A stretch of 64,000 bases of DNA from an uncultured Pelagibacteraceae bacterium. Lineage in GTDB: Bacteria > Pseudomonadota > Alphaproteobacteria > Pelagibacterales > Pelagibacteraceae. The DNA is taken from NCBI GenBank assembly GCA_902628495.1, contig CACONH010000001.1:1-64000 (forward strand). Reading direction: 5' to 3'. Numbering within the stretch: the first letter of the stretch is position 1; the number at the start of each line of letters is the position of its first letter. This document shows, piece by piece, positions 1-64,000 of the stretch. The translations under genes were made by a program, and so were the position numbers. The notes beneath the pieces were generated by a model. The model searched no databases. It was not told the origin of the DNA and saw nothing but the letters and a program-made list of their open reading frames with translations.

Positions 1-476
1 TTTCTATCATCTTCAAGTAAAGCATGATGGGACCACGTTACCGTTGTGCCTGACAACAATAAAACTAAAGTGTTAATTAAAGGAATGTCCCAAGGATCAA
101 AAGTTTCAATATCTTTTGGAGGCCAAACATTGCCTACAAATTCTCCTGGAAAAAGACTTGCATCAAAATAAGCCCAAAACCAAGCTACAAAAAACATCAC
201 TTCAGACGCAATGAATAATGTCATTCCATACCTATGATGAATTTGAACCACTGGAGTATGATGACCTTGATGCTCTGCTTCATTAACAACATCTCTGAAC
301 CACATGAAAGCACCATAAATTAAAAGAGCAAAACCAAAAAGCATAGCCCACATAACCTTTGAGTGAAAATAATAGACGGTACCAATAGCAGTAATTAACG
401 TAGCGAATGAAGTATAAATCGGCCACGGACTTGGGTCTACTAGATGATAATCATGTTTTTGATCTTTTGCAGACAT
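1..476 (-). CDS. cox3: Cytochrome c oxidase subunit III (partial, 3' end beyond window)
   Basis: This is the N-terminal 158 codons of COX3, the third membrane core subunit of aa3-type cytochrome oxidase, which sits beside subunit I in the inner membrane. The protein opens MSAKDQKHDYHLVDPSPWP and shows the family features HHRYGMTLFIASEVMFF and TVTWSHHALLEDD, with hydrophobic helices between. The ATG at 476 directly follows the stop codon of the upstream ctaG, so translation is probably coupled. The reading frame is open to the window edge, so the C-terminal half is missing only because the window ends. The family identity is secure. Confidence 0.95.
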   Translation of the reverse strand, partial: MSAKDQKHDYHLVDPSPWPIYTSFATLITAIGTVYYFHSKVMWAMLFGFALLIYGAFMWFRDVVNEAEHQGHHTPVVQIHHRYGMTLFIASEVMFFVAWFWAYFDASLFPGEFVGNVWPPKDIETFDPWDIPLINTLVLLLSGTTVTWSHHALLEDDR

Positions 477-1025
477 TTATTTTATTAACTTAGTTTGTTT
501 ATAATAATCTGATGAGAAGAAAGTATATGACAAAGTAACATCACTTACATTTTTTGTTTTTGGATCATTTACTACTTCTGGATCAAGATAAAAAGTCATG
601 AAATAACTTTTTTTTTCTCCAGGATTTAAAGTTTGTTTTTCAAAACAAAAGCAACCTAATTTATTAAAGTAAGGACCAAATGATGATGGAGAAACGTTAT
701 AACTTGCAACACCACTAGTGGGATCTTTACTAAAGTTCTCAACTACGAAGTTTACTTTGTAAACTTTGCCCGGTTTGACATCAACCAAGTTATTTTCAGT
801 TTTAAAGTTCCAAGATAAATCAGTTTGAACATTTGTATCCAATCTTACAGATACGGGCTTATCTATTACGATTTTTGGTATATCCTTTGAAATTTGCGTT
901 GTACCTCCAAAACCAGTTACACGACAAAAAAGGTCATATAACGGAACAGCAGCAAATGACATACCTAGCATTAGCAAAAATATGAAAGATAGTAATAGAG
1001 GTGTTAATTTTTTTTTTGATATCAT
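477..1025 (-). CDS. ctaG: Cytochrome c oxidase assembly protein CtaG/Cox11
   Basis: This copper chaperone delivers copper to the CuB site of oxidase subunit I from the periplasmic side of the inner membrane. The 182-residue protein has one N-terminal membrane helix (about residues 7-27) followed by a beta-rich periplasmic domain. The copper-binding CFCF motif is at residues 125-128, inside NKLGCFCFEKQTLNPGE. It lies between the 40-residue membrane peptide and cox3. Its ATG overlaps the preceding stop (ATGA), and its own stop abuts the cox3 start. Length and motif are normal for the family. Confidence 0.96.
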   Translation of the reverse strand: MISKKKLTPLLLSFIFLLMLGMSFAAVPLYDLFCRVTGFGGTTQISKDIPKIVIDKPVSVRLDTNVQTDLSWNFKTENNLVDVKPGKVYKVNFVVENFSKDPTSGVASYNVSPSSFGPYFNKLGCFCFEKQTLNPGEKKSYFMTFYLDPEVVNDPKTKNVSDVTLSYTFFSSDYYKQTKLIK

Positions 1026-1144
1026 ATTACTCTCTCAAATACACCAACATTATATAAAGTGAAAATAAACAATAAGATTATAAAAATAACAAGTCCAATT
1101 CCTGTTAAAAGGTTTTTCTTTTTTACTTTTTTATCTATTTCCAT
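1022..1144 (-). CDS. Small 40-residue single-helix membrane protein in the oxidase operon
   Basis: An open frame of 40 codons begins MEIDKKVKKKNLLTG, continues as one long hydrophobic helix (about residues 16-32) and ends GVFERVI. Its ATG shares one base with the ctaB stop (TGATG), and its TGA overlaps the ctaG ATG (ATGA), so it fills the gap between two oxidase assembly genes exactly. The lysine-rich N-terminus before the helix suggests N-in topology. Small CoxF-like proteins are known at this position in alphaproteobacterial oxidase operons. I infer a similar assembly or accessory role from position and topology only, since there is no diagnostic motif. Confidence 0.75.
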   Translation of the reverse strand: MEIDKKVKKKNLLTGIGLVIFIILLFIFTLYNVGVFERVI

Positions 1145-2055
1145 CATACGAAATTATCAACTAAAAATAATACAAAAATTGCAAACAAATAGATTATTGA
1201 ATAACTGAAAATTTTTTTGGCCTTTAAAATATTAAATTTGTGTTTTTCGTCTTTGTAAAGATCAAAACAAATATAATTATAATATATTGTTAAAGGTAAA
1301 CAAAATACTGCAAAAAAGTTTCCTACAAAACCAATATGGTATGGCAAATATAATACTGGTAACATAAGTAGTGAATAAATAAGTATATTTATTTTAGTAT
1401 TTTGTACTCCACTTATAACTGGCAACATTGGTATTTTTGCTAATCTATAATCTTCTGCTTTGTAGAGACTAAGCGCCCAAAAATGTGAGGGTGTCCAGAA
1501 AAATATAATAAGGAAAAATGAAATTGCCTCTAATGATAAATTGCCTGTTACGATTGTCCAGCCAATTACTGGAGGTAATGCACCAGCGGCACCACCTATT
1601 ACAATATTTTGAGGCGTTCTTCTTTTTAACCAAACTGTATAAACAACAACGTAAAAGAAAATAGTAAAAAAAAGTATAAATGCCGATAAAAGATTTGAAA
1701 AATAATATAATCCATAAATTGAGATTAAAGATAAAGCTAATCCAAAAATTAAAGCTTGTGACTTGTTTACTTTTCCAGTGGGAATTGGTCTTAAACATGT
1801 TCTTGACATTAATTTATCAAGATCCGCCTCATACCACATATTCAAAGCACCAGCTGCTCCAGCACCCAGTGTAACAAAACCTATACTTATAATCGCATCA
1901 AACATTGGTATTTGATTTGGTGCTGTAAGTAATCCTACCGCACAAGTAAAAATTACTAAGGACATCACCCTAGGTTTCATAAGATCAATTAAACCATTAA
2001 ATAGTTTAATCTCACCAAGTAGATTTCGTTTTAATAATGAATTAAGGGCGTTCAT
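1144..2055 (-). CDS. ctaB: Protoheme IX farnesyltransferase (heme O synthase)
   Basis: This enzyme attaches a farnesyl group to heme b to give heme O, the precursor of the heme A used by the oxidase encoded beside it. The 303-residue protein is a UbiA-superfamily multi-spanning membrane enzyme. The first aspartate-rich motif is NMWYEADLD (residues 72-80), followed by RTCLRPIPTG. The second conserved loop is KAEDYRLAKIPMLPV (about 199-213). It lies 15 bases after ctaD and shares a base with the following 40-residue membrane protein. Motifs, length and context all agree. Confidence 0.96.
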   Translation of the reverse strand: MNALNSLLKRNLLGEIKLFNGLIDLMKPRVMSLVIFTCAVGLLTAPNQIPMFDAIISIGFVTLGAGAAGALNMWYEADLDKLMSRTCLRPIPTGKVNKSQALIFGLALSLISIYGLYYFSNLLSAFILFFTIFFYVVVYTVWLKRRTPQNIVIGGAAGALPPVIGWTIVTGNLSLEAISFFLIIFFWTPSHFWALSLYKAEDYRLAKIPMLPVISGVQNTKINILIYSLLMLPVLYLPYHIGFVGNFFAVFCLPLTIYYNYICFDLYKDEKHKFNILKAKKIFSYSIIYLFAIFVLFLVDNFV

Positions 2056-2070
2056 TTAATTACTTTTAAA

Positions 2071-4525
<2,455 letters not shown>

Positions 4526-4584
4526 CTTTTAATCTATATAAAGTGATTTTGTAAAAATTACACTTAAGATTTCGCGACAATTTA

Positions 4585-5292
4585 TCAATTTAACTCATAA
4601 CTGACTATAGTTATCGCTGATATAGCTGCTGTTTCAGCCCTCAATATATTTTCGCCTAAACTCAACTTATAAATACCCTTAAATTTATCAATTTCAACTC
4701 TTTCGGACTCTGAAAAATCTCCCTCTGGGCCAATAATTATGCAATTAGATTTTGATAATAATTTATCCTTATCCAGCTTTGTAGTTTTTGAATTTAAATC
4801 TGTTAAAATTAAATTTATATTTTCTTGATTTTTATTTAGAAATTTTTTTAATGTTGTTGGCTCTTCAATATTAGGAATATTTATTCGATTGGACTGTTCA
4901 CTTGCCTCAACAATTATTTTTCTTAACCTATCTAAATTTATTTTTCGAACAACTGTTCTATCAAAAATAATTGGTATAAAATTTGTTACGCCTAACTCAG
5001 TGGATTTTTGAATCATGAAATTAAAAAAGTTTGATTTGATAGGGGAAAAAGCGAGCCACAATTCATTTTGATGTTCTTTTGATCTTAATTGTTTCCCAAG
5101 TTTAAAATTTATCAATCCAGATTTAATACTTTCAAAGTGAGCGACCCATTCTCCGTTTTCATTAAATAAATTAAAGTTATCACCTTTTTTAATTCTCATA
5201 ACCTTTGACAAATAATGAGATTGATCTTTATTTAATTTACCAGTTAAATTATTAGATAAACTTTCTTTAAAAAATAATCTAATATTGTTCAT
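4585..5292 (-). CDS. rsmE: 16S rRNA (uracil1498-N3)-methyltransferase
   Basis: RsmE is a SPOUT-class enzyme that methylates U1498 of 16S rRNA using S-adenosylmethionine. The 235-residue protein has an N-terminal PUA-like domain and a C-terminal knotted SPOUT domain with the family signatures IIGPEGDFSESE and LSLGENILRAETAAI. Length is typical. Only 20 bases separate its start from the start of the divergent haloacid dehalogenase, so promoters on the two strands must overlap each other or the coding regions. The product is not functionally linked to the oxidase operon next to it. Confidence 0.93.
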   Translation of the reverse strand: MNNIRLFFKESLSNNLTGKLNKDQSHYLSKVMRIKKGDNFNLFNENGEWVAHFESIKSGLINFKLGKQLRSKEHQNELWLAFSPIKSNFFNFMIQKSTELGVTNFIPIIFDRTVVRKINLDRLRKIIVEASEQSNRINIPNIEEPTTLKKFLNKNQENINLILTDLNSKTTKLDKDKLLSKSNCIIIGPEGDFSESERVEIDKFKGIYKLSLGENILRAETAAISAITIVSYELN

Positions 5293-5312
5293 ATTAAGAT
5301 ACTAAACTTTTT

Positions 5313-5975
5313 ATGAAAAATATTAAGGTAATAATTTTCGACGCCTATGGTACTCTTTTTGACGTAAATTCTGCTGCAGAAAGATGTAAAGAAAAAATTG
5401 GTGATAAATGGGAGAGCTTTGCGAATTATTGGAGAACTACTCAGTTAGAGTATACTTGGTTAAGAAGTTTAATGAAAAGACATAAAGATTTTTGGCAGGT
5501 CACAGAAGATAGTTTAGATAAATCTTTGTTGGCATTTAAAATTGATCCTAATATGAGATCAGAGTTGTTAAATCTTTATAAAATTTTAAATACTTTTCCA
5601 GAAGTAAAAGAAGTATTAAAAAATCTTAAAGAAAAGAAATATAAAATTTCAATACTCTCGAATGGTACTCCAGATCTACTAGATGGGTTGGTAAAAAGTA
5701 ATAATCTAGAAAAAATGTTTGATGATATATTCTCAATTGAAAAAGTTGGAATATATAAGCCAGATGAAAAAGTTTATAAAATGCCTATCGATAAATATAA
5801 AGTCACAAAAAATGAAATTGCATTTCTAAGTGCAAATACTTGGGATGTTGCAGGTGCTGGTAACTTCGGCTTTAATTCTATTTGGGTAAATAGAAATAAA
5901 AATATTTTTGACAAACTCGATTATATTCCGCATAATGAGGTAAATAACCTAAAAGAAATATTAAAACTATTATAA
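5313..5975 (+). CDS. L-2-haloacid dehalogenase (HAD type II)
   Basis: Type II haloacid dehalogenases hydrolyse L-2-haloalkanoic acids to D-2-hydroxy acids through an aspartyl-ester intermediate. In this 220-residue protein the family's active-site residues are in place: nucleophile Asp10 and Thr14 (FDAYGTLF), Arg41, Ser116 (LSNGTPDLL), Lys149 (IYKPDEK), Tyr155, Ser173, Asn175 and Asp178. Spacing matches the characterised Pseudomonas enzyme with a two-residue offset in the C-terminal half. This goes beyond a general HAD match, although the natural substrate remains inferred. The next gene, a DoxX-type protein, starts 2 bases downstream. Confidence 0.85.
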   Translation: MKNIKVIIFDAYGTLFDVNSAAERCKEKIGDKWESFANYWRTTQLEYTWLRSLMKRHKDFWQVTEDSLDKSLLAFKIDPNMRSELLNLYKILNTFPEVKEVLKNLKEKKYKISILSNGTPDLLDGLVKSNNLEKMFDDIFSIEKVGIYKPDEKVYKMPIDKYKVTKNEIAFLSANTWDVAGAGNFGFNSIWVNRNKNIFDKLDYIPHNEVNNLKEILKLL

Positions 5976-5977
5976 AT

Positions 5978-6364
5978 ATGGATAAACTTTTTAGTAAATT
6001 ATACTTTCTTGCACCTTGGTTTTTAAGATTGGGTCTTAGTGTTGCATTTATTATCCACGGTTATTTTAAATTTCCTTTACCACCAGCTGGACTAGTAGAG
6101 TACTTTGGTTTATCGCCACTTTTATCATCTGTTGTTGCAATATCAGAAGTTGGATCTGGAATATTATTAATTATAAGTGGATTTATTAAAGGACCTATTG
6201 GAAATTTTCTTACAAGATTAAGTGCTTTTACCATTACAATTATAATGATCAATGTGTTTGCTATTGGTCATCCAGATTGGTTTTTTACAACAAAACTTTT
6301 CACTAGTGAGCAAATATTTCTCTTTCTGATAAGTTTATATTTTGTTATTAAAGGAAATAACTAG
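5978..6364 (+). CDS. DoxX family inner-membrane protein
   Basis: The 128-residue protein has four hydrophobic helices and the family-like stretch APWFLRLGLSVAFIIHGYFKF near its N-terminus, then ISEVGSGILLIISGFIKGPIG. DoxX proteins are small membrane proteins, and some have been linked to thiol or redox metabolism, but no activity can be assigned here. It is sandwiched between the dehalogenase (2 bases upstream) and pirin (4 bases downstream), so it is probably cotranscribed with both. The family call is good; the function is open. Confidence 0.8.
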   Translation: MDKLFSKLYFLAPWFLRLGLSVAFIIHGYFKFPLPPAGLVEYFGLSPLLSSVVAISEVGSGILLIISGFIKGPIGNFLTRLSAFTITIIMINVFAIGHPDWFFTTKLFTSEQIFLFLISLYFVIKGNN

Positions 6365-6368
6365 TCCA

Positions 6369-7199
6369 ATGATTGAAGTAAGCAAAATTATAAAACCAAC
6401 TAATGCATCAGATGGCGCAGGAGTAAAACTAAAAAGAAGTATTGGTGTTGAGCCAAATTATTATGATCCATTCTTAATGTTAGATGAATTTGGTTCTGAA
6501 AATAGTGAAGATTATGTTGCAGGATTTCCCCCACATCCCCACAGAGGAATTGAAACTGTTACATATATGCTAAATGGGGATTTTGAGCATGAGGACAGTG
6601 CTGGCGGCAGAGGGAAAATGACTGCTGGTGATGTCCAATGGATGAAAACCGGAAGTGGTATTATTCATTCTGAAATGCCGGCTATGAAAGAGGGAAAACT
6701 TCATGGATTTCAGTTATGGATAAATATGCCAGCCAAATTAAAAATGACCAAGCCTGAATATATTTATATTAAAGCAGATAAAATGAGTATTCATAAAGAT
6801 CAAGACAAGCAAGTAAAAACTATAGCTGGAAAATTTAAAAAGGCAGAGGGTCCAGTAAAGGGTCATAATGTAGAGCCTATTTATTTTGATGTAGAACTTA
6901 AAAAAGATAAAGAGTTTAATTTTGATATTCCTGAGACACACAATTCTTTTATATATTTAATTAATGGAGAAATAAAAATTGGAAGCAAAGTGCACGATAA
7001 TATTAAAGATAGTACATTGATACTACTTGATAATGGAAAAGACTTAAAAGTTAAAGCATCATCAGACTGTAAATTTTTACTCATATCTGGAAAACCCTTA
7101 AATGAAGAGATAGCAAGAGGTGGGCCTTTTGTGATGAACACTAAAAAAGAGATATTAGATGCTGTTAATGACTATCATAATGGTACATTTGTTAAATAA
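6369..7199 (+). CDS. Pirin family protein (bicupin)
   Basis: Pirins are iron-binding bicupins; some bacterial members have quercetin dioxygenase activity and others act as regulators. The N-terminal cupin carries the metal ligands His56, His58, His100 and Glu102 in PPHPHRGIET and GSGIIHSEMP, in the same spacing as human pirin. The C-terminal pirin domain follows, ending FVMNTKKEILDAVNDY. I chose the ATG at 6369 (MIEVSKI), giving 276 residues, because an upstream in-frame ATG at 6342 lies inside the DoxX gene and adds residues not typical of the family. The stop shares a base with the next start (TAATG). Confidence 0.9.
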   Translation: MIEVSKIIKPTNASDGAGVKLKRSIGVEPNYYDPFLMLDEFGSENSEDYVAGFPPHPHRGIETVTYMLNGDFEHEDSAGGRGKMTAGDVQWMKTGSGIIHSEMPAMKEGKLHGFQLWINMPAKLKMTKPEYIYIKADKMSIHKDQDKQVKTIAGKFKKAEGPVKGHNVEPIYFDVELKKDKEFNFDIPETHNSFIYLINGEIKIGSKVHDNIKDSTLILLDNGKDLKVKASSDCKFLLISGKPLNEEIARGGPFVMNTKKEILDAVNDYHNGTFVK

Positions 7200-8170
7200 T
7201 GCATAGTGTATCTTTTTCAAAAACTGGTGGCCCTGAAGTTCTTGAATATAAAGAGTTAAAACTTGAAGATCCAAAGAGCGGTGAAGTGCTAATTAAACAC
7301 TCTGCAATAGGATTAAATTTTATAGATACTTACCATAGATCAGGTTTATACCCTGTACCGCTACCCTCAGGAATTGGTTTAGAGGGTGCAGGAATTATTG
7401 AAAAAGTTGGACCAGATGTTTCAAATTTTAAAGAGGGTGATAAAGTTGCCTATGCTGCTGCACCATTAGGCTCCTATTCTACTCACAGAATATATCCAAC
7501 AAAAAATTTGGTCAAAGTTCCAGAAGGAATTGATCTTGAAATAGTTGCATGTTTAATGACAAAAGGATTAACAACCTTTTATTTGTTACACAAAACCTAT
7601 GAGGTTAAAAAAGGTCAAACAATATTATTTCATGCTGCAGCTGGAGGTGTTGGTCAAATATTTTGTCAATGGGCAAAAAGTTTAGGATGTAAAATTATTG
7701 GGACTGTTGGGTCTGATGAAAAAATAGAATTAGCTAAAAAATATGGCTGTGATGAAGTGATAAATTACTCAAAAGAAAATTTTAAAGATAAAGTTATGGA
7801 AATTACTAACGATGAGGGGCTGCCAGTAGTATATGATGGGGTGGGGAAAGTAACTTTAGAAAATTCTTTAGCATGTTTAAAAATGCGAGGGATGATGGTT
7901 TCGTTTGGTAACGCATCAGGAAAACTTGATCCAGTTGATGTTGGTAAATTAATTGCTCCAAAAGGTTTATATTTAACTAGACCAAGTATTGCACATTACA
8001 CTGCTACTAGAAAAGAATTAGATGAAGCATCTGAAAAACTATTTCAAATGGTAAAAACAGGCAATGTAAAAGTTGAAATATATAAAAAGTATAATCTTAA
8101 AGACTCAATACAAGCACATAAAGATCTTGAGGGACGTAAAATACTTGGACCTGCAATAATTACTCCTTAA
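7199..8170 (+). CDS. qor: NADPH:quinone oxidoreductase, zinc-independent MDR family
   Basis: The 323-residue protein is a medium-chain dehydrogenase/reductase of the zeta-crystallin/quinone oxidoreductase type, expected to reduce quinones with NADPH in the cytoplasm. It shows the family block NFIDTYHRSGLYP (residues 40-52), the nucleotide-binding loop AAAGGVG (146-152) and no catalytic zinc ligand set. It starts on the last base of the pirin stop, so pirin, DoxX and this enzyme form a redox-themed run. Its 3' end overlaps the convergent DUF2721 gene by 11 bases. Confidence 0.9.
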   Translation: MHSVSFSKTGGPEVLEYKELKLEDPKSGEVLIKHSAIGLNFIDTYHRSGLYPVPLPSGIGLEGAGIIEKVGPDVSNFKEGDKVAYAAAPLGSYSTHRIYPTKNLVKVPEGIDLEIVACLMTKGLTTFYLLHKTYEVKKGQTILFHAAAGGVGQIFCQWAKSLGCKIIGTVGSDEKIELAKKYGCDEVINYSKENFKDKVMEITNDEGLPVVYDGVGKVTLENSLACLKMRGMMVSFGNASGKLDPVDVGKLIAPKGLYLTRPSIAHYTATRKELDEASEKLFQMVKTGNVKVEIYKKYNLKDSIQAHKDLEGRKILGPAIITP

Positions 8171-8567
8171 ATTGAACATCCATATCAGAAATATGTAGCT
8201 TTAAGGCTTTTGTAGAAATTTGTATTTCTCTAATAAAAAAAACAATAGATATCATCATAGATAAACAGCATGAACCAAAAATTATCCTAGCAACAAATAT
8301 TTTTTCTAAATATAAAGCAAAGACTGTTAACATATTGAACAAAAATCCAAAAGCAGAAAACATAATTGTGTATTTTAAAACATTTATTCTATTGTTTAAA
8401 TTAATAAGTTGGTCTTTCCACTCAGGTGGAGTATGTTTTTCAAATACATGTTCATCATGAATTTTTCTAATTAAATTACTAAGTGTATGAAACCTGTTAC
8501 TATAAACTCCCATAATTAAAGGGATTGCAGGAAACATTAAAGCAGTAACAGTATAATCAATATCCAT
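8160..8567 (-). CDS. DUF2721 family membrane protein
   Basis: This 135-residue protein resembles the DUF2721 family, whose function is unknown. The N-terminus MDIDYTVTALMFPAIPLIMGVYSNRFHTLSNLIR combines a membrane helix with a conserved polar stretch. Two further helices lie at about residues 66-88 and 91-113, separated by a short charged turn. The gene is convergent with the quinone oxidoreductase (11-base overlap) and divergent from ubiA, 52 bases away. Those 52 bases contain no clear operator. I am confident it is a real gene and moderately confident of the family. Confidence 0.75.
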   Translation of the reverse strand: MDIDYTVTALMFPAIPLIMGVYSNRFHTLSNLIRKIHDEHVFEKHTPPEWKDQLINLNNRINVLKYTIMFSAFGFLFNMLTVFALYLEKIFVARIIFGSCCLSMMISIVFFIREIQISTKALKLHISDMDVQFKE

Positions 8568-8619
8568 ACGAATCAGTTTGATTATGAATCGATGCTTTGT
8601 TATTTACAAGTAAATTATA

Positions 8620-9489
8620 ATGAAAGATTTTAAACTTTTTCTTGATTTAATTAGAATTAAAAAACCTATAGGTATAATGTTATTATTCTGGCCTTGTTCT
8701 TGGGGTCTTACTTTAGTAAATGATTTTTCTAATGGTTATTCACAATATATTTTATATTTAATTTACTTTTTTTTAGGTGCAACATTAATGAGGTCAGCGG
8801 GTTGTATTGTAAATGATATTCTTGATAGGAAGTATGATATACTTGTAGAGAGAACTAAGAATAGACCAATCGCTTCGGGTGATATATCTGTAAGTTTAAG
8901 TTTAGTATATATAGTAATATTATGCTCGCTGGCGTTTCTAATATTAATACAATTTAATTTTATAACAATTCTATTAGGTTTGGCATCAATGCCTTTTGCA
9001 TTTAGTTATCCTTTGATGAAGAGATATACATACTGGCCTCAATTGTTTTTGGGATTTACTTTTAATTATGGACTTATTATGGCTTGGTTTTCAATAAAAC
9101 CAGAATTTAGTTACATTCCAATCATTTTTTATTGTGGAGCCATATTTTGGACATTAGCTTACGACACTATATACGGGTTTCAAGACATTAAAGATGATGA
9201 AATAATAGGAGTAAAATCAACATCAATTAAATTTAAAAAAAATCCTAAATTACTTATTTTTTTATGTTATTTAATTTTTATTTTAATGCAAATTTTATCA
9301 GGAATATTTATGGAGTTTGATTATTATTACTTTATTGGAACCTTAATTATAGCTTTGCACTTATATTTTTTTCAAGTTATGGGTTTAGATATTTCAAATC
9401 CAAAATCATGTTTAAAAAGCTTTAAAAGTAATAATCTTTTGGGTTTTTTGGTCTTTGCAAACATCCTAATAAATAAAATTAACTTATAA
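8620..9489 (+). CDS. ubiA: 4-hydroxybenzoate polyprenyltransferase
   Basis: UbiA prenylates 4-hydroxybenzoate in the inner membrane, the committing step of ubiquinone synthesis. Of the 289 residues, the first aspartate-rich motif is NDILDRKYD (65-73) followed by RTKNRPIASG, and the second is DTIYGFQDIKDD (about 182-193). It has eight or nine membrane helices, as usual for the superfamily. It shares its final base with the start of the downstream ABC transporter, so it heads an operon otherwise devoted to lipid A. Ubiquinone feeds the respiratory chain that ends in the oxidase at the left of this window. Confidence 0.93.
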   Translation: MKDFKLFLDLIRIKKPIGIMLLFWPCSWGLTLVNDFSNGYSQYILYLIYFFLGATLMRSAGCIVNDILDRKYDILVERTKNRPIASGDISVSLSLVYIVILCSLAFLILIQFNFITILLGLASMPFAFSYPLMKRYTYWPQLFLGFTFNYGLIMAWFSIKPEFSYIPIIFYCGAIFWTLAYDTIYGFQDIKDDEIIGVKSTSIKFKKNPKLLIFLCYLIFILMQILSGIFMEFDYYYFIGTLIIALHLYFFQVMGLDISNPKSCLKSFKSNNLLGFLVFANILINKINL

Positions 9490-11228
9490 TGACAGATACT
9501 CAAATCTTAAAAAGGTTATTTAATGATTATACAAAAAAATATGTTCCTAAAATTTTTTTGGCTTTAATTTTTACTTTAATTTTAGCAGCAAGCACTTCTT
9601 CGATCGCTTGGTTGCTAGATCCAGCTATTGAAAAACTTTTTCTACAAAAAGATAGAAGTCTAATCTTACTAATACCTTTGGGTATTATTATCGCTTTTAC
9701 CTTTAAGGGGGTCTCATTATACTTGGCAAGAGTAATAATGATAATTGTCGGTGAAGACCTGAAAAAATCAATACAAATAGATATGACGAAAAATTTAATA
9801 AAAGCCGATACAGAAACGATCGAAAAAAAACACTCGGGAAAATTAATCACTAATTTGATAAATGATGTTAATTTTATGACCACACTTGTTAGTGTAGGAA
9901 TATTAAATCTGTTTAAAGACTCGCTTACTTTAATTGGATTACTAGGTGTAATGTTTTATCAAAATTGGAAATTATCTTTAATTGCAATTGTAATGATACC
10001 TCTTGCAAGTTTTTTTGCCAGATTTTTAGGTAAGAGAATTAGTAAAGTGACAGTGCAAGCTATGGATCTAGCTGCTGTTTTAAATACTCGATTAATGGAA
10101 ATTTTTAGAAATCATAAATTAATTAAAGTTTTCCAAAAAGAGACATACGAAACTTCAAGAGCCAATAATGCATTCGAACAAGCAAAAAATAAAGGGAAAA
10201 AGTTAGCAATAATTTATGCAAGGTCATCCCCTATAATGGAGACATTAACAGGAATTATGATAGCAATTTTGATTTATTATTCCGGCAATTTAATTATGAG
10301 TGGTGAAATTGCAGTGAATAATTTTTTTTCTTTTTTAGCTGCAATGATGTTAGCCTACCAACCAGTAAGGTCATTAGCTACTTTAAATCTTACAATTAAT
10401 CAGGGTTTAGCAGCTTCGAGAAGAGTCCTTCCTATAATCGATCAAAAACACAATATTTTAGAAGACGAGAAATTAGAAAAGTTAAACGTATCTGACGGCA
10501 CTATAACCTTTGAAAAAGTAAATTTTAATTATAATTCTAATTCAAGATCTATATTAAAAAATATCAATTTAAATATTCATGGAGGTAAAATGACATCATT
10601 AGTTGGACATAGTGGTGCTGGTAAATCTACTATAATGAACTTAATACCTCGTTTTTACGATTGTACTGAAGGTGATATAAAAATTGACAACCAGTCAATC
10701 AAAAATAGGAGATTATCCTCAGTAAGGGATAATGTATCTTTAGTAAGTCAAGAAACTACTTTATTTGATGATACTGTTTTAAATAATATCAAATATGCTA
10801 ATTTAAATGCATCTGAAAAAGAAATTAGAGAAGCATCAAGGCTCTCTTTTTCAGAGGAATTTATTAACTTATTGCCAAACAAATACAATACAATGATAGG
10901 TGAAAATGGAATAAGACTATCTGGTGGTGAAAAACAAAGATTGTCAATTGCTAGAGCATTTTTAAAAAAAAGTAAAATTATATTACTGGATGAGGCTACT
11001 TCCTCTTTAGATTCAGAAACTGAAAGAAAAATTCAAGATGCTTTAAATTATTTAACTAAAGGTAAAACTACTTTAGTAATTGCTCATAGGTTATCCACAA
11101 TTTTAAACTCTTACAAAATATATGTTATCGATAATGGAGAAGTTGTTGCAAAAGGAAATCATAAAGAACTTTTGGAGAATTCTAAAGTTTATAAAAATTT
11201 CTACGAGAAACAGATACAAAAAAGTTAA
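9489..11228 (+). CDS. msbA: MsbA-like ABC transporter (lipid A exporter), fused membrane and ATPase domains
   Basis: The protein is a 579-residue half-transporter: six membrane helices (about residues 20-310) followed by an ATPase domain. Walker A is GHSGAGKS (373-380), the ABC signature is LSGGEKQR (477-484), and Walker B is IILLDEATSSLDSE just after. MsbA homologues flip lipid A-core across the inner membrane. Position immediately before kdtA, lpxK and an LpxL-type acyltransferase strongly supports that substrate, though ABCB-type exporters can look alike. Start and stop each share one base with the neighbouring genes (TAATG on both sides). Confidence 0.88.
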   Translation: MTDTQILKRLFNDYTKKYVPKIFLALIFTLILAASTSSIAWLLDPAIEKLFLQKDRSLILLIPLGIIIAFTFKGVSLYLARVIMIIVGEDLKKSIQIDMTKNLIKADTETIEKKHSGKLITNLINDVNFMTTLVSVGILNLFKDSLTLIGLLGVMFYQNWKLSLIAIVMIPLASFFARFLGKRISKVTVQAMDLAAVLNTRLMEIFRNHKLIKVFQKETYETSRANNAFEQAKNKGKKLAIIYARSSPIMETLTGIMIAILIYYSGNLIMSGEIAVNNFFSFLAAMMLAYQPVRSLATLNLTINQGLAASRRVLPIIDQKHNILEDEKLEKLNVSDGTITFEKVNFNYNSNSRSILKNINLNIHGGKMTSLVGHSGAGKSTIMNLIPRFYDCTEGDIKIDNQSIKNRRLSSVRDNVSLVSQETTLFDDTVLNNIKYANLNASEKEIREASRLSFSEEFINLLPNKYNTMIGENGIRLSGGEKQRLSIARAFLKKSKIILLDEATSSLDSETERKIQDALNYLTKGKTTLVIAHRLSTILNSYKIYVIDNGEVVAKGNHKELLENSKVYKNFYEKQIQKS

Positions 11229-12463
11229 TGAGGCTTTTATACAATTTAATAATATGTATCATTATAATATTTTCACCTATAATAATATTTTTTAGGATCA
11301 TTAAAAAAAAGGAAAGTCCTAAAAGATTTTTAGAAAAATTTAGTTTCCTGCAAAAAAAAAGGGGGCGAGGTAAACTAATATGGTTTCACTGCTCTAGTGT
11401 TGGTGAATTTTTGAGTATTGTGCCTCTAATAGAAAAATTAGAAAAAGAGAAAGATATAAGAAATATATTACTGTCTACATCTACTTTAAGTTCATCAAAA
11501 ATATTTAATAAATTTAAATTTAAAAAAACTATTCATCAATTTTACCCAATAGATAACCCGATTATAATTTGTAAGTTTCTAAATCACTGGAAACCATGTG
11601 CTGTATTTTTTATTGAGTCAGAAATTTGGCCTGAGATGTTAAGAGTCTTACATTCAAGAAAAATAAAAACTTATCTTTTAAATGCGAGAATAAGTAAAAA
11701 ATCATTTGCAAGATGGAAAAACTTTAGAGAAACAGGAATTAAGATATTTAATATATTTGATTATATTTTCCCTCAAAATCAAGAAACATTAACTTATTTA
11801 AAATATTTCAAAGTTAAAAAAGTAAAAATTTTAGGAAATTTAAAATTTTCTGAAACCGAAAGAGTAAATACAAGTAAAACTTTACCTAAATTTTTTAACA
11901 AAAAAAAAATTTTTTGTGCTGCAAGTACTCATAATAACGAGGAAGAGATTATATCGAATGTTCATTTAAAGTTAAGAAAAAATATAGACAATTTGCTAAC
12001 AATTTTGATTCCTAGGCATGTGGAAAGGTCACAAAAAATATTAGAAAATTTAAAAGAAAAAAAATTGAATTGCATTTGTCACAGTGAAAATAAAAAATTG
12101 AGTAAAAATACAGACGTTTATTTAGTTGACGTATATGGAGAAAGCAAAGCATTCTACTCAATAAGCAAGGTAGTTTTTTTAGGTGGATCTTTAGTGTCCA
12201 GAGGTGGTCAAAATCCATTAGAGCCAGTAAGATATGGTTGCAATATAGTTCATGGTAAACATGTTTTTAACTTTACAGAAATCTATAGAATGCTTCACAA
12301 AAACAAATTAGCATTTGAAGCTAAAAATTTCTCTAAACTTAAGAAGATAATTTTTAGACTGATGGTAAAAGAACAAAATAACAAGAAAAAAGTAAATAAA
12401 TTTAAAAAAATAGGTAAAAGTATTTTAGTCAAAAATTTTAGAAAAATAAGAGTTTTAATTTAA
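11228..12463 (+). CDS. kdtA: 3-deoxy-D-manno-octulosonic acid (Kdo) transferase
   Basis: KdtA (WaaA, family GT30) transfers Kdo from CMP-Kdo to the lipid A precursor on the cytoplasmic face of the inner membrane. The 411-residue protein has an N-terminal membrane anchor (about residues 4-22). The catalytic Glu60 is in FHCSSVGEF, at the same number as in the E. coli enzyme, and the C-terminal donor-site block is GSLVSRGGQNPLEP. Lysine is very frequent, as in all genes of this AT-rich window. It follows the transporter with TAATG coupling, and lpxK starts on the next base. Confidence 0.93.
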   Translation: MRLLYNLIICIIIIFSPIIIFFRIIKKKESPKRFLEKFSFLQKKRGRGKLIWFHCSSVGEFLSIVPLIEKLEKEKDIRNILLSTSTLSSSKIFNKFKFKKTIHQFYPIDNPIIICKFLNHWKPCAVFFIESEIWPEMLRVLHSRKIKTYLLNARISKKSFARWKNFRETGIKIFNIFDYIFPQNQETLTYLKYFKVKKVKILGNLKFSETERVNTSKTLPKFFNKKKIFCAASTHNNEEEIISNVHLKLRKNIDNLLTILIPRHVERSQKILENLKEKKLNCICHSENKKLSKNTDVYLVDVYGESKAFYSISKVVFLGGSLVSRGGQNPLEPVRYGCNIVHGKHVFNFTEIYRMLHKNKLAFEAKNFSKLKKIIFRLMVKEQNNKKKVNKFKKIGKSILVKNFRKIRVLI

Positions 12464-13393
12464 ATGAATTTATTAAAACCAAAATTTTGGGATAAACAAC
12501 ATTTAACTTTTCAGTCCATAATTCTTTATCCGTTAACTTATATTTTGGACTTAAGAAATTTAATTAAATTCTTTATTAAGCCAAAAAAATATTCGAATAT
12601 TAAAACTATATGTGTAGGTAACATCTATTTAGGAGGCACGGGTAAAACACCTCTAACCGATGCCATAGCAAAAATTTTCAAAAATAAATTAAAAACAGTT
12701 ATAATTAAAAAAGGATATCCAAGTCATTTAGATGAAATAAAATTATTAAAAAAAAATAATGAAGTATTCTTTAATAAAGACAGAGAAAAATCTTTAAAAG
12801 ACGCAATAGCAAACAAATTTGAATTAGCGATATTTGATGATGGATTGCAAGATAAAAAAATAAAATATAATCTTAAGTTAGTTTGTTTTAGTTCTTTATC
12901 ATTAGCCGGAAATCAAATGAGATTACCCGCAGGTCCACTTAGAGAAAGACTTGATAACTTAAAAAAATATGATGCTGTATTTATAAATGGTACAAATATT
13001 AATAAGAAATTTTTGAAAAAAATAAAGATTATAAATCCTAATATCTCTATATTTAATGGAGAATATATATCTACAAATTATATTAAATTTAAAAAAAATG
13101 ATTATCTTGCTTTCAGTGGTATTGGTAATCCAAATAGTTTTAAAAACACATTAAAGAAATATCGTATTAAAAATAAATATAATTTAGTTTATCCAGATCA
13201 TTATAATTATTCTAAAATAGACATAAAAAAGATTAAAGAAATTGCAAAGGCAGAAAAACTTAAGATATTAACAACAGAGAAAGATTTTTATAGAATACCA
13301 ATTAAACTTAGAAGAAATATAAATTTTATAAAAATTAATCTTAAAGTTAAAAAATTAAAAAAGTTCAAACAATTCATATCTAAATATTTATGA
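12464..13393 (+). CDS. lpxK: Tetraacyldisaccharide 4'-kinase
   Basis: LpxK phosphorylates the 4' position of the lipid A disaccharide at the inner membrane. The 309-residue protein keeps the family P-loop GNIYLGGTGKT (residues 52-62) and the catalytic-region DDGLQ (125-129). The region LPAGPLRERL typical of LpxK is also present. The start codon follows the kdtA stop with no gap, and its stop overlaps the next gene's ATG by 4 bases. Length is at the short end for the family, mainly through loop trimming. Confidence 0.93.
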   Translation: MNLLKPKFWDKQHLTFQSIILYPLTYILDLRNLIKFFIKPKKYSNIKTICVGNIYLGGTGKTPLTDAIAKIFKNKLKTVIIKKGYPSHLDEIKLLKKNNEVFFNKDREKSLKDAIANKFELAIFDDGLQDKKIKYNLKLVCFSSLSLAGNQMRLPAGPLRERLDNLKKYDAVFINGTNINKKFLKKIKIINPNISIFNGEYISTNYIKFKKNDYLAFSGIGNPNSFKNTLKKYRIKNKYNLVYPDHYNYSKIDIKKIKEIAKAEKLKILTTEKDFYRIPIKLRRNINFIKINLKVKKLKKFKQFISKYL

Positions 13394-14253
13394 AAAATTT
13401 AATTTATTTTTTTGAATTTACAGCAATAATCATTTTATTCATAATTTTTCGAACCATCGGATATAAGGCTGCATCTAATTTAGGTTTCTTTATAGGTAAA
13501 AATATTGGTCCAAAATTTAGACCGAAAAAAACAATAATTAAAAATATAAAAAATTTTAATTCAACAGTCGATGATAAAGAAATAGACAAGATCATAAATA
13601 ATATGTGGGGAAACTATGGAAGAATTTTGGCTGAGTATCCTTTTATTCCAAGTTTTAGAAAAAAAAAATTAGAAAAGTATTTAAATATTGAGGGAATAGA
13701 AAATTTAAAGATAATTAAAGATAGTGAAAAACCTTCAGTTTTTGTATCGGGTCATTTTAATAATTTTGAGTTAATGGCTATGTTAATAGAACGTGAGGGT
13801 ATTGATCTTGCAGCCGTTTATAGACCATTAAACAACAAATTTTTAAATTTAATTATGGAATACTTAAGAAAAAAATATATTTGTAAATATCAAGTAAAAA
13901 AAGGTTTAAAGGGTGTAAAAGAATCTCTTGCTTTTTTTAAAAAAGGTAAAAGCTTGGCAATAATGATTGATCAAAGAGTTTCTGAAGGGATAGATAGTAA
14001 ATTTTTTGGAGTAAATGCATTCACAACAACTATACCAGCTCAATTTGTAAAAAAATTTGGATGCATTATTCAGCCAGTTTATATTCAAAGAATTGATGGA
14101 GTTAATTTCAAAATTTTATTTGATGAACAAATGAATTTTGAAAAAAATCAGAGTATTGAAACAATCACAGAAAATTTAAATAAATGGTTAGAGAAAAAAA
14201 TCGAGCAAAATCCAGATCAATGGATCTGGACACATAACCGTTGGAAACGATAA
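13390..14253 (+). CDS. lpxL: Lipid A lauroyl/myristoyl acyltransferase (LpxL/HtrB family)
   Basis: The 287-residue protein is a late acyltransferase of the LABLAT family, adding a secondary acyl chain to Kdo-lipid A. The N-terminal membrane helix lies at about residues 7-22. The HX4E catalytic motif is in SGHFNNFE (His122, Glu127), and VYRPLNN follows at 143-149. The acyl donor and the position modified cannot be told from sequence. It ends the ubiA-msbA-kdtA-lpxK run. Its stop abuts the stop of the convergent DUF2093 gene with no base between, so no terminator separates them. Confidence 0.9.
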   Translation: MKNLIYFFEFTAIIILFIIFRTIGYKAASNLGFFIGKNIGPKFRPKKTIIKNIKNFNSTVDDKEIDKIINNMWGNYGRILAEYPFIPSFRKKKLEKYLNIEGIENLKIIKDSEKPSVFVSGHFNNFELMAMLIEREGIDLAAVYRPLNNKFLNLIMEYLRKKYICKYQVKKGLKGVKESLAFFKKGKSLAIMIDQRVSEGIDSKFFGVNAFTTTIPAQFVKKFGCIIQPVYIQRIDGVNFKILFDEQMNFEKNQSIETITENLNKWLEKKIEQNPDQWIWTHNRWKR

Positions 14254-14445
14254 TTATTTTAAATTTTCTCTTTTTAATTGAGCCTCGATAAAAGAATAAT
14301 AAGCCTCTTGAAGTTCTACATTCCAATAATTCAAATCCTTTAACATGATTTTTTTATTTGATACAGCGCAAACTACATGGTCGCCAGGTTCAATTATTTC
14401 AAAATTATTTGGAAGATATTTTAATTTTGCTAATTTATTTTTCAT
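14254..14445 (-). CDS. DUF2093 family small protein
   Basis: This 63-residue protein matches the alphaproteobacterial DUF2093 pattern: KYLPNNFEIIEPGDHVVCAV, then a short loop, then LNYWNVELQEAYYSFIEA. It has no signal peptide or membrane helix and is probably a compact cytoplasmic protein. Function is unknown. It sits between two plus-strand operons, with its start 23 bases from the divergent purD start. In spite of its small size the gene is convincing because the conserved motif spans almost the whole protein. Confidence 0.85.
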   Translation of the reverse strand: MKNKLAKLKYLPNNFEIIEPGDHVVCAVSNKKIMLKDLNYWNVELQEAYYSFIEAQLKRENLK

Positions 14446-14468
14446 TTATAAGTTATAAGTTAATATAA

Positions 14469-15731
14469 ATGATTGTAGGAATTATTGGAAGTGGAGGAAG
14501 AGAGCATGCAATTTGCACAAAAATTAGAGAATCATCGAAAATTAGTAAAATATTTTGCATACCTGGAAATGCAGGCACAAACCATATTGCTAAAAACATA
14601 GATATTAAAATTGAAGATTTTAAATCCATTAAAAAATTTTGCCTAAATAACAATATAGAACTTCTAATTGTTGGGCCTGAGCAACCTTTAGTGGATGGAA
14701 TAGTTGATTATTTTCTAGATACAAATATAAAAGTTTTTGGTCCTAATAAATTGGTCTCAAAGCTTGAGGGCTCTAAAATATTTACAAAAGAACTTTGCGA
14801 AAAATATAATATACCAACTGCGAATTTTAAAATAATTAAAAGTCTTAAAAATGCAGAAGCAACTTTAAAAAGTTTCAAATTTCCATTGGTCATTAAAGCG
14901 GATGGATTGGCTGCTGGAAAGGGTGTTTATATATGTAACAATTATAATGAAGGTTATATTGCAGCTAATGAAATTTTTAATGGAAAGTTTGGAAAAGCTA
15001 AAAACTTATTAATAGAGGAATTTTTAGATGGTGAGGAAATGAGTTATTTTATAATTTCTGATGGTAAAAGTTATCAATTTATCGGAAGCGCCCAAGATCA
15101 CAAACGTGTTGGAGAAGGGGATAAGGGAAAAAATACTGGTGGTATGGGATGTTATTCTCCATCTAGGTTACTAAATTCAAAACTAACTGAAAAAATCAAT
15201 AATAAGATAATTATACCAACCTTAAATGCAATTAAAGATATGGGTTCAGAGTATATTGGATTTTTATATGTGGGCTTAATGATAAAAAATGAAAAACCTT
15301 ATCTCATTGAATTTAATGTGAGAATGGGAGATCCTGAATGCCAAACAATTCTTCCATTATTGGAAAATGATCTATCTGAAATATTTTTTGATTGTTGTGC
15401 AGGAAAATTAAGCGAAAAAAAGATTAAATTAAGTAATAAAAAAAGTATTTGTATAGTTCTATGCTCTAAGGGTTATCCAGATGATTATAAAAAAGATAGC
15501 GAAATAAGTAAACTTAATAAATTGTCTTTAAAAGATAATGAATATATATATCATGCGGGAACTAAACTAAAAGACAACAAAATTTTAAATTCAGGTGGAA
15601 GAGTTTTAAATTTTGTATCCACCTCAAACAATATAAAAGAATCTAGAGATGATTTGATAAAACTAATTAAAAGACTTGATTGGGAAAATGGTTTTTTTAG
15701 AAAAGATATTGCTTATAAAGTTATAGATTAA
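14469..15731 (+). CDS. purD: Phosphoribosylamine-glycine ligase
   Basis: PurD (GARS) joins glycine to phosphoribosylamine with ATP in the second step of purine synthesis. The 420-residue protein begins MIVGIIGSGGREHAI, the standard GARS N-terminus, and carries the ATP-grasp block with PLVIKADGLAAGKGV and later EFNVRMGDPECQ (metal-binding region). The length is normal for a monofunctional bacterial enzyme. The start is set by the family N-terminus. The stop shares one base with the rsmD start, so the two are probably cotranscribed although functionally unrelated. Confidence 0.96.
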   Translation: MIVGIIGSGGREHAICTKIRESSKISKIFCIPGNAGTNHIAKNIDIKIEDFKSIKKFCLNNNIELLIVGPEQPLVDGIVDYFLDTNIKVFGPNKLVSKLEGSKIFTKELCEKYNIPTANFKIIKSLKNAEATLKSFKFPLVIKADGLAAGKGVYICNNYNEGYIAANEIFNGKFGKAKNLLIEEFLDGEEMSYFIISDGKSYQFIGSAQDHKRVGEGDKGKNTGGMGCYSPSRLLNSKLTEKINNKIIIPTLNAIKDMGSEYIGFLYVGLMIKNEKPYLIEFNVRMGDPECQTILPLLENDLSEIFFDCCAGKLSEKKIKLSNKKSICIVLCSKGYPDDYKKDSEISKLNKLSLKDNEYIYHAGTKLKDNKILNSGGRVLNFVSTSNNIKESRDDLIKLIKRLDWENGFFRKDIAYKVID

Positions 15732-16294
15732 TGAGGATAATCTCAGGAATTTTTAAAGGTAAAAAACTAATTATACCAGAAGATAAATACACAAGGCCTT
15801 TAAAAGATAATGTTAAAGAATCTATATTTAATATTTTAGAGCACTCAAATTTAATAAATTATAAAATAAATAATTCAAATGTGTTAGATTTATTTTCTGG
15901 TGTTGGAAGTTTTGGTTTAGAGTGTATTTCAAGGAAATCTAAACATGTAACTTTTTTTGAAAACTACCCTCCAGTTTTAAGAATCTTAAAAAAAAACATT
16001 CAAAATTTAAATTGTTCTAAAAATGTTAAAATTATTGAGAAAGATATTTTTTGTTTAGAGCAAACAAACATGGACCTAATGAATTATGAATTTATTTTTT
16101 TAGATCCTCCATATAAGGAAAGAAAGATAAAGCTTTTACTTGAAATAATAAAAAAAAGTAAAATCCTAAAAAGAGATAGTATAATATTAATACATAGAGA
16201 TAAGAAATTTATAGACGAGTTTCCAGAGAGTTTTAAAGTAATTATAACTAAAAACTATGGAAGATCTAAAATTTTATTTGGTAAGTTCTGCTAA
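15731..16294 (+). CDS. rsmD: 16S rRNA (guanine966-N2)-methyltransferase
   Basis: RsmD methylates G966 of 16S rRNA. The 187-residue protein starts MRIISGIFKGKKL, a typical RsmD opening. It has the SAM-binding loop DLFSGVGSFGLE (residues 53-64) and the N6/N2 methyltransferase motif DPPY (125-128). The gene follows purD with a one-base overlap. Its TAA stop overlaps the stop of the convergent pgi gene through the tetramer CTAA, leaving no room for a terminator between them. Confidence 0.93.
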   Translation: MRIISGIFKGKKLIIPEDKYTRPLKDNVKESIFNILEHSNLINYKINNSNVLDLFSGVGSFGLECISRKSKHVTFFENYPPVLRILKKNIQNLNCSKNVKIIEKDIFCLEQTNMDLMNYEFIFLDPPYKERKIKLLLEIIKKSKILKRDSIILIHRDKKFIDEFPESFKVIITKNYGRSKILFGKFC

Positions 16295-17454
16295 ATTAGA
16301 ATTTTCTTAGTTTCTTTTTTAATCAGCTCAACAGATGGTTGATTGTATGGATTTATTTTTAACATCTTGCCTAATAATATTGTCTCTAACATAAAAAAAG
16401 TGAATAGCTCACCTAAAGTTTCTTCATTTTTTTTAAGAACCTCAAAAGTTCTGAATGGTATTCCTTTGGCTTTAAACACGTTTATTGTAGCTTTTTTTTG
16501 TGCTGATTTTATAGAAAACAAATCATGTTTTTTTAAATATTTATAATTACTAAATATTTTTTTTTTCTTTATTTTTGGAGAGTTGTAGTTTTTGATATCA
16601 AAAAAAGTAAAAAAAGAATTTTTATTTCCATCTAAATATAGTTGCATTAAACTATGATTGTCTTTTGGCATTTCCGAAATAATTGGTAAAACTCCTTTAG
16701 AATTTTTTCCTAAACTTTCTGCAACAAGTTGCTGATACCATCTAAACAAGTTGTATGAACTTTCATCGTAATTTAATATTATAGAATTAGTCTTTCCCAT
16801 TTTAACAAGACGATAAAGCATGTTTACATTGGCAAGCAAACTATTTATGAAATCTCGATTGGAGACTAATTTATCAAATCTTTTAAATTTATTGCTATTT
16901 AACCCCATAAGCTCAGCGGGCAGCATGCCAACTTCTGACAAAACTGAGTATCTGCCACCGATAAAGTTTTTGTGTTCTATAATTTCTTTTTTTAATCTTA
17001 AAGCGGTATTTCTTAAATAATTGTTATTATTTTCGGTAATGTATAGTTTATTACTACCTGAAAAAATATTTTCGTTAACAATGGTTTCTAATGTATTTCC
17101 AGATTTTGATATGATTAAATTGAGACTTTTGCTTTTAGTTTTAATGATCTTATTCTTTGAGTCAAGATTATCAAAAAAATAGAAATTTTTTTTGATTTTT
17201 GGTCTCATGAAATCATAAATTGCTTGAATACCTAGTGAGGAACCACCCATCCCATATATTTGGAAAAAATTAAATTTTTTATATTTTTTTAACTGTTTTT
17301 TAGTAAATGAATAAAAATATGATTTAGAGAAACTTTTTATAACATTATCATCATAGTTGTTTTTGTCGATAAGCTTTTTAAAAAGGACTTTCAAATTTTT
17401 ATTAAATTTTTTTTTTGTAAAGTTTTTAAATCTAATATTTTTTGATAACATCAA
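16291..17454 (-). CDS. pgi: Glucose-6-phosphate isomerase (short form)
   Basis: This enzyme interconverts glucose-6-phosphate and fructose-6-phosphate. At 387 residues it is much shorter than the roughly 550-residue enterobacterial enzyme, but the sugar-isomerase domain signatures are intact: YGMGGSSLGIQAIY, LIISKSGNTLET and GGRYSVLSEVGMLPAEL. The short form is known in other bacteria, so I do not regard it as truncated. The stop overlaps that of rsmD by 4 bases, and the gene directly follows the lipoprotein gene. Whether it runs in glycolysis or gluconeogenesis here cannot be judged from this window. Confidence 0.92.
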   Translation of the reverse strand: MMLSKNIRFKNFTKKKFNKNLKVLFKKLIDKNNYDDNVIKSFSKSYFYSFTKKQLKKYKKFNFFQIYGMGGSSLGIQAIYDFMRPKIKKNFYFFDNLDSKNKIIKTKSKSLNLIISKSGNTLETIVNENIFSGSNKLYITENNNNYLRNTALRLKKEIIEHKNFIGGRYSVLSEVGMLPAELMGLNSNKFKRFDKLVSNRDFINSLLANVNMLYRLVKMGKTNSIILNYDESSYNLFRWYQQLVAESLGKNSKGVLPIISEMPKDNHSLMQLYLDGNKNSFFTFFDIKNYNSPKIKKKKIFSNYKYLKKHDLFSIKSAQKKATINVFKAKGIPFRTFEVLKKNEETLGELFTFFMLETILLGKMLKINPYNQPSVELIKKETKKILI

Positions 17455-17778
17455 TTAGTCTTTTATCTGATCTAGTACAAATTCTTCTGTGGATGAATTA
17501 ATTGAAGAATTTTCAACTTTTATTTCTAACTCTTCTTCAGATTTAATTGAGGAGACTATATCATCAATTTCTGCCTCTATAGACTCTTCTCTAGACATGC
17601 TGACTGGGTCCTGAGGTTTGGGTAATTCATTAAAGTCTGGTGGAAGAACTAATGGATTTTTTTTAATAACTAAAAACTCGTCACTAGACTCATATTTTTT
17701 TCCAGACAGAGCATCCTTAACACTTTGACAAGAATAAAGTGAGATAATTATTAAAAGTAAAAATAATTTTTTAATCAT
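17455..17778 (-). CDS. BamF-like lipoprotein (DUF3035 family)
   Basis: A 107-residue lipoprotein with the signal MIKKLFLLLIIISLYSC and the lipidated cysteine at residue 17. After it come the stretch NPLVLPPDFNELPKP and an acidic tail. The LPPDF-LP-P segment fits DUF3035, the family of BamF in the Caulobacter outer-membrane beta-barrel assembly complex, which resembles the N-terminal part of BamC. I chose the ATG at 17778 because it gives a proper signal peptide; an in-frame ATG at 17805 would place nine residues before it. The start overlaps the 3' end of lspA, the gene for its own likely processing enzyme. Confidence 0.8.
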   Translation of the reverse strand: MIKKLFLLLIIISLYSCQSVKDALSGKKYESSDEFLVIKKNPLVLPPDFNELPKPQDPVSMSREESIEAEIDDIVSSIKSEEELEIKVENSSINSSTEEFVLDQIKD

Positions 17779-18259
17779 TCCTTCTATTTTTAAAAAAAAA
17801 TTCATCTAAAATAAGGCATAGGACCCCTAAAGAAATAAATATGTCTGCAGGGTTAAAAATAAACCAGTGAAAATCTCCTATATGGAAATCAATAAAGTCT
17901 GGCACTGCATTGTATACAAATCTATCAAATAAATTTCCTAATGAACCCCCTAGTATTATCAAAAAAAAATATTTTCTAATATCATCTAATTTAAATAATA
18001 TATAGATTATTAAAATATTAATTAATACAATGAAAAAAGTAATAATATTATAAATCGTGAGACTTCCGAATGAAAGTAATCCAAACGCAATTCCTTCATT
18101 CCATATTAAATAAACATTTAAAAAAGATGTTAAAAATATTTGTTGATTACTAATATCTTCGTAAAGATTTATTACATATATTTTGCATAATCTATCTACT
18201 AAAAAAATAATAGTTACAATAAACAAATTTAATAAAAATATTTTATTTTTTTTTTCCAT
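17771..18259 (-). CDS. lspA: Lipoprotein signal peptidase II
   Basis: LspA cleaves the signal peptide from prolipoproteins in the inner membrane. The 162-residue protein has four membrane helices and both catalytic-aspartate blocks: GGSLGNLFDRF and FIFNPADIFISLG. I set the start at the ATG at 18259 (MEKKNKIFLLN), which gives normal length and overlaps ileS by 17 bases; an upstream ATG at 18328 would add 23 residues entirely within ileS. Translation is probably coupled to ileS. Pairing of ileS with lspA is common in bacteria. Confidence 0.93.
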   Translation of the reverse strand: MEKKNKIFLLNLFIVTIIFLVDRLCKIYVINLYEDISNQQIFLTSFLNVYLIWNEGIAFGLLSFGSLTIYNIITFFIVLINILIIYILFKLDDIRKYFFLIILGGSLGNLFDRFVYNAVPDFIDFHIGDFHWFIFNPADIFISLGVLCLILDEFFFKNRRND

Positions 18260-20990
18260 CAAAACCAGAGTTATGTCTCTCACATTTTTTTTCAAAAATT
18301 TTCCAACAAACAGGACATTTTTCACCAACAGCTTTTTTTGTTATTACATTCGTGTTTGCTTTAATATCTTGATTTAATTTTAACTCTGCGTTCGAGGTAA
18401 TACAGATTTCAGCAAAATCATAGTCTTTTAAAAGATCATATTTTTCTTTATTGAGTTCAATTATTATTTCAGCTTCTAAGCTAGAACCAATTAGTTTATC
18501 AGCTCTTTTAAGTTCTATACTTGAATTAGCAATCTCTCTTACATTTAGTATTTCTTTCCATTTTTTAGCAAGATTTTCGTTTTTCCAATTCTCAGGGATT
18601 GTTACAAACTTTTCTAAATGAATGCTTTCATTTGATTTTTTATTTATCAATTTGAAAATTTCTTCGGTAGTGAAAGATAGAATGGGAGCAAACCATTTGA
18701 GAAGGCAATCAAGAAGCACATTTAATATTTGCAAACAATCTTTTCTTCTCTTAGATGTTAAATCATCACAATACAAAGAGTCTTTTCTTATATCAAAATA
18801 GAAGGAAGATAGGTCGACTGTACAAAAATTTAATAAATCTTTATAAAGCAAATGAAAATTATAAGATTTAAAATTTTTTTGATAATTATTATTTAACAAA
18901 TAAATTTTATGCAACATCAGCTTATCAAGTTCGCACAGTTCATCATAATTTATCTTATTGAAATCATTTTCTGAAAATTCATCTCTTAAATTTCCAAGAA
19001 TATATCTAAAAGTGTTTCTTATCTTTCTGTATGCGTCTGCATGCTGTTCTAAAATTGTGTAATCTATTCTAAGATCCTCTGAATAATTAGAGGCTGCAAC
19101 CCAAATTCTTAGGATATCAGCACCATATTTTTTTAAGATATCATCAGGTGAAATAACATTACCTAATGACTTAGACATTTTAAGTCCTTTTCCATCTACA
19201 ACAAATCCATGTGATAAAATTGTTTCGAAAGGTGCTTCTCCTCTAGTTCCACAAGATTGTAGAAGTGAGGAATGAAACCAGCCTCGATGTTGATCTGAAC
19301 CTTCTAAGTACATGGATGCAGGCCATTTAAGATCTTTTCTAGTTTCTAAAACAAAAGAGTGTGTAGAGCCACTATCAAACCACACCTCTACAATGTCTGA
19401 CAGTTTTGTAAAATTTTCTGCTTTGTATTTTTTTCCAAGAAATTTTTGAGCATCATCCTTAAACCAGCAGTCTGAACCCTCTTTCTCATAAATTTTTGCA
19501 ATATTTTCAAAAACTTCATCATCAACTAAAACCTTTCCATCTTTTTTATTTATAAATATTGGTAGAGGAACACCCCAAACTCTTTGTCTTGAAACACACC
19601 AATCTGGCCTGGTCTCAATCATAGACTTCAATCTCTCTTTCCCTTTTTCAGGATAAAAAACTGTTTTATTTATTGCTTTAAGCGCTTTGTCTCTCAGACC
19701 ATGACTTTCCATTGAGATAAACCATTGTGGGGTTGCTCTGTGAACTAAAGGAGCTTTTGATCTCCAAGAGTGGGGGTATGAATGATTTAATTTACCATTG
19801 AATACCAACTTTTTTTCTTTTTTGAGTTTTTCTATGACGATAGCATTAGCTTTAAAAATGTGTGTACCCTCAAATAAAGGAATATTGTTAGTATATTTAC
19901 CATCATCATCAACTGTCTCTAATGCTTTGATGCCATTATTTAAGCATAAATTAAAATCATCTGGGCCGTGACTTGGCGCGCAATGAACAATACCCGTTCC
20001 TTGCTCAGTTGTAACAAATCTAGCCTCTAGCATTGGAACATTATAATCATAACCGAGATTATGAAATGGATGTGAACAGATTGTTCCTTCAAAATCATCC
20101 CCCAAAAATTCAGAAATTATTTGAAATTTTTCGATTTTACACTCCTCTACAAATGAGTTTAATAAATCTTTCGCAACTATTAACTTTTTATTTTTAAAAT
20201 CAGACTCACTAGTAATCTCTATAATTAAATATTTAAGACTTTTATTATAAGCCAAAGCTTTATTTGCAGGAATTGTCCAAGGTGTGGTAGTCCAAATAAT
20301 TACTTCACTATCTAATAAATTTTTATTTTTTGAATTTTTAACTGGGAAAGAGGTATATATGGTATCCGATGTATGATCTAAATATTCAACTTCCGCATCT
20401 GCTAATGCTGTTTTTTCGACAGTAGACCAAAGAACTGGTTTATAGCCTCTATATAAACTCCCCTCTTTTAAAAACTTGCCTAATTCTCGTACTATTTGAG
20501 CCTCAGCATCGAAGCTCATTGTGGAGTAATAATTATTCCAGTCACCAATTACCCCTAATCTTTGAAATTGATCTTTATGTATTTCAATCCATTTTTCTGC
20601 AAACTCTCGACACTCTTTTCTAAATTCAACAATCGGAACATCGTTTTTATTTTTTTTATTTTTTTTATATTGTTCTTCAATTTTCCATTCTATCGGTAAA
20701 CCATGACAATCCCATCCTGGTACATAAACTGAATCTTGACCACTCATTTGATGAAATTTGGTTACAATATCTTTTAAAATCTTATTGAGAGCTGTGCCCA
20801 TATGAATATTTCCATTAGCGTAAGGGGGGCCATCATGTAAAACAAATTTTTTTTGACCTTTGCTTTTATCTCTTAATTGCTTGTAGAGATTAATATTGGT
20901 CCAATACTTAATTAAATCTGGTTCTTTAACTGGAAGATTTGCTTTCATTGAGAAAGCTGTTTTTGGTAAGTTTATTTGTTCTTTGCTCAT
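18243..20990 (-). CDS. ileS: Isoleucyl-tRNA synthetase
   Basis: The 915-residue class Ia synthetase charges tRNA-Ile. The ATP-site HIGH-type motif is HMGT (residues 63-66, in PPYANGNIHMGTALNK), and the KMSKS loop appears in GLKMSKSLGNVISP. The editing (CP1) domain between them is complete. A C-terminal zinc-finger-like CPVCW with a later CERH pair closes the protein, as in many bacterial IleRS. The gene overlaps ribF by one base at its start and lspA by 17 at its end, so the three behave as one transcript. Confidence 0.97.
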   Translation of the reverse strand: MSKEQINLPKTAFSMKANLPVKEPDLIKYWTNINLYKQLRDKSKGQKKFVLHDGPPYANGNIHMGTALNKILKDIVTKFHQMSGQDSVYVPGWDCHGLPIEWKIEEQYKKNKKNKNDVPIVEFRKECREFAEKWIEIHKDQFQRLGVIGDWNNYYSTMSFDAEAQIVRELGKFLKEGSLYRGYKPVLWSTVEKTALADAEVEYLDHTSDTIYTSFPVKNSKNKNLLDSEVIIWTTTPWTIPANKALAYNKSLKYLIIEITSESDFKNKKLIVAKDLLNSFVEECKIEKFQIISEFLGDDFEGTICSHPFHNLGYDYNVPMLEARFVTTEQGTGIVHCAPSHGPDDFNLCLNNGIKALETVDDDGKYTNNIPLFEGTHIFKANAIVIEKLKKEKKLVFNGKLNHSYPHSWRSKAPLVHRATPQWFISMESHGLRDKALKAINKTVFYPEKGKERLKSMIETRPDWCVSRQRVWGVPLPIFINKKDGKVLVDDEVFENIAKIYEKEGSDCWFKDDAQKFLGKKYKAENFTKLSDIVEVWFDSGSTHSFVLETRKDLKWPASMYLEGSDQHRGWFHSSLLQSCGTRGEAPFETILSHGFVVDGKGLKMSKSLGNVISPDDILKKYGADILRIWVAASNYSEDLRIDYTILEQHADAYRKIRNTFRYILGNLRDEFSENDFNKINYDELCELDKLMLHKIYLLNNNYQKNFKSYNFHLLYKDLLNFCTVDLSSFYFDIRKDSLYCDDLTSKRRKDCLQILNVLLDCLLKWFAPILSFTTEEIFKLINKKSNESIHLEKFVTIPENWKNENLAKKWKEILNVREIANSSIELKRADKLIGSSLEAEIIIELNKEKYDLLKDYDFAEICITSNAELKLNQDIKANTNVITKKAVGEKCPVCWKIFEKKCERHNSGFDGKKK

Positions 20991-21922
20991 TAATTGATTT
21001 TTTTTGCTTTTTTTATATCAAGTTTTATTTGCTTTTTTAAATAATTTATATTTTTAAATTTTTTTTCACCTCTAATAAATTTTACAAATTCAACTCTAAT
21101 TCTTTTACCATACATTTTTTTATTAAAATTAAATATATTTACTTCTAGAAGTATTTTTTTTTGATTAAAAGTTGGTCTAAGCCCCAAGTTAGCAATTCCT
21201 TTATAAATCTTATTGTCTGACAATAAATTGACCTTAACGGCATAGACACCTAATTTTGATATTACATAGTTTTGCATTTCGATATTGCATGTGGGAAATC
21301 CAATTGTTTTTCCTAACTGTCTTCCTTTTTTAACAATCCCTTCAACAGTCCACAATCTATCTAGGTATTTATTAGCAGTATTTAAATTTCCATCTTGTAA
21401 CAACTTTCTTATTAATGACGATGAAACCACTTTATTTTTTATTTTAAGTGGCGAAGGTTTTATAACTTTATAATTATATGTTTTTTGATACCTTTGTAAT
21501 AATTTTACGTCTCCTTCCCTTTTATTACCAAATTTGAAATTGTTGCTCACATATATATATTTCATTCCAATTTTTTTGATTAAGATATTCTTGATAAAAT
21601 CATTACACTTTATTTTTGAAAATTTTTTATTAAATTTTTGGTTAATAACAAAATCCACATTAAAATTCTTAAGTATTCTAATTTTTTCATTAAGATTAGA
21701 AATTCTATAATTTAATAAACCTTTAGAAAAAAACATTTTTGGAATTGGATCAAAAGTAAAAACTCCTATTTTTAGTTTTGATTTAGATTTTAATTTTTTT
21801 GCCTTTTCAAAAAGTTTTCGATGTCCCAAATGTAATCCATCGAAACTTCCAATCAAAATAATTGAACCTTTGTCTTTATTTTTGATATTAAAATTTTTAT
21901 ATAAATTTATTTTTTTTACCAT
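20990..21922 (-). CDS. ribF: Bifunctional riboflavin kinase/FAD synthetase
   Basis: RibF converts riboflavin to FMN and FMN to FAD. The 310-residue protein has an N-terminal nucleotidyltransferase domain with GSFDGLHLGHRKL (about residues 26-38). Its C-terminal flavokinase domain contains GRQLGKTIGFPTCNI and GIANLGLRPTF. It is among the most lysine- and isoleucine-rich proteins in the window. It overlaps the downstream ileS by one base and the upstream HAD gene by 7 bases; ribF-ileS-lspA linkage is a recurrent bacterial arrangement. Confidence 0.95.
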   Translation of the reverse strand: MVKKINLYKNFNIKNKDKGSIILIGSFDGLHLGHRKLFEKAKKLKSKSKLKIGVFTFDPIPKMFFSKGLLNYRISNLNEKIRILKNFNVDFVINQKFNKKFSKIKCNDFIKNILIKKIGMKYIYVSNNFKFGNKREGDVKLLQRYQKTYNYKVIKPSPLKIKNKVVSSSLIRKLLQDGNLNTANKYLDRLWTVEGIVKKGRQLGKTIGFPTCNIEMQNYVISKLGVYAVKVNLLSDNKIYKGIANLGLRPTFNQKKILLEVNIFNFNKKMYGKRIRVEFVKFIRGEKKFKNINYLKKQIKLDIKKAKKIN

Positions 21923-22725
21923 ACTAAACTTTTTTGAGTGTAATCGATATCTACATCATATTTCTTTTTTAATTCATCAATATTGTTTTCATTTTTGTGG
22001 ATACCATTCATGATAAACAGTGATTTAAAATTTTGGACATTAGCACCTTTAATATCTGTATTTAAATTATCTCCAATGCAAAGAATATTTTTCTTTTTAA
22101 TGTCTGCTGATTGGGTGTAAATTAGCGGATAAGGTTTGCCAAAATATTCCACGTCTCCGCCAAGATCTTCAAAAATTTTAGCTACAGAACCAGCGCAAAA
22201 TTCTCTATTGCTTCCTCTATCAACAACTAGATCTGGGTTGGTGCAAACCATTTTTTTATCTATTTTATTTTTAAGTAGATTTTTATAGTAGTCTAAATTT
22301 TCTGAAAAATTATCATATAATCCTGTACAAATAATAAAATCAGACTCATCTAAGTTATTTACTTTAAATTCTTCAAAAGACTTAAATAAATCAAAGTCAC
22401 GTGGAGGGCCAACATGAAAGAACTTCAAAGCTTTATATTTAGACTTCAAATATTTCAAAGCTACTTCACCAGAAGTAGATACCTTTTTACATTTACTTTG
22501 ATCTAATCCCAGATTCTTTAGAAAGTTTATAACAGTATTATTTGGTCTTGGAGCATTTGTTAGCAAAATATATTCTTTTTTGGACTGCTCAAGTTTATCA
22601 AGTACATTGATAGACTCTTTATATAATTTAATTCCATTATGCAGGACGCCCCAAATATCAATAAACAATAAGTCAATATCATTTATTATAGATTTAAGAC
22701 CTGTTTTATCTAAATTTACGGTCAT
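21916..22725 (-). CDS. HAD-superfamily phosphatase, class IIA (TIGR01459-like)
   Basis: A 269-residue HAD hydrolase with motif I FIDIWGVLHNG, the threonine motif LLTNAPRP, and the late GDNLNTDIKGAN motif. It fits the alphaproteobacterial class IIA group near NagD, with undefined small-phosphate substrates. I chose the ATG at 22725 (MTVNLDKTG) because motif I then lies at the usual distance from the N-terminus and the groES promoter region stays free. An in-frame ATG at 22830 would give 304 residues and run to 19 bases from groES. It overlaps ribF by 7 bases. Confidence 0.82.
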   Translation of the reverse strand: MTVNLDKTGLKSIINDIDLLFIDIWGVLHNGIKLYKESINVLDKLEQSKKEYILLTNAPRPNNTVINFLKNLGLDQSKCKKVSTSGEVALKYLKSKYKALKFFHVGPPRDFDLFKSFEEFKVNNLDESDFIICTGLYDNFSENLDYYKNLLKNKIDKKMVCTNPDLVVDRGSNREFCAGSVAKIFEDLGGDVEYFGKPYPLIYTQSADIKKKNILCIGDNLNTDIKGANVQNFKSLFIMNGIHKNENNIDELKKKYDVDIDYTQKSLVW

Positions 22726-22793
22726 CAGTGAGATATAGCTTAAAAATCTGTTAATTTCTTTGGTTTTTTTTACTATATATTTTTTTTCAGCAT

Positions 22794-22822
22794 CTTGAAA
22801 AATTAAGGCAATAAGACTATAT
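22794..22822 (+). promoter_or_regulatory. Candidate sigma-32 (RpoH) promoter of groESL
   Basis: A CTTGAA box (22794-22799) is followed after 17 bases by CTATAT (22817-22822). This resembles the alphaproteobacterial heat-shock consensus (CTTG with a C-T-A-T-rich -10). The position, 27 bases before the groES start, leaves a leader with a good ribosome-binding site. No CIRCE inverted repeat is visible, so positive control by RpoH rather than HrcA repression is inferred. Confidence 0.55.
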
Positions 22823-22835
22823 GACCTCAATATTT

Positions 22836-22842
22836 AAAGGAG
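22836..22842 (+). promoter_or_regulatory. Strong ribosome-binding site of groES
   Basis: The sequence AAAGGAG lies six bases before the groES ATG at 22849. Such clear Shine-Dalgarno sites are uncommon in this window, so it marks a highly translated message and fixes the start. Confidence 0.8.
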
Positions 22843-22848
22843 TAATTT

Positions 22849-23142
22849 ATGAAATTTAAACCTCTGCATGATAGAGTTCTAATAGAAGTTCTTGATAGTA
22901 GCGAAAAAACTGCTGGTGGAATAATTATACCTGACTCTGCGCAAGAAAAACCTCAAGAGGGAAAGGTAGTGGCTGTTGGTGGTGGTTCTAAAACTGAAGA
23001 TGGCAAGATTATACCAATGGATGTAAAAGTCGGGGACAAAGTTTTATTTGGTAAGTGGTCTGGAACTGAAGTTAAAATAGATGGAAAAGAATACAGCATA
23101 ATGAAAGAATCGGACATTATGGGTATTTCAACCTCAAAATAA
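22849..23142 (+). CDS. groES: Co-chaperonin GroES (Hsp10)
   Basis: The 97-residue cap protein of the GroEL folding chamber. It opens [15 protein letters not shown] and holds the mobile-loop region [22 protein letters not shown] used to bind GroEL, then the conserved [16 protein letters not shown] strong ribosome-binding site precedes it, and groEL follows after 23 bases. Codon use appears less extreme than in neighbouring genes, as expected for a highly expressed protein. Length and motifs are standard. Confidence 0.98.
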
Positions 23143-23150
23143 TATTTATT

Positions 23151-23156
23151 AAGGAG
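23151..23156 (+). promoter_or_regulatory. Strong ribosome-binding site of groEL
   Basis: AAGGAG lies nine bases before the groEL ATG at 23166, between the groES stop and groEL. It supports high-level, independent initiation on the shared message. Confidence 0.75.
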
Positions 23157-23159
23157 TAA

Positions 23160-24827
<1,668 letters not shown>

Positions 24828-24853
24828 TTTCCGAAATTTCATTTAAAAAATTT

Positions 24854-24882
24854 AAAGGGCAGATTTTTCTGCCCTTTTTTTT
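24854..24882 (+). terminator. Rho-independent terminator after groEL (bidirectional)
   Basis: A perfect 10-bp inverted repeat, AAAGGGCAGA (24854-24863) and TCTGCCCTTT (24868-24877), encloses a TTTT loop and runs into a T tract to 24882. It is the clearest terminator in the window. It can also serve the convergent gene that stops at 24884, whose transcript meets a T-rich stretch on the other side. Confidence 0.9.
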
Positions 24883-24883
24883 A

Positions 24884-25582
24884 TCAGAAATTTTTAAGTG
24901 CTTTATTATACTCCTTGGATTTTTTAAAACTCTCAATTATAGACTCACTCTTTGAAGAAGCCTTTATTTTTTGCCTCAAAGGATAGATAACTGATAATAT
25001 AAGAATTATAGAAGCAAGTGACGGTTCTATTGATCCCATTACTATTATCGCTCCCCATACAGACAACCAGTATTTCCACCAAAATTTACTTCCTTTTTTT
25101 AAAGTTGAGAATGTTCCATAATTTTCCAACGATTTATTAAAAAAGGATTTTGGATTATTGCAAGCCAAGTTTAAATTCTTTCTTATGTCGGGGTAATCAC
25201 TTTCATTTAAAATAATAGAGTAGAAATCACTACCAGCATAAAATTCAACTATACTAGTCTCTACTTGTTCAATTTTATCTCTGCCAGACTCAGCCAGTCT
25301 CTGACTAGTTGCAATTCTTCGACCTACATCTTTTTGATCTTTATTTATAGCGACCATATAGGCTGCAAATTTTGCATAAGCTGATCCTTTCACATATTTA
25401 TCAATTATTTTTTTTTTTACGGTGAATCTTTTTATTTTTTTATAATTATAGCCTTTGTTTATTTCATTAAATTTAATGAATAAACCTTTGTCATCAAAAC
25501 TAAAAACCACTTTTCCACTTACACGGCCTTCATTAACATCACCGGTGCCGATGTACACATAATAATTGTTCATGAATGACAT
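24884..25582 (-). CDS. Uncharacterised protein with C-terminal membrane segment
   Basis: I do not recognise this 232-residue protein. The N-terminal part (about residues 1-150) is soluble and mixed, beginning MSFMNNYYVYIGTGDVNEGRVSGKV, with a beta-like opening and a charged helical stretch around 85-110. From about 165, WWKYWLSVWGAIIVMGSIEPSLASIILILSVIYPLR suggests one hairpin of two membrane helices, and the tail is charged. A second ATG at 25573 (MNNYYV) is possible and would better suit the promoter seen upstream. It ends beside the groEL terminator and is isolated from its neighbours by a terminator on each side. Confidence 0.7.
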   Translation of the reverse strand: MSFMNNYYVYIGTGDVNEGRVSGKVVFSFDDKGLFIKFNEINKGYNYKKIKRFTVKKKIIDKYVKGSAYAKFAAYMVAINKDQKDVGRRIATSQRLAESGRDKIEQVETSIVEFYAGSDFYSIILNESDYPDIRKNLNLACNNPKSFFNKSLENYGTFSTLKKGSKFWWKYWLSVWGAIIVMGSIEPSLASIILILSVIYPLRQKIKASSKSESIIESFKKSKEYNKALKNF

Positions 25583-25588
25583 AAACTT

Positions 25589-25617
25589 AACTTAGTAAAT
25601 CTAAGATTTATTGTCAA
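25589..25617 (-). promoter_or_regulatory. Candidate sigma-70 promoter with palindrome in its spacer
   Basis: On the minus strand a perfect TTGACA (25617-25612) is followed by 17 bases and a weak TAAGTT (25594-25589), just upstream of the uncharacterised gene starting at 25582 or 25573. The spacer is almost filled by a perfect 7-bp inverted repeat around one base, TAAATCTTAGATTTA (25596-25610). That placement would suit a repressor operator. The -10 box is poor, so this is tentative. Confidence 0.35.
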
Positions 25618-25674
25618 AAAAATTGAATTAAAATACCTTAAGAAAATACCCTAAACAATATACTAAACAAAATT

Positions 25675-25709
25675 AAAACCCCTAGAACGAAAGTTTTAGG
25701 GGTTTTTTT
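25675..25709. terminator. Hairpin terminator between two minus-strand genes
   Basis: AAAACCCCTA (25675-25684) pairs with TAGGGGTTTT (25697-25706); inside, AAC and GTT close a GAAA loop across one G-T pair. On the plus strand a run of seven T follows from 25703, a strong terminator shape. On the minus strand the same stem is followed by TTTTAATTTT and would end the transcript of the methyltransferase gene stopping at 25721. No plus-strand gene lies just upstream. Confidence 0.75.
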
Positions 25710-25720
25710 ATTTTGAAATA

Positions 25721-26614
25721 TCAAATTTTTCTGCCAATTACTTTTAATTGATCTCCATTAATTAAGTCTAATAGATTTAAAGAAAATTCAATTATACGTG
25801 CAAATATGTTTTTAAAATTAAGTCTGATTATGTCTTTTAAAAATAAAAAAGGTAATTTAAAAAAATTTCTTATTAATCTTCTAATCTCTACAAAAGAAAA
25901 ATCATCTATTTCGACTATATCAAAACCTGATTTATTAAGCATTATTTTTGTAGACTTTTTGGAAAAAAAATGAAGATGAGATAATGGGGCCACCATTGAC
26001 CATTTTTCTTTAAGGATTCTAGATTTGAATGACTCTGAGTGTGGGAAAGTCAAAAAAATTTGACCATTTTTTTTCATTTTTTTATTTATATTTTTTAAAG
26101 TTTGGATTGGATTTTCAACATGTTCTAATACATCAAATGCTGAAACAATATCATTATTATTTTTAATTTGATTAAGGTTCTTTTTAATTCCTTTTAATTT
26201 AACAAAAGATCTTGGTTCAAGTCCTTGACAAGTCCATCCTTTTAATAAAAAAGTTTTGTAAAGTCTGCATAATCCTGGACCAACTTCAAAAAATCTACCT
26301 TTAGTAATATTCACATGTTTAAAAATCCAATGATCATTTTGAGGTAAAATATCTTTAAAACCATAAGTTATAAAATTTTTTTTTTGTTTTAATTCGTATT
26401 CTGTTCCACCGAAGACTAAGGGTGAGTCCTTTTCGTAAAGTATATTTAGTATATCTTGGCTCGGAAATTTTGAAATAAATCTATGTGAGCAATTTTGACA
26501 TTTCATTAAATCAAACTTTTTGTTAATTTCTTTTAAATGATTTTTAATAGGTGCTATTTTTTTGATATTATTATTTTGACAGATTGGGCATTTGATAATT
26601 TTTCTTAATTTCAT
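25721..26614 (-). CDS. SAM-dependent methyltransferase with N-terminal zinc ribbon
   Basis: A 297-residue class I methyltransferase. The N-terminus carries two CxxC pairs, Cys9/Cys12 (KCPICQNN) and Cys39/Cys42 (KCQNCSHRF), forming a probable zinc ribbon. The SAM-binding region follows with GRFFEVGPGLCRL at about residue 105 and FDVLEHVENP, typical of Methyltransf_23-like enzymes. Proteins with this layout often methylate sugars or small metabolites, but the substrate is unknown. It stands alone: a terminator follows it, and a possible leader peptide with a hairpin precedes it. Confidence 0.82.
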   Translation of the reverse strand: MKLRKIIKCPICQNNNIKKIAPIKNHLKEINKKFDLMKCQNCSHRFISKFPSQDILNILYEKDSPLVFGGTEYELKQKKNFITYGFKDILPQNDHWIFKHVNITKGRFFEVGPGLCRLYKTFLLKGWTCQGLEPRSFVKLKGIKKNLNQIKNNNDIVSAFDVLEHVENPIQTLKNINKKMKKNGQIFLTFPHSESFKSRILKEKWSMVAPLSHLHFFSKKSTKIMLNKSGFDIVEIDDFSFVEIRRLIRNFFKLPFLFLKDIIRLNFKNIFARIIEFSLNLLDLINGDQLKVIGRKI

Positions 26615-26637
26615 ATTTCTATTTTTTTAAATTTAAT

Positions 26638-26659
26638 ACTTTCATGGTGGTCTGAAAGT
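26638..26659 (-). promoter_or_regulatory. Hairpin in the leader of the methyltransferase gene
   Basis: ACTTTCA and TGAAAGT form a perfect 7-bp stem (26638-26644 with 26653-26659) around an 8-base loop. On the minus strand it ends 23 bases before the methyltransferase start. It covers the last codons and stop of a 19-codon open frame, so a ribosome on that frame would open the stem. Function is inferred only. Confidence 0.4.
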
Positions 26660-26701
26660 TGTTCTTACGAATTTATGTAGTCTTTTTCTAATTAACCACA
26701 T
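26642..26701 (-). CDS. Candidate leader peptide of 19 residues
   Basis: A short open frame reads MWLIRKRLHKFVRTTFRPP and then TGA. It is strongly basic (six Arg or Lys plus His) and ends in Arg-Pro-Pro at the stop, a kind of ending that can slow or stall ribosomes. Its 3' end lies inside a 7-bp hairpin, and the methyltransferase gene starts 27 bases after its stop. No ribosome-binding site is obvious. Such short frames arise by chance in AT-rich DNA, although the run of Arg and Pro codons is unusual for this composition. I keep it as a candidate. Confidence 0.3.
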   Translation of the reverse strand: MWLIRKRLHKFVRTTFRPP

Positions 26702-26736
26702 TCTGAGACTTTATTAAATAGCTAGGTTGTATTCAA

Positions 26737-27114
26737 TTATTTTCTTTTCTTTGATAATCCAAGTTTATCGCTGTGTCTTAGTCTTAATACAACTATTGCA
26801 ATAGCTATGAATACAATTGCTAAAGACTCATACAATAGTTGTGAAGCGTCCATCTCTTTTCCCTGTAGAATTATAAATCTTGATAAAGCTGTTATTGCAA
26901 TTAAAAGGGGTAAAGTAATACTAATCGATTGCTCGTCCCAAAAAACACGTACCATTGCTAAAACCTCTAGATATAAAAACATAAGTAATAAGTCTGCTAA
27001 TGTAACAGTTTGATTGATAAACATGTTTCGTATTTCTAACAAGACCGCAAGAACTGTACATATAAGTATAACTGCAAGTAAAATTAGCTGAATATTTTTA
27101 ACTAAATCTTTCAC
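26737..27114 (-). CDS. PsiE family membrane protein
   Basis: The 125-residue protein has four membrane helices and the PsiE-like pattern LLLMFLYLEVLAMVRVFW followed by LPLLIAITALSRFIIL. The family takes its name from the phosphate-starvation-inducible E. coli gene; its biochemical function is unknown. Nothing resembling a Pho box was recognised upstream. It follows a three-helix membrane protein (27151-27609) and the YczE-type protein on the same strand with short gaps, so these membrane proteins may be cotranscribed. Confidence 0.8.
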   Translation of the reverse strand: MKDLVKNIQLILLAVILICTVLAVLLEIRNMFINQTVTLADLLLMFLYLEVLAMVRVFWDEQSISITLPLLIAITALSRFIILQGKEMDASQLLYESLAIVFIAIAIVVLRLRHSDKLGLSKKRK

Positions 27115-27150
27115 ACTTATAACTTAGTTGATTCTCTAAAAAATAAGAAG

Positions 27151-27609
27151 CTATTTATTCTTGTCCTTTTGAGTGAACGGTAACCATTTTTCAAAAGCTG
27201 ATTTATCAGGTCCATCATACTTTATTTCGTATGAGTTTGTTCTAGTTAAAACTTCGATACCTTTGGAAAATATGAATATAAACATTAAAATAAATATTAA
27301 AGACATGATTTTAAACGGATTAAAATTTTTAGTCTTAAAAACACTAACCGATTGTGCTTCAGCGTTATGAAATTGTTTAAAAGTATAATAAACAGCAAAA
27401 ATTATACCAGCGTGAGCTAAAAAAACTCCAGCCCATCCAAATATAAAAGTTGTATATGAAAATATATATAAGCTAAATACTACCGACCAAATAAAACTTA
27501 AAACTAACAAAATTTGTAATCTAACTGTTTTTGGTAGTGCTCTTAAATCATTTTTACTATCATCAAATAGTATGTTTGCAGAATCAATCATGAATCTTTT
27601 AAGGGACAT
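27151..27609 (-). CDS. Uncharacterised three-helix membrane protein
   Basis: A 152-residue protein without a recognised family. After a polar N-terminus (MSLKRFMIDSANILFDDSKNDLRAL) come helices at about residues 32-51, 55-77 and 98-118. A polar C-terminal tail ending FTQKDKNK contains EIKYDGPDKSAFEKWLPF. The basic and acidic pattern suggests the N-terminus is cytoplasmic. It lies between psiE (36 bases downstream) and the YczE-type gene (30 bases upstream), all on the minus strand. No catalytic motif was seen. Confidence 0.75.
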   Translation of the reverse strand: MSLKRFMIDSANILFDDSKNDLRALPKTVRLQILLVLSFIWSVVFSLYIFSYTTFIFGWAGVFLAHAGIIFAVYYTFKQFHNAEAQSVSVFKTKNFNPFKIMSLIFILMFIFIFSKGIEVLTRTNSYEIKYDGPDKSAFEKWLPFTQKDKNK

Positions 27610-27639
27610 ACTACTATTTAAATATTTTAAACAAAAAAA

Positions 27640-28287
27640 TCAATTAAAGAATTTTCCCACTAAATATAATCCTAAAGCTACAGCGGGACCTATGCCAAAA
27701 GCAAAAAGTAATGTGCCAATTCCCACAGTGCCTCCTAAATACCACCCAATTGATACAACTAAAATTTCTAAAAACGCTCTTACAGATGCTATTGGAAAAT
27801 TTGTTTTTCTTTGTAAGCCTGTCATAAGACCATCTCTTGGTCCAGGCCCTAAGTTAGCAATTAAATAAAAACCAGTGCCCAATCCTACTAATAAAACTGA
27901 TGCTAAGGCTAATAACAGTTTATTAAAATATATTTCAGGGGTAGGAACAAATATTATACATACATCAATCATAGTAGCTATTATTAAAATATTAAATAAT
28001 GTTCCAAGACCTGGTTTTTGTTTAAGAAAAATCCATAAAAATAAAACAGAAACACTCACCATGAAAGTGACAAGGCCTACAGATATATCTGTATTAAGAG
28101 ATATTCCTTGAGCTAATACACTCCACGGAGATGCACCTGTAAATGAAACTATTAGCAAACCCTCACCTGCACCAAATAACGTTAATCCAAAAACTAAGAA
28201 AAAAATGGTTACTAGTTTTGGTCTTAAATTAAATGGGTTTTTAGAACTCCACGATTTTTTGGGAATTTTTTTTATAGTTAAAAACAT
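27640..28287 (-). CDS. YczE/YitT-type integral membrane protein
   Basis: The 215-residue protein has six likely membrane segments. Its pattern matches the YczE/YyaS/YitT group: FGAGEGLLIVSFTGASPWSVLAQGIS in the first third and the conserved YLIANLGPGPRDGLMTGL in the second half, followed by RAFLEILVVSIGWYLGGTVGIGTLLFA. The function of this family is not established. Its start is 32 bases from the divergent secreted protein at 28320, so the two promoters must be interleaved. Confidence 0.78.
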   Translation of the reverse strand: MFLTIKKIPKKSWSSKNPFNLRPKLVTIFFLVFGLTLFGAGEGLLIVSFTGASPWSVLAQGISLNTDISVGLVTFMVSVSVLFLWIFLKQKPGLGTLFNILIIATMIDVCIIFVPTPEIYFNKLLLALASVLLVGLGTGFYLIANLGPGPRDGLMTGLQRKTNFPIASVRAFLEILVVSIGWYLGGTVGIGTLLFAFGIGPAVALGLYLVGKFFN

Positions 28288-28319
28288 AATTAATTATTAG
28301 AATACAATTTTATCTTAAA

Positions 28320-29021
28320 ATGAATATAATTACTAAAACATTACTTCTTACCATAATAATAATATTTTTCCCCCTCAAATCTTTTGCACATGTAGAACAT
28401 TATGAAAAAGTTGAAAAATTTTTGATGGAAATTTTTAAAGATGGAAAAAAGATTGGTTTTAATAATTATATTTTTAAAAAGAATAAAAAAAATTTAGAAA
28501 TAGATAATAAGACAGAATTTAATGTTTCTATATTAGGATTTAACGCCTTTTCAATTAAAGGAGCTAGCAAAGAAGTTTATAAAAATAACAAACTTGTTAG
28601 TTTTAAATCAGATACTTTACAAAATAAAAAAAAAAAATTTGTTGATTTATATTTAGATGAAAGTAAAGAAAGTTATTTTATCAAGGGATCTTCTTATTCT
28701 GGTAAGGTTGATTTGGATATAGTAATTGGTAGCTGGTGGAATCATAAAATAATCCAAACTGAAAAAAACATAAGTCCGGTTTCAGGAAGTATAAACAAAC
28801 AAACTATAAATTTTATAAAAAAAGAAAAAATAAACTTGTATGGTAAAGTTTTTGATGCCAGGCATTTTGTAATTTTATCTAAAAGACTTAATAAAGAAGA
28901 CAGTGAAGAACGCAGATATGATGTGTGGTTAGATATAAATACTAATCATATTTTAAAAATGACATACTCAAAGTATGGTTTATGGGAATATAAATTAAAA
29001 AAAGTTATTTATTCAAAATAA
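28320..29021 (+). CDS. Secreted protein resembling DUF6134
   Basis: A 233-residue protein with a signal peptide (about residues 1-23, cleavage after KSFAH or nearby). A beta-rich domain follows, with repeated short strands such as FLMEIFKDGKKIGFNNYIF and ASKEVYKNNKLVSFKSDT. This resembles DUF6134, a periplasmic family of unknown function with a lipocalin-like barrel feel. There are no cysteines for lipidation. It runs alone on the plus strand and ends 4 bases from the convergent lysine-rich gene. The family call is moderate. Confidence 0.65.
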   Translation: MNIITKTLLLTIIIIFFPLKSFAHVEHYEKVEKFLMEIFKDGKKIGFNNYIFKKNKKNLEIDNKTEFNVSILGFNAFSIKGASKEVYKNNKLVSFKSDTLQNKKKKFVDLYLDESKESYFIKGSSYSGKVDLDIVIGSWWNHKIIQTEKNISPVSGSINKQTINFIKKEKINLYGKVFDARHFVILSKRLNKEDSEERRYDVWLDINTNHILKMTYSKYGLWEYKLKKVIYSK

Positions 29022-29025
29022 TTAT

Positions 29026-30165
29026 TTAGTTTGTCTTGCTTCTCTCTCTAGAAATCAATTGGGTTAATGAGTCTACCATTAAGTCTGATGCGGTAAATAT
29101 ATCTGTGGACTTAAATTCGTGAGAGTGATTTTTCTCTGGATTGCTTTTATCCTCAATAACTATATCACCACTTAGGGAATTATCTTTAATGTATATTAAG
29201 ATTAACCATTCCTCATCTTTCGAGTCATCTTTTTTAATAAAAATTTCACCTGTTTCAAACCTTCTGTCTATGCATCTAAAAATAGACATTTCTCTTGTTA
29301 GATGTCTTTTATTTAATTGAAAAACTAAACTGCTAGCGCTCCTGTAAAAACTTTCTAAAGAATTTTCAATTTTTTGTCTTGAGACTATGTAATCATGCTC
29401 TTTCTTTAAAAGTGAATCTCTATCATCTCTATCAGAAGTTTTTATACCTAACGCTTCTACTCTTTCTCTAATTTTCTGGTCTCTAATTAGTCTATATTTT
29501 TCTTTGAGTTTATCGATCCTGTCTTGCAAACCAGCATAATCTTCCCTTTGTTCTTTAAGTGAAATTTTTTCTAGTTTCTCTAATTCTTTTATTTCTCTAA
29601 CTCTAAATTTCTCAATCTGTTTTTGTAACTTTATTTCCTCTAAAAATTTTCTTTGTCTTTCAGATTGTTCTTGTCTAAGAATTGCTTGTTCTTTTCTAAG
29701 GAAATTTTTTAAATCTTTAGATCTTTGCTTTTCAAGCAAACTTTCTTCTTTTAATTGCTTTTGTTGAAGCTTTAATTGTAAATCTGCAGTTTCTAGTTCC
29801 TTTTGTTTTTCTTGTTGTTTGATTTTTTGCTCTTCCTCATATGCCTCTATTTTTAATCTCTGCTTTTCTTCTTTTATTAATGATTTGTATTGATCGATTT
29901 TATTATCAATAAAATCAAAGAAACTTTTTATTTTTTCTTCTAGATTAATCTTGAAATTATTTTTTATATTTGTTTTTATATTTTCTTGAAGCCTTAATAA
30001 ATTTACGAGAAAGTGGTTTTTTTTTGTAATTTTTTTACTTACATTTTTTTTTCTACTTAAGGCTTTTCTTTTTCTTTTTTTCTTTAATACTTTTTTTTTG
30101 ATGGAGCTCTTTTTTAATTTTTTCTTTTTTATTTTCTTAACTTTTTTTTTCTTTTTTTTTTTCAT
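29026..30165 (-). CDS. Lysine-rich coiled-coil protein of unknown function
   Basis: A 379-residue protein in three parts. Residues 1-50 are almost all lysine with a few Ile, Ser, Arg and Val (the first eight residues are Met and seven Lys). Residues about 85-240 form a long charged coiled coil rich in Glu, Gln, Lys and Leu. Residues about 250-379 look folded, with RHLTREMSIFRCIDRRFETGEIFI and EEWLILIYIKDNSLSGDIVIE. No signal peptide is present. The basic tail could bind nucleic acid, ribosomes or acidic lipids, but I recognise no family. The tail is encoded by A-rich runs prone to slippage. Confidence 0.75.
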   Translation of the reverse strand: MKKKKKKKVKKIKKKKLKKSSIKKKVLKKKRKRKALSRKKNVSKKITKKNHFLVNLLRLQENIKTNIKNNFKINLEEKIKSFFDFIDNKIDQYKSLIKEEKQRLKIEAYEEEQKIKQQEKQKELETADLQLKLQQKQLKEESLLEKQRSKDLKNFLRKEQAILRQEQSERQRKFLEEIKLQKQIEKFRVREIKELEKLEKISLKEQREDYAGLQDRIDKLKEKYRLIRDQKIRERVEALGIKTSDRDDRDSLLKKEHDYIVSRQKIENSLESFYRSASSLVFQLNKRHLTREMSIFRCIDRRFETGEIFIKKDDSKDEEWLILIYIKDNSLSGDIVIEDKSNPEKNHSHEFKSTDIFTASDLMVDSLTQLISRERSKTN

Positions 30166-30304
30166 TAGTTAGATATGATGATTTATCAGCAAATAACTAA
30201 TAAATATAGTAACTTGTAATTGAAAATTTTTTTATTCAGTTAATTATATTTAAAATATGAGCTTATAATTAATCGATTATTTACTTTCACAACCTGAAAG
30301 ATAC

Positions 30305-31189
30305 TTAGGCCGCAACATTTTTTTTCACTGTAAAATCTAATGCTCTAAGCTTGTTAAAAAGTATCTTTTCGTCCTTAGGATCTAACAATGACAAAGTGGG
30401 TAAAATATTAGCGTAATCGCTATCTTTTTCCTTCAAGAGGGAATGTAAACCAGAAATTAAATTAAATTGATCAAACGTTTTTCTAACTTCACACAATTTA
30501 TTGTTTGCAGTCTGTGTAACATTATTAAAAAAATCGTCATAAACTTTTCTAGATAATTCTGCGGTCACATTACAAGTTGCTGTTATAATTCCAGAACATC
30601 CAATTTCTAAACCAGATAATAATTTTAGCTCTGATCCTGGAAGAATTGAAAAATCTTTAATTTTAAGATCTTGATATAAATTATATGAACTATCTTTAAC
30701 CCCAATAATATTTTTTGGAAAAATTTTAGCTAATTCTTGTACGCATTTTGTAGAAAATTTGTATCCACATAATTTTTCAAAATTATATAGTATTATTTTT
30801 GACTCATGTACTGAATTAACTAATTTCATATAGTAATTAATAACTTCTTTGTCTCCATACTTGTAATATGCGGGAGGCATTACTAAAAATTTCTTGAAGC
30901 CTAAGTTGACCGAAACCTTCATGAGATTTATTGTATCCAACAAGGAATTTAATCCACAACCTATGATAAAGTTATCTTTATTTTTGTTTTTGCTTAAATA
31001 TGTGACCATTTGAATTTTTTCAGCTAGAGAAATTAGTTGTGCTTGGCCCGTACTTCCAAATATGACTACACCATGACAACCATCTTTAATAATTTTTTCA
31101 CAATGATTTGCAGTTTTTTTAATATTTAACGACATATCATCATTAAGTACTGAAACTGATGCCGCATAAATGCCTTTAATTTCAACCAT
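30305..31189 (-). CDS. Dihydrodipicolinate synthase family aldolase, probably not DapA
   Basis: The 294-residue protein has the class I aldolase barrel of the DapA/NanA superfamily. The Schiff-base lysine is Lys165 (IIGVKDSS), the partner tyrosine is Tyr135 (LYNF), and the pyruvate-binding loop is GSTGQ (45-49). The DapA signature YNVPxRT is replaced by YNFEKLCG, so the arginine that binds aspartate semialdehyde is Leu140 here. I therefore read it as a pyruvate-dependent aldolase of other substrate, perhaps a sugar acid or sialic-acid-like compound. It is divergent from a GT9 glycosyltransferase 50 bases away. Confidence 0.8.
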   Translation of the reverse strand: MVEIKGIYAASVSVLNDDMSLNIKKTANHCEKIIKDGCHGVVIFGSTGQAQLISLAEKIQMVTYLSKNKNKDNFIIGCGLNSLLDTINLMKVSVNLGFKKFLVMPPAYYKYGDKEVINYYMKLVNSVHESKIILYNFEKLCGYKFSTKCVQELAKIFPKNIIGVKDSSYNLYQDLKIKDFSILPGSELKLLSGLEIGCSGIITATCNVTAELSRKVYDDFFNNVTQTANNKLCEVRKTFDQFNLISGLHSLLKEKDSDYANILPTLSLLDPKDEKILFNKLRALDFTVKKNVAA

Positions 31190-31239
31190 AAAATAAGCTT
31201 ATCTCTAAAGAAAAATTTAGTAAAGATATTAGTTAATTA

Positions 31240-32196
31240 ATGAAAATATTAATTTTACAAAACAGAATGGGGATAGGAGACATGATAATGTTTCTTCCAT
31301 TTATTGAGGCTATTTCTAAAAAATTCAAAACGCCTGTAACTATTTTAGCAAAAAAAAATACTAAAGTAGAAATGTATTTTAATAATAAAGAAATTGTTGA
31401 AGAAATTATGTATCTTGAAAGAGAAGATAATGAGAAACACTCTGGTGTGAAGGGATTTTTTAAATTAGTAAATGAGTTAAAATTAAAAAAATTTGATAAA
31501 GTTTTCATATTTAATTCATCCTTGAGATATTTCCTAATTTCTAAATTTTCAGGTATAAAAGAAGTCTTTCACTACCCTTTATTTAAAAAAAAAAATCAAC
31601 AAATTATAGAAGCAGCAAAAGAATTTACTCTAAAATCAATTGGGGAAGATGTTGAAAGTACACCAAAGTTATTTTTAAAAGAACAAGATATTCTAAAAGC
31701 CAAAAAGGATCATTCTATTGATCAAAGTATTACTAATATAATACTTGGTATAGGTGGTTCAGGTAAAACTAAGAGGGTGCCAGCTTCAATATTTAAAAGT
31801 TTTATGAGCAAGGTGATAAAAAGATCTAATTGTAGATTTTTTTTAATGACAGGTAATAACATTGACGAGTTAAAAATTATGGATGAAATCATTGAAAGTG
31901 AGTACAAAGAATATTGTACACCATTAAATAATTTTACCATTAAAGAAATTTTGCCAATTATTCCTAATTGTCAAATAGCAATTTGTAATGACTCAAGTTC
32001 TAGTCATTTATCTGCTGGACTTGGTATAAAGACGATTGTGTTGATGGTAGACACACCTTTAATATATGGAAGTTATAATAAAAATATGTATCCAATTCTT
32101 CCAGAGGGAGAAACGAACGTAACTCATGATACTTTGGGGAAAGATAAAATTAATCCTGAAGAAATTTATAATAATTTTAAAAAATTATTAGGATAA
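31240..32196 (+). CDS. Glycosyltransferase family 9 (heptosyltransferase-like)
   Basis: The 318-residue protein starts MKILILQNRMGIGDMIMFLP, the GT9 N-terminal pattern with its GDxI element. It ends with the donor-site block QIAICNDSSSSHLSAGLGIKTIVL. GT9 enzymes add heptose or related sugars to lipopolysaccharide core on the cytoplasmic face of the inner membrane. The usual xDTGPxH reads NDSSSSH, so the donor may differ. Heptose genes are not seen in this window. It overlaps the convergent J-domain gene by 9 bases. Confidence 0.82.
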   Translation: MKILILQNRMGIGDMIMFLPFIEAISKKFKTPVTILAKKNTKVEMYFNNKEIVEEIMYLEREDNEKHSGVKGFFKLVNELKLKKFDKVFIFNSSLRYFLISKFSGIKEVFHYPLFKKKNQQIIEAAKEFTLKSIGEDVESTPKLFLKEQDILKAKKDHSIDQSITNIILGIGGSGKTKRVPASIFKSFMSKVIKRSNCRFFLMTGNNIDELKIMDEIIESEYKEYCTPLNNFTIKEILPIIPNCQIAICNDSSSSHLSAGLGIKTIVLMVDTPLIYGSYNKNMYPILPEGETNVTHDTLGKDKINPEEIYNNFKKLLG

Positions 32197-32694
32197 ATTT
32201 TTCAAAACAGTATCTTTTGCCTCATTTACTATGGACGCAAGCCTATTTAATTCTGGACTTATATCTGGATGTATTTTTTTCATTATTTTTTTATATGATT
32301 TTTGGACATCATCCTTTGTATATTTTTTTTTAGGGTCTAAATTTAAAATTCTATATGCTTCATCTAATGGAATACTTTTTGCACTGGATTGTTGAAATGT
32401 ATTAAAATTAAATCGACCTGAATTTTTTAGAACTCTTAATAATCCCCAAATTCTAAAGAGTTGTATTAATGAAAGTCCTGCTTTTGTTTTTATAATAGGT
32501 AGAATCATTAACAAAAAAGGTAAAGAAAAAATAAATCTTCCAGCAAAGATCATTAATAAAGCAAGTCCTATAGAGCCAAAAATAATAAGCTTTCTAATTA
32601 AATTAGATATTTTTTTACTCGAAGTTTTGGTAAACCAATTTAATAACAAATACAGGATGACAAAAATAACTACTGATATTAAAAAAAAATTCAT
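32188..32694 (-). CDS. Membrane-anchored J-domain protein
   Basis: A 168-residue protein with two N-terminal membrane helices (about residues 3-20 and 33-60) and a C-terminal J domain (about residues 110-165). The J domain starts AYRILNLDPKKKYTKDDVQKSY and has the essential HPD (IHPDISPE). It resembles TIM14/DjlC-like J proteins of alphaproteobacteria, which recruit DnaK to membranes; the exact partner is unknown. Divergent oligopeptidase B starts 13 bases away, and the 3' end overlaps the GT9 gene by 9 bases. Confidence 0.85.
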   Translation of the reverse strand: MNFFLISVVIFVILYLLLNWFTKTSSKKISNLIRKLIIFGSIGLALLMIFAGRFIFSLPFLLMILPIIKTKAGLSLIQLFRIWGLLRVLKNSGRFNFNTFQQSSAKSIPLDEAYRILNLDPKKKYTKDDVQKSYKKIMKKIHPDISPELNRLASIVNEAKDTVLKNLS

Positions 32695-32707
32695 GTATTA
32701 GATCCAA

Positions 32708-34789
32708 ATGAAAATACCACAATTAAGAAAAAAACTGGAGGTTAAATCTTGCCACAATACTAGTTGGGAAGATAATTACAGTTGGGTCCACCAAAAAAAT
32801 ATTCTTGAAGTCCTTAAAGATGGAAGCAAACTTCTCCCTGAAGTCAGAGATTATTTAAATGAAGAGAATAAATATACTGACTTTCAATTGAAGGACACCT
32901 CTGAAATCCAGAAAACATTATTTAAAGAAATAAAAGGCAGAATAAAATTAGAGGATGAATCTTTAAAGTACAAAGATAAAGCATACGAATATTGGACTAA
33001 AACCACTGAAAAAGGGAACTATTCTATAAAACTCAGAAAAAAAATTGGTACTGAAAATATTGAAGAAATTTGGAATGGCGATTTAGAGAAAAAAAAACTA
33101 AATACAAATTATTTTGGAGTAGGTGATTTAGAGGTTAGTTATAACGACAAATATTTAGCATACTCATTGGATCTTAAAGGCTCTGAGTACTTTACAATTT
33201 ATGTAAGAGATATCAAAACTAATACCTTTGTTACAGAAGAAATTAAGGATACTTCAGGGTCAATAATGTTTAGTCTTGATGATAAATTTATTTTTTACTC
33301 AAAACTAGATGAAAATCATAGGCCTAGAAAAATATATAGACACGAAATTGGAAAAGCTGTCAAAGATGATACTTTAATTTTTGAAGAAAAAACTAAAGCT
33401 TTTACTGTTGGTATTGGTCTTACATCAGATGAAAAATATTATTTAATTACCAGTTCAGATCATAATACAACTGAAAAATATTATTTTCATGTTGATGAGA
33501 AAATACCTGAGCCTAAACTGATTAAAGAACGTGAGAAAGGTATAATTTATTCTATAAATTCATGGAATAATAATTTTTACATGCATACTAATAAAGATGC
33601 AGAAGACTTTAAGATTTTAGTATCAAAAAATATAAATTCAAATCAGTGGAAAGATTTTATAAGTGCCAAAGATGAGACTTTGATAGGAAGTTTAGTATTT
33701 TTAAATAACTGGATTATAAGAACAGAATTAACTAATGCTTTGGATAAAGTTTTCATAAGAAATATAATAACAAATGAAGAAGAGGAGCTAATATTTACTG
33801 ATGAAAAAGTTTATGATCCAAGTGTTTCTTTAAGACAAAAAGATCGAGATACAGATGAAATTTATATTTCCTACTCTACTCCTAAAACTCAGAATAGAAC
33901 TTATCTTTACAATATAAAAACAAAGGAAAAAAAATTAGTTAAAGAACAGATAATACCATCTGGACATGAACCAAATGATTATATAGTTGAGAGATTGGAA
34001 TGCCCTTCACATGACGGTAGGGTTGTGCCAATTACAATAACCAGGCACAAAAATACTCCTATTGATGGTTCTGCCGAGTTGTTGCTTTATGGATATGGAT
34101 CATATGGTCACTCAATGTCACCAACCTTTTCTTCAACAAGACTAAGTTTAATAAAAAGAAACATTATCTGGGCTACCGCTCATATCCGAGGAGGTATGGA
34201 AAGAGGAATGAAATGGTGGAAAGAGGGCAAACTATTAAATAAAAAAAACACTTTTAAAGATTATATTGCTTGTGCAAAATTCTTGATTGAAAAAAAATAT
34301 ACAAGTAAAAAAAAAATTATTGGAATGGGTGGGTCTGCAGGTGGATTGTTAATGGGTGTTGTTGTAAATGAAGAACCAGATTTATTTTTAGGTGTAATTA
34401 TGGCTGTGCCTTTTGTAGACAGTCTTACGACTAACCTGGATCATTCACTACCTTTAACAATTGGAGAATTTGATGAATTTGGCAATGCAAAAGATAATAA
34501 AAAACATTTTGATTACATATATTCTTACGCGCCATATAATAATATTAAAAAAACTGATTACCCTAATATTTTAATAACAACGAGTTTAAGTGATAATAGA
34601 GTATTATTTGATGAACCCTTAAAATTTACAGCTAAACTTAGAGAATATAAGACTGATAATAATTTACTATTACTTAAAACTGAAATGGAAGCTGGCCACG
34701 GTGGTAAATCTGGAAGAGATGGGGCAATTGAAGATATCGCATTTGATTACGCTTTTATTTTAAAAATTGCTAATAAAATAAATGAATAA
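32708..34789 (+). CDS. ptrB: Oligopeptidase B (prolyl oligopeptidase family)
   Basis: This serine peptidase cuts short peptides after basic residues. The 693-residue protein has an N-terminal beta-propeller (about residues 70-400) that filters substrates and a C-terminal alpha/beta-hydrolase domain. The nucleophile is Ser543 in GMGGSAGG and the catalytic His is His664 (EAGHGGKSGR). The aspartate region is SLSDNRVLFDEPLKFTAKLRE. Upstream, AHIRGGMERGMKWW is diagnostic for the family. No signal peptide is seen, so it is cytoplasmic. It overlaps the SET-domain gene by 8 bases. Confidence 0.93.
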   Translation: MKIPQLRKKLEVKSCHNTSWEDNYSWVHQKNILEVLKDGSKLLPEVRDYLNEENKYTDFQLKDTSEIQKTLFKEIKGRIKLEDESLKYKDKAYEYWTKTTEKGNYSIKLRKKIGTENIEEIWNGDLEKKKLNTNYFGVGDLEVSYNDKYLAYSLDLKGSEYFTIYVRDIKTNTFVTEEIKDTSGSIMFSLDDKFIFYSKLDENHRPRKIYRHEIGKAVKDDTLIFEEKTKAFTVGIGLTSDEKYYLITSSDHNTTEKYYFHVDEKIPEPKLIKEREKGIIYSINSWNNNFYMHTNKDAEDFKILVSKNINSNQWKDFISAKDETLIGSLVFLNNWIIRTELTNALDKVFIRNIITNEEEELIFTDEKVYDPSVSLRQKDRDTDEIYISYSTPKTQNRTYLYNIKTKEKKLVKEQIIPSGHEPNDYIVERLECPSHDGRVVPITITRHKNTPIDGSAELLLYGYGSYGHSMSPTFSSTRLSLIKRNIIWATAHIRGGMERGMKWWKEGKLLNKKNTFKDYIACAKFLIEKKYTSKKKIIGMGGSAGGLLMGVVVNEEPDLFLGVIMAVPFVDSLTTNLDHSLPLTIGEFDEFGNAKDNKKHFDYIYSYAPYNNIKKTDYPNILITTSLSDNRVLFDEPLKFTAKLREYKTDNNLLLLKTEMEAGHGGKSGRDGAIEDIAFDYAFILKIANKINE

Positions 34790-35252
34790 ACTTTACAGAG
34801 TCAAAGACTCAAAAATAGACAAAAAAGGTTTGTATGCAAAAAAAGATATAGCTCCAGGAACTAGAATAATTCAGTATATTGGAAAATTAATCACTAAAAA
34901 GGAAACAGAGAACAATGATAAATTTGATAATGATAAAGATATATATTTATTTAATTTAAATAACAGATACGATTTAGACGGTGATTTTAAATGGAATACT
35001 GCTCGATTAATTAATCATTCATGTGACCCAAATTGTGAAGTTGAAGGCAAAGGTTTAGAAATCTGGGTTACATCAATAAGATTTATAAAAAAAGGAGAAG
35101 AATTAAGTTATGATTATGGTTTTGGTTTTGACCAAGATTATAAGCAATTTCCTTGTAAATGCGGCTCTAAGAAATGCTGCGGTTATATTGTTCGTGAAGG
35201 CTCTAGATGGAGGATTAATAAAAAATTCAGAGTAAATAAAGTCAGTAAATAA
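34782..35252 (+). CDS. SET-domain protein-lysine methyltransferase
   Basis: The 156-residue protein is a nearly pure SET domain with the signatures ARLINHSCDPNCEVE and GEELSYDYGF. A post-SET cysteine cluster CKCGSKKCCG (three Cys plus one upstream Cys) would bind zinc. Such proteins use SAM to methylate lysines in proteins; bacterial substrates are largely unknown. It overlaps oligopeptidase B by 8 bases, so the two are cotranslated. It overlaps the convergent truA by 11 bases. SET proteins are known in bacteria, so I do not take it as proof of recent transfer. Confidence 0.9.
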   Translation: MNKLYRVKDSKIDKKGLYAKKDIAPGTRIIQYIGKLITKKETENNDKFDNDKDIYLFNLNNRYDLDGDFKWNTARLINHSCDPNCEVEGKGLEIWVTSIRFIKKGEELSYDYGFGFDQDYKQFPCKCGSKKCCGYIVREGSRWRINKKFRVNKVSK

Positions 35253-35982
35253 CTTTCTCTAAGTAAAGCCCAGTACCTGGTGCTGGAGGTGCACATAAAT
35301 TTCTATTTTTAGATTTAAGAACCTTTTTAAATTTATTAATTGTCCACTTTTTTTCACCAACATATTTTAGGCACCCAACGATTGATCTCACTTGTTGTTT
35401 TAAAAAAGATCTAGATTTTATCTTTATTTCAATAATATGATTATTCTTTTTTATTATTAAAGAGTCGATAGTTCTTATAGGGCTGGATGCTGAACAGTTT
35501 GAGGCTCTAAAAACAGATAGATCGTGTGTTCCTTTTAAAAAGTGTGATGCTTTTTTTATCAGTTTATAATCTAATTTTTTTCTAACGTACCATCCTCTAT
35601 CTCTATTTATTGAAGGTAAACTTTCACGATTATGTATTAAATATTTATAAATTCTTTTTTTTGCTGAATATCTTGCGTGAAATGTCAAAGGTCTTTTTTT
35701 AATTTTAACAACAGTTATAAACTTTCCATTTAAAAAAAAATTTAAAGTGTTGAAAAACTTTTTAATATTATTAATTTTATTTTTAACATCAAAGTGAGCC
35801 GATTGTTCGATAGCGTGGACCTTTGAGTCTGTTCTACCTGATCCATATAATTTTACTTTTTCTTTAAGAATTTTTTTTAAAATTTTTTCAACAGTGCCTT
35901 GAATTGTAATTTGTTTTTTTTGGTACTGCCATCCATAAAAATTTGTTCCTACATATTCCATTAATATTTGGTATCTATGCAT
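35242..35982 (-). CDS. truA: tRNA pseudouridine(38-40) synthase
   Basis: TruA isomerises uridines 38-40 in the anticodon stem-loop of many tRNAs. The 246-residue protein starts MHRYQILMEYVGTNFYGWQYQ and has catalytic Asp52 in YGSGRTDSKVHA. The second conserved region RSFLKQQVRSIVGCL is also present. It overlaps fmt by 8 bases, as part of a def-fmt-truA run of translation-related genes. The 3' end overlaps the SET gene by 11 bases. Confidence 0.95.
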   Translation of the reverse strand: MHRYQILMEYVGTNFYGWQYQKKQITIQGTVEKILKKILKEKVKLYGSGRTDSKVHAIEQSAHFDVKNKINNIKKFFNTLNFFLNGKFITVVKIKKRPLTFHARYSAKKRIYKYLIHNRESLPSINRDRGWYVRKKLDYKLIKKASHFLKGTHDLSVFRASNCSASSPIRTIDSLIIKKNNHIIEIKIKSRSFLKQQVRSIVGCLKYVGEKKWTINKFKKVLKSKNRNLCAPPAPGTGLYLEKVIY

Positions 35983-36901
35983 TGATTAAATTAACACCTT
36001 TTTTTATTTTTGTGCCTAAAATGAAATCTTTGATATTTTGAATCTTTTTACCCTCTCTTTGAATTTCTAAAATTTTGATAGAATTTGTCCCACAAGATAT
36101 TTCAATATTATCATTTATTACTTTCCCAGGAGTAGCGCTATTTTTTGAAACGCTTGCTTTTAATATTTTATATCTAGCGCCATCAAAGTAAAACCACGCT
36201 CCTGGGACAGGATATAAACCATTAATTTTACCAATGATATTTTCAGCTTTATCATTCCAATCTATTCTTCCTTCTTCTTTGTTAATTTTATTTGCGTATG
36301 TTGCTTTAGAATGATCTTGTTCGAAAAAATTTTTTTTGTTCGCAAAAATACTCTCAATATCATCAATAATTTTTTCAGCGGCAAGGTTAGATAGCCTAAA
36401 TGATAAATCCTCAGCATTATCATCTCTATTTATGTTGATTTTATACTGACTGTAAACTTTTCCTTGATCCAATTTCTCATTAATTTGCATGATACTTATG
36501 CCAGTTTCATTATCTAGATTCATAATTGAACGTTGAATTGGTGCAGCACCTCTTAATTTAGGTAGTAAGGATGCATGAATATTTATAAATCCCTTCTTAC
36601 AAACATATAAAATACCTTTTGGTAATATTTGTCCATATGCTACTACTATTGCTATATCTGCCTCTAATTTTTCTAAAATAACTTTTTCATCATCTAGGTT
36701 GTTAAAATTTTCTGGTGTTCTAACTTTTAAATTATTTTCTTCGCAAAATTTATGAATTGGAGATTTGATTACTTTATGACCTCTGTTACTTTTGCTTGGA
36801 GGCTGGGTATAAACTAAAGGTATATTGTAACCTTTGCTAAAAATTGATTTTAAAATTGGAACTGCAAATAAAGGGGTTCCCATGAAAACAATTTTTTTCA
36901 T
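35975..36901 (-). CDS. fmt: Methionyl-tRNA formyltransferase
   Basis: Fmt formylates initiator Met-tRNA using 10-formyl-tetrahydrofolate. The 308-residue protein has the catalytic block FINIHASLLPKLRGAAPIQ, with Asn108 and His110, and the N-terminal MKKIVFMGTPLFAVPILKSI. The C-terminal OB-type domain begins near residue 205. It lies 6 bases after def, its functional partner that removes the formyl group later. It overlaps truA by 8 bases. All features are ordinary. Confidence 0.96.
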   Translation of the reverse strand: MKKIVFMGTPLFAVPILKSIFSKGYNIPLVYTQPPSKSNRGHKVIKSPIHKFCEENNLKVRTPENFNNLDDEKVILEKLEADIAIVVAYGQILPKGILYVCKKGFINIHASLLPKLRGAAPIQRSIMNLDNETGISIMQINEKLDQGKVYSQYKININRDDNAEDLSFRLSNLAAEKIIDDIESIFANKKNFFEQDHSKATYANKINKEEGRIDWNDKAENIIGKINGLYPVPGAWFYFDGARYKILKASVSKNSATPGKVINDNIEISCGTNSIKILEIQREGKKIQNIKDFILGTKIKKGVNLINA

Positions 36902-36907
36902 AATTGT

Positions 36908-37432
36908 TTAGATAACCAATCTTTTTTGCTCAATTTTTTGTTTTGATAATTTTTTTAATATTATGTCTCTCTTAAGTTTAGACAAATAGTCAATAAATAG
37001 TATTCCGTTTAAGTGATCTATTTCATGTTGAATACATGTTGCTAATAAACCAGTCGCTTTTAAAATTTTTTTTTCTCCTCTGTAATCTAAATATTGAACT
37101 TCACACTCACTAGGTCTCTTTACCTCAGCAAATAAATTAGGTATTGACAGACATCCTTCTTCATATTTAGATAATTTTTCGCTTTTTTTTATAATTTTAG
37201 GATTTATAAAATAAATAGGATCCTTTTTTTTTTCTTTAGTTAGTAAATCAATTACTATTAAATTTTTTGGTATGCCGATTTGGATAGCTGCAAGACCTAT
37301 TCCGTTTGCAGAATACATTGTTTCTAACATGTCATCTAAAAGTTTTTGTATTTCTTTATTTACTTCATTTACAGGTTGTGAAACTTGTCTTAAGATTTTG
37401 TTTGGTTCTATTAAAATTTTTTTTACTGCCAT
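36908..37432 (-). CDS. def: Peptide deformylase
   Basis: The metalloenzyme removes the N-terminal formyl group from new proteins. In 174 residues it shows all three motifs: GIGLAAIQIG (44-53), EGCLS with metal ligand Cys94, and HEIDH (136-140) with the other ligands and the catalytic glutamate. It is the first gene of def-fmt-truA. It starts 31 bases downstream of the 575-residue periplasmic protein, which is on the same strand, so a shared transcript is possible. Confidence 0.96.
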   Translation of the reverse strand: MAVKKILIEPNKILRQVSQPVNEVNKEIQKLLDDMLETMYSANGIGLAAIQIGIPKNLIVIDLLTKEKKKDPIYFINPKIIKKSEKLSKYEEGCLSIPNLFAEVKRPSECEVQYLDYRGEKKILKATGLLATCIQHEIDHLNGILFIDYLSKLKRDIILKKLSKQKIEQKRLVI

Positions 37433-37463
37433 TAAAAGGTTTTAATACAAAATTAAGAAAAAC

Positions 37464-39191
37464 TTAAGCCCTTAAAGGCAAAACACTGTACAATATCTCA
37501 TTTCTGATCGGGTCAATATTCATTTGATTAAGAGCATTGATCAAGAAATAAAGAGTTTCAGATCCTAAATCCTCAATCTTATCTTGACCAATAATCTCAA
37601 TTAATCTTAAAACTGCCATTCCAATTTCTCTATCATTTATTAAAATTTGTATATCGGTTGGGATAGTACTTTCCTTGGAGTTGAATAAATCTTTATACTC
37701 ATCCTTAATTTCAATACCATCCGAAACCATTGCTTCGATCAATATAATATCTTTTGTAATTAAATAATTCGTTTTACTTTTTTTTACTTTTTTTAGATAG
37801 TTATTTAAGTCCTTTTCAATTTTTTTGTTAGAAACATTTTCTTTACCAAAATATTTTACTAACTTGGATTGATGTAAAATTTTATTATTATACTTGATAT
37901 CTATATCTAGTTTGTCTTGTTCTAAGTTTTTAGAATAGAATTCAGTAAGATCAGAGGATAAGTCTTTTAAGTCATATTTTTTTAATATTTTTTTTAGTTC
38001 ATCGTCAAATGCATTGGAAATATTATCATTTTCGAAACTTTCTTTTAGAGCCCTTGATAACTTAACTGCAATGTTAGGGTCTTTGTTTAAAAGTATACCT
38101 TGATATAACAAAGCTCTTGATTGTATTTTTGAAATTTTTCGTATTTCATTATCAATATTTAATAATTGATCTACTGAAAACTGAAATCTTTTATATAAAT
38201 TTAGTAAATCTATTTCTTCATAATTTCCTTGATGAGTGGCTTTTTCAAGAAGACTGATTTGTTTCTCATCCTCAGTATCAATATTATTTAAACTTTCCAA
38301 TAAATTATTAGATGACAAATATCTCCAATATATTTTAGATGTTTTATCATTTGGTACATATTTATATTCTTTGTTTGTTAGATACGATAAATGTAAGTTT
38401 AATAGATCTGTTTCTGAAGTGTCTGGGGAGTCGGAAACATAGCCTTGTAAATATTGAAATTTTTTTTCAAAAAAAGGATCTTTATAACCTAGTTCTTTCT
38501 CTAGATCATATCTAAGAGAGGCTTGCTCATTTTTTTTTAAATAAATGAGACAATAAATAGAAAACTTCTTTAAATAATTATCTTTGAAATTTGTGTTAAG
38601 TTCTTCTAAAAATTCACATGCTTTTTTACTTTCATTAATTGAAAATAACTCATTTAAAACAAATTTAGTTAATTGGTCCTTTGAATCAATATCAATATTT
38701 TTTTTTAAATACTCTTTAATTAAATCAACATCTTTAAACTTAATCAACCAATCAGATTTAATATCTAAAAAGACTTTTTCATCTATCTCATCTTTAGGAG
38801 AATATGAATTTGTCAAAAGAAGTTTTGTGTAAATATTTTTTGCATCTTCTGACAATGTCATATTATTAATTTTTTTTGACAATTCAAAAATTTTGTTCGG
38901 CTCTGTATTATTCCACATTTCTAAATCAAAACCATTTTCCTCTGGATCATACAATCCAACTACCTTTCTTTTGTTTAAAATTTCATCCTCCTTAATACTG
39001 CTTGTGAGATTGTCGTTAATAACAATAGTTTCAGATGGTTCGTTGTTATCTTCCAAATCTGAATTTGTTGTGATATTTTCAACTTTATCTTTTTCTATGC
39101 TCCATATATCAACTGGTTCATTAGCATAAGAAAATGAGTAAGAAATTGATAACAATAAAATGGTTATATTTATAAAAATTTTATTTAACAA
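37464..39191 (-). CDS. Large secreted protein of unknown function, helical repeat-like
   Basis: The 575-residue protein carries a signal peptide (about residues 1-23, MLNKIFINITILLLSISYSFS followed by YANEP) and so is exported, probably to the periplasm. A linker rich in Asn, Asp and Thr (25-75) precedes a long helical body with features of TPR-like repeats, for example ACEFLEELNTNFKDNYLKKFSIYCLIYLKKN. I recognise no family. A similarly exported helical protein is found near aroK-aroB in other alphaproteobacteria, which is memory rather than proof. It overlaps the small membrane protein gene by 11 bases. Confidence 0.75.
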   Translation of the reverse strand: MLNKIFINITILLLSISYSFSYANEPVDIWSIEKDKVENITTNSDLEDNNEPSETIVINDNLTSSIKEDEILNKRKVVGLYDPEENGFDLEMWNNTEPNKIFELSKKINNMTLSEDAKNIYTKLLLTNSYSPKDEIDEKVFLDIKSDWLIKFKDVDLIKEYLKKNIDIDSKDQLTKFVLNELFSINESKKACEFLEELNTNFKDNYLKKFSIYCLIYLKKNEQASLRYDLEKELGYKDPFFEKKFQYLQGYVSDSPDTSETDLLNLHLSYLTNKEYKYVPNDKTSKIYWRYLSSNNLLESLNNIDTEDEKQISLLEKATHQGNYEEIDLLNLYKRFQFSVDQLLNIDNEIRKISKIQSRALLYQGILLNKDPNIAVKLSRALKESFENDNISNAFDDELKKILKKYDLKDLSSDLTEFYSKNLEQDKLDIDIKYNNKILHQSKLVKYFGKENVSNKKIEKDLNNYLKKVKKSKTNYLITKDIILIEAMVSDGIEIKDEYKDLFNSKESTIPTDIQILINDREIGMAVLRLIEIIGQDKIEDLGSETLYFLINALNQMNIDPIRNEILYSVLPLRA

Positions 39192-39366
39192 TTTTTAAAT
39201 TTTCTCTTGGTATTTCTTGCTTAATTAATTTATTTGGTGCAGGGAAATTTATTTTTCCTAAAAAAAAGATTATTAAAGATAAAGTTAAAATTGCTAAAAC
39301 AACTTTAAGTATTAGACTTGTATAGTTATAAGATTTACCGATACTTGTTTTTTTATAGAATTGCAT
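39181..39366 (-). CDS. Small single-pass membrane protein of 61 residues
   Basis: The peptide starts MQFYKKTSIGKSYNYTS, has one strong membrane helix at about residues 20-42 and ends with a polar tail NKLIKQEIPRENLKIVK. Its last 11 bases overlap the start of the large exported protein, typical of coupled genes here. The positive N-terminus and polar tail suggest N-in, C-out topology, so it could act with the exported protein. No family recognised. Short frames are less certain, but the clear topology and overlap favour a real gene. Confidence 0.6.
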   Translation of the reverse strand: MQFYKKTSIGKSYNYTSLILKVVLAILTLSLIIFFLGKINFPAPNKLIKQEIPRENLKIVK

Positions 39367-39422
39367 GTATTTTAAATAATTTCAAATTAAGACAAATTTG
39401 TGTTTTTTCAATAAAGAAAAAT

Positions 39423-39947
39423 ATGGAAATTAAAAAAAATATAGTGTTATTGGGTATGATGGGTTCTGGAAAATCCACTATTGGTGGTTTACTAGCTAAA
39501 AAATTAAACAGTGTTTTAATAGATATAGATAAAAAAATTGAAAAAATGCAAAATTTAAAGATTAGTGAAATTTTTAAGACTAAAGGTGAGGCGTATTTCA
39601 GAGAATTAGAATTTAATGTTACCCTTCAATCTCTAGAAAGTGATAATAATATAATATCACTAGGAGGCGGGGCTTTTATGAATAAAGAACTTCGAAAAGT
39701 TTTAAAACAAAAATCCTCAACATTTTGGCTTCATTGGAATGCAGATACTTTAATAAAAAGGATAAAGAATAATGATAAAAGGCCGATAATAAAAGGATTA
39801 GACGATTTTGAAATTAAAAAGTTGATTAATGAAAGAAACAAAATTTACTATTTTTCAGACTTTAAAATAATATGTGAAAGTTTAAAAAAAACAGAAATAG
39901 TAGATAAAATTATTAAGAAATGTAAAAAAAATGAAATTATTTGTTAA
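39423..39947 (+). CDS. aroK: Shikimate kinase
   Basis: AroK phosphorylates shikimate at the 3-hydroxyl in the common aromatic pathway. The P-loop is GMMGSGKS (residues 11-18 of MEIKKNIVLLGMMGSGK). The shikimate-binding elements DIDKKIE and ISLGGGAFMN follow. I chose the ATG at 39423 (174 residues) because it fits the family N-terminus; an in-frame ATG at 39318 would add 35 residues in the intergenic space and overlap the divergent gene. It overlaps aroB by 17 bases. Confidence 0.94.
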   Translation: MEIKKNIVLLGMMGSGKSTIGGLLAKKLNSVLIDIDKKIEKMQNLKISEIFKTKGEAYFRELEFNVTLQSLESDNNIISLGGGAFMNKELRKVLKQKSSTFWLHWNADTLIKRIKNNDKRPIIKGLDDFEIKKLINERNKIYYFSDFKIICESLKKTEIVDKIIKKCKKNEIIC

Positions 39948-41025
39948 GACGAAAGATAAAAAATATCCAATTTATTTTAGTGTAAACAGTCATATTAATA
40001 TTAAAAAAATTTTAATTAAGAACAACATTAATCTAAAAAAATTGATGGTTGTATATGACAAGAATGTTCCTAAAAATATTACAAACAAATTTAAACATAC
40101 GTTAAAAAAGGGTGAAAATATATTCCTTGGGCTTAATGTCAGTGAAAAAATAAAAAATTTAAACACAGTTAAAACAATATTAGATATTTTAGGGAAAAAT
40201 AATTTTAATAGAAATGATAGCATGATTTGTATCGGAGGTGGTATCGCAGGCGATATATGTGCTTTTGCTGCGAGTATTTATAAAAGGGGATTAAAATTTG
40301 TAAACATTCCAACAACCTTATTGAGCCAGGTAGATTCTTCGATAGGAGGCAAGACTGGAATAAATAATTTTTCTGGAAAAAATATGATAGGAACTTTTTG
40401 TCAACCAAATGTTGTAATTACTGATATTACGTTTCTTAAATCACTTCCAAAAAGAGAGATGATTTGTGGATACGCAGAAATATTAAAACATGCTTTGATT
40501 AGTGACAAAAAATTTTTTATTTTTTTAAAGAACAACTTAAAAAATATTTTAAATTTAAGTCCAAATATAACAAAGAGAGCGATTTTTAAGAGTTGCAAGA
40601 TTAAAAAAAATATTGTGGAGAGGGATGAGAGAGAGATCAATTTAAGAAAAACATTAAATTATGGTCATACCTTTGCTCATGCATTTGAGTCTACTCTAGG
40701 TTATACAAATAAATTAAACCACGGAGAGGCAGTTTTGCTAGGTATTTTAGTAGCATCAAAATTTAGTAACAATGAAGGATTTCTTCCAAAAAGTGAGCTG
40801 GAGTTAATAGAGGGCCATATTAAAGAATTAAAATATCATAAATTAAAAAAATATTTTAATAAAAAAAGTATTAAGACAATTGTAAATTTTATGGCTAGAG
40901 ATAAGAAAAATTACAGTAAAAATATTAATTTAATTTTATTAAAAAGAGTTTCAAAACCGCTTTTGAATAATACTTATCCAAAAATTAAAATTGAAAAATT
41001 TTTAAATACGCTAATTAATAAATAA
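39931..41025 (+). CDS. aroB: 3-dehydroquinate synthase
   Basis: AroB forms 3-dehydroquinate from DAHP with NAD and a divalent metal. The 364-residue protein carries the nucleotide block CIGGGIAGDICAFAASIYKRG and IPTTLLSQVDSSIGGKTGIN. The metal-ligand region LNYGHTFAHAFE follows later. It overlaps aroK by 17 bases, the classical aroK-aroB pairing, and overlaps the convergent bolA-like gene by 15 bases. This is a standard enzyme with many lysines. Confidence 0.96.
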   Translation: MKLFVKTKDKKYPIYFSVNSHINIKKILIKNNINLKKLMVVYDKNVPKNITNKFKHTLKKGENIFLGLNVSEKIKNLNTVKTILDILGKNNFNRNDSMICIGGGIAGDICAFAASIYKRGLKFVNIPTTLLSQVDSSIGGKTGINNFSGKNMIGTFCQPNVVITDITFLKSLPKREMICGYAEILKHALISDKKFFIFLKNNLKNILNLSPNITKRAIFKSCKIKKNIVERDEREINLRKTLNYGHTFAHAFESTLGYTNKLNHGEAVLLGILVASKFSNNEGFLPKSELELIEGHIKELKYHKLKKYFNKKSIKTIVNFMARDKKNYSKNINLILLKRVSKPLLNNTYPKIKIEKFLNTLINK

Positions 41026-41271
41026 TTGAATGGAATGAATATATTCTTTTAACTCTTTATTTATAATAGAAAAAATGTACCTATTGGATTCTATTTTTTT
41101 TTTTGATTTAAGTTCTATAGACTCAATTTTAATTTTTAAGTGAAATTTTTTTGAGTCAAAGTTTTTATGTTTTTTGTGTAAAAATGTTTTATCCTCGATT
41201 ATAATTTTTTCACATTTAATTTTATCACAAATTTTTTTTTTTACTTTTTTTATTAAAATATTTATTTCCAT
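41011..41271 (-). CDS. BolA family protein
   Basis: The 86-residue protein has the BolA fold pattern: a helix, then KKHKNFDSKKFHLKIKIES and IESNRYIFSIINKELKEYIHSIQLFI. BolA proteins act with monothiol glutaredoxins in iron-sulfur and iron regulation. I chose the ATG at 41271 (MEINILIKKV); an in-frame start at 41403 would run across the J-domain gene. The start lies 25 bases from the divergent J-domain gene, and the 3' end overlaps aroB by 15 bases. The divergence from typical BolA reflects AT-driven lysine enrichment. Confidence 0.83.
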   Translation of the reverse strand: MEINILIKKVKKKICDKIKCEKIIIEDKTFLHKKHKNFDSKKFHLKIKIESIELKSKKKIESNRYIFSIINKELKEYIHSIQLFIN

Positions 41272-41296
41272 ATAAAAATTATATAATAATAGTTTA

Positions 41297-41812
41297 ATGA
41301 AAACTATTTGCGATTGGCATAATTGTAATAAAATTGGAGAGTACAAGGCTCCAGTAGAGAAAGATAACAGTAAAAAATATAGATTATTGTGTTTAGAGCA
41401 CATAAAAGAATTTAATAAAAGTTGGAATTATTTTGAAAACATGAATGATACAGAAATTTTAGAATTTATCAAAGCCGATATGACTTGGCATAAGCCAACC
41501 CAAAATTTTAGTGCACAAGACAATTTTTTTAAAATATTGTGGAACAATGCTTTAAATGAAAATTTAGATAAAAATAGTTTTGATAAAATTAATTCCAAGT
41601 CATTAAATTTTAATTTTACTGACAAAGACTTGAAAGCTTTTGATATTTTGGGCTTAGATGTTACTAGAAATTGGGAAAATATAAGATCAAAGTTTAAAAA
41701 ACTTGTTAAAAAATTTCATCCTGATATGAATGCAGGGAATAAAAAATTCGAAGAAAAACTGAAAATAATAACTTTAGCTTATACGCAACTAAAAAGGGCT
41801 TTGAAAAAATGA
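41297..41812 (+). CDS. J-domain protein with N-terminal zinc-like motif, linked to CobS
   Basis: The 171-residue protein has a Cys/His cluster at the N-terminus (Cys5, His8, Cys10, then Cys32 and His35) that could bind zinc. A middle helical region follows, and then a C-terminal J domain with HPD at residues 141-143 (KFHPDMNAG). It overlaps cobS by 4 bases (ATGA), so it is cotranslated. A J-protein in front of CobS/CobT recurs in alphaproteobacteria. The domain layout suggests it brings DnaK to the CobST complex or its client. Confidence 0.88.
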   Translation: MKTICDWHNCNKIGEYKAPVEKDNSKKYRLLCLEHIKEFNKSWNYFENMNDTEILEFIKADMTWHKPTQNFSAQDNFFKILWNNALNENLDKNSFDKINSKSLNFNFTDKDLKAFDILGLDVTRNWENIRSKFKKLVKKFHPDMNAGNKKFEEKLKIITLAYTQLKRALKK

Positions 41813-42777
41813 ATAATGAATTGAATATTGTACCAAGTATAAAATTATCTGTTAAACAAACATTTGGAATTGATAGTAATTTAGAAGTTGATGCTTTTGA
41901 AAAAAAAAATGAATTTGTTCCAGAAATAGATAAAAATTATAAATTTGATAGAGATACTACAATTGCAATATTATCTGGTTTTTCTTTTAACAAAAGAGTT
42001 TTAGTTCAAGGTTATCATGGAACTGGAAAATCAACTCATATAGAACAAATAGCTGCTAGACTTAATTGGCCATGTGTTAGAGTAAATCTAGATAGTCACA
42101 TAAGTAGAATAGATCTTATAGGCAAAGATGCTATTAAATTAAAAGATGGAAAACAAATTACAGAATTCCAAGAAGGTATTTTACCTTGGTCAATTCAAAA
42201 CCCTGTTGCTTTAGTTTTTGATGAATATGACGCTGGAAGACCAGATGTTATGTTTGTTATTCAAAGAATTTTGGAAGCGGAAGGAAACTTTACTTTGCTT
42301 GATAAAAATAAAGTTATTAAGCAAAATAAATATTTCAGACTTTTTGCTACCTCTAATACTGTTGGATTGGGAGATACTTCAGGTCTTTACCATGGCACCC
42401 AACAAATAAACCAGGGTCAAATGGATAGATGGAACATTGTCACTACTTTAAATTATCTAAGTCTTGAAAAAGAAATGGAGATCATTTTAGCAAAAAACAA
42501 GTCTTATAATAATGCTGAGGGCAAAGAAAAAATTTCAAATATGATTAAAGTAGCTACTTTAACTAGAAAAGGTTTTATTGCTGGAGATATCTCAACTGTT
42601 ATGAGTCCAAGAACAGTATTACATTGGGCAGACAATGCTGAAATATTTAAAAATTTGGGATATGCATTTAGAGTAACTTTTTTAAATAAATGCGACGAGT
42701 CTGAAAAAAATATTATTTCTGAATATTATCAAAGATGTTTTGGAGAAGATTTACAAGAATCGCTCATTAATTCCTAA
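41809..42777 (+). CDS. cobS: CobS-type AAA+ ATPase (cobaltochelatase small subunit)
   Basis: CobS is the AAA+ motor that works with CobT to load CobN for cobalt insertion in aerobic cobalamin synthesis. The 322-residue protein has Walker A GYHGTGKS (68-75, Lys74) and Walker B VFDEYD (136-141). The sensor region [17 protein letters not shown] follows. It resembles CobS over its whole length. It follows the J-domain gene with a 4-base overlap and cobT after 5 bases. No CobN or other cobalamin gene is in this window, so the role may not be cobalt insertion. Confidence 0.92.
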
Positions 42778-42782
42778 ATCTC

Positions 42783-44594
42783 ATGGAAAAAAAAAGAGAA
42801 ATTCTAGAAGAACAAATTAAACAAGCCCTGACTTCAACCTTCAAAGTAATTTCGAATCATATAGAAGACAAAAATTCAAAAAATAAAGATTTGAAAATTA
42901 AAACATTAGATTTTTCAGAGATTAAAGATTTAAAATCTAAAAATGATTATATTAGATTAAGAGCGAATACTGATTCAAAAGCATTGAAGATTAGATTTTC
43001 TGATAATGGTATTTTCATTAAAAATCAGCCCAAAAATCCAGCCTTAAGCAAAATTTATGAATTATCTGAAAAAATAAGATGTGAAATGCTTGGTTCAAAA
43101 ATGTTAAATGGTATAAAAAAAAATCTTGAAAATAATTATTACCAAAAAATAAATAATAAAAAATACAAAGATGTTAATGACAAAAAAGATATAAATGTAC
43201 TTGACGCATTTGAAATATATATCATAGAAAAATTTTTTAAACTTAATTTAAGTGAAATTTCTCAAAAAACTCTTAGTTACTGGAGAAAAGATTTTGATAA
43301 AAATTTTGACAATCATCTTAATTATTTAATAGATAATTTTGAAAACCAAGAAAATTATAATTCAAAGTTTTCGCAGTTGCTTGAAAAAATGGATATTTTT
43401 GAAAATGATCAAAATCAGGAAAGTAACCAAAACCAAGATAATCAAAATCAATCAAATAATGATACCTCTGGAGATGAAGAAAATAACGATAAACAAGATA
43501 TTCAAGATAAGGTAAGTGAGGATCAATTAAGTGTTGAAACTGATTATGATGTAAATCAATTTAGGATGGAAGAAGACTCTGAACAATCTGAAGAGTCAGG
43601 AGAAAGTCTTGAGAGAGTTACTCAAAAACTAAATATAAATAAAAAAAATATTGAATATAAAGTTTTTACTTCAAAATTTGACGAAATTGCAAAAGCAGAA
43701 AATTTAGAAAAAGAGGAGGAGATTTTAAGACTAAGAAAAAACCTTGATCAACAGCTAATTAATTTCCAAGATTTAATTACCAAATTAGCTAATAAACTAC
43801 AAAGACAATTATTGGCAATACAAAATCGATCATGGGAGTACGATCTTGAAGAAGGCTTATTAGACAGTTCTAAACTAACAAGAATTATAATTGATCCGCA
43901 AAATTCTCTCTCTTTTAAAAAAGAAAAGGATTTTGAATTCAAAGATACAATAGTTACCCTATTAATTGATAATTCTGGTTCAATGCGGGGAAGACCGATA
44001 ACTATTGCAGCATTGTGTGCAGACATTTTATCTAGAACATTAGAAAGATGTAACGTCAAAGTAGAAATTTTGGGATTCACTACAAAAAATTGGAAGGGTG
44101 GTGAGTCTAGAGAGGACTGGAATAAAAATGGAAAACCTCAGTATCCAGGAAGATTAAACGATTTAAGACATATAATTTATAAAAGTGCAGATTCTAATTG
44201 GAGACAATCAAAAAAGAATTTAGGCCTTATGTTGAAAGAAGGATTGCTTAAAGAAAACATAGATGGTGAGGCAATACTTTGGGCGTTTAATAGGCTAAAA
44301 AAAAGAAAAGAAGAACGAAAAATTTTAATGGTAATTTCTGATGGGGCACCTGTTGATGACTCTACATTATCAGTAAATTCTGGAGACTTTTTAGAAAAAC
44401 ATCTGAAAAAAGTTGTTAAAACTATTCAAGACAATAAGGATTTTGAAATCCTAGCTATAGGTATTGGACATGATGTATCTCGTTATTATAAAAAAGCCAT
44501 AAAAATTACAGATGTTCAAGAACTTGGTGATGTAATGATAAAACAATTAAGCCAATTATTTGATAATAAAAACGAAAAAAAAACTTATCACTAG
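42783..44594 (+). CDS. cobT: CobT-type protein with von Willebrand A domain
   Basis: The 603-residue partner of CobS. The N-terminal helical part is followed by an acidic, Gln/Asn-rich low-complexity region (about residues 215-275). The C-terminal VWA domain has a MIDAS motif DNSGS (Asp396, Ser398, Ser400) and later [15 protein letters not shown]. In CobN-type chelatases this subunit acts as a scaffold that transmits ATPase movement. The acidic linker is typical of CobT. The 3' end overlaps the convergent regB by the palindrome CTAG. Function without CobN is uncertain. Confidence 0.92.
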
Positions 44595-45871
44595 ATATTT
44601 TTCAAAAAAGTATTTTTCCAACTAATTATAACTTCTGCACCAAGTCTTGTTTTTGAGTTTCTACAAATAACTTTGGCTTTATTTCTTTCTAATAAAGTCT
44701 TGCCAATAAAGATGCCTAAACCTAAACCTGATTTATTATTGTCTTTATTAGATGAAGATTTAATATAGGGTTCGCCAATTTTACCAAGAATATCTTTAGG
44801 ATATCCATCTCCATCATCTTCAATCGAAATTTCAGTAGTTTCATTATTACTTTTAACAGAAACATATATTTTTTTTTTAGCAAATTTATTTGCGTTACCA
44901 ATAAAATTTCTAATTCCATATATAATTTCAATTATTTTTGAAATTTTGAAAGAGTTTGCATCTTGACTTAGATTTATTATAAATTGTTTATCTGATATCT
45001 CTCTAAAGGATTTAATAATATCTGAAACATATTCTGAAATAGATAATTCCTGATTTATAAAATCATCTTCTTGAGATGGGTTTAAGGATAATTTTTTCAA
45101 AATTTGGCTGCATCTTTCTACTTGACTGACTAATAATTCAATGTCTTTTTCTATATCTTTTTGATCTTTAAATTGTTTGTACATATCTTGTGATATAACT
45201 TTTATGGTTGAAAGAGGTGTATTTAATGAGTGCGCTGCAGCTGCAGCTTGTCCGCCAAGCGAGACTAATTCATGCTCTTTTGCAATAACTTGTTCTAATT
45301 TATCTAAAGCCTCTTTTCTTAATATAGACTCTCTACCAAATGTGATAGCAAAATAATTTAAGAATATTAAGGCTATTATGAGTGAAGTTGGTATTGCGTA
45401 ATAATAAAAATTATTTACCAAAATTTTATTTGTGCCAGGATAAGTCAATTCAATATGATAAAATGTTAATAAAATTATTGATAAAATAGTTAAACAAATA
45501 AGTGTTAAGCTAGCTTTTAAATCAAGATTAGATGAGGAAAAAACGCTTGGAATTATTAAAAATATTGAAAATGGATTAAGAATTCCTCCAGTTAGATAAA
45601 TTAATGAACCTAGTTGTAAGATGTCTATCAATAAAAATATAAATGATGCCCTATTTGATAGAATATTTTTTTGATAAAAATAAACTAAGATTAGATTTGA
45701 AATAACTCCTAGAATTATTATTAAATTTGTTAAATAAATATTGAATTGAAATTTAAAAAAGAAATAAACAATATTGATAGTTAAGAACTGTCCAATTATA
45801 CCAATCCATCTCAAATTAATATACGTAGACTTGTTTAAAGAGTAAATGTTAGAAACAGAAGTTGTTTCCAT
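44591..45871 (-). CDS. regB: RegB/PrrB-type redox-sensing histidine kinase
   Basis: The 426-residue membrane kinase shows both RegB hallmarks: the quinone-sensing heptapeptide GGILNPF (95-101) and a redox-active cysteine (Cys254 in VERCSQIL). That cysteine is 40 residues from the phosphorylated His214 ([10 protein letters not shown]), the same spacing as in Rhodobacter RegB. Six membrane helices precede the kinase core, and the ATPase domain has DDGDGYP and GLGLGIF. RegB homologues tune respiration to the redox state of the quinone pool. No RegA partner or senC gene is beside it. Confidence 0.92.
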
Positions 45872-45876
45872 ATAGT

Positions 45877-47961
<2,085 letters not shown>

Positions 47962-48094
47962 TTATCATTTTTTACTTATTTAATAAAACTCACTTAACTA
48001 TTGAGATCAAATTAACGTTTAAATTTGCGGATTATTTGGTGATTTTTTTTTTTTTTATCTAAATTGCGTTTTTTTAAAAATAGTTAATAAAAAA

Positions 48095-48184
48095 TGGCGG
48101 AGAGAGTGGGATTCGAACCCACGAAAGAGTTGCCCCTTAACACGCTTTCCAAGCGTGCGCCTTAAACCGCTCGGCCATCTCTCC
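48095..48184 (-). tRNA. tRNA-Ser (anticodon GGA)
   Basis: A 90-base gene with class II long variable arm. It starts GGAGAGA and ends TCTCTCCGCCA, so the acceptor stem pairs seven bases and the CCA end is encoded. The anticodon loop, CTTGGAA flanked by an ACGC/GCGT stem, gives GGA, reading UCC and UCU serine codons. The GTTCGAATC T-loop is intact. Six T follow the gene directly on the minus strand and may end transcription. It lies 15 bases from the first sugar-island gene. Confidence 0.97.
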
Positions 48185-48199
48185 ATGTATATAAAAATA

Positions 48200-49075
48200 T
48201 TATTTAAACATATTTCTAAATTTACTTTTATATCTATTTAATGTTCTTTTTTGTCTATCTAAAAACCTTAAAAAAATATTTTTCTTTTTATCTCTTTTTG
48301 CAATAATAGGAAATTCTTTCAAATGCAAAAATGTTCTAACTTTATCTTCGTTCAACGCCCATTCTGACTCGTAAGCTGAAAAGAATTTACAATTTTCTAA
48401 CTTTGCCAGTATGGACAAAACACTTTGAGAATGCCTATGGCTAATAAAACCATCTCTTGAAGGCAATTTAAATTTTGTTTCATCATCGTCAATAAGATCA
48501 AACCTATTCCGAGTTATATTAAAGTGATTTTGCATAATTTTAATTGCAACAGGGCTTTTTCTAAGAAAAAATGAACCACCCCAAACTTGAGGGGTATTTG
48601 TTATTTTTTGATTATTTTGCACATCAAAATATTTGAAGAGGTCTTCTTTTGTATATTGATATTCTAGATAATTTGGGAAAGTATAATTTTTAAATTTTTT
48701 ATTATCAAGACTTTTATATTCAAATCCTAAAAAACCTTTTTCATAATTTGATACAAATTCAAAATATTCTTTTAATCTATTTTTACCATTTAAATTAAAA
48801 TGACATCCAACATCACACCAGTGATATATGTCACCATCTGCCATTTTTGACAAAATTGATTGATGAATATAGGTTTGCCATACCCAATAGCCATAACCTC
48901 TTACTTTTCCCAAATTAATTAATTCTTTAACATAATTTTTGAAATCTTCATTTAGGTCATCATATGTATATAAATCTATTGAATTATATAAATTCATTTT
49001 TTTTGCTTGCTCTTTAAATCTTTCAGCTGATCGCTTGAGATCTGGACTATAAAAAGAGGCGAGATATATTTTCAC
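48200..49075 (-). CDS. Glycosyltransferase-like protein of the sugar island
   Basis: A 291-residue protein. Near residue 60 it has GKVRGYGYWVWQTYIHQSIL, then KMADGDIYHWCDVGCHFNLNG. Such a YGYW-W-K/Q block with DGDI--CD-GC occurs in capsule and lipopolysaccharide proteins that resemble GT-A glycosyltransferases, the D-x-G being a candidate metal/nucleotide site. A later block WGGSFFLRKSPVAIKIM supports this. There is no signal peptide; the protein is likely cytoplasmic. The exact sugar is unknown. It is the first island gene after the tRNA, 6 bases from the acetyltransferase gene. Confidence 0.72.
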   Translation of the reverse strand: MKIYLASFYSPDLKRSAERFKEQAKKMNLYNSIDLYTYDDLNEDFKNYVKELINLGKVRGYGYWVWQTYIHQSILSKMADGDIYHWCDVGCHFNLNGKNRLKEYFEFVSNYEKGFLGFEYKSLDNKKFKNYTFPNYLEYQYTKEDLFKYFDVQNNQKITNTPQVWGGSFFLRKSPVAIKIMQNHFNITRNRFDLIDDDETKFKLPSRDGFISHRHSQSVLSILAKLENCKFFSAYESEWALNEDKVRTFLHLKEFPIIAKRDKKKNIFLRFLDRQKRTLNRYKSKFRNMFK

Positions 49076-49080
49076 TTAAT

Positions 49081-49764
49081 CTAAAGAAATTTAGTAATTA
49101 CTTTGTGTAAATTTTTTTTCAAAAATTTTGCTGGATTACCTGCAACAATTTGATTTTTTTTAACATTTTTTGTAACCACTGATCCAGCTCCAATGAAAGA
49201 TCCTTCTTCAATAGTTAATCCAGGTAGAATCGTCGCATTAATTCCTACAGTGACAAAATTTTTAATCTTAACATTCCCACCTAATACTGCGCCTGGCATA
49301 ATATGAACGCCTGATCCTATTTGACAATCATGTTCTATGAGGGATGCAGTATTTAAGATAGTATAATCTCCAATTTTGCTGTTTTCATTTATAATTACTC
49401 CTGGAAATATTTGAACTCCTTTTCCCAAATTTTTTTTATCAGCTATTTGAGTATATTTAGAAATAATTCTTAAAGGCTTTAATTTTTTTTTTTCTAATTT
49501 ATTAGAGATAAACAATCTGGCTTTACCATAATGATTACCAATACAGGTGATAAAGTAATGTGAATCTTTCAAAAAATTTTTAAGATCTGATCTATTATTT
49601 GAAAATTTTACGGATGAATCAAATTGTGGTCTACTCAGACCTGGGTCAAATAAATATTTAATTTTTAGGTTCTTATTTAAACCAATTAATTTATGTTTTT
49701 TTATGAAGTTGTAAATAATACCTGCTTTAAATTTAGCTCCCCAAAAAAAAATGTTTTTTTTCAT
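49081..49764 (-). CDS. Sugar O/N-acyltransferase, NeuD-like hexapeptide-repeat protein
   Basis: The 227-residue protein has an N-terminal domain (residues 1-90, starting MKKNIFFWGAKFKAGIIYN) like the PglD/NeuD nucleotide-binding domain. It then has left-handed beta-helix repeats: IFPGVIINENSKIGDYTILNT, LIEHDCQIGSGVHIMPGAVLGG and VTVGINATILPGLTIEEGSFIGAGS. His at DCQ-adjacent EHDCQIG is the likely catalytic base. These enzymes acetylate amino sugars. I chose the ATG at 49764; an in-frame start at 49890 would overlap the divergent epimerase gene. The gap to that gene is 49 bases. Confidence 0.85.
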   Translation of the reverse strand: MKKNIFFWGAKFKAGIIYNFIKKHKLIGLNKNLKIKYLFDPGLSRPQFDSSVKFSNNRSDLKNFLKDSHYFITCIGNHYGKARLFISNKLEKKKLKPLRIISKYTQIADKKNLGKGVQIFPGVIINENSKIGDYTILNTASLIEHDCQIGSGVHIMPGAVLGGNVKIKNFVTVGINATILPGLTIEEGSFIGAGSVVTKNVKKNQIVAGNPAKFLKKNLHKVITKFL

Positions 49765-49813
49765 TAAATAATAGTATACCGAATTAGTAATAATATTGTT
49801 TAAATTTGTTTCA

Positions 49814-50791
49814 ATGAAAAAAATTCTTATCTTAGGTTCTGAGGGTTTTTTGGGATCTGTTTTGGTTCCATATATACTTAAAAACAACAATTTCTATATA
49901 GTTGGAATTGACAAATGTTTTTTTGGAAAAAATAACAAGAAAGTAAAAAATTTTAAATTTTATAAAAAAGATTACAATTTACTTAATACTAATTTTTTTA
50001 AAAAATTCGATTATATTATTGATTTGGTAAACATTTCAAATGATCCCGCATCTGAATTAAATCAAAAATTTACATATTTAACTAATTTCTCAAATAAAGT
50101 TAAATTGTATAAAAAAATTAAAAATGTGAGTAAAATTTCTAGATATATTTATATGTCATCATGCTCTGTTTATGGAAATAACAAAAAGTTAATCAATGAA
50201 AATTCTTTACCAAAACCAATATCACTATATTCCAAACTATGTTTAAAATATGAAAATTATTTAAGATCTGAAAATAAAATTCCTTTCACAATTTTGAGGC
50301 TTGGAACATTATATGGTTGGTCTCCAAGAATGAGATATGATATTGCGATAAATAAAATTATTAGAGACGTTGTATTTTTGAAAAAAATTGAAATTTTGGG
50401 AGGAACCCAGTTAAGATTTTTTTGTTATAACTTATTTGCATGTAAAATTATAAATAAATTAATTGACGAAAAACTAAAAAAAACAAAAAACAAGATATTT
50501 AATATTGGAAATTTTAATACAAATATCGTCCAACTCTCAAAAAAAATACTAGCGTTAACAAAGGTTAAAGATGTAAATGTTTTTCACGAAACAAATACGA
50601 TAGATAAAAGATCTTATGAAGTTTCAATAAAATCATCAAAAAAATTAATTAATAATTTAAATTTTAGTAAATTTACAAACAACTCTATTATTGAGACATT
50701 TAATAAAATTAAAAAAGACAAACAGCCATTTTCTGAAAAAAAAATAACTTTATCGGTGTACAAGCAGTATTTAAAAAAAAATGAGATATGA
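49814..50791 (+). CDS. NAD-dependent epimerase/dehydratase-like protein with altered catalytic lysine
   Basis: A 325-residue extended short-chain dehydrogenase. The nucleotide loop is GSEGFLG near residues 8-14, and the serine block is YMSSCSVYG. In the family the active site is Tyr-x-x-x-Lys; here the segment is PISLYSKLCLKYE, so Tyr139 is present but position +4 is Cys143. The rest of the register, including the following glutamate, matches the family. It is followed by an aminotransferase with a 4-base overlap, so it may make or modify a keto-sugar substrate. The start at 49814 fits the family; 49796 is an alternative. Confidence 0.8.
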   Translation: MKKILILGSEGFLGSVLVPYILKNNNFYIVGIDKCFFGKNNKKVKNFKFYKKDYNLLNTNFFKKFDYIIDLVNISNDPASELNQKFTYLTNFSNKVKLYKKIKNVSKISRYIYMSSCSVYGNNKKLINENSLPKPISLYSKLCLKYENYLRSENKIPFTILRLGTLYGWSPRMRYDIAINKIIRDVVFLKKIEILGGTQLRFFCYNLFACKIINKLIDEKLKKTKNKIFNIGNFNTNIVQLSKKILALTKVKDVNVFHETNTIDKRSYEVSIKSSKKLINNLNFSKFTNNSIIETFNKIKKDKQPFSEKKITLSVYKQYLKKNEI

Positions 50792-51909
50792 TCAAGTTTT
50801 ACAAGCATAATCTAAATAAAAACAAAAACTATCTAACTAAAACACTTGGTGGTCAATATCTAACTTCAGGTCCAATTTGTGAGGAAGTAGAGAGTATTTT
50901 AAAAAAAAAATTTGGTAAAAAATCTGCTTTTCTAACAAATTCGTGGACTAATGCAGCTATTTCAATTCTATTGGCTTTGAAAGTTAAAAAAGACGATGAA
51001 ATAATTATTCCAGCATGCACATTTGTGGCATGTGCAAATATCATTGAAATCGTTGGGGGAAAGGTTGTATTTGCTGACATTGATCCAAAAACCAAGTTAA
51101 TGGATATAGACGATTGCTTAAAAAAAATTACAAATAAAACAAAGGCTATTATGCCAGTTCATCTTTATGGGAATTTATTTCCAACATTTAATCTAAAAAA
51201 AAAAATTAGAAAAAACATATATATAATTGAGGATAGTGCTCATGCTTTTTCAGGGGAATACAATAATAAACCTCTTGGATTTTATGCTGATTTTTTAATT
51301 TTTTCTTTTTATGCAACAAAAAGTATTACGTGTGGCGAAGGGGGTGCAATTTTGTCAAATAATAAACAATTAATGGAAAATATTAGATCCATCGCGAATA
51401 ACGGTATGTCCAAACCAGCCTTCAAAAGGTTTGAAAATAATAAATACAAACCTTGGGATGTTAAAAGTTTTGGATTCAAAGCAAACTTAAGTGATATAAA
51501 TGCGTCGTTATTAAAAGATCAAATACTAAATTACAAAAAATTATCAAACACAAAGAAAACCATCTATATCAAACTTAAAAAAAAGTTGTCTAATTTGAAA
51601 CAAATAAAGTTTCCAAGTAACTTAAAGAATAATAACAGAGATTATTATTTATTTCCAATTGGAGTAAACAGAAAATTAAGAAATGAGTTAATTGAGCATT
51701 TAACTTCAAAGAAGATTTTTGTAACAGTAAATTTTAAATCTATTACTGATTTAAGCTTTTACAAAAAAAAATATAAAGTAAAAAATTGTGTAAATAGCAT
51801 AAAATGGGGAGAGGAGACTTTAAGTTTACCTTTTCATGCAAAACTAAAAGTGGGAGAAATTAACAAGATTTATAAAGAAATAAATTCTTTTTTTGAAAAA
51901 AAAATTTAA
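50788..51909 (+). CDS. DegT/DnrJ/EryC1/StrS-type sugar aminotransferase
   Basis: The 373-residue PLP enzyme transfers an amino group from glutamate to a nucleotide-linked keto-sugar. The PLP-binding Lys178 is in FSFYATKSITCGEGGAI, and EDSAHAFSGEY (148-158) holds the ring-contacting aspartate. TFVACANIIEIVGGKVVFADID is typical. It overlaps the upstream epimerase by 4 bases and lies near the acetyltransferase, forming a plausible amino-sugar set (modify, aminate, acetylate). Its stop overlaps the convergent TylF-type gene through TTAA. Confidence 0.9.
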   Translation: MIKFYKHNLNKNKNYLTKTLGGQYLTSGPICEEVESILKKKFGKKSAFLTNSWTNAAISILLALKVKKDDEIIIPACTFVACANIIEIVGGKVVFADIDPKTKLMDIDDCLKKITNKTKAIMPVHLYGNLFPTFNLKKKIRKNIYIIEDSAHAFSGEYNNKPLGFYADFLIFSFYATKSITCGEGGAILSNNKQLMENIRSIANNGMSKPAFKRFENNKYKPWDVKSFGFKANLSDINASLLKDQILNYKKLSNTKKTIYIKLKKKLSNLKQIKFPSNLKNNNRDYYLFPIGVNRKLRNELIEHLTSKKIFVTVNFKSITDLSFYKKKYKVKNCVNSIKWGEETLSLPFHAKLKVGEINKIYKEINSFFEKKI

Positions 51910-52688
51910 TTTTTAATGATTAATCTTGACGTGTAATCTATCCTAATTAACCAAATTTTTTTATTCTTAAAATATTCATCAACAGCCTTTCTGCAACCTG
52001 TATGATGTCCATAGTCATCGATTATTAATACCCCTCTTTTGGTTAGTTTAGGAAAAAGAACTTTTAATTCATTCAATGTAGATTCGTAATAATCCGTATC
52101 TAACCTCATAAATGAAATCTTATCTGGTAAATTTTTTTTGAGTTTTAAAACTTTTTTTGTATCTCCTTTAATCAATTTAGGTAGATTTTTAAAACCATTA
52201 TTTAATAAATTCTCTTTTACATCATCAATATTAAGATAAAGTTCAGTATTTTTATTTTCATTAGAATCAATTTGATCTCTTTTTTTTTTACCTAAATAAC
52301 TATCTTTTTTAAGATTTATTTTTGGAGCACCTTCAAAGGTATCGTAACCCCAGATTTTTTTTTTTAGTTTAAGATACTTGAGAGTATAGTTTATTAGGAT
52401 TAATCCTCCACCATGAAAAATTCCTGTTTCGACAATATCACCCCTTATTTTATTTTTTTTTATATATTTTAATGATTGAATTATTGCCCATCTATTTGGA
52501 ATTGATGCATTGATAAATTTTTCAGTTTTATCTATAATTTTTTTTTCTGCAGAATTCATTTCAGCTACTGAGTTATAATGCCTATCAAGCCATGAATTTT
52601 TTCTTTTGATTTCTAAATTAAAAATACCAAAAAAAAATTTGACAACCTTTTTAAATTTAGATTGTTTTATTTCATAATTATTAAGCAT
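51906..52688 (-). CDS. TylF/MycF-type O-methyltransferase
   Basis: A 260-residue protein of the macrocin O-methyltransferase family, SAM- and metal-dependent enzymes that methylate sugar hydroxyls in antibiotics and polysaccharides. Key segments are RGDIVETGIFHGGGLILIN (SAM loop), FMRLDTDYYESTLNELKVLFP and LIIDDYGHHTGCRKAVDEYF (metal-binding aspartates). In this setting it probably methylates a surface glycan. It lies 7 bases after galE on the same strand. The convergent aminotransferase overlaps it by 4 bases. Confidence 0.88.
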   Translation of the reverse strand: MLNNYEIKQSKFKKVVKFFFGIFNLEIKRKNSWLDRHYNSVAEMNSAEKKIIDKTEKFINASIPNRWAIIQSLKYIKKNKIRGDIVETGIFHGGGLILINYTLKYLKLKKKIWGYDTFEGAPKINLKKDSYLGKKKRDQIDSNENKNTELYLNIDDVKENLLNNGFKNLPKLIKGDTKKVLKLKKNLPDKISFMRLDTDYYESTLNELKVLFPKLTKRGVLIIDDYGHHTGCRKAVDEYFKNKKIWLIRIDYTSRLIIKN

Positions 52689-52695
52689 ATATATT

Positions 52696-53706
52696 CTAAT
52701 ATTTAATTTTTTTTTTTTTAATTTTTAATAATTTCTTTTCCCAGTTAATAGCGCTTATCAAAATATATTTAATATTATTAAATTTAGGCTTCCAATTTAA
52801 ATATTTTTTTAATTTATATGTGTTAGAGTAAATTTTAGCAACATCACCAGGTCTTCGATTTAAGTAAATAATTTCAACGTTTTTTACAATTTTTTTGAAA
52901 ATTTTAATAATATCTAAAACGGAGTAGCCTTTTCCATAACCACAGTTAAGAATTATCGGGTTTTTTTCTTCAGATATTTTTTTTAGCACTTTCATATGTA
53001 TGTCTGCCAAATCTGAAACATGAATATAATCTCTGATACACGTTCCATCTTTAGTTTTATAATTGTTTCCGTAAATATTAATTAATGGTTTTTTTTTTGT
53101 AGCTTGTATCGATAAATTTTTAACAAGATGGCCGTGTGAGGTTTCAATTTCTCCAATTTTACCTGACATACTTGCGCCAGCAACATTAAAATATCTTAAT
53201 ATTGCGTAATTATATTTATTAATTTTTGAGTATTTTTTGATTAAATTTTCACTTTTAAACTTTGTGAAAGCGTAATAACTTTTGGGTTTAAGTTTTTGTT
53301 TTTCATTTACAGATCCCTCAGCGTTTCCATAGACAGAACAGGATGATGAAAAAACTAAATTTTTGACAAATGAATTTTTACAAGCTTTAAGAAGATTTAA
53401 TGTTCCCCCAACATTATTGACAAAATATTTTCTCTTTTTTTTTTCAGCTTCAGATATATTTAAATATGCAGCTAAATGTATTACAGAAATTATGTTATAA
53501 TCTTTTATAGTCTGCGATAACTTCTTAAAGTCTTTAATATCACCTTTAATAAATTTAGCTTTTTTATTAATTAATTTTTCATAACCTGTAACAAGATTAT
53601 CATAAATAAAAACCTTCCAATTTTTATTAATTAGCAATTCAGAAACGTGGCTACCTATGTAGCCAGCACCACCGGTAATTAAAACATTTAAATTAGTATT
53701 TTTCAT
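52696..53706 (-). CDS. galE: UDP-glucose 4-epimerase
   Basis: GalE interconverts UDP-glucose and UDP-galactose with bound NAD. The 336-residue protein has GGAGYIGS (12-19), the SSSCSVYG serine block and catalytic YAFTK (Tyr145, Lys149), all intact. Additional GalE-like motifs are TKDGTCIRDYIHVSDLADIH and LNCGYGKGYSV. It is a full-length enzyme, unlike the altered epimerase at 49814. It overlaps the DUF4422 gene by 14 bases. Substrate could also be the N-acetyl form, since related enzymes are hard to separate by sequence. Confidence 0.88.
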   Translation of the reverse strand: MKNTNLNVLITGGAGYIGSHVSELLINKNWKVFIYDNLVTGYEKLINKKAKFIKGDIKDFKKLSQTIKDYNIISVIHLAAYLNISEAEKKKRKYFVNNVGGTLNLLKACKNSFVKNLVFSSSCSVYGNAEGSVNEKQKLKPKSYYAFTKFKSENLIKKYSKINKYNYAILRYFNVAGASMSGKIGEIETSHGHLVKNLSIQATKKKPLINIYGNNYKTKDGTCIRDYIHVSDLADIHMKVLKKISEEKNPIILNCGYGKGYSVLDIIKIFKKIVKNVEIIYLNRRPGDVAKIYSNTYKLKKYLNWKPKFNNIKYILISAINWEKKLLKIKKKKIKY

Positions 53707-54496
53707 CTATAAATACCCATGGTAGTTCTTTATAATGAGTATATTTTTTAAACCAAAAAGATAGGTAACGTTCTGCTAGATAGGCGTAAATTCTAGTTGT
53801 ATCATAACCCTTCAAGTTATTAAAACCGAATATATTTTCACATCTCTCTAACCAAGGAAAAAGAGTATCAAACCACTTTTTTGCAACATGGGGTTTAGCA
53901 ATAAACATTATATGAGGATTGAAATAGTCTCTTTGATTAACATAATCTTGAAATTCATATTTATCTTTTTCATCGACTTGGTTAATTGCTTTTCCCAAAT
54001 TGTTATATCCATGATGCATGTCAAAATGTAAATTAATATTTTGTTTATATTTTTTAAAAAAAATCAATGGGTCTTTTAATAAATTTTTCCAGCCCCTTTT
54101 TATCAATTTAATTTTTTTCACATTTGAGACTTTTATGGATTTGCATATAAAACTTTCATAGCCGTGGTCATTTGAGTCAATCATTGTTAAGATATTACTG
54201 TTCAAATTTTCAATACTTACACTGCTTCGATCTGCTTCCGATTTTATCCAAAACCTTCTTTTCTGACAAAAGCCTATCCAATCTTTTTTACAGTCTTTTA
54301 ATTTATTTTTCCAAATCCAATATTGAAAGGCGAGCTCGGAATAGTTTTTTTCTTTATAAAAAATGTTGTCAAAAGTTTTTGGAATTATATATTTATCATT
54401 AAATTCCTCTTTGCCCACTCCACCTAAATAATAAGGCAATTTTTCCAAATAATTTAGTTTTTTATTAGTAACACAATACATATCAATGTTGCTCAT
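53693..54496 (-). CDS. DUF4422 protein, probable glycosyltransferase
   Basis: A 267-residue protein that fits DUF4422, a family found in polysaccharide clusters and related to GT-A glycosyltransferases. The N-terminus has MSNIDMYCVTNKKLNYLEKLPYYLGGVG, followed by NYSELAFQYWIWKNKLKDCKKDWIGFCQKRRFW, and later YLAERYLSFWFKKYTHY near the C-terminus. No signal peptide is seen. It overlaps galE by 14 bases and is divergent from the FkbM-type gene 91 bases away. Donor and acceptor are unknown. Confidence 0.78.
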   Translation of the reverse strand: MSNIDMYCVTNKKLNYLEKLPYYLGGVGKEEFNDKYIIPKTFDNIFYKEKNYSELAFQYWIWKNKLKDCKKDWIGFCQKRRFWIKSEADRSSVSIENLNSNILTMIDSNDHGYESFICKSIKVSNVKKIKLIKRGWKNLLKDPLIFFKKYKQNINLHFDMHHGYNNLGKAINQVDEKDKYEFQDYVNQRDYFNPHIMFIAKPHVAKKWFDTLFPWLERCENIFGFNNLKGYDTTRIYAYLAERYLSFWFKKYTHYKELPWVFIDEKY

Positions 54497-54587
54497 AACT
54501 TAATTAACCCCTTATAATCTAATTGCACCTATTTTAAAGATCAAAAAAGTATATAATTAAATCTTCAAACAAGAAATTTGAAAAATT

Positions 54588-55331
54588 ATGAAAAATAAAC
54601 TCTTTAACAAAATAGCAGGATGGTTTGGTTACAAAATAATAGAGAAAAAACTCCATAAGAATAATAGATTAATTGATAGATTTTCTACATTAAAAACAGA
54701 GTCATTAATATCAACAATGTTCAAAAAAAATTTGATATCTAAAATAGTTCAAATTGGTGCAAATGATGGTGAAAGATTTGATGTATTAAAAAAATTCCTC
54801 GGAAGACAAAATATTAAAGCATTATTAGTTGAACCGATAAATGAGTCATTTCAAAAATTAAAACTGAAATATTCAGATTCAGAAAATATTTTTTTAGAAA
54901 ACTCTGCAATCTCTGTAAAAAATCTACATAATGAAATGTATCTATTAAATCCTAACTTTGCAAAATTATATGATGATCATGTTCCAGGCATTTCATCCTT
55001 TAATAAAAGTCATTTATTAAAACATGGAGTAAAAAATAAGCACATAATTAAAAAAAAGATAAATAGTATTAGTGTTAAAAATCTTCTTGAAAAACATGAT
55101 TTTTTAGATTTAGACCTTCTTTATATAGATGCTGAAGGTTACGATGGTGAAATATTATTAGATTTTTTTAATTTTACTAACAAGAAACCAATAGTAATTT
55201 TTGAGTACATACATATTAGTCATAATACTTTTTGTAAACTTTTAGAAATATTTAACAAAAATGGTTACAAAATTTTAAGAGCAGACGAAAATTTATTAGT
55301 AATTAACAAAGAAATAACTTTAGAACTATGA
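54588..55331 (+). CDS. FkbM family methyltransferase
   Basis: The 247-residue protein has the FkbM pattern: a SAM loop IVQIGANDGERFDVLK (about residues 53-68), then ALLVEPINESFQKLK, and the later catalytic block LYIDAEGYDGEILLDF. FkbM-type enzymes O-methylate sugars in surface polysaccharides and antibiotics. It is the only plus-strand gene between the DUF4422 and GT17 genes. Its 3' end overlaps the convergent GT17 gene by 6 bases. Substrate cannot be predicted. Confidence 0.85.
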   Translation: MKNKLFNKIAGWFGYKIIEKKLHKNNRLIDRFSTLKTESLISTMFKKNLISKIVQIGANDGERFDVLKKFLGRQNIKALLVEPINESFQKLKLKYSDSENIFLENSAISVKNLHNEMYLLNPNFAKLYDDHVPGISSFNKSHLLKHGVKNKHIIKKKINSISVKNLLEKHDFLDLDLLYIDAEGYDGEILLDFFNFTNKKPIVIFEYIHISHNTFCKLLEIFNKNGYKILRADENLLVINKEITLEL

Positions 55332-56138
55332 CTCAATCCATTCTAAATATTTGGATTTATTTGTGACTAGTTCATTCGGGTAAGAGTCATTAATATCTGT
55401 TTTGACAAATTCGTCGTTCCTCCCAATAATATCAATTTTTTTTTCTATTTTTCTTTTTATTTCGTTGATATTTAAATGTTTTTCGTCAATTTTTTCTTTA
55501 AAGTTTACTGGGTCATTTGTCTCACATAAGTTTTTGTATTTATAAAGCAGATTTTCAGGTGTTTTAAGATTACAAAAATGCCAACCACCATCATCAATAA
55601 TATTGTTCAATCTAAATTTATCAATTCTCCAGAAGGGTCTTTTTTTAAATTTCAAATTTCTTAACCACTGAGGTGATTTGAGATCTTTATAATTACATAT
55701 TCTACTTCCATACCAAAAAGGATTATTTTTGCTTTGTAGATTTAATTTATAATAAAAGTTTCTCTGTTTAAATACAGCATATTTCATACTTTTTTTAAAT
55801 TTAATTATTTTTTTTGGATTTGGAATTTCATCAAGATCTGAAATAATAATTATATCCTCTGGATTTGCAGATACTAATCCTTTTAAAATAGAATTTCTTT
55901 GATGATTTTCTCTTAAATAAGGGTCGTTACCATCTGGCAAGTCAGTCACTGGTACATAAATTATTTTATCTTTAAAGTTTTTAAATCTATTTAAATCAAA
56001 TCGTAATTTTTTTGAATTATTTTGCCAAGTTTTATTACCCTCTACAATCACAAAGTAATCAACAAATTTATTTAATACATTTAGACGTAAATCTAATAAT
56101 AAATCTTCATCCCAATACGAAAAGCAATCATAGATCAT
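55326..56138 (-). CDS. Glycosyltransferase family 17 protein
   Basis: The 270-residue protein resembles GT17, the family of beta-1,4-N-acetylglucosaminyltransferase III. It begins MIYDCFSYWDEDLLLDLRLNVLNKFVDYFVIVEGNKTWQN and contains the metal-binding DLD (Asp101, Asp103) in IIIISDLDEIPNP. It is probably cytoplasmic, acting on a polysaccharide intermediate. Eukaryotic GT17 enzymes modify N-glycans, but bacterial homologues occur in polysaccharide clusters. The start abuts the stop of lepA on the same strand, so housekeeping transcripts may read into it. Confidence 0.87.
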   Translation of the reverse strand: MIYDCFSYWDEDLLLDLRLNVLNKFVDYFVIVEGNKTWQNNSKKLRFDLNRFKNFKDKIIYVPVTDLPDGNDPYLRENHQRNSILKGLVSANPEDIIIISDLDEIPNPKKIIKFKKSMKYAVFKQRNFYYKLNLQSKNNPFWYGSRICNYKDLKSPQWLRNLKFKKRPFWRIDKFRLNNIIDDGGWHFCNLKTPENLLYKYKNLCETNDPVNFKEKIDEKHLNINEIKRKIEKKIDIIGRNDEFVKTDINDSYPNELVTNKSKYLEWIES

Positions 56139-57947
56139 CTATCGTTCCTTATTAATTTTTAACACTCCGATGAAAGCTTCTTGGGGGATTTCTACTCTTC
56201 CAAATTGTTTCGCTCTGGCCTTACCTTTTTTTTGCTTTTCCAACAGTTTTCTTTTTCTATCCATGGCACCTCCACCATGTATTTTTGTAAGTACATCTTT
56301 TTTAAAACCTTTAATTGTTTCTCTAGCAATAATCTTGCCACCTATTGCAGCTTGTATAGGTATCATAAAATTATGCCTAGGGATTAAATCTTTTAATTTT
56401 TCACAAACTTCTCTTCCTATTGTTTGAGCAAAATCTTTATGAACCATCATTGCTAAAGCATCGACAGGTTCTGAATTTACTAATATTCCAAGTTTGACCA
56501 AATCTCCTTCTCTATGTCCAATTATTTCATAATCAAAACTAGCATATCCACTAGTCATAGATTTCAATCGATCATTAAAATCAAAAACTACCTCATTCAA
56601 TGGTATTTCATAATTTATTACAGCTCTATTGCCTGAATAATTTAAGTTTTTTTGAATTCCTCTTTTTCCCTGACATAATTTCATAATTGAACCTAAGTAT
56701 TGGTCAGGACTAATAATAGTAGCTTTGATCCACGGCTCCTCTATCATTTTAATTAAAGTTGGGTCTGGTAAGCTTGAGGGGTTCTGAAGATCAATAGTTT
56801 TTCCATTATTTAGATGTACTTTGTAAACTACTCCAGGTGTAGTAGTTAACAAATTTATATCGAATTCTCTTTCTAATCTTTCAGTAATTATTTCTAAATG
56901 TAATAAGCCTAAAAAACCACACCTAAAACCTAAGCCTAAAGCAGATGATGACTCCGGATCGTATGAAAAACTTGCGTCGTTTAATTTTAATTTAGCGAGA
57001 CCGTCCTTTAATTTTTGATATTCAGAACTATCTACGGGAAATAAACCACAAAATACAACCGGTTTACTTGGTTTAAAACCAGGTAAAGCATCTTTGATAG
57101 GATTTAATGAGTCACAAATAGTATCTCCAACTTTGGTTTCGGATAAGTTTTTTATTCCAGTTATGATAAATCCTATTTCTCCAGAATTAAGCTCATCAAT
57201 ATCTATAGGTTTTGGTGTAAACACTCCAACCTTTTCAACTGTATATTCTTTATTTGATGACATCATTTTTATTTTCATATTTTTTTTGATTTTGCCATCA
57301 ATGACTCTGACCAAAATGATTACTCCTAGATAGGAGTCATACCAACTATCTACTAGCAAGCATTTTAGGTTTTCATCTTTATTTCCTTTTGGAGATGGTA
57401 AAACAGATATGATCTGTTCTAATATTTCTCCGATGCCCTCTCCAGTTTTACCAGAGCAAGGCACTGAGTTTGAGGTTTCGATACCAATAACATCTTCGAT
57501 TTGTTTTCTTGTTCTCTCAAGGTCTGATGCGGGTAAATCTATTTTGTTTAAAATCGGGATAATTTCATGATTTATATCTAAAGCCTGATATACATTTGCT
57601 AAAGTTTGAGCTTCAACACCTTGGGTGCTATCCACAATTAATATAGATCCCTCACAAGCATAAAGAGATCTGCTCACTTCATAACTAAAATCCACATGCC
57701 CAGGAGTATCAATTATATTTAGTATGTAATTCTTGCCATCTTTAGATTTATATTTAAGTTTTACTGTTTGAGCTTTAATAGTTATTCCTCTTTCTCTCTC
57801 AATATCCATTGAGTCTAAAACTTGTTCTTTCATCTCACGCTCAGTTAATCCTCCACATAACTGAATTATTCTATCTGCAATCGTTGACTTTCCGTGATCA
57901 ATGTGTGCAATGATTGCAAAGTTTCTAATGTTATCAAGAGTAGACAT
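56139..57947 (-). CDS. lepA: Elongation factor 4 (LepA)
   Basis: LepA is a translational GTPase that acts on stalled or initiating ribosomes. The 602-residue protein has the G1 motif AHIDHGKS (14-21), then [15 protein letters not shown] (G3) and [10 protein letters not shown] (G4). The LepA-specific C-terminus ends [14 protein letters not shown]. It abuts pheT upstream (57948) and GT17 downstream (56138) with no spacer at either end. The full set of domains is present. No anomalies were seen. Confidence 0.97.
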
Positions 57948-60320
57948 TTATGATCTTAGTTTTGCACCGATTTTTTCTTCAACAGAGTTAACAATTTTGT
58001 TTGAAATATCTGTTAAATCGTTTTCATTTAATGTTTTATAATCAGATTGTATCGTTACTTTTAAGGCTATTGATTTTTTTCCAGAGGGAATATTTTCACC
58101 TTCGTATACATCAAAAATTTTAACATCTTTTATCAAAGAATTATCGATATCCAAGATTACTTCTATTAAATTCTGCGCATTAATTTGTTTATCTACTACA
58201 AATGCAAAATCTCTGTCTGATTTTTGATAATCTGAAAAACTAAGACTTTCTTTAACCTTATTTGTTCTACTTTTATATTCTACTATATTTTCGAGAAGTA
58301 CTTCAAAACCAAATGTTTTTTTTGTAATTTTTGGATGCAGCTCACCAAAATAACCAAGCAATAGATTGTATCTTTTTGAATAAATAGATCCAGATATTCC
58401 AGGATGATAATAGCTAGGAGTTTTGGCTTCAATTTTAAACTCATCTTTATTAATTCCTAGTTCCATTAGTGTTTGGACTAAATCCTTTTTTATTTCAAAT
58501 ACATCCATTTGTCTGTGTTGTTTGTCACTAACACTTTGTCTTTTTAAGCCGCACACAACTGTTATTTGTTCGCCTGGTTTTTTTCCTGTAAAAACTGGTC
58601 CAATTTCAAAAAGCGACTGATCATCGAAGCCTCTCTTAGAATTTTTTTCCATGTAAAATATCAAATTTGGATATAATGAATTTCTTAAGACATTTAAATC
58701 AGAACTGATTGGATTAACAATTTTTATAGTGTCTATTTCTTCTTTAAAATTATCATTTAAATTTTCATCAGTGAATGACCAGGTAACAGTCTCAAAATAG
58801 CCTTTGGATGCAACTGATCGTTGGGCCAAATGAAAATGCTTTTGATAAAAATTAAGTGTTGGTTTAATTCTGTTTTTTTCAGGCTCAATTGATTTAATAT
58901 TTTCTAATCCCATAATTCTAATAACTTCCTCAACTAAATCAATTTCCCCAAATATATCAGGTCTCCAGGTTGGAACTTTCACAGAAAAAATTTTTCCTTT
59001 TTTTTTCAAATTAAAACCTAGTTTTGTCAAAATTTTAAAAATTTGATTTGATTTAACTTTTATTCCAATCGTTTTAGTAACAATGCTTGGGTCAAAATTG
59101 ATTTCTAATGGTTTAAATTTTCTATTTTGTTGAATATCAAATTTAGAAACTTCGCCTCCGCAAATGCTTATAATTAGATCAGCCGCTGCATCTAAGCCTG
59201 ACTCAATTGAATTAGGATCTATACCTCTTTCAAATCTAAACTTAGCATCACTATTTAAATCTAAATTTTTAGCAGTTTTTCTAGTTATTTCAGGATCAAA
59301 ATAAGCGGACTCGATTAAAATGTTTTTAGTATCTATCTCTGTACCAGACCTAGTCCCACCAATTATTCCACCTAATCCTAGTGGTCCCTCGTCATCAGCT
59401 ATAACGCACATATTTTCCTCTAAAGTATAATTGTTATTATCGAGTGCTGTTAAAATTTCACCTTTTTTGGAATTTCTTACAATGATTCTGTTTTTAATTT
59501 TATCTAAATCATAAGCGTGGAGGGGTCTATTTAAATCAAACATTACATAGTTTGTAATATCAACGACTGCAGAAATTGGTCTTAAACCTAATGCTAAAAT
59601 TCTGTTCTTTAACCATCCTGGACTCTCTGTGTTTTTGATATTTCTAATTATGCAACTACCAAAAACATAGCAAGCTTGATTTTTATCTTTTTCAATTTTT
59701 ACTTTAAAATTATGTTTAATTTTTTTATTTAATTTTGTTTTTTTTAATTCCTTTAATTCGCCAAAATCACATGCTGCTAGATCTCTGGCTATTCCTCTCA
59801 CCCCCAAACAATCTGGTCTATTTGGAGTAATTGATAATTCAATTACATTATTTTTATTAGAATTGCCAAAATAAGGTTTGCCAATTTTGTTATCATTCTT
59901 ACTGTTTAGCTCAATTATTCCCTCGCTTTCATCTGATAATTTTAGTTCAGATTCAGAACAAAGCATTCCGTAAGATGTTTCTCCTCTTATTTTAGAAACC
60001 TCTAACTTCATTCCATTTTTTGGAATTACAGATCCAGGTGGAGCATATATAGTTAAAAGACCGTTTTTTGCATTTGGAGCTCCACATACAACTTTAACAA
60101 TTTTATTTTCACCAGTATCGACTTCACATAGTTTTAATCTGTCAGCATTGGGATGTTTGCTAGCTTTAATAATTTTTGCAATTACAAAATCACTTAATTC
60201 ATTTTTTACTGGTTCTATTTTTTCTACCTCTAATCCGATATTATTTAATTTATCTATAATTTGAGATTCTTTTTTTTTTGATTTTAAGTGAATATCGAGC
60301 CAATCCTTTGTGAATTTCAT
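57948..60320 (-). CDS. pheT: Phenylalanyl-tRNA synthetase beta subunit
   Basis: The 790-residue beta subunit of the class II heterotetramer edits mischarged tRNA and binds tRNA-Phe. An N-terminal OB-fold/EMAP-like domain ([24 protein letters not shown]) is followed by the B3/B4 editing region ([20 protein letters not shown]). The C-terminal ferredoxin-like anticodon-binding domain contains [15 protein letters not shown]. It overlaps pheS by 4 bases. Length is normal, so the gene is intact. Confidence 0.97.
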
Positions 60321-61384
60321 CTACTTAGACCTCTATAGTTTGTAGGAACATCTAGTGGATCAAAACCGTAATAATTCAACCATCTGTAATCACATTCAAA
60401 AAAAGATCGAAGATCATTAATTCCATACTTTAACATTGCCAATCTATCAATTCCTATTCCAAAAGCGAAACCTTGATATATTTTTGAGTCAACTTTGCAA
60501 TTTTTTAAAACATTTGGATGTACCATTCCACAACCTAAAATTTCAAGCCATTTGTCTCCTTCACCTATTATTATTTTATTGTTTTCAATTCTATAACCAA
60601 TATCAACTTCTGCAGAAGGTTCAGTGAATGGGAAATGGCTTGGTCTAAACCTCATTTTAATTTTTTTGACTTCAAAAAATTCTTTTATAAAATAATTTAA
60701 GCAACCTTTTAAATGACCCATATTTATATTTTTATCGATGTGTAATCCCTCTAATTGATGAAACATTGGAGTATGGGTTTGGTCACTATCACTTCTATAT
60801 GTTCTTCCTGGAGCTATAATTTTAAAAGGAGGTTTGCCTTTTAACATAGTTCTAACTTGAACTGGAGAAGTGTGAGTTCTTAATAATGTTTTCATATTTT
60901 TGTCTAGATAAAATGTGTCATGCATATCTTTTGCAGGATGATTTTCAGGTGTGTTTAATGCTGTAAAATTATTGTAGTCATTTTCAACATCAGGACCTTC
61001 CTCAACAGAAAAACCAATTTCTGAAAATATACAAGAGATTTCGTCTATTACTTGTGAAACAGGGTGAATTTTACCAATTTTAAATTCTTTTTCAGGTAAT
61101 GTTACATCTATTTTTTCCTTTTCTAATTTTTCATTAAGCTCTTTATTTAAAACTTCGTTTTCTTTAGATCTAATAATATTTTGAAGTTCTTGCTTTGCTT
61201 TATTTATAGAGGAAGCAAAATTCTTTTTTTCATCAACTGATAAGCTTCCAATCCTTTTAAATTCCTGATTAATAAACCCGTTTTTTCCAAATATTTCTGA
61301 ACGAATGGTTTCAACCAATTTAATATCTTGGGTTTGGTCTAATTTATTTTTAAATTCTAAAACTTTTTTTTCAAAATCTGACAT
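60317..61384 (-). CDS. pheS: Phenylalanyl-tRNA synthetase alpha subunit
   Basis: The catalytic subunit charges tRNA-Phe. The 355-residue protein has an N-terminal coiled coil (about residues 1-90) and a class II core. The core contains [34 protein letters not shown], motif 2 [22 protein letters not shown] and motif 3 [18 protein letters not shown]. Its start follows rplT by 43 bases, and its stop overlaps pheT by 4. The arrangement infC-rpmI-rplT-pheS-pheT is shared with many bacteria. Confidence 0.97.
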
Positions 61385-61427
61385 AATTACAGATTATTTC
61401 TTAAACAAATAAAAACAATACCTAAGA

Positions 61428-61784
61428 TTACTTTAGTGCAGCTTGCGCTTTTTTAACAATAGATTTGAATGCTTCAGGATTATCGTAAGCTATTTCAGCA
61501 AGAATTTTTCTATCTATTTTTATGCCTGATTTATTTAACGCATATATAAATTTTGAATAAGTTAAACCTTCTAATCTTACGCCAGCATTAATTCTTTGAA
61601 TCCATAATGATTTAAATTCTCTTTTTTTATTTCTTCTATCTCTGTAAGCATACTGCATGGATTTTTCCATAGCTTGTCTTGCAACTCGAATAGTATTTTT
61701 TCTTCTTCCCCACTGGCCTTTTACCGCTTTTAAAACTTTTTTATGCTTTGCTCTACTTGTTACACCTCGTTTAACTCTTGGCAT
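61428..61784 (-). CDS. rplT: 50S ribosomal protein L20
   Basis: The 118-residue L20 binds 23S rRNA early in 50S assembly and in many bacteria represses its own operon. It starts [51 protein letters not shown], the canonical basic N-terminus, and ends [13 protein letters not shown]. It follows rpmI by 4 bases. No separate leader mimic of the L20 rRNA site was recognised. No anomalies were seen. Confidence 0.98.
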
Positions 61785-61788
61785 CTTA

Positions 61789-61995
61789 TTATCCTCTTAA
61801 ATTATAGGGCATATATGATTTTACTATTTTACTATCTTGCTTAGACATCACAGTTGTGCCTCTTTGCTTTCTAATTTGTGAATTCGTTCTTTTTATCATT
61901 CCATGCCTTTTACCAGCTTGAGGCATAATAACTTTTCCTCTTGCGGATATTTTAAATCTTTTTTTTGCTGAACTTTTAGTCTTTAGTTTTGGCAT
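61789..61995 (-). CDS. rpmI: 50S ribosomal protein L35
   Basis: The 68-residue L35 shows the canonical start [21 protein letters not shown] and the conserved [18 protein letters not shown]. It lies 47 bases after infC and 4 bases before rplT on the same strand, the standard infC-rpmI-rplT order. The 47-base gap contains TTGTAA and TATAAC at 17-base spacing, but these would give almost no leader and are not called as a promoter. The identity is secure. Confidence 0.98.
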
Positions 61996-62042
61996 AAGTG
62001 CGAGGGTTATACAAACTTAACAATAAATTTACAAGATATTTA

Positions 62043-62588
62043 TTAAATAGGCTGTATGATCATAATCATTTGTTTGCCATCAAATTTTGGTTGTAGCTCA
62101 ACTTTTCCAAGTTTTTCCATGTCTGTTTTAATCTTTTGCATTAGTTCATCGCCTAAATTTGAGTGTTGTAATTCTCTTCCTTTAAATTTTATAGTAAATT
62201 TTACTTTGTCTCCTTTTGAAAGAAACTTTTGAGCGTTTTTAATCTTAAAAGTATAGTCATGAATTTCAGTAACTGGTCTTAATTTTATTTCTTTTATTTC
62301 AATTTTCTTTTGTTTCTTTTTAGCTTTGTTAGCTTTTTTTTGAGCATCATACTTATATTTACCCATATCCATTATTTTACAAACTGGAGGTTTAGCATTC
62401 TGAGCTATTTCAATTAAATCCAATCCTTCATTTTTTGCAATTGTAATAGCCTCTTGTGTATTTAGTATTCCTAGATTTTGTCCGTCACTTGATATAACTT
62501 GAACCTCTGCTGAAACGATCCGATTATTGGATCTTGGTCCTTTATGTTTAGTCCTTCTTTGAAAATAATTTTGTTTAAAATCTGGCAC
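62043..62588 (-). CDS. infC: Translation initiation factor IF-3
   Basis: IF-3 keeps 30S subunits free and checks initiation codons. The 181-residue protein shows NNRIVSAEVQVISSDGQNLGIL, then the linker DMGKYKYDAQKKANKAKKKQKKIEIKEIKLRP and the C-terminal domain KVKFTIKFKGRELQHSNLG. The start codon is GTG, directly after the thrS TAA, with no visible Shine-Dalgarno. Translation is therefore probably coupled to thrS. In E. coli the infC start is also non-ATG and serves feedback; here only the GTG is seen. Confidence 0.95.
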   Translation of the reverse strand: MPDFKQNYFQRRTKHKGPRSNNRIVSAEVQVISSDGQNLGILNTQEAITIAKNEGLDLIEIAQNAKPPVCKIMDMGKYKYDAQKKANKAKKKQKKIEIKEIKLRPVTEIHDYTFKIKNAQKFLSKGDKVKFTIKFKGRELQHSNLGDELMQKIKTDMEKLGKVELQPKFDGKQMIMIIQPI

Positions 62589-64000
62589 TTATAAAGAAGG
62601 AGCTTTGTTTAAAGCTTGATGGATAGTTATAAATTTTTTCAATTCTATATTTTCCTGTTTATTAGAATCCAATCTTCTAATAGTTACACTGTTAGAGTCA
62701 ACTTCTTTTTTTCCACATATTAATAAAATTGGGACTTTTGATAAAGAATGATCTCTAATTTTATAATTTAAATTATGATTTTTAAGATCTACTTCCGATG
62801 AAAAACCTGCATCGATTAATTGTTTATTTACTTTTTTTGAATACTCGTCAAATTCATCAGAAACAGGTATTACAACAGTTTGCAATGGACTAATCCAAAA
62901 TGGAAGTTTACCAGAATAATTCTCAATTAGTATTCCTATAAATCTTTCAAGTGATCCAAATAAAGCTCGATGCAACATGACTGGAACTTTTTTAGAGCCA
63001 TCTTTCTCTACATATGATGCTCCTAATCTTTCTGGTAAATTAAGATCTACTTGCAACGTTCCACATTGCCAATCTCTACCAATTGCATCTCTTAGAACGA
63101 ATTCAATTTTCGGACCATAAAAAGCACCCTCACCCTTATTTATACTGTAATCTAGTTTTGTTTCTTTCACTGCTTTCAGTAAAGCTTTTTCAGACTTGTC
63201 CCAAACTGCGTCACTACCAACTCTAAGATCTGGTCTATCTGAGTATTTAAGAATAACATTTTCAAAACCCAAATCTTTGTAAATTTCCAGAATTAAGTTT
63301 GTTATAGAAAGCGATTGCTCTGTTATTTGATCCTCAGTGCAAAAAATGTGTGCATCGTCCTGCGTAAAAGCTCTTACCCTTAATAATCCATGTAAAGCAC
63401 CAGATGGTTCATACCTATGAACTTTTCCAAACTCTGACATTTTAAGCGGAAGATCTCTGTAGCTTTTCAAGCCTTGGTTAAATACCTGAACACATCCAGG
63501 ACAATTCATTGGTTTAACTGCAAAAATTTTTTCATCTGGGGTTTGTGAAGTATACATATGAGCGCCAAATTTTTCCCAATGTCCAGATTTCTCCCATAAA
63601 GATCTATCTAATATTTCGGGAGTGTTAATTTCTTTATAACCAGCATTTTGCTGTTTTTTCCTCATATAATTAACTAGCTTTTGAAATAAGTTCCATCCTT
63701 TTTCATGCCAAAAAACTGCTCCCGGACTCTCCTCTCTAAAATGAAATAGATTCATCTCTTTGCCCAATTTTCTGTGATCTCTTTTTTCAGCCTCTTCTAA
63801 TCTTTTTAAATAATCCTCTAAATCCTTTTTTGATGCCCAAGATGTTCCATAGATTCTCTGTAACATTTCATTTTTTGAATCACCTCTCCAATACGCACCT
63901 GCAACTTTTGTTAATTTAAAATGTTTACCAATTCTACCAGTCGAAGGTAAATGTGGACCTCTGCAAAGATCATGCCATTTGCCATGAAAATAAATTGAAA
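62589..64000 (-). CDS. thrS: Threonyl-tRNA synthetase (partial, 5' end beyond window)
   Basis: This class II synthetase charges tRNA-Thr. About 470 C-terminal codons are in the window. The frame is open to the right edge and includes [23 protein letters not shown], then [23 protein letters not shown] from the editing-to-catalytic transition. The catalytic core shows [10 protein letters not shown] and [25 protein letters not shown]. The C-terminal anticodon-binding domain ends the protein. The ATG at 63866 is internal, not the real start, because the upstream frame continues with ThrRS sequence. The TAA stop is followed at once by infC. Confidence 0.97.

Follow-up and report, generated by a model that had tools for sequence, protein, structure and literature searches.

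SAR11 bacteria of closely related lineages may differ in which sugars they display. The genome considered here (Pelagibacteraceae, SAR11) carries a run of sugar-modification genes between tRNA-Ser and lepA, which raises the question of whether this run is a variable island, and, if so, how its genes are exchanged and what they act on. We consider it probable (roughly 75%) that the lepA–gyrB interval is a hypervariable locus of the replacement type, with tRNA-Ser inside it, at which cassettes of glycan-decorating enzymes are exchanged homologously.

Layout of the island and its proteins

In the window (the whole analysed stretch of 64,000 nucleotides) nine long ORFs, six on the minus and three on the plus strand, occupy about 8 kb between tRNA-Ser and lepA. 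The ORFs and their Pfam and NCBIfam matches bear out the preliminary description, which had listed nine sugar genes of mixed strand at this place. GC content of the island is 24.8%, compared to 30.5% for gyrB, 32.6% for lepA and 27.9% for the window. The features are listed below, with the frequency of cargo families given over the 105 loci collected.

45877..47937, minus: gyrB, the conserved anchor at the right of the hotspot
48095..48184, minus: tRNA-Ser(GGA), 3′ end towards gyrB, 5′ end towards the island
48200..49075, minus: putative glycosyltransferase of GT-A fold, outside any Pfam family; cargo family 8, 10/105 loci
49081..49764, minus: sugar N-acetyltransferase of the NeuD/PglB/VioB type; probable start near 49764 (the ORF opened by a TTG runs to 49890)
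49814..50791, plus: SDR 'epimerase' with YSKLC, Cys in place of the catalytic Lys of YxxxK
50788..51909, plus: DegT/DnrJ/EryC1/StrS sugar aminotransferase, overlapping the SDR gene
51906..52688, minus: TylF-type O-methyltransferase; family found in the window only among 105 loci
52696..53706, minus: GalE-type UDP-glucose 4-epimerase; family 17, 5/105 loci
53693..54496, minus: DUF4422 putative glycosyltransferase; family 1, 29/105 loci
54588..55331, plus: FkbM-type methyltransferase; family 9, 9/105 loci
55326..56138, minus: GT17 glycosyltransferase, starting at the base that follows the lepA stop codon; the most frequent cargo family, 57/105 loci
56139..57947, minus: lepA, the conserved anchor at the left (in transcription order)

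The acetyltransferase matched TIGR03570 (NeuD/PglB/VioB type) with 169.3 bits (cut-off 160.8) and GalE matched TIGR01179 with 347 bits (cut-off 262); the other Pfam/NCBIfam assignments were NAD-dependent epimerase/dehydratase, DegT aminotransferase, TylF methyltransferase, DUF4422, FkbM methyltransferase and GT17. The 48200–49075 protein had no match in Pfam or NCBIfam. Since its predicted structure (mean pLDDT 87) matches GT-A glycosyltransferases (Z 15.8, rmsd 2.8 Å over 183 residues), the earlier label 'GT-A-like' stands, and the product is predicted to be a GT-A-fold protein and putative glycosyltransferase. The epimerase had been called altered, and indeed YSKLC replaces the SDR motif YxxxK in all three family members found; its predicted model was poor (mean pLDDT 55) and the structure was set aside. 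For the acetyltransferase an ATG around 49764 is the probable start, and for the epimerase a position around 49814; the two genes would therefore be divergent and free of overlap. Hydropathy revealed no clear membrane segment in the nine proteins, save hydrophobic cores in two Rossmann/PLP enzymes. The nine contain no integrase by Pfam/NCBIfam, as stated previously.

Gene-content turnover at a fixed position

Of the 105 loci, 21 were excluded as incomplete or having no gyrB nearby, leaving 84 (window counted) that span lepA, tRNA-Ser(GGA) and gyrB, in this order without exception. The length of the interval beyond the tRNA ranges from 171 to 11,801 bp (median 3,162), and 57 distinct arrangements were found among the 84 loci, 12 of which are empty, with no ORF of at least 90 aa on either side of the tRNA. 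There is strong support for the proposed variable island of sugar-modification genes: the same nine genes in the same order occur in none of the 83 other complete loci. The stretch of 9.5 kb upstream of lepA served as a control; across 58 loci it comprises 9 ORF families, of which six are present in every locus. The interval itself comprises 53 families in the 49 of these loci that are complete.

Turnover is also seen between close backbones. Amino acid identity of the window to two relatives (L005 and L006) is 94% for pheT and 97–98% for both lepA and gyrB; their cargo homologues are 35–72% identical or absent. Among the other genomes compared, L101 has a nearly empty site. A Pfam tally of the relatives' cargo (82 proteins, mostly family representatives, with the best 25 of 82 Pfam families listed) is led by epimerase/dehydratases, methyltransferases and glycosyltransferases. 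Thus, sugar-modifying enzymes are the dominant cargo class, and the genes differ between close strains.

Probable recombination at the borders and the place of tRNA-Ser

Third-position synonymous identity between the window and L006 is, bin by bin, 89 and 82 in pheT, 80, 69, 54 and 60 in lepA, and 54, 75, 78, 81, 87 and 85 in gyrB. Compared with the nearest relatives, it drops towards both borders, from 82–89% in pheT to 48–60% in the lowest border bins; it declines along lepA in the direction of the island, is low over the first ~115 codons of gyrB and recovers towards the gyrB 3′ end. In a group of 22 closely related genomes, identity drops between pheT and the end of lepA by a mean of 2.3 points in 65 pairs with the same arrangement and of 8.4 points in 166 pairs with different arrangements, and by more than 10 points in 5/65 and 61/166 pairs, respectively, with the qualification that genome pairs are not independent and that different-arrangement pairs outside this group are more diverged overall too. 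On the gyrB side the contrast is weak (1.8 versus 3.4 points). Raised border divergence in this group is thus clear on the lepA side and weaker on the gyrB side. The peaks of synonymous divergence at both borders argue for replacement by homologous recombination: near-identical SAR11 backbones carry different cargo, apparently swapped by recombination through the flanking genes. Cells with close backbones would exchange small cassettes by recombination in lepA/pheT at one border and in tRNA-Ser/gyrB at the opposite border, and mosaics would arise from gene-by-gene gain and loss.

Other histories of the locus have to be weighed against this one. A stable lineage-specific operon, vertically inherited, would explain why L103, on a distant backbone (lepA 87%), has a similar set with the shared genes in the same order; the window's set is partly shared with L087 as well. 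Yet the nearest relatives, whose anchors are 94–98% identical, lack most of the set, and each of the seven genomes in the closest group has an arrangement of its own, so vertical inheritance is ruled out for practical purposes. The preliminary description had pointed to the tRNA as a possible insertion site. This does not hold for the window island: its cargo adjoins the 5′ rather than the 3′ end of the tRNA, a copy of the tRNA-Ser 3′ end was sought in vain at both borders, and the border divergence fits homologous recombination. On orientation and the absent repeat we reject tRNA 3′-end insertion as the source of this cargo. Repeats of the tRNA 3′ end, absent from the window, are nevertheless present on the gyrB side in four relatives, as partial tRNA-Ser copies (L006, nt 11–90 at 100% identity, L015, L087 and L059). 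All four belong to the 23 complete loci in which the tRNA–gyrB gap exceeds 400 bp, with none among the 61 others (hypergeometric 0.005). A tRNA-directed insertion is visible in these four, and homologous recombination is therefore not the sole route. The entry of an integrative element into the tRNA-Ser 3′ end through site-specific recombination, followed by loss of its integrase, would agree with the four copies and with the presence of tRNA-Ser inside the locus. We consider it very improbable, given that the window has neither the repeat nor an integrase among its nine proteins, that the tRNA begins only 2–7 bp past the lepA stop where the lepA side is empty, and that high-identity partial copies occur in at least 2 of 300 genus genomes among the matches listed. 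A phage origin of a GIY-YIG-like insert in L006 was considered and dropped, as no match was found in phage records or viral contigs.

Function of the cargo and relation to known islands

Under homologous exchange of cassettes, the cargo would consist of soluble glycan-decorating enzymes, those of the window making and transferring a modified sugar. An N-acetylated amino sugar may be the joint product of the SDR, DegT aminotransferase and NeuD-type acetyltransferase, a route that is uncertain because the SDR lacks the catalytic Lys; GalE may supply a galactose-type donor; the GT17, DUF4422 and GT-A proteins would transfer sugars, and the TylF and FkbM enzymes would methylate them. The target may be lipopolysaccharide or another surface glycan. 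The cargo most likely decorates a surface glycan whose backbone is built elsewhere, since the genome has separate O-chain-like regions: one after the 23S gene, with methyltransferases, a sulfatase and NeuB, and one before the 5S gene, with an initiating transferase (family PF00953), a GDP-mannose dehydratase and an epimerase. With two O-chain probes in 7 genomes, the NeuB-cupin protein had one clear relative (57%) and the other probe none; this genome's O-chain region therefore seems to differ from those of its neighbours too. Cassettes of some relatives encode proteins with 8–12 predicted membrane helices (families 28, 64, 85 and 93), and for these decoration may not be the only function.

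We infer a surface destination for the island's products; the lack of clear membrane segments in the nine proteins counts against it, as does the fact that FkbM, TylF and DegT enzymes are found in secondary metabolism too. Glycosylation of a small molecule, or of a protein such as a pilin or autotransporter, might instead be the role of the enzymes. Elsewhere among bacteria NeuD/PglD-like and DegT enzymes work in protein glycosylation, a pilin glycosylation protein is among the relatives with solved structures, and the TylF and FkbM families are named for macrolide pathways. However, the locus has no oligosaccharyltransferase, carrier protein or substrate gene, and its content is too variable for a single dedicated product, which leaves this target rather doubtful. 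It is still harder to see here a complete second biosynthesis locus for a surface polysaccharide (capsule or O-antigen). Nucleotide-sugar enzymes, three glycosyltransferases and an acetyltransferase do occur together, at a GC content below that of the flanks, as described for O-chain clusters (PMC11898729), but by Pfam/NCBIfam and hydropathy the nine proteins include no initiating sugar-phosphate transferase, flippase, polymerase, ligase or ABC exporter, and many relatives have zero or one gene. These missing core functions make such a locus unlikely, and the island's ~8 kb fall below the 10–90 kb given for O-chain clusters (PMC11898729).

The preferred reading, a replacement-type locus, places the interval as a further example among the replacement flexible genomic islands, a class already known. 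As described, such islands have similar functions encoded by different genes at the same site, and their raised synonymous divergence at the borders is read as homologous recombination (Lopez-Perez et al. 2014, PMC4033161); the cases described there are large O-chain, S-layer and flagellum clusters, whereas at lepA–gyrB the units of turnover are single genes or small cassettes, and empty sites occur. The O-chain biosynthesis cluster (OBC, HVR2) of Pelagibacterales is likewise a hypervariable, low-GC cluster of glycosyltransferase and sugar-nucleotide genes that is replaced between strains at a fixed position (PMC11898729, PMC7318151, PMC2217521). It differs in lying between the 23S and 5S rRNA genes (PMC11898729), while the lepA–gyrB island surrounds tRNA-Ser and spans 0–12 kb; in this genome the 23S gene is at C1:372409, the 5S gene at C4:10115 and the island at C1:48–56 kb, hence not flanked by them. 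OBC types are described as slow-changing and long-preserved (PMC11898729), whereas lepA–gyrB cargo differs between near-identical backbones. SAR11 HVR1–HVR4 are gene-content hotspots in the same group, HVR4 with flanking tRNA genes; their gene ranges as given by Wilhelm et al. 2007 (PMC2217521), 0042–0054, 0523–0568, 1162–1173 and 1214–1221, do not appear, judging from position, to include lepA or gyrB. An unoccupied hypervariable site at 166 kb in HTCC1062 (PMC1821060) is not claimed as the same locus because the coordinates disagree, lepA lying at 438 kb in the genome taken as HTCC1062. Methylophilaceae fGI-1 is also a replacement island bordered by tRNA-Ser(gga), but in another bacterial group, with tRNA-Arg at the other border and a tmRNA in the middle (PMC10872708). 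A lepA–gyrB island in SAR11 was not named in the openly licensed PMC papers searched.

The locus would make a compact marker, as one long read can span it together with both anchors, and it may be invisible in recruitment plots on a reference with a near-empty site such as L101. The variable island points to a component of the outer sugar coat that changes fast, and may bear on phage or grazer recognition as the preliminary description proposed; selection for surface diversity against phages may, by further extension, maintain it. SAR11 are among the most abundant ocean bacteria. As to how they keep their surface diverse under phage pressure, the main O-chain cluster has been argued to change too slowly for an arms race (PMC11898729). 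We tentatively suggest, as a possibility we hold at less than even odds, that surface-sugar variation in SAR11 is split between a slow O-chain cluster and fast lepA–tRNA-Ser–gyrB cassettes, swapped, gained and emptied between nearly identical cells by homologous recombination with occasional tRNA-Ser-directed insertion. With a second, separate glycan locus that is frequently swapped, the search for short-term change would have a definite target and, if the split is true, the fast locus would be the one able to track phage pressure on short time scales.

Gene content of the lepA–tRNA-Ser–gyrB interval

The source genome of the window comprises 1.0 Mb in 17 contigs, and contig 1 begins with the 64 kb of the window; the nearest relatives of its lepA are from uncultured Pelagibacteraceae (SAR11). 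The interval from tRNA-Ser(GGA) to lepA contains nine ORFs, whose Pfam and NCBIfam matches agree with the gene families that the preliminary description had assigned to them. The sole protein without a family match (48200-49075), labelled there as GT-A-like, is predicted to have a GT-A glycosyltransferase fold (mean pLDDT 87). Its best Foldseek matches are glycosyltransferases, and a second structural alignment superposed 183 residues on a PBCV-1 glycosyltransferase (Z 15.8, rmsd 2.8 Å); scores just below came from structures of alpha-1,3-galactosyltransferase and blood-group synthase. The SDR/epimerase at 49814-50791 is altered, as had been claimed: the catalytic Lys of YxxxK is replaced by Cys (YSKLC) in all three family members found. 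A DegT aminotransferase gene follows it in each of the three.

We compared lepA loci with flanks of up to 10 kb from the best 80 of 577 relatives, together with 28 genomic stretches picked for completeness or closeness. Dropping three duplicates and one stretch without lepA left 105 loci including the window, 84 of which completely span lepA, tRNA-Ser and gyrB. Anchor order is kept in all 84. The lepA side of the tRNA measures at least 400 bp in 69 loci and less than 50 bp in 15, while the gyrB side exceeds 400 bp in 23; 12 loci have no ORF of at least 90 aa on either side. The complete loci show 57 distinct arrangements; that of the window is unique, its nine genes recurring as a set in none of the others. 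Across the 105 loci, 355 cargo ORFs form 100 families (53 singletons), the commonest being GT17 (57 loci) and DUF4422 (29 loci). The 9.5 kb upstream of lepA served as a control: in 58 loci it holds 419 ORFs, which form 9 families, and six of these occur in every locus; the interval in the 49 complete loci among these holds 157 ORFs in 53 families. One locus (L101) has an empty lepA side and a single gyrB-side ORF, distantly related (32%) to an FkbM-family cargo protein. In stretches from four other Pelagibacteraceae genera (L109-L114), lepA still adjoins tRNA-Ser with variable cargo between; gyrB was not found within the retrieved stretches.

Some cassette types recur. The window and L103, which are 87% identical in lepA, have in common an ordered core of GT17, FkbM, DUF4422, DegT, SDR, acetyltransferase and GT-A protein. 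Most of this core is also carried by L087, with different genes inserted into it in L103 and L087. Another type is common to L007 and L085. A search of the whole genomes of seven relatives found DegT genes close to that of the window in two (G016 and G084), in each case at the lepA–gyrB locus; the other five have distant relatives only (at most 37%).

Divergence at the borders of the cargo

Anchor proteins of the window and of two relatives (L005, L006) are 94-98% identical, while homologous cargo is 35-72% identical or absent. The window GT17 is 79% identical to that of L017 (pheT 76%) versus 74% to that of L003 (pheT 95%). As a synonymous measure we used third-position identity at codons encoding the same amino acid. 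Between the window and L005, L006 and L007 it is 82-89% in pheT, drops to 54-73% over the second half of lepA, stands at 48-62% at the start of gyrB, and by the end of gyrB is back to 85% in L005 and L006 but reaches only 68% in L007. Of 289 pairs with similar pheT, the 222 with different arrangements fall from 86.7 to 75.2 at the end of lepA, while the 67 with the same arrangement stay nearly flat (89.7 to 86.6); these pairs are non-independent. Within a 22-genome group, the mean fall at the lepA end is 2.3 points for same-arrangement pairs (65) versus 8.4 for different-arrangement pairs (166), again non-independent; the contrast is weaker on the gyrB side (1.8 versus 3.4 points). This is the pattern of border divergence described for replacement islands in PMC4033161, and we read it as a sign that the cargo has probably been replaced by homologous recombination.

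Partial copies of tRNA-Ser

Insertion at the tRNA end had also been proposed. In the window, tRNA-Ser is oriented with its 5′ end to the cargo, and the interval yielded no further copy of it, so the suggested check for repeats fails there. It succeeds in four relatives, which have additional partial copies: an identical copy of nt 11-90 in L006, a 97.6% match to nt 9-90 in L015, a match in L087 (E 1e-4) and a weak one in L059 (E 0.027). The gyrB side is occupied in 23 loci, and these include all four relatives. The remnant in L006, L087 and L059 lies about 160-190 bp before gyrB, close to native tRNA spacing, as if the old tRNA end had been displaced by a new one that came with an insertion. 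In L015, further cargo separates the remnant from gyrB. Because L087 and L059 have two inserted genes in common, the four relatives may represent three insertion events.

Between the intact tRNA-Ser and the identical 80-nt remnant, L006 (15191-16558) encodes a T5orf172/MUG113-domain protein of 287 aa, which we take to be a GIY-YIG-like nuclease. It is present in one of 300 genus genomes at 100% identity (presumably the same genome), and no relative was found among phage records or viral contigs.

A known kind of locus and its putative role

The lepA–gyrB interval is of an already known kind, the replacement flexible genomic island, to which the O-chain cluster of SAR11, situated between the 23S and 5S genes, also belongs (PMC11898729, PMC7318151, PMC2217521). 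The lepA–gyrB position lies outside the gene-number ranges that PMC2217521 gives for HVR1-4, the match of gene number to position being estimated. No naming of this site was found in the openly licensed PMC literature searched.

A Pfam tally of 82 cargo proteins, of which 25 of 82 families were listed, is headed by epimerase/dehydratases (10), methyltransferases and glycosyltransferases. Elsewhere in the window's genome (L121:3799-5683), a second GT17 gene adjoins a GFO/IDH/MocA gene; this family pair (+4 +0) also occurs in several hotspot cassettes, with best identity of about 38-42%. Cassettes of L007, L085, L003, L087 and L103 include some large proteins of families 28, 64, 85 and 93, for which 8-12 membrane helices are predicted. 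The three scanned, from L007, L008 and L003, had no Pfam match; such proteins are possibly membrane glycosyltransferases or polymerases.

In the window's genome, the 5S and 23S genes lie on different contigs, as seen in the stretches L120:3801-10229 and L119:2410-19292. A short O-chain-like run starts immediately after rpoD and is followed by the 5S gene, and an O-chain-like region on contig 1 is linked to 23S. This layout is similar to that of the O-chain cluster which PMC11898729 reports as relocated in Ib.4.

By Pfam, NCBIfam and hydropathy, none of the window's nine proteins is an initiating transferase, flippase or polymerase. The same genome has O-chain-like genes 3′ of the 23S gene, and an initiating-transferase homologue and GDP-sugar enzymes before the 5S gene. 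We therefore favour the view that the window cargo decorates a glycan built elsewhere. Such a glycan would probably be displayed at the cell surface, where phages may drive the variation of the cargo.
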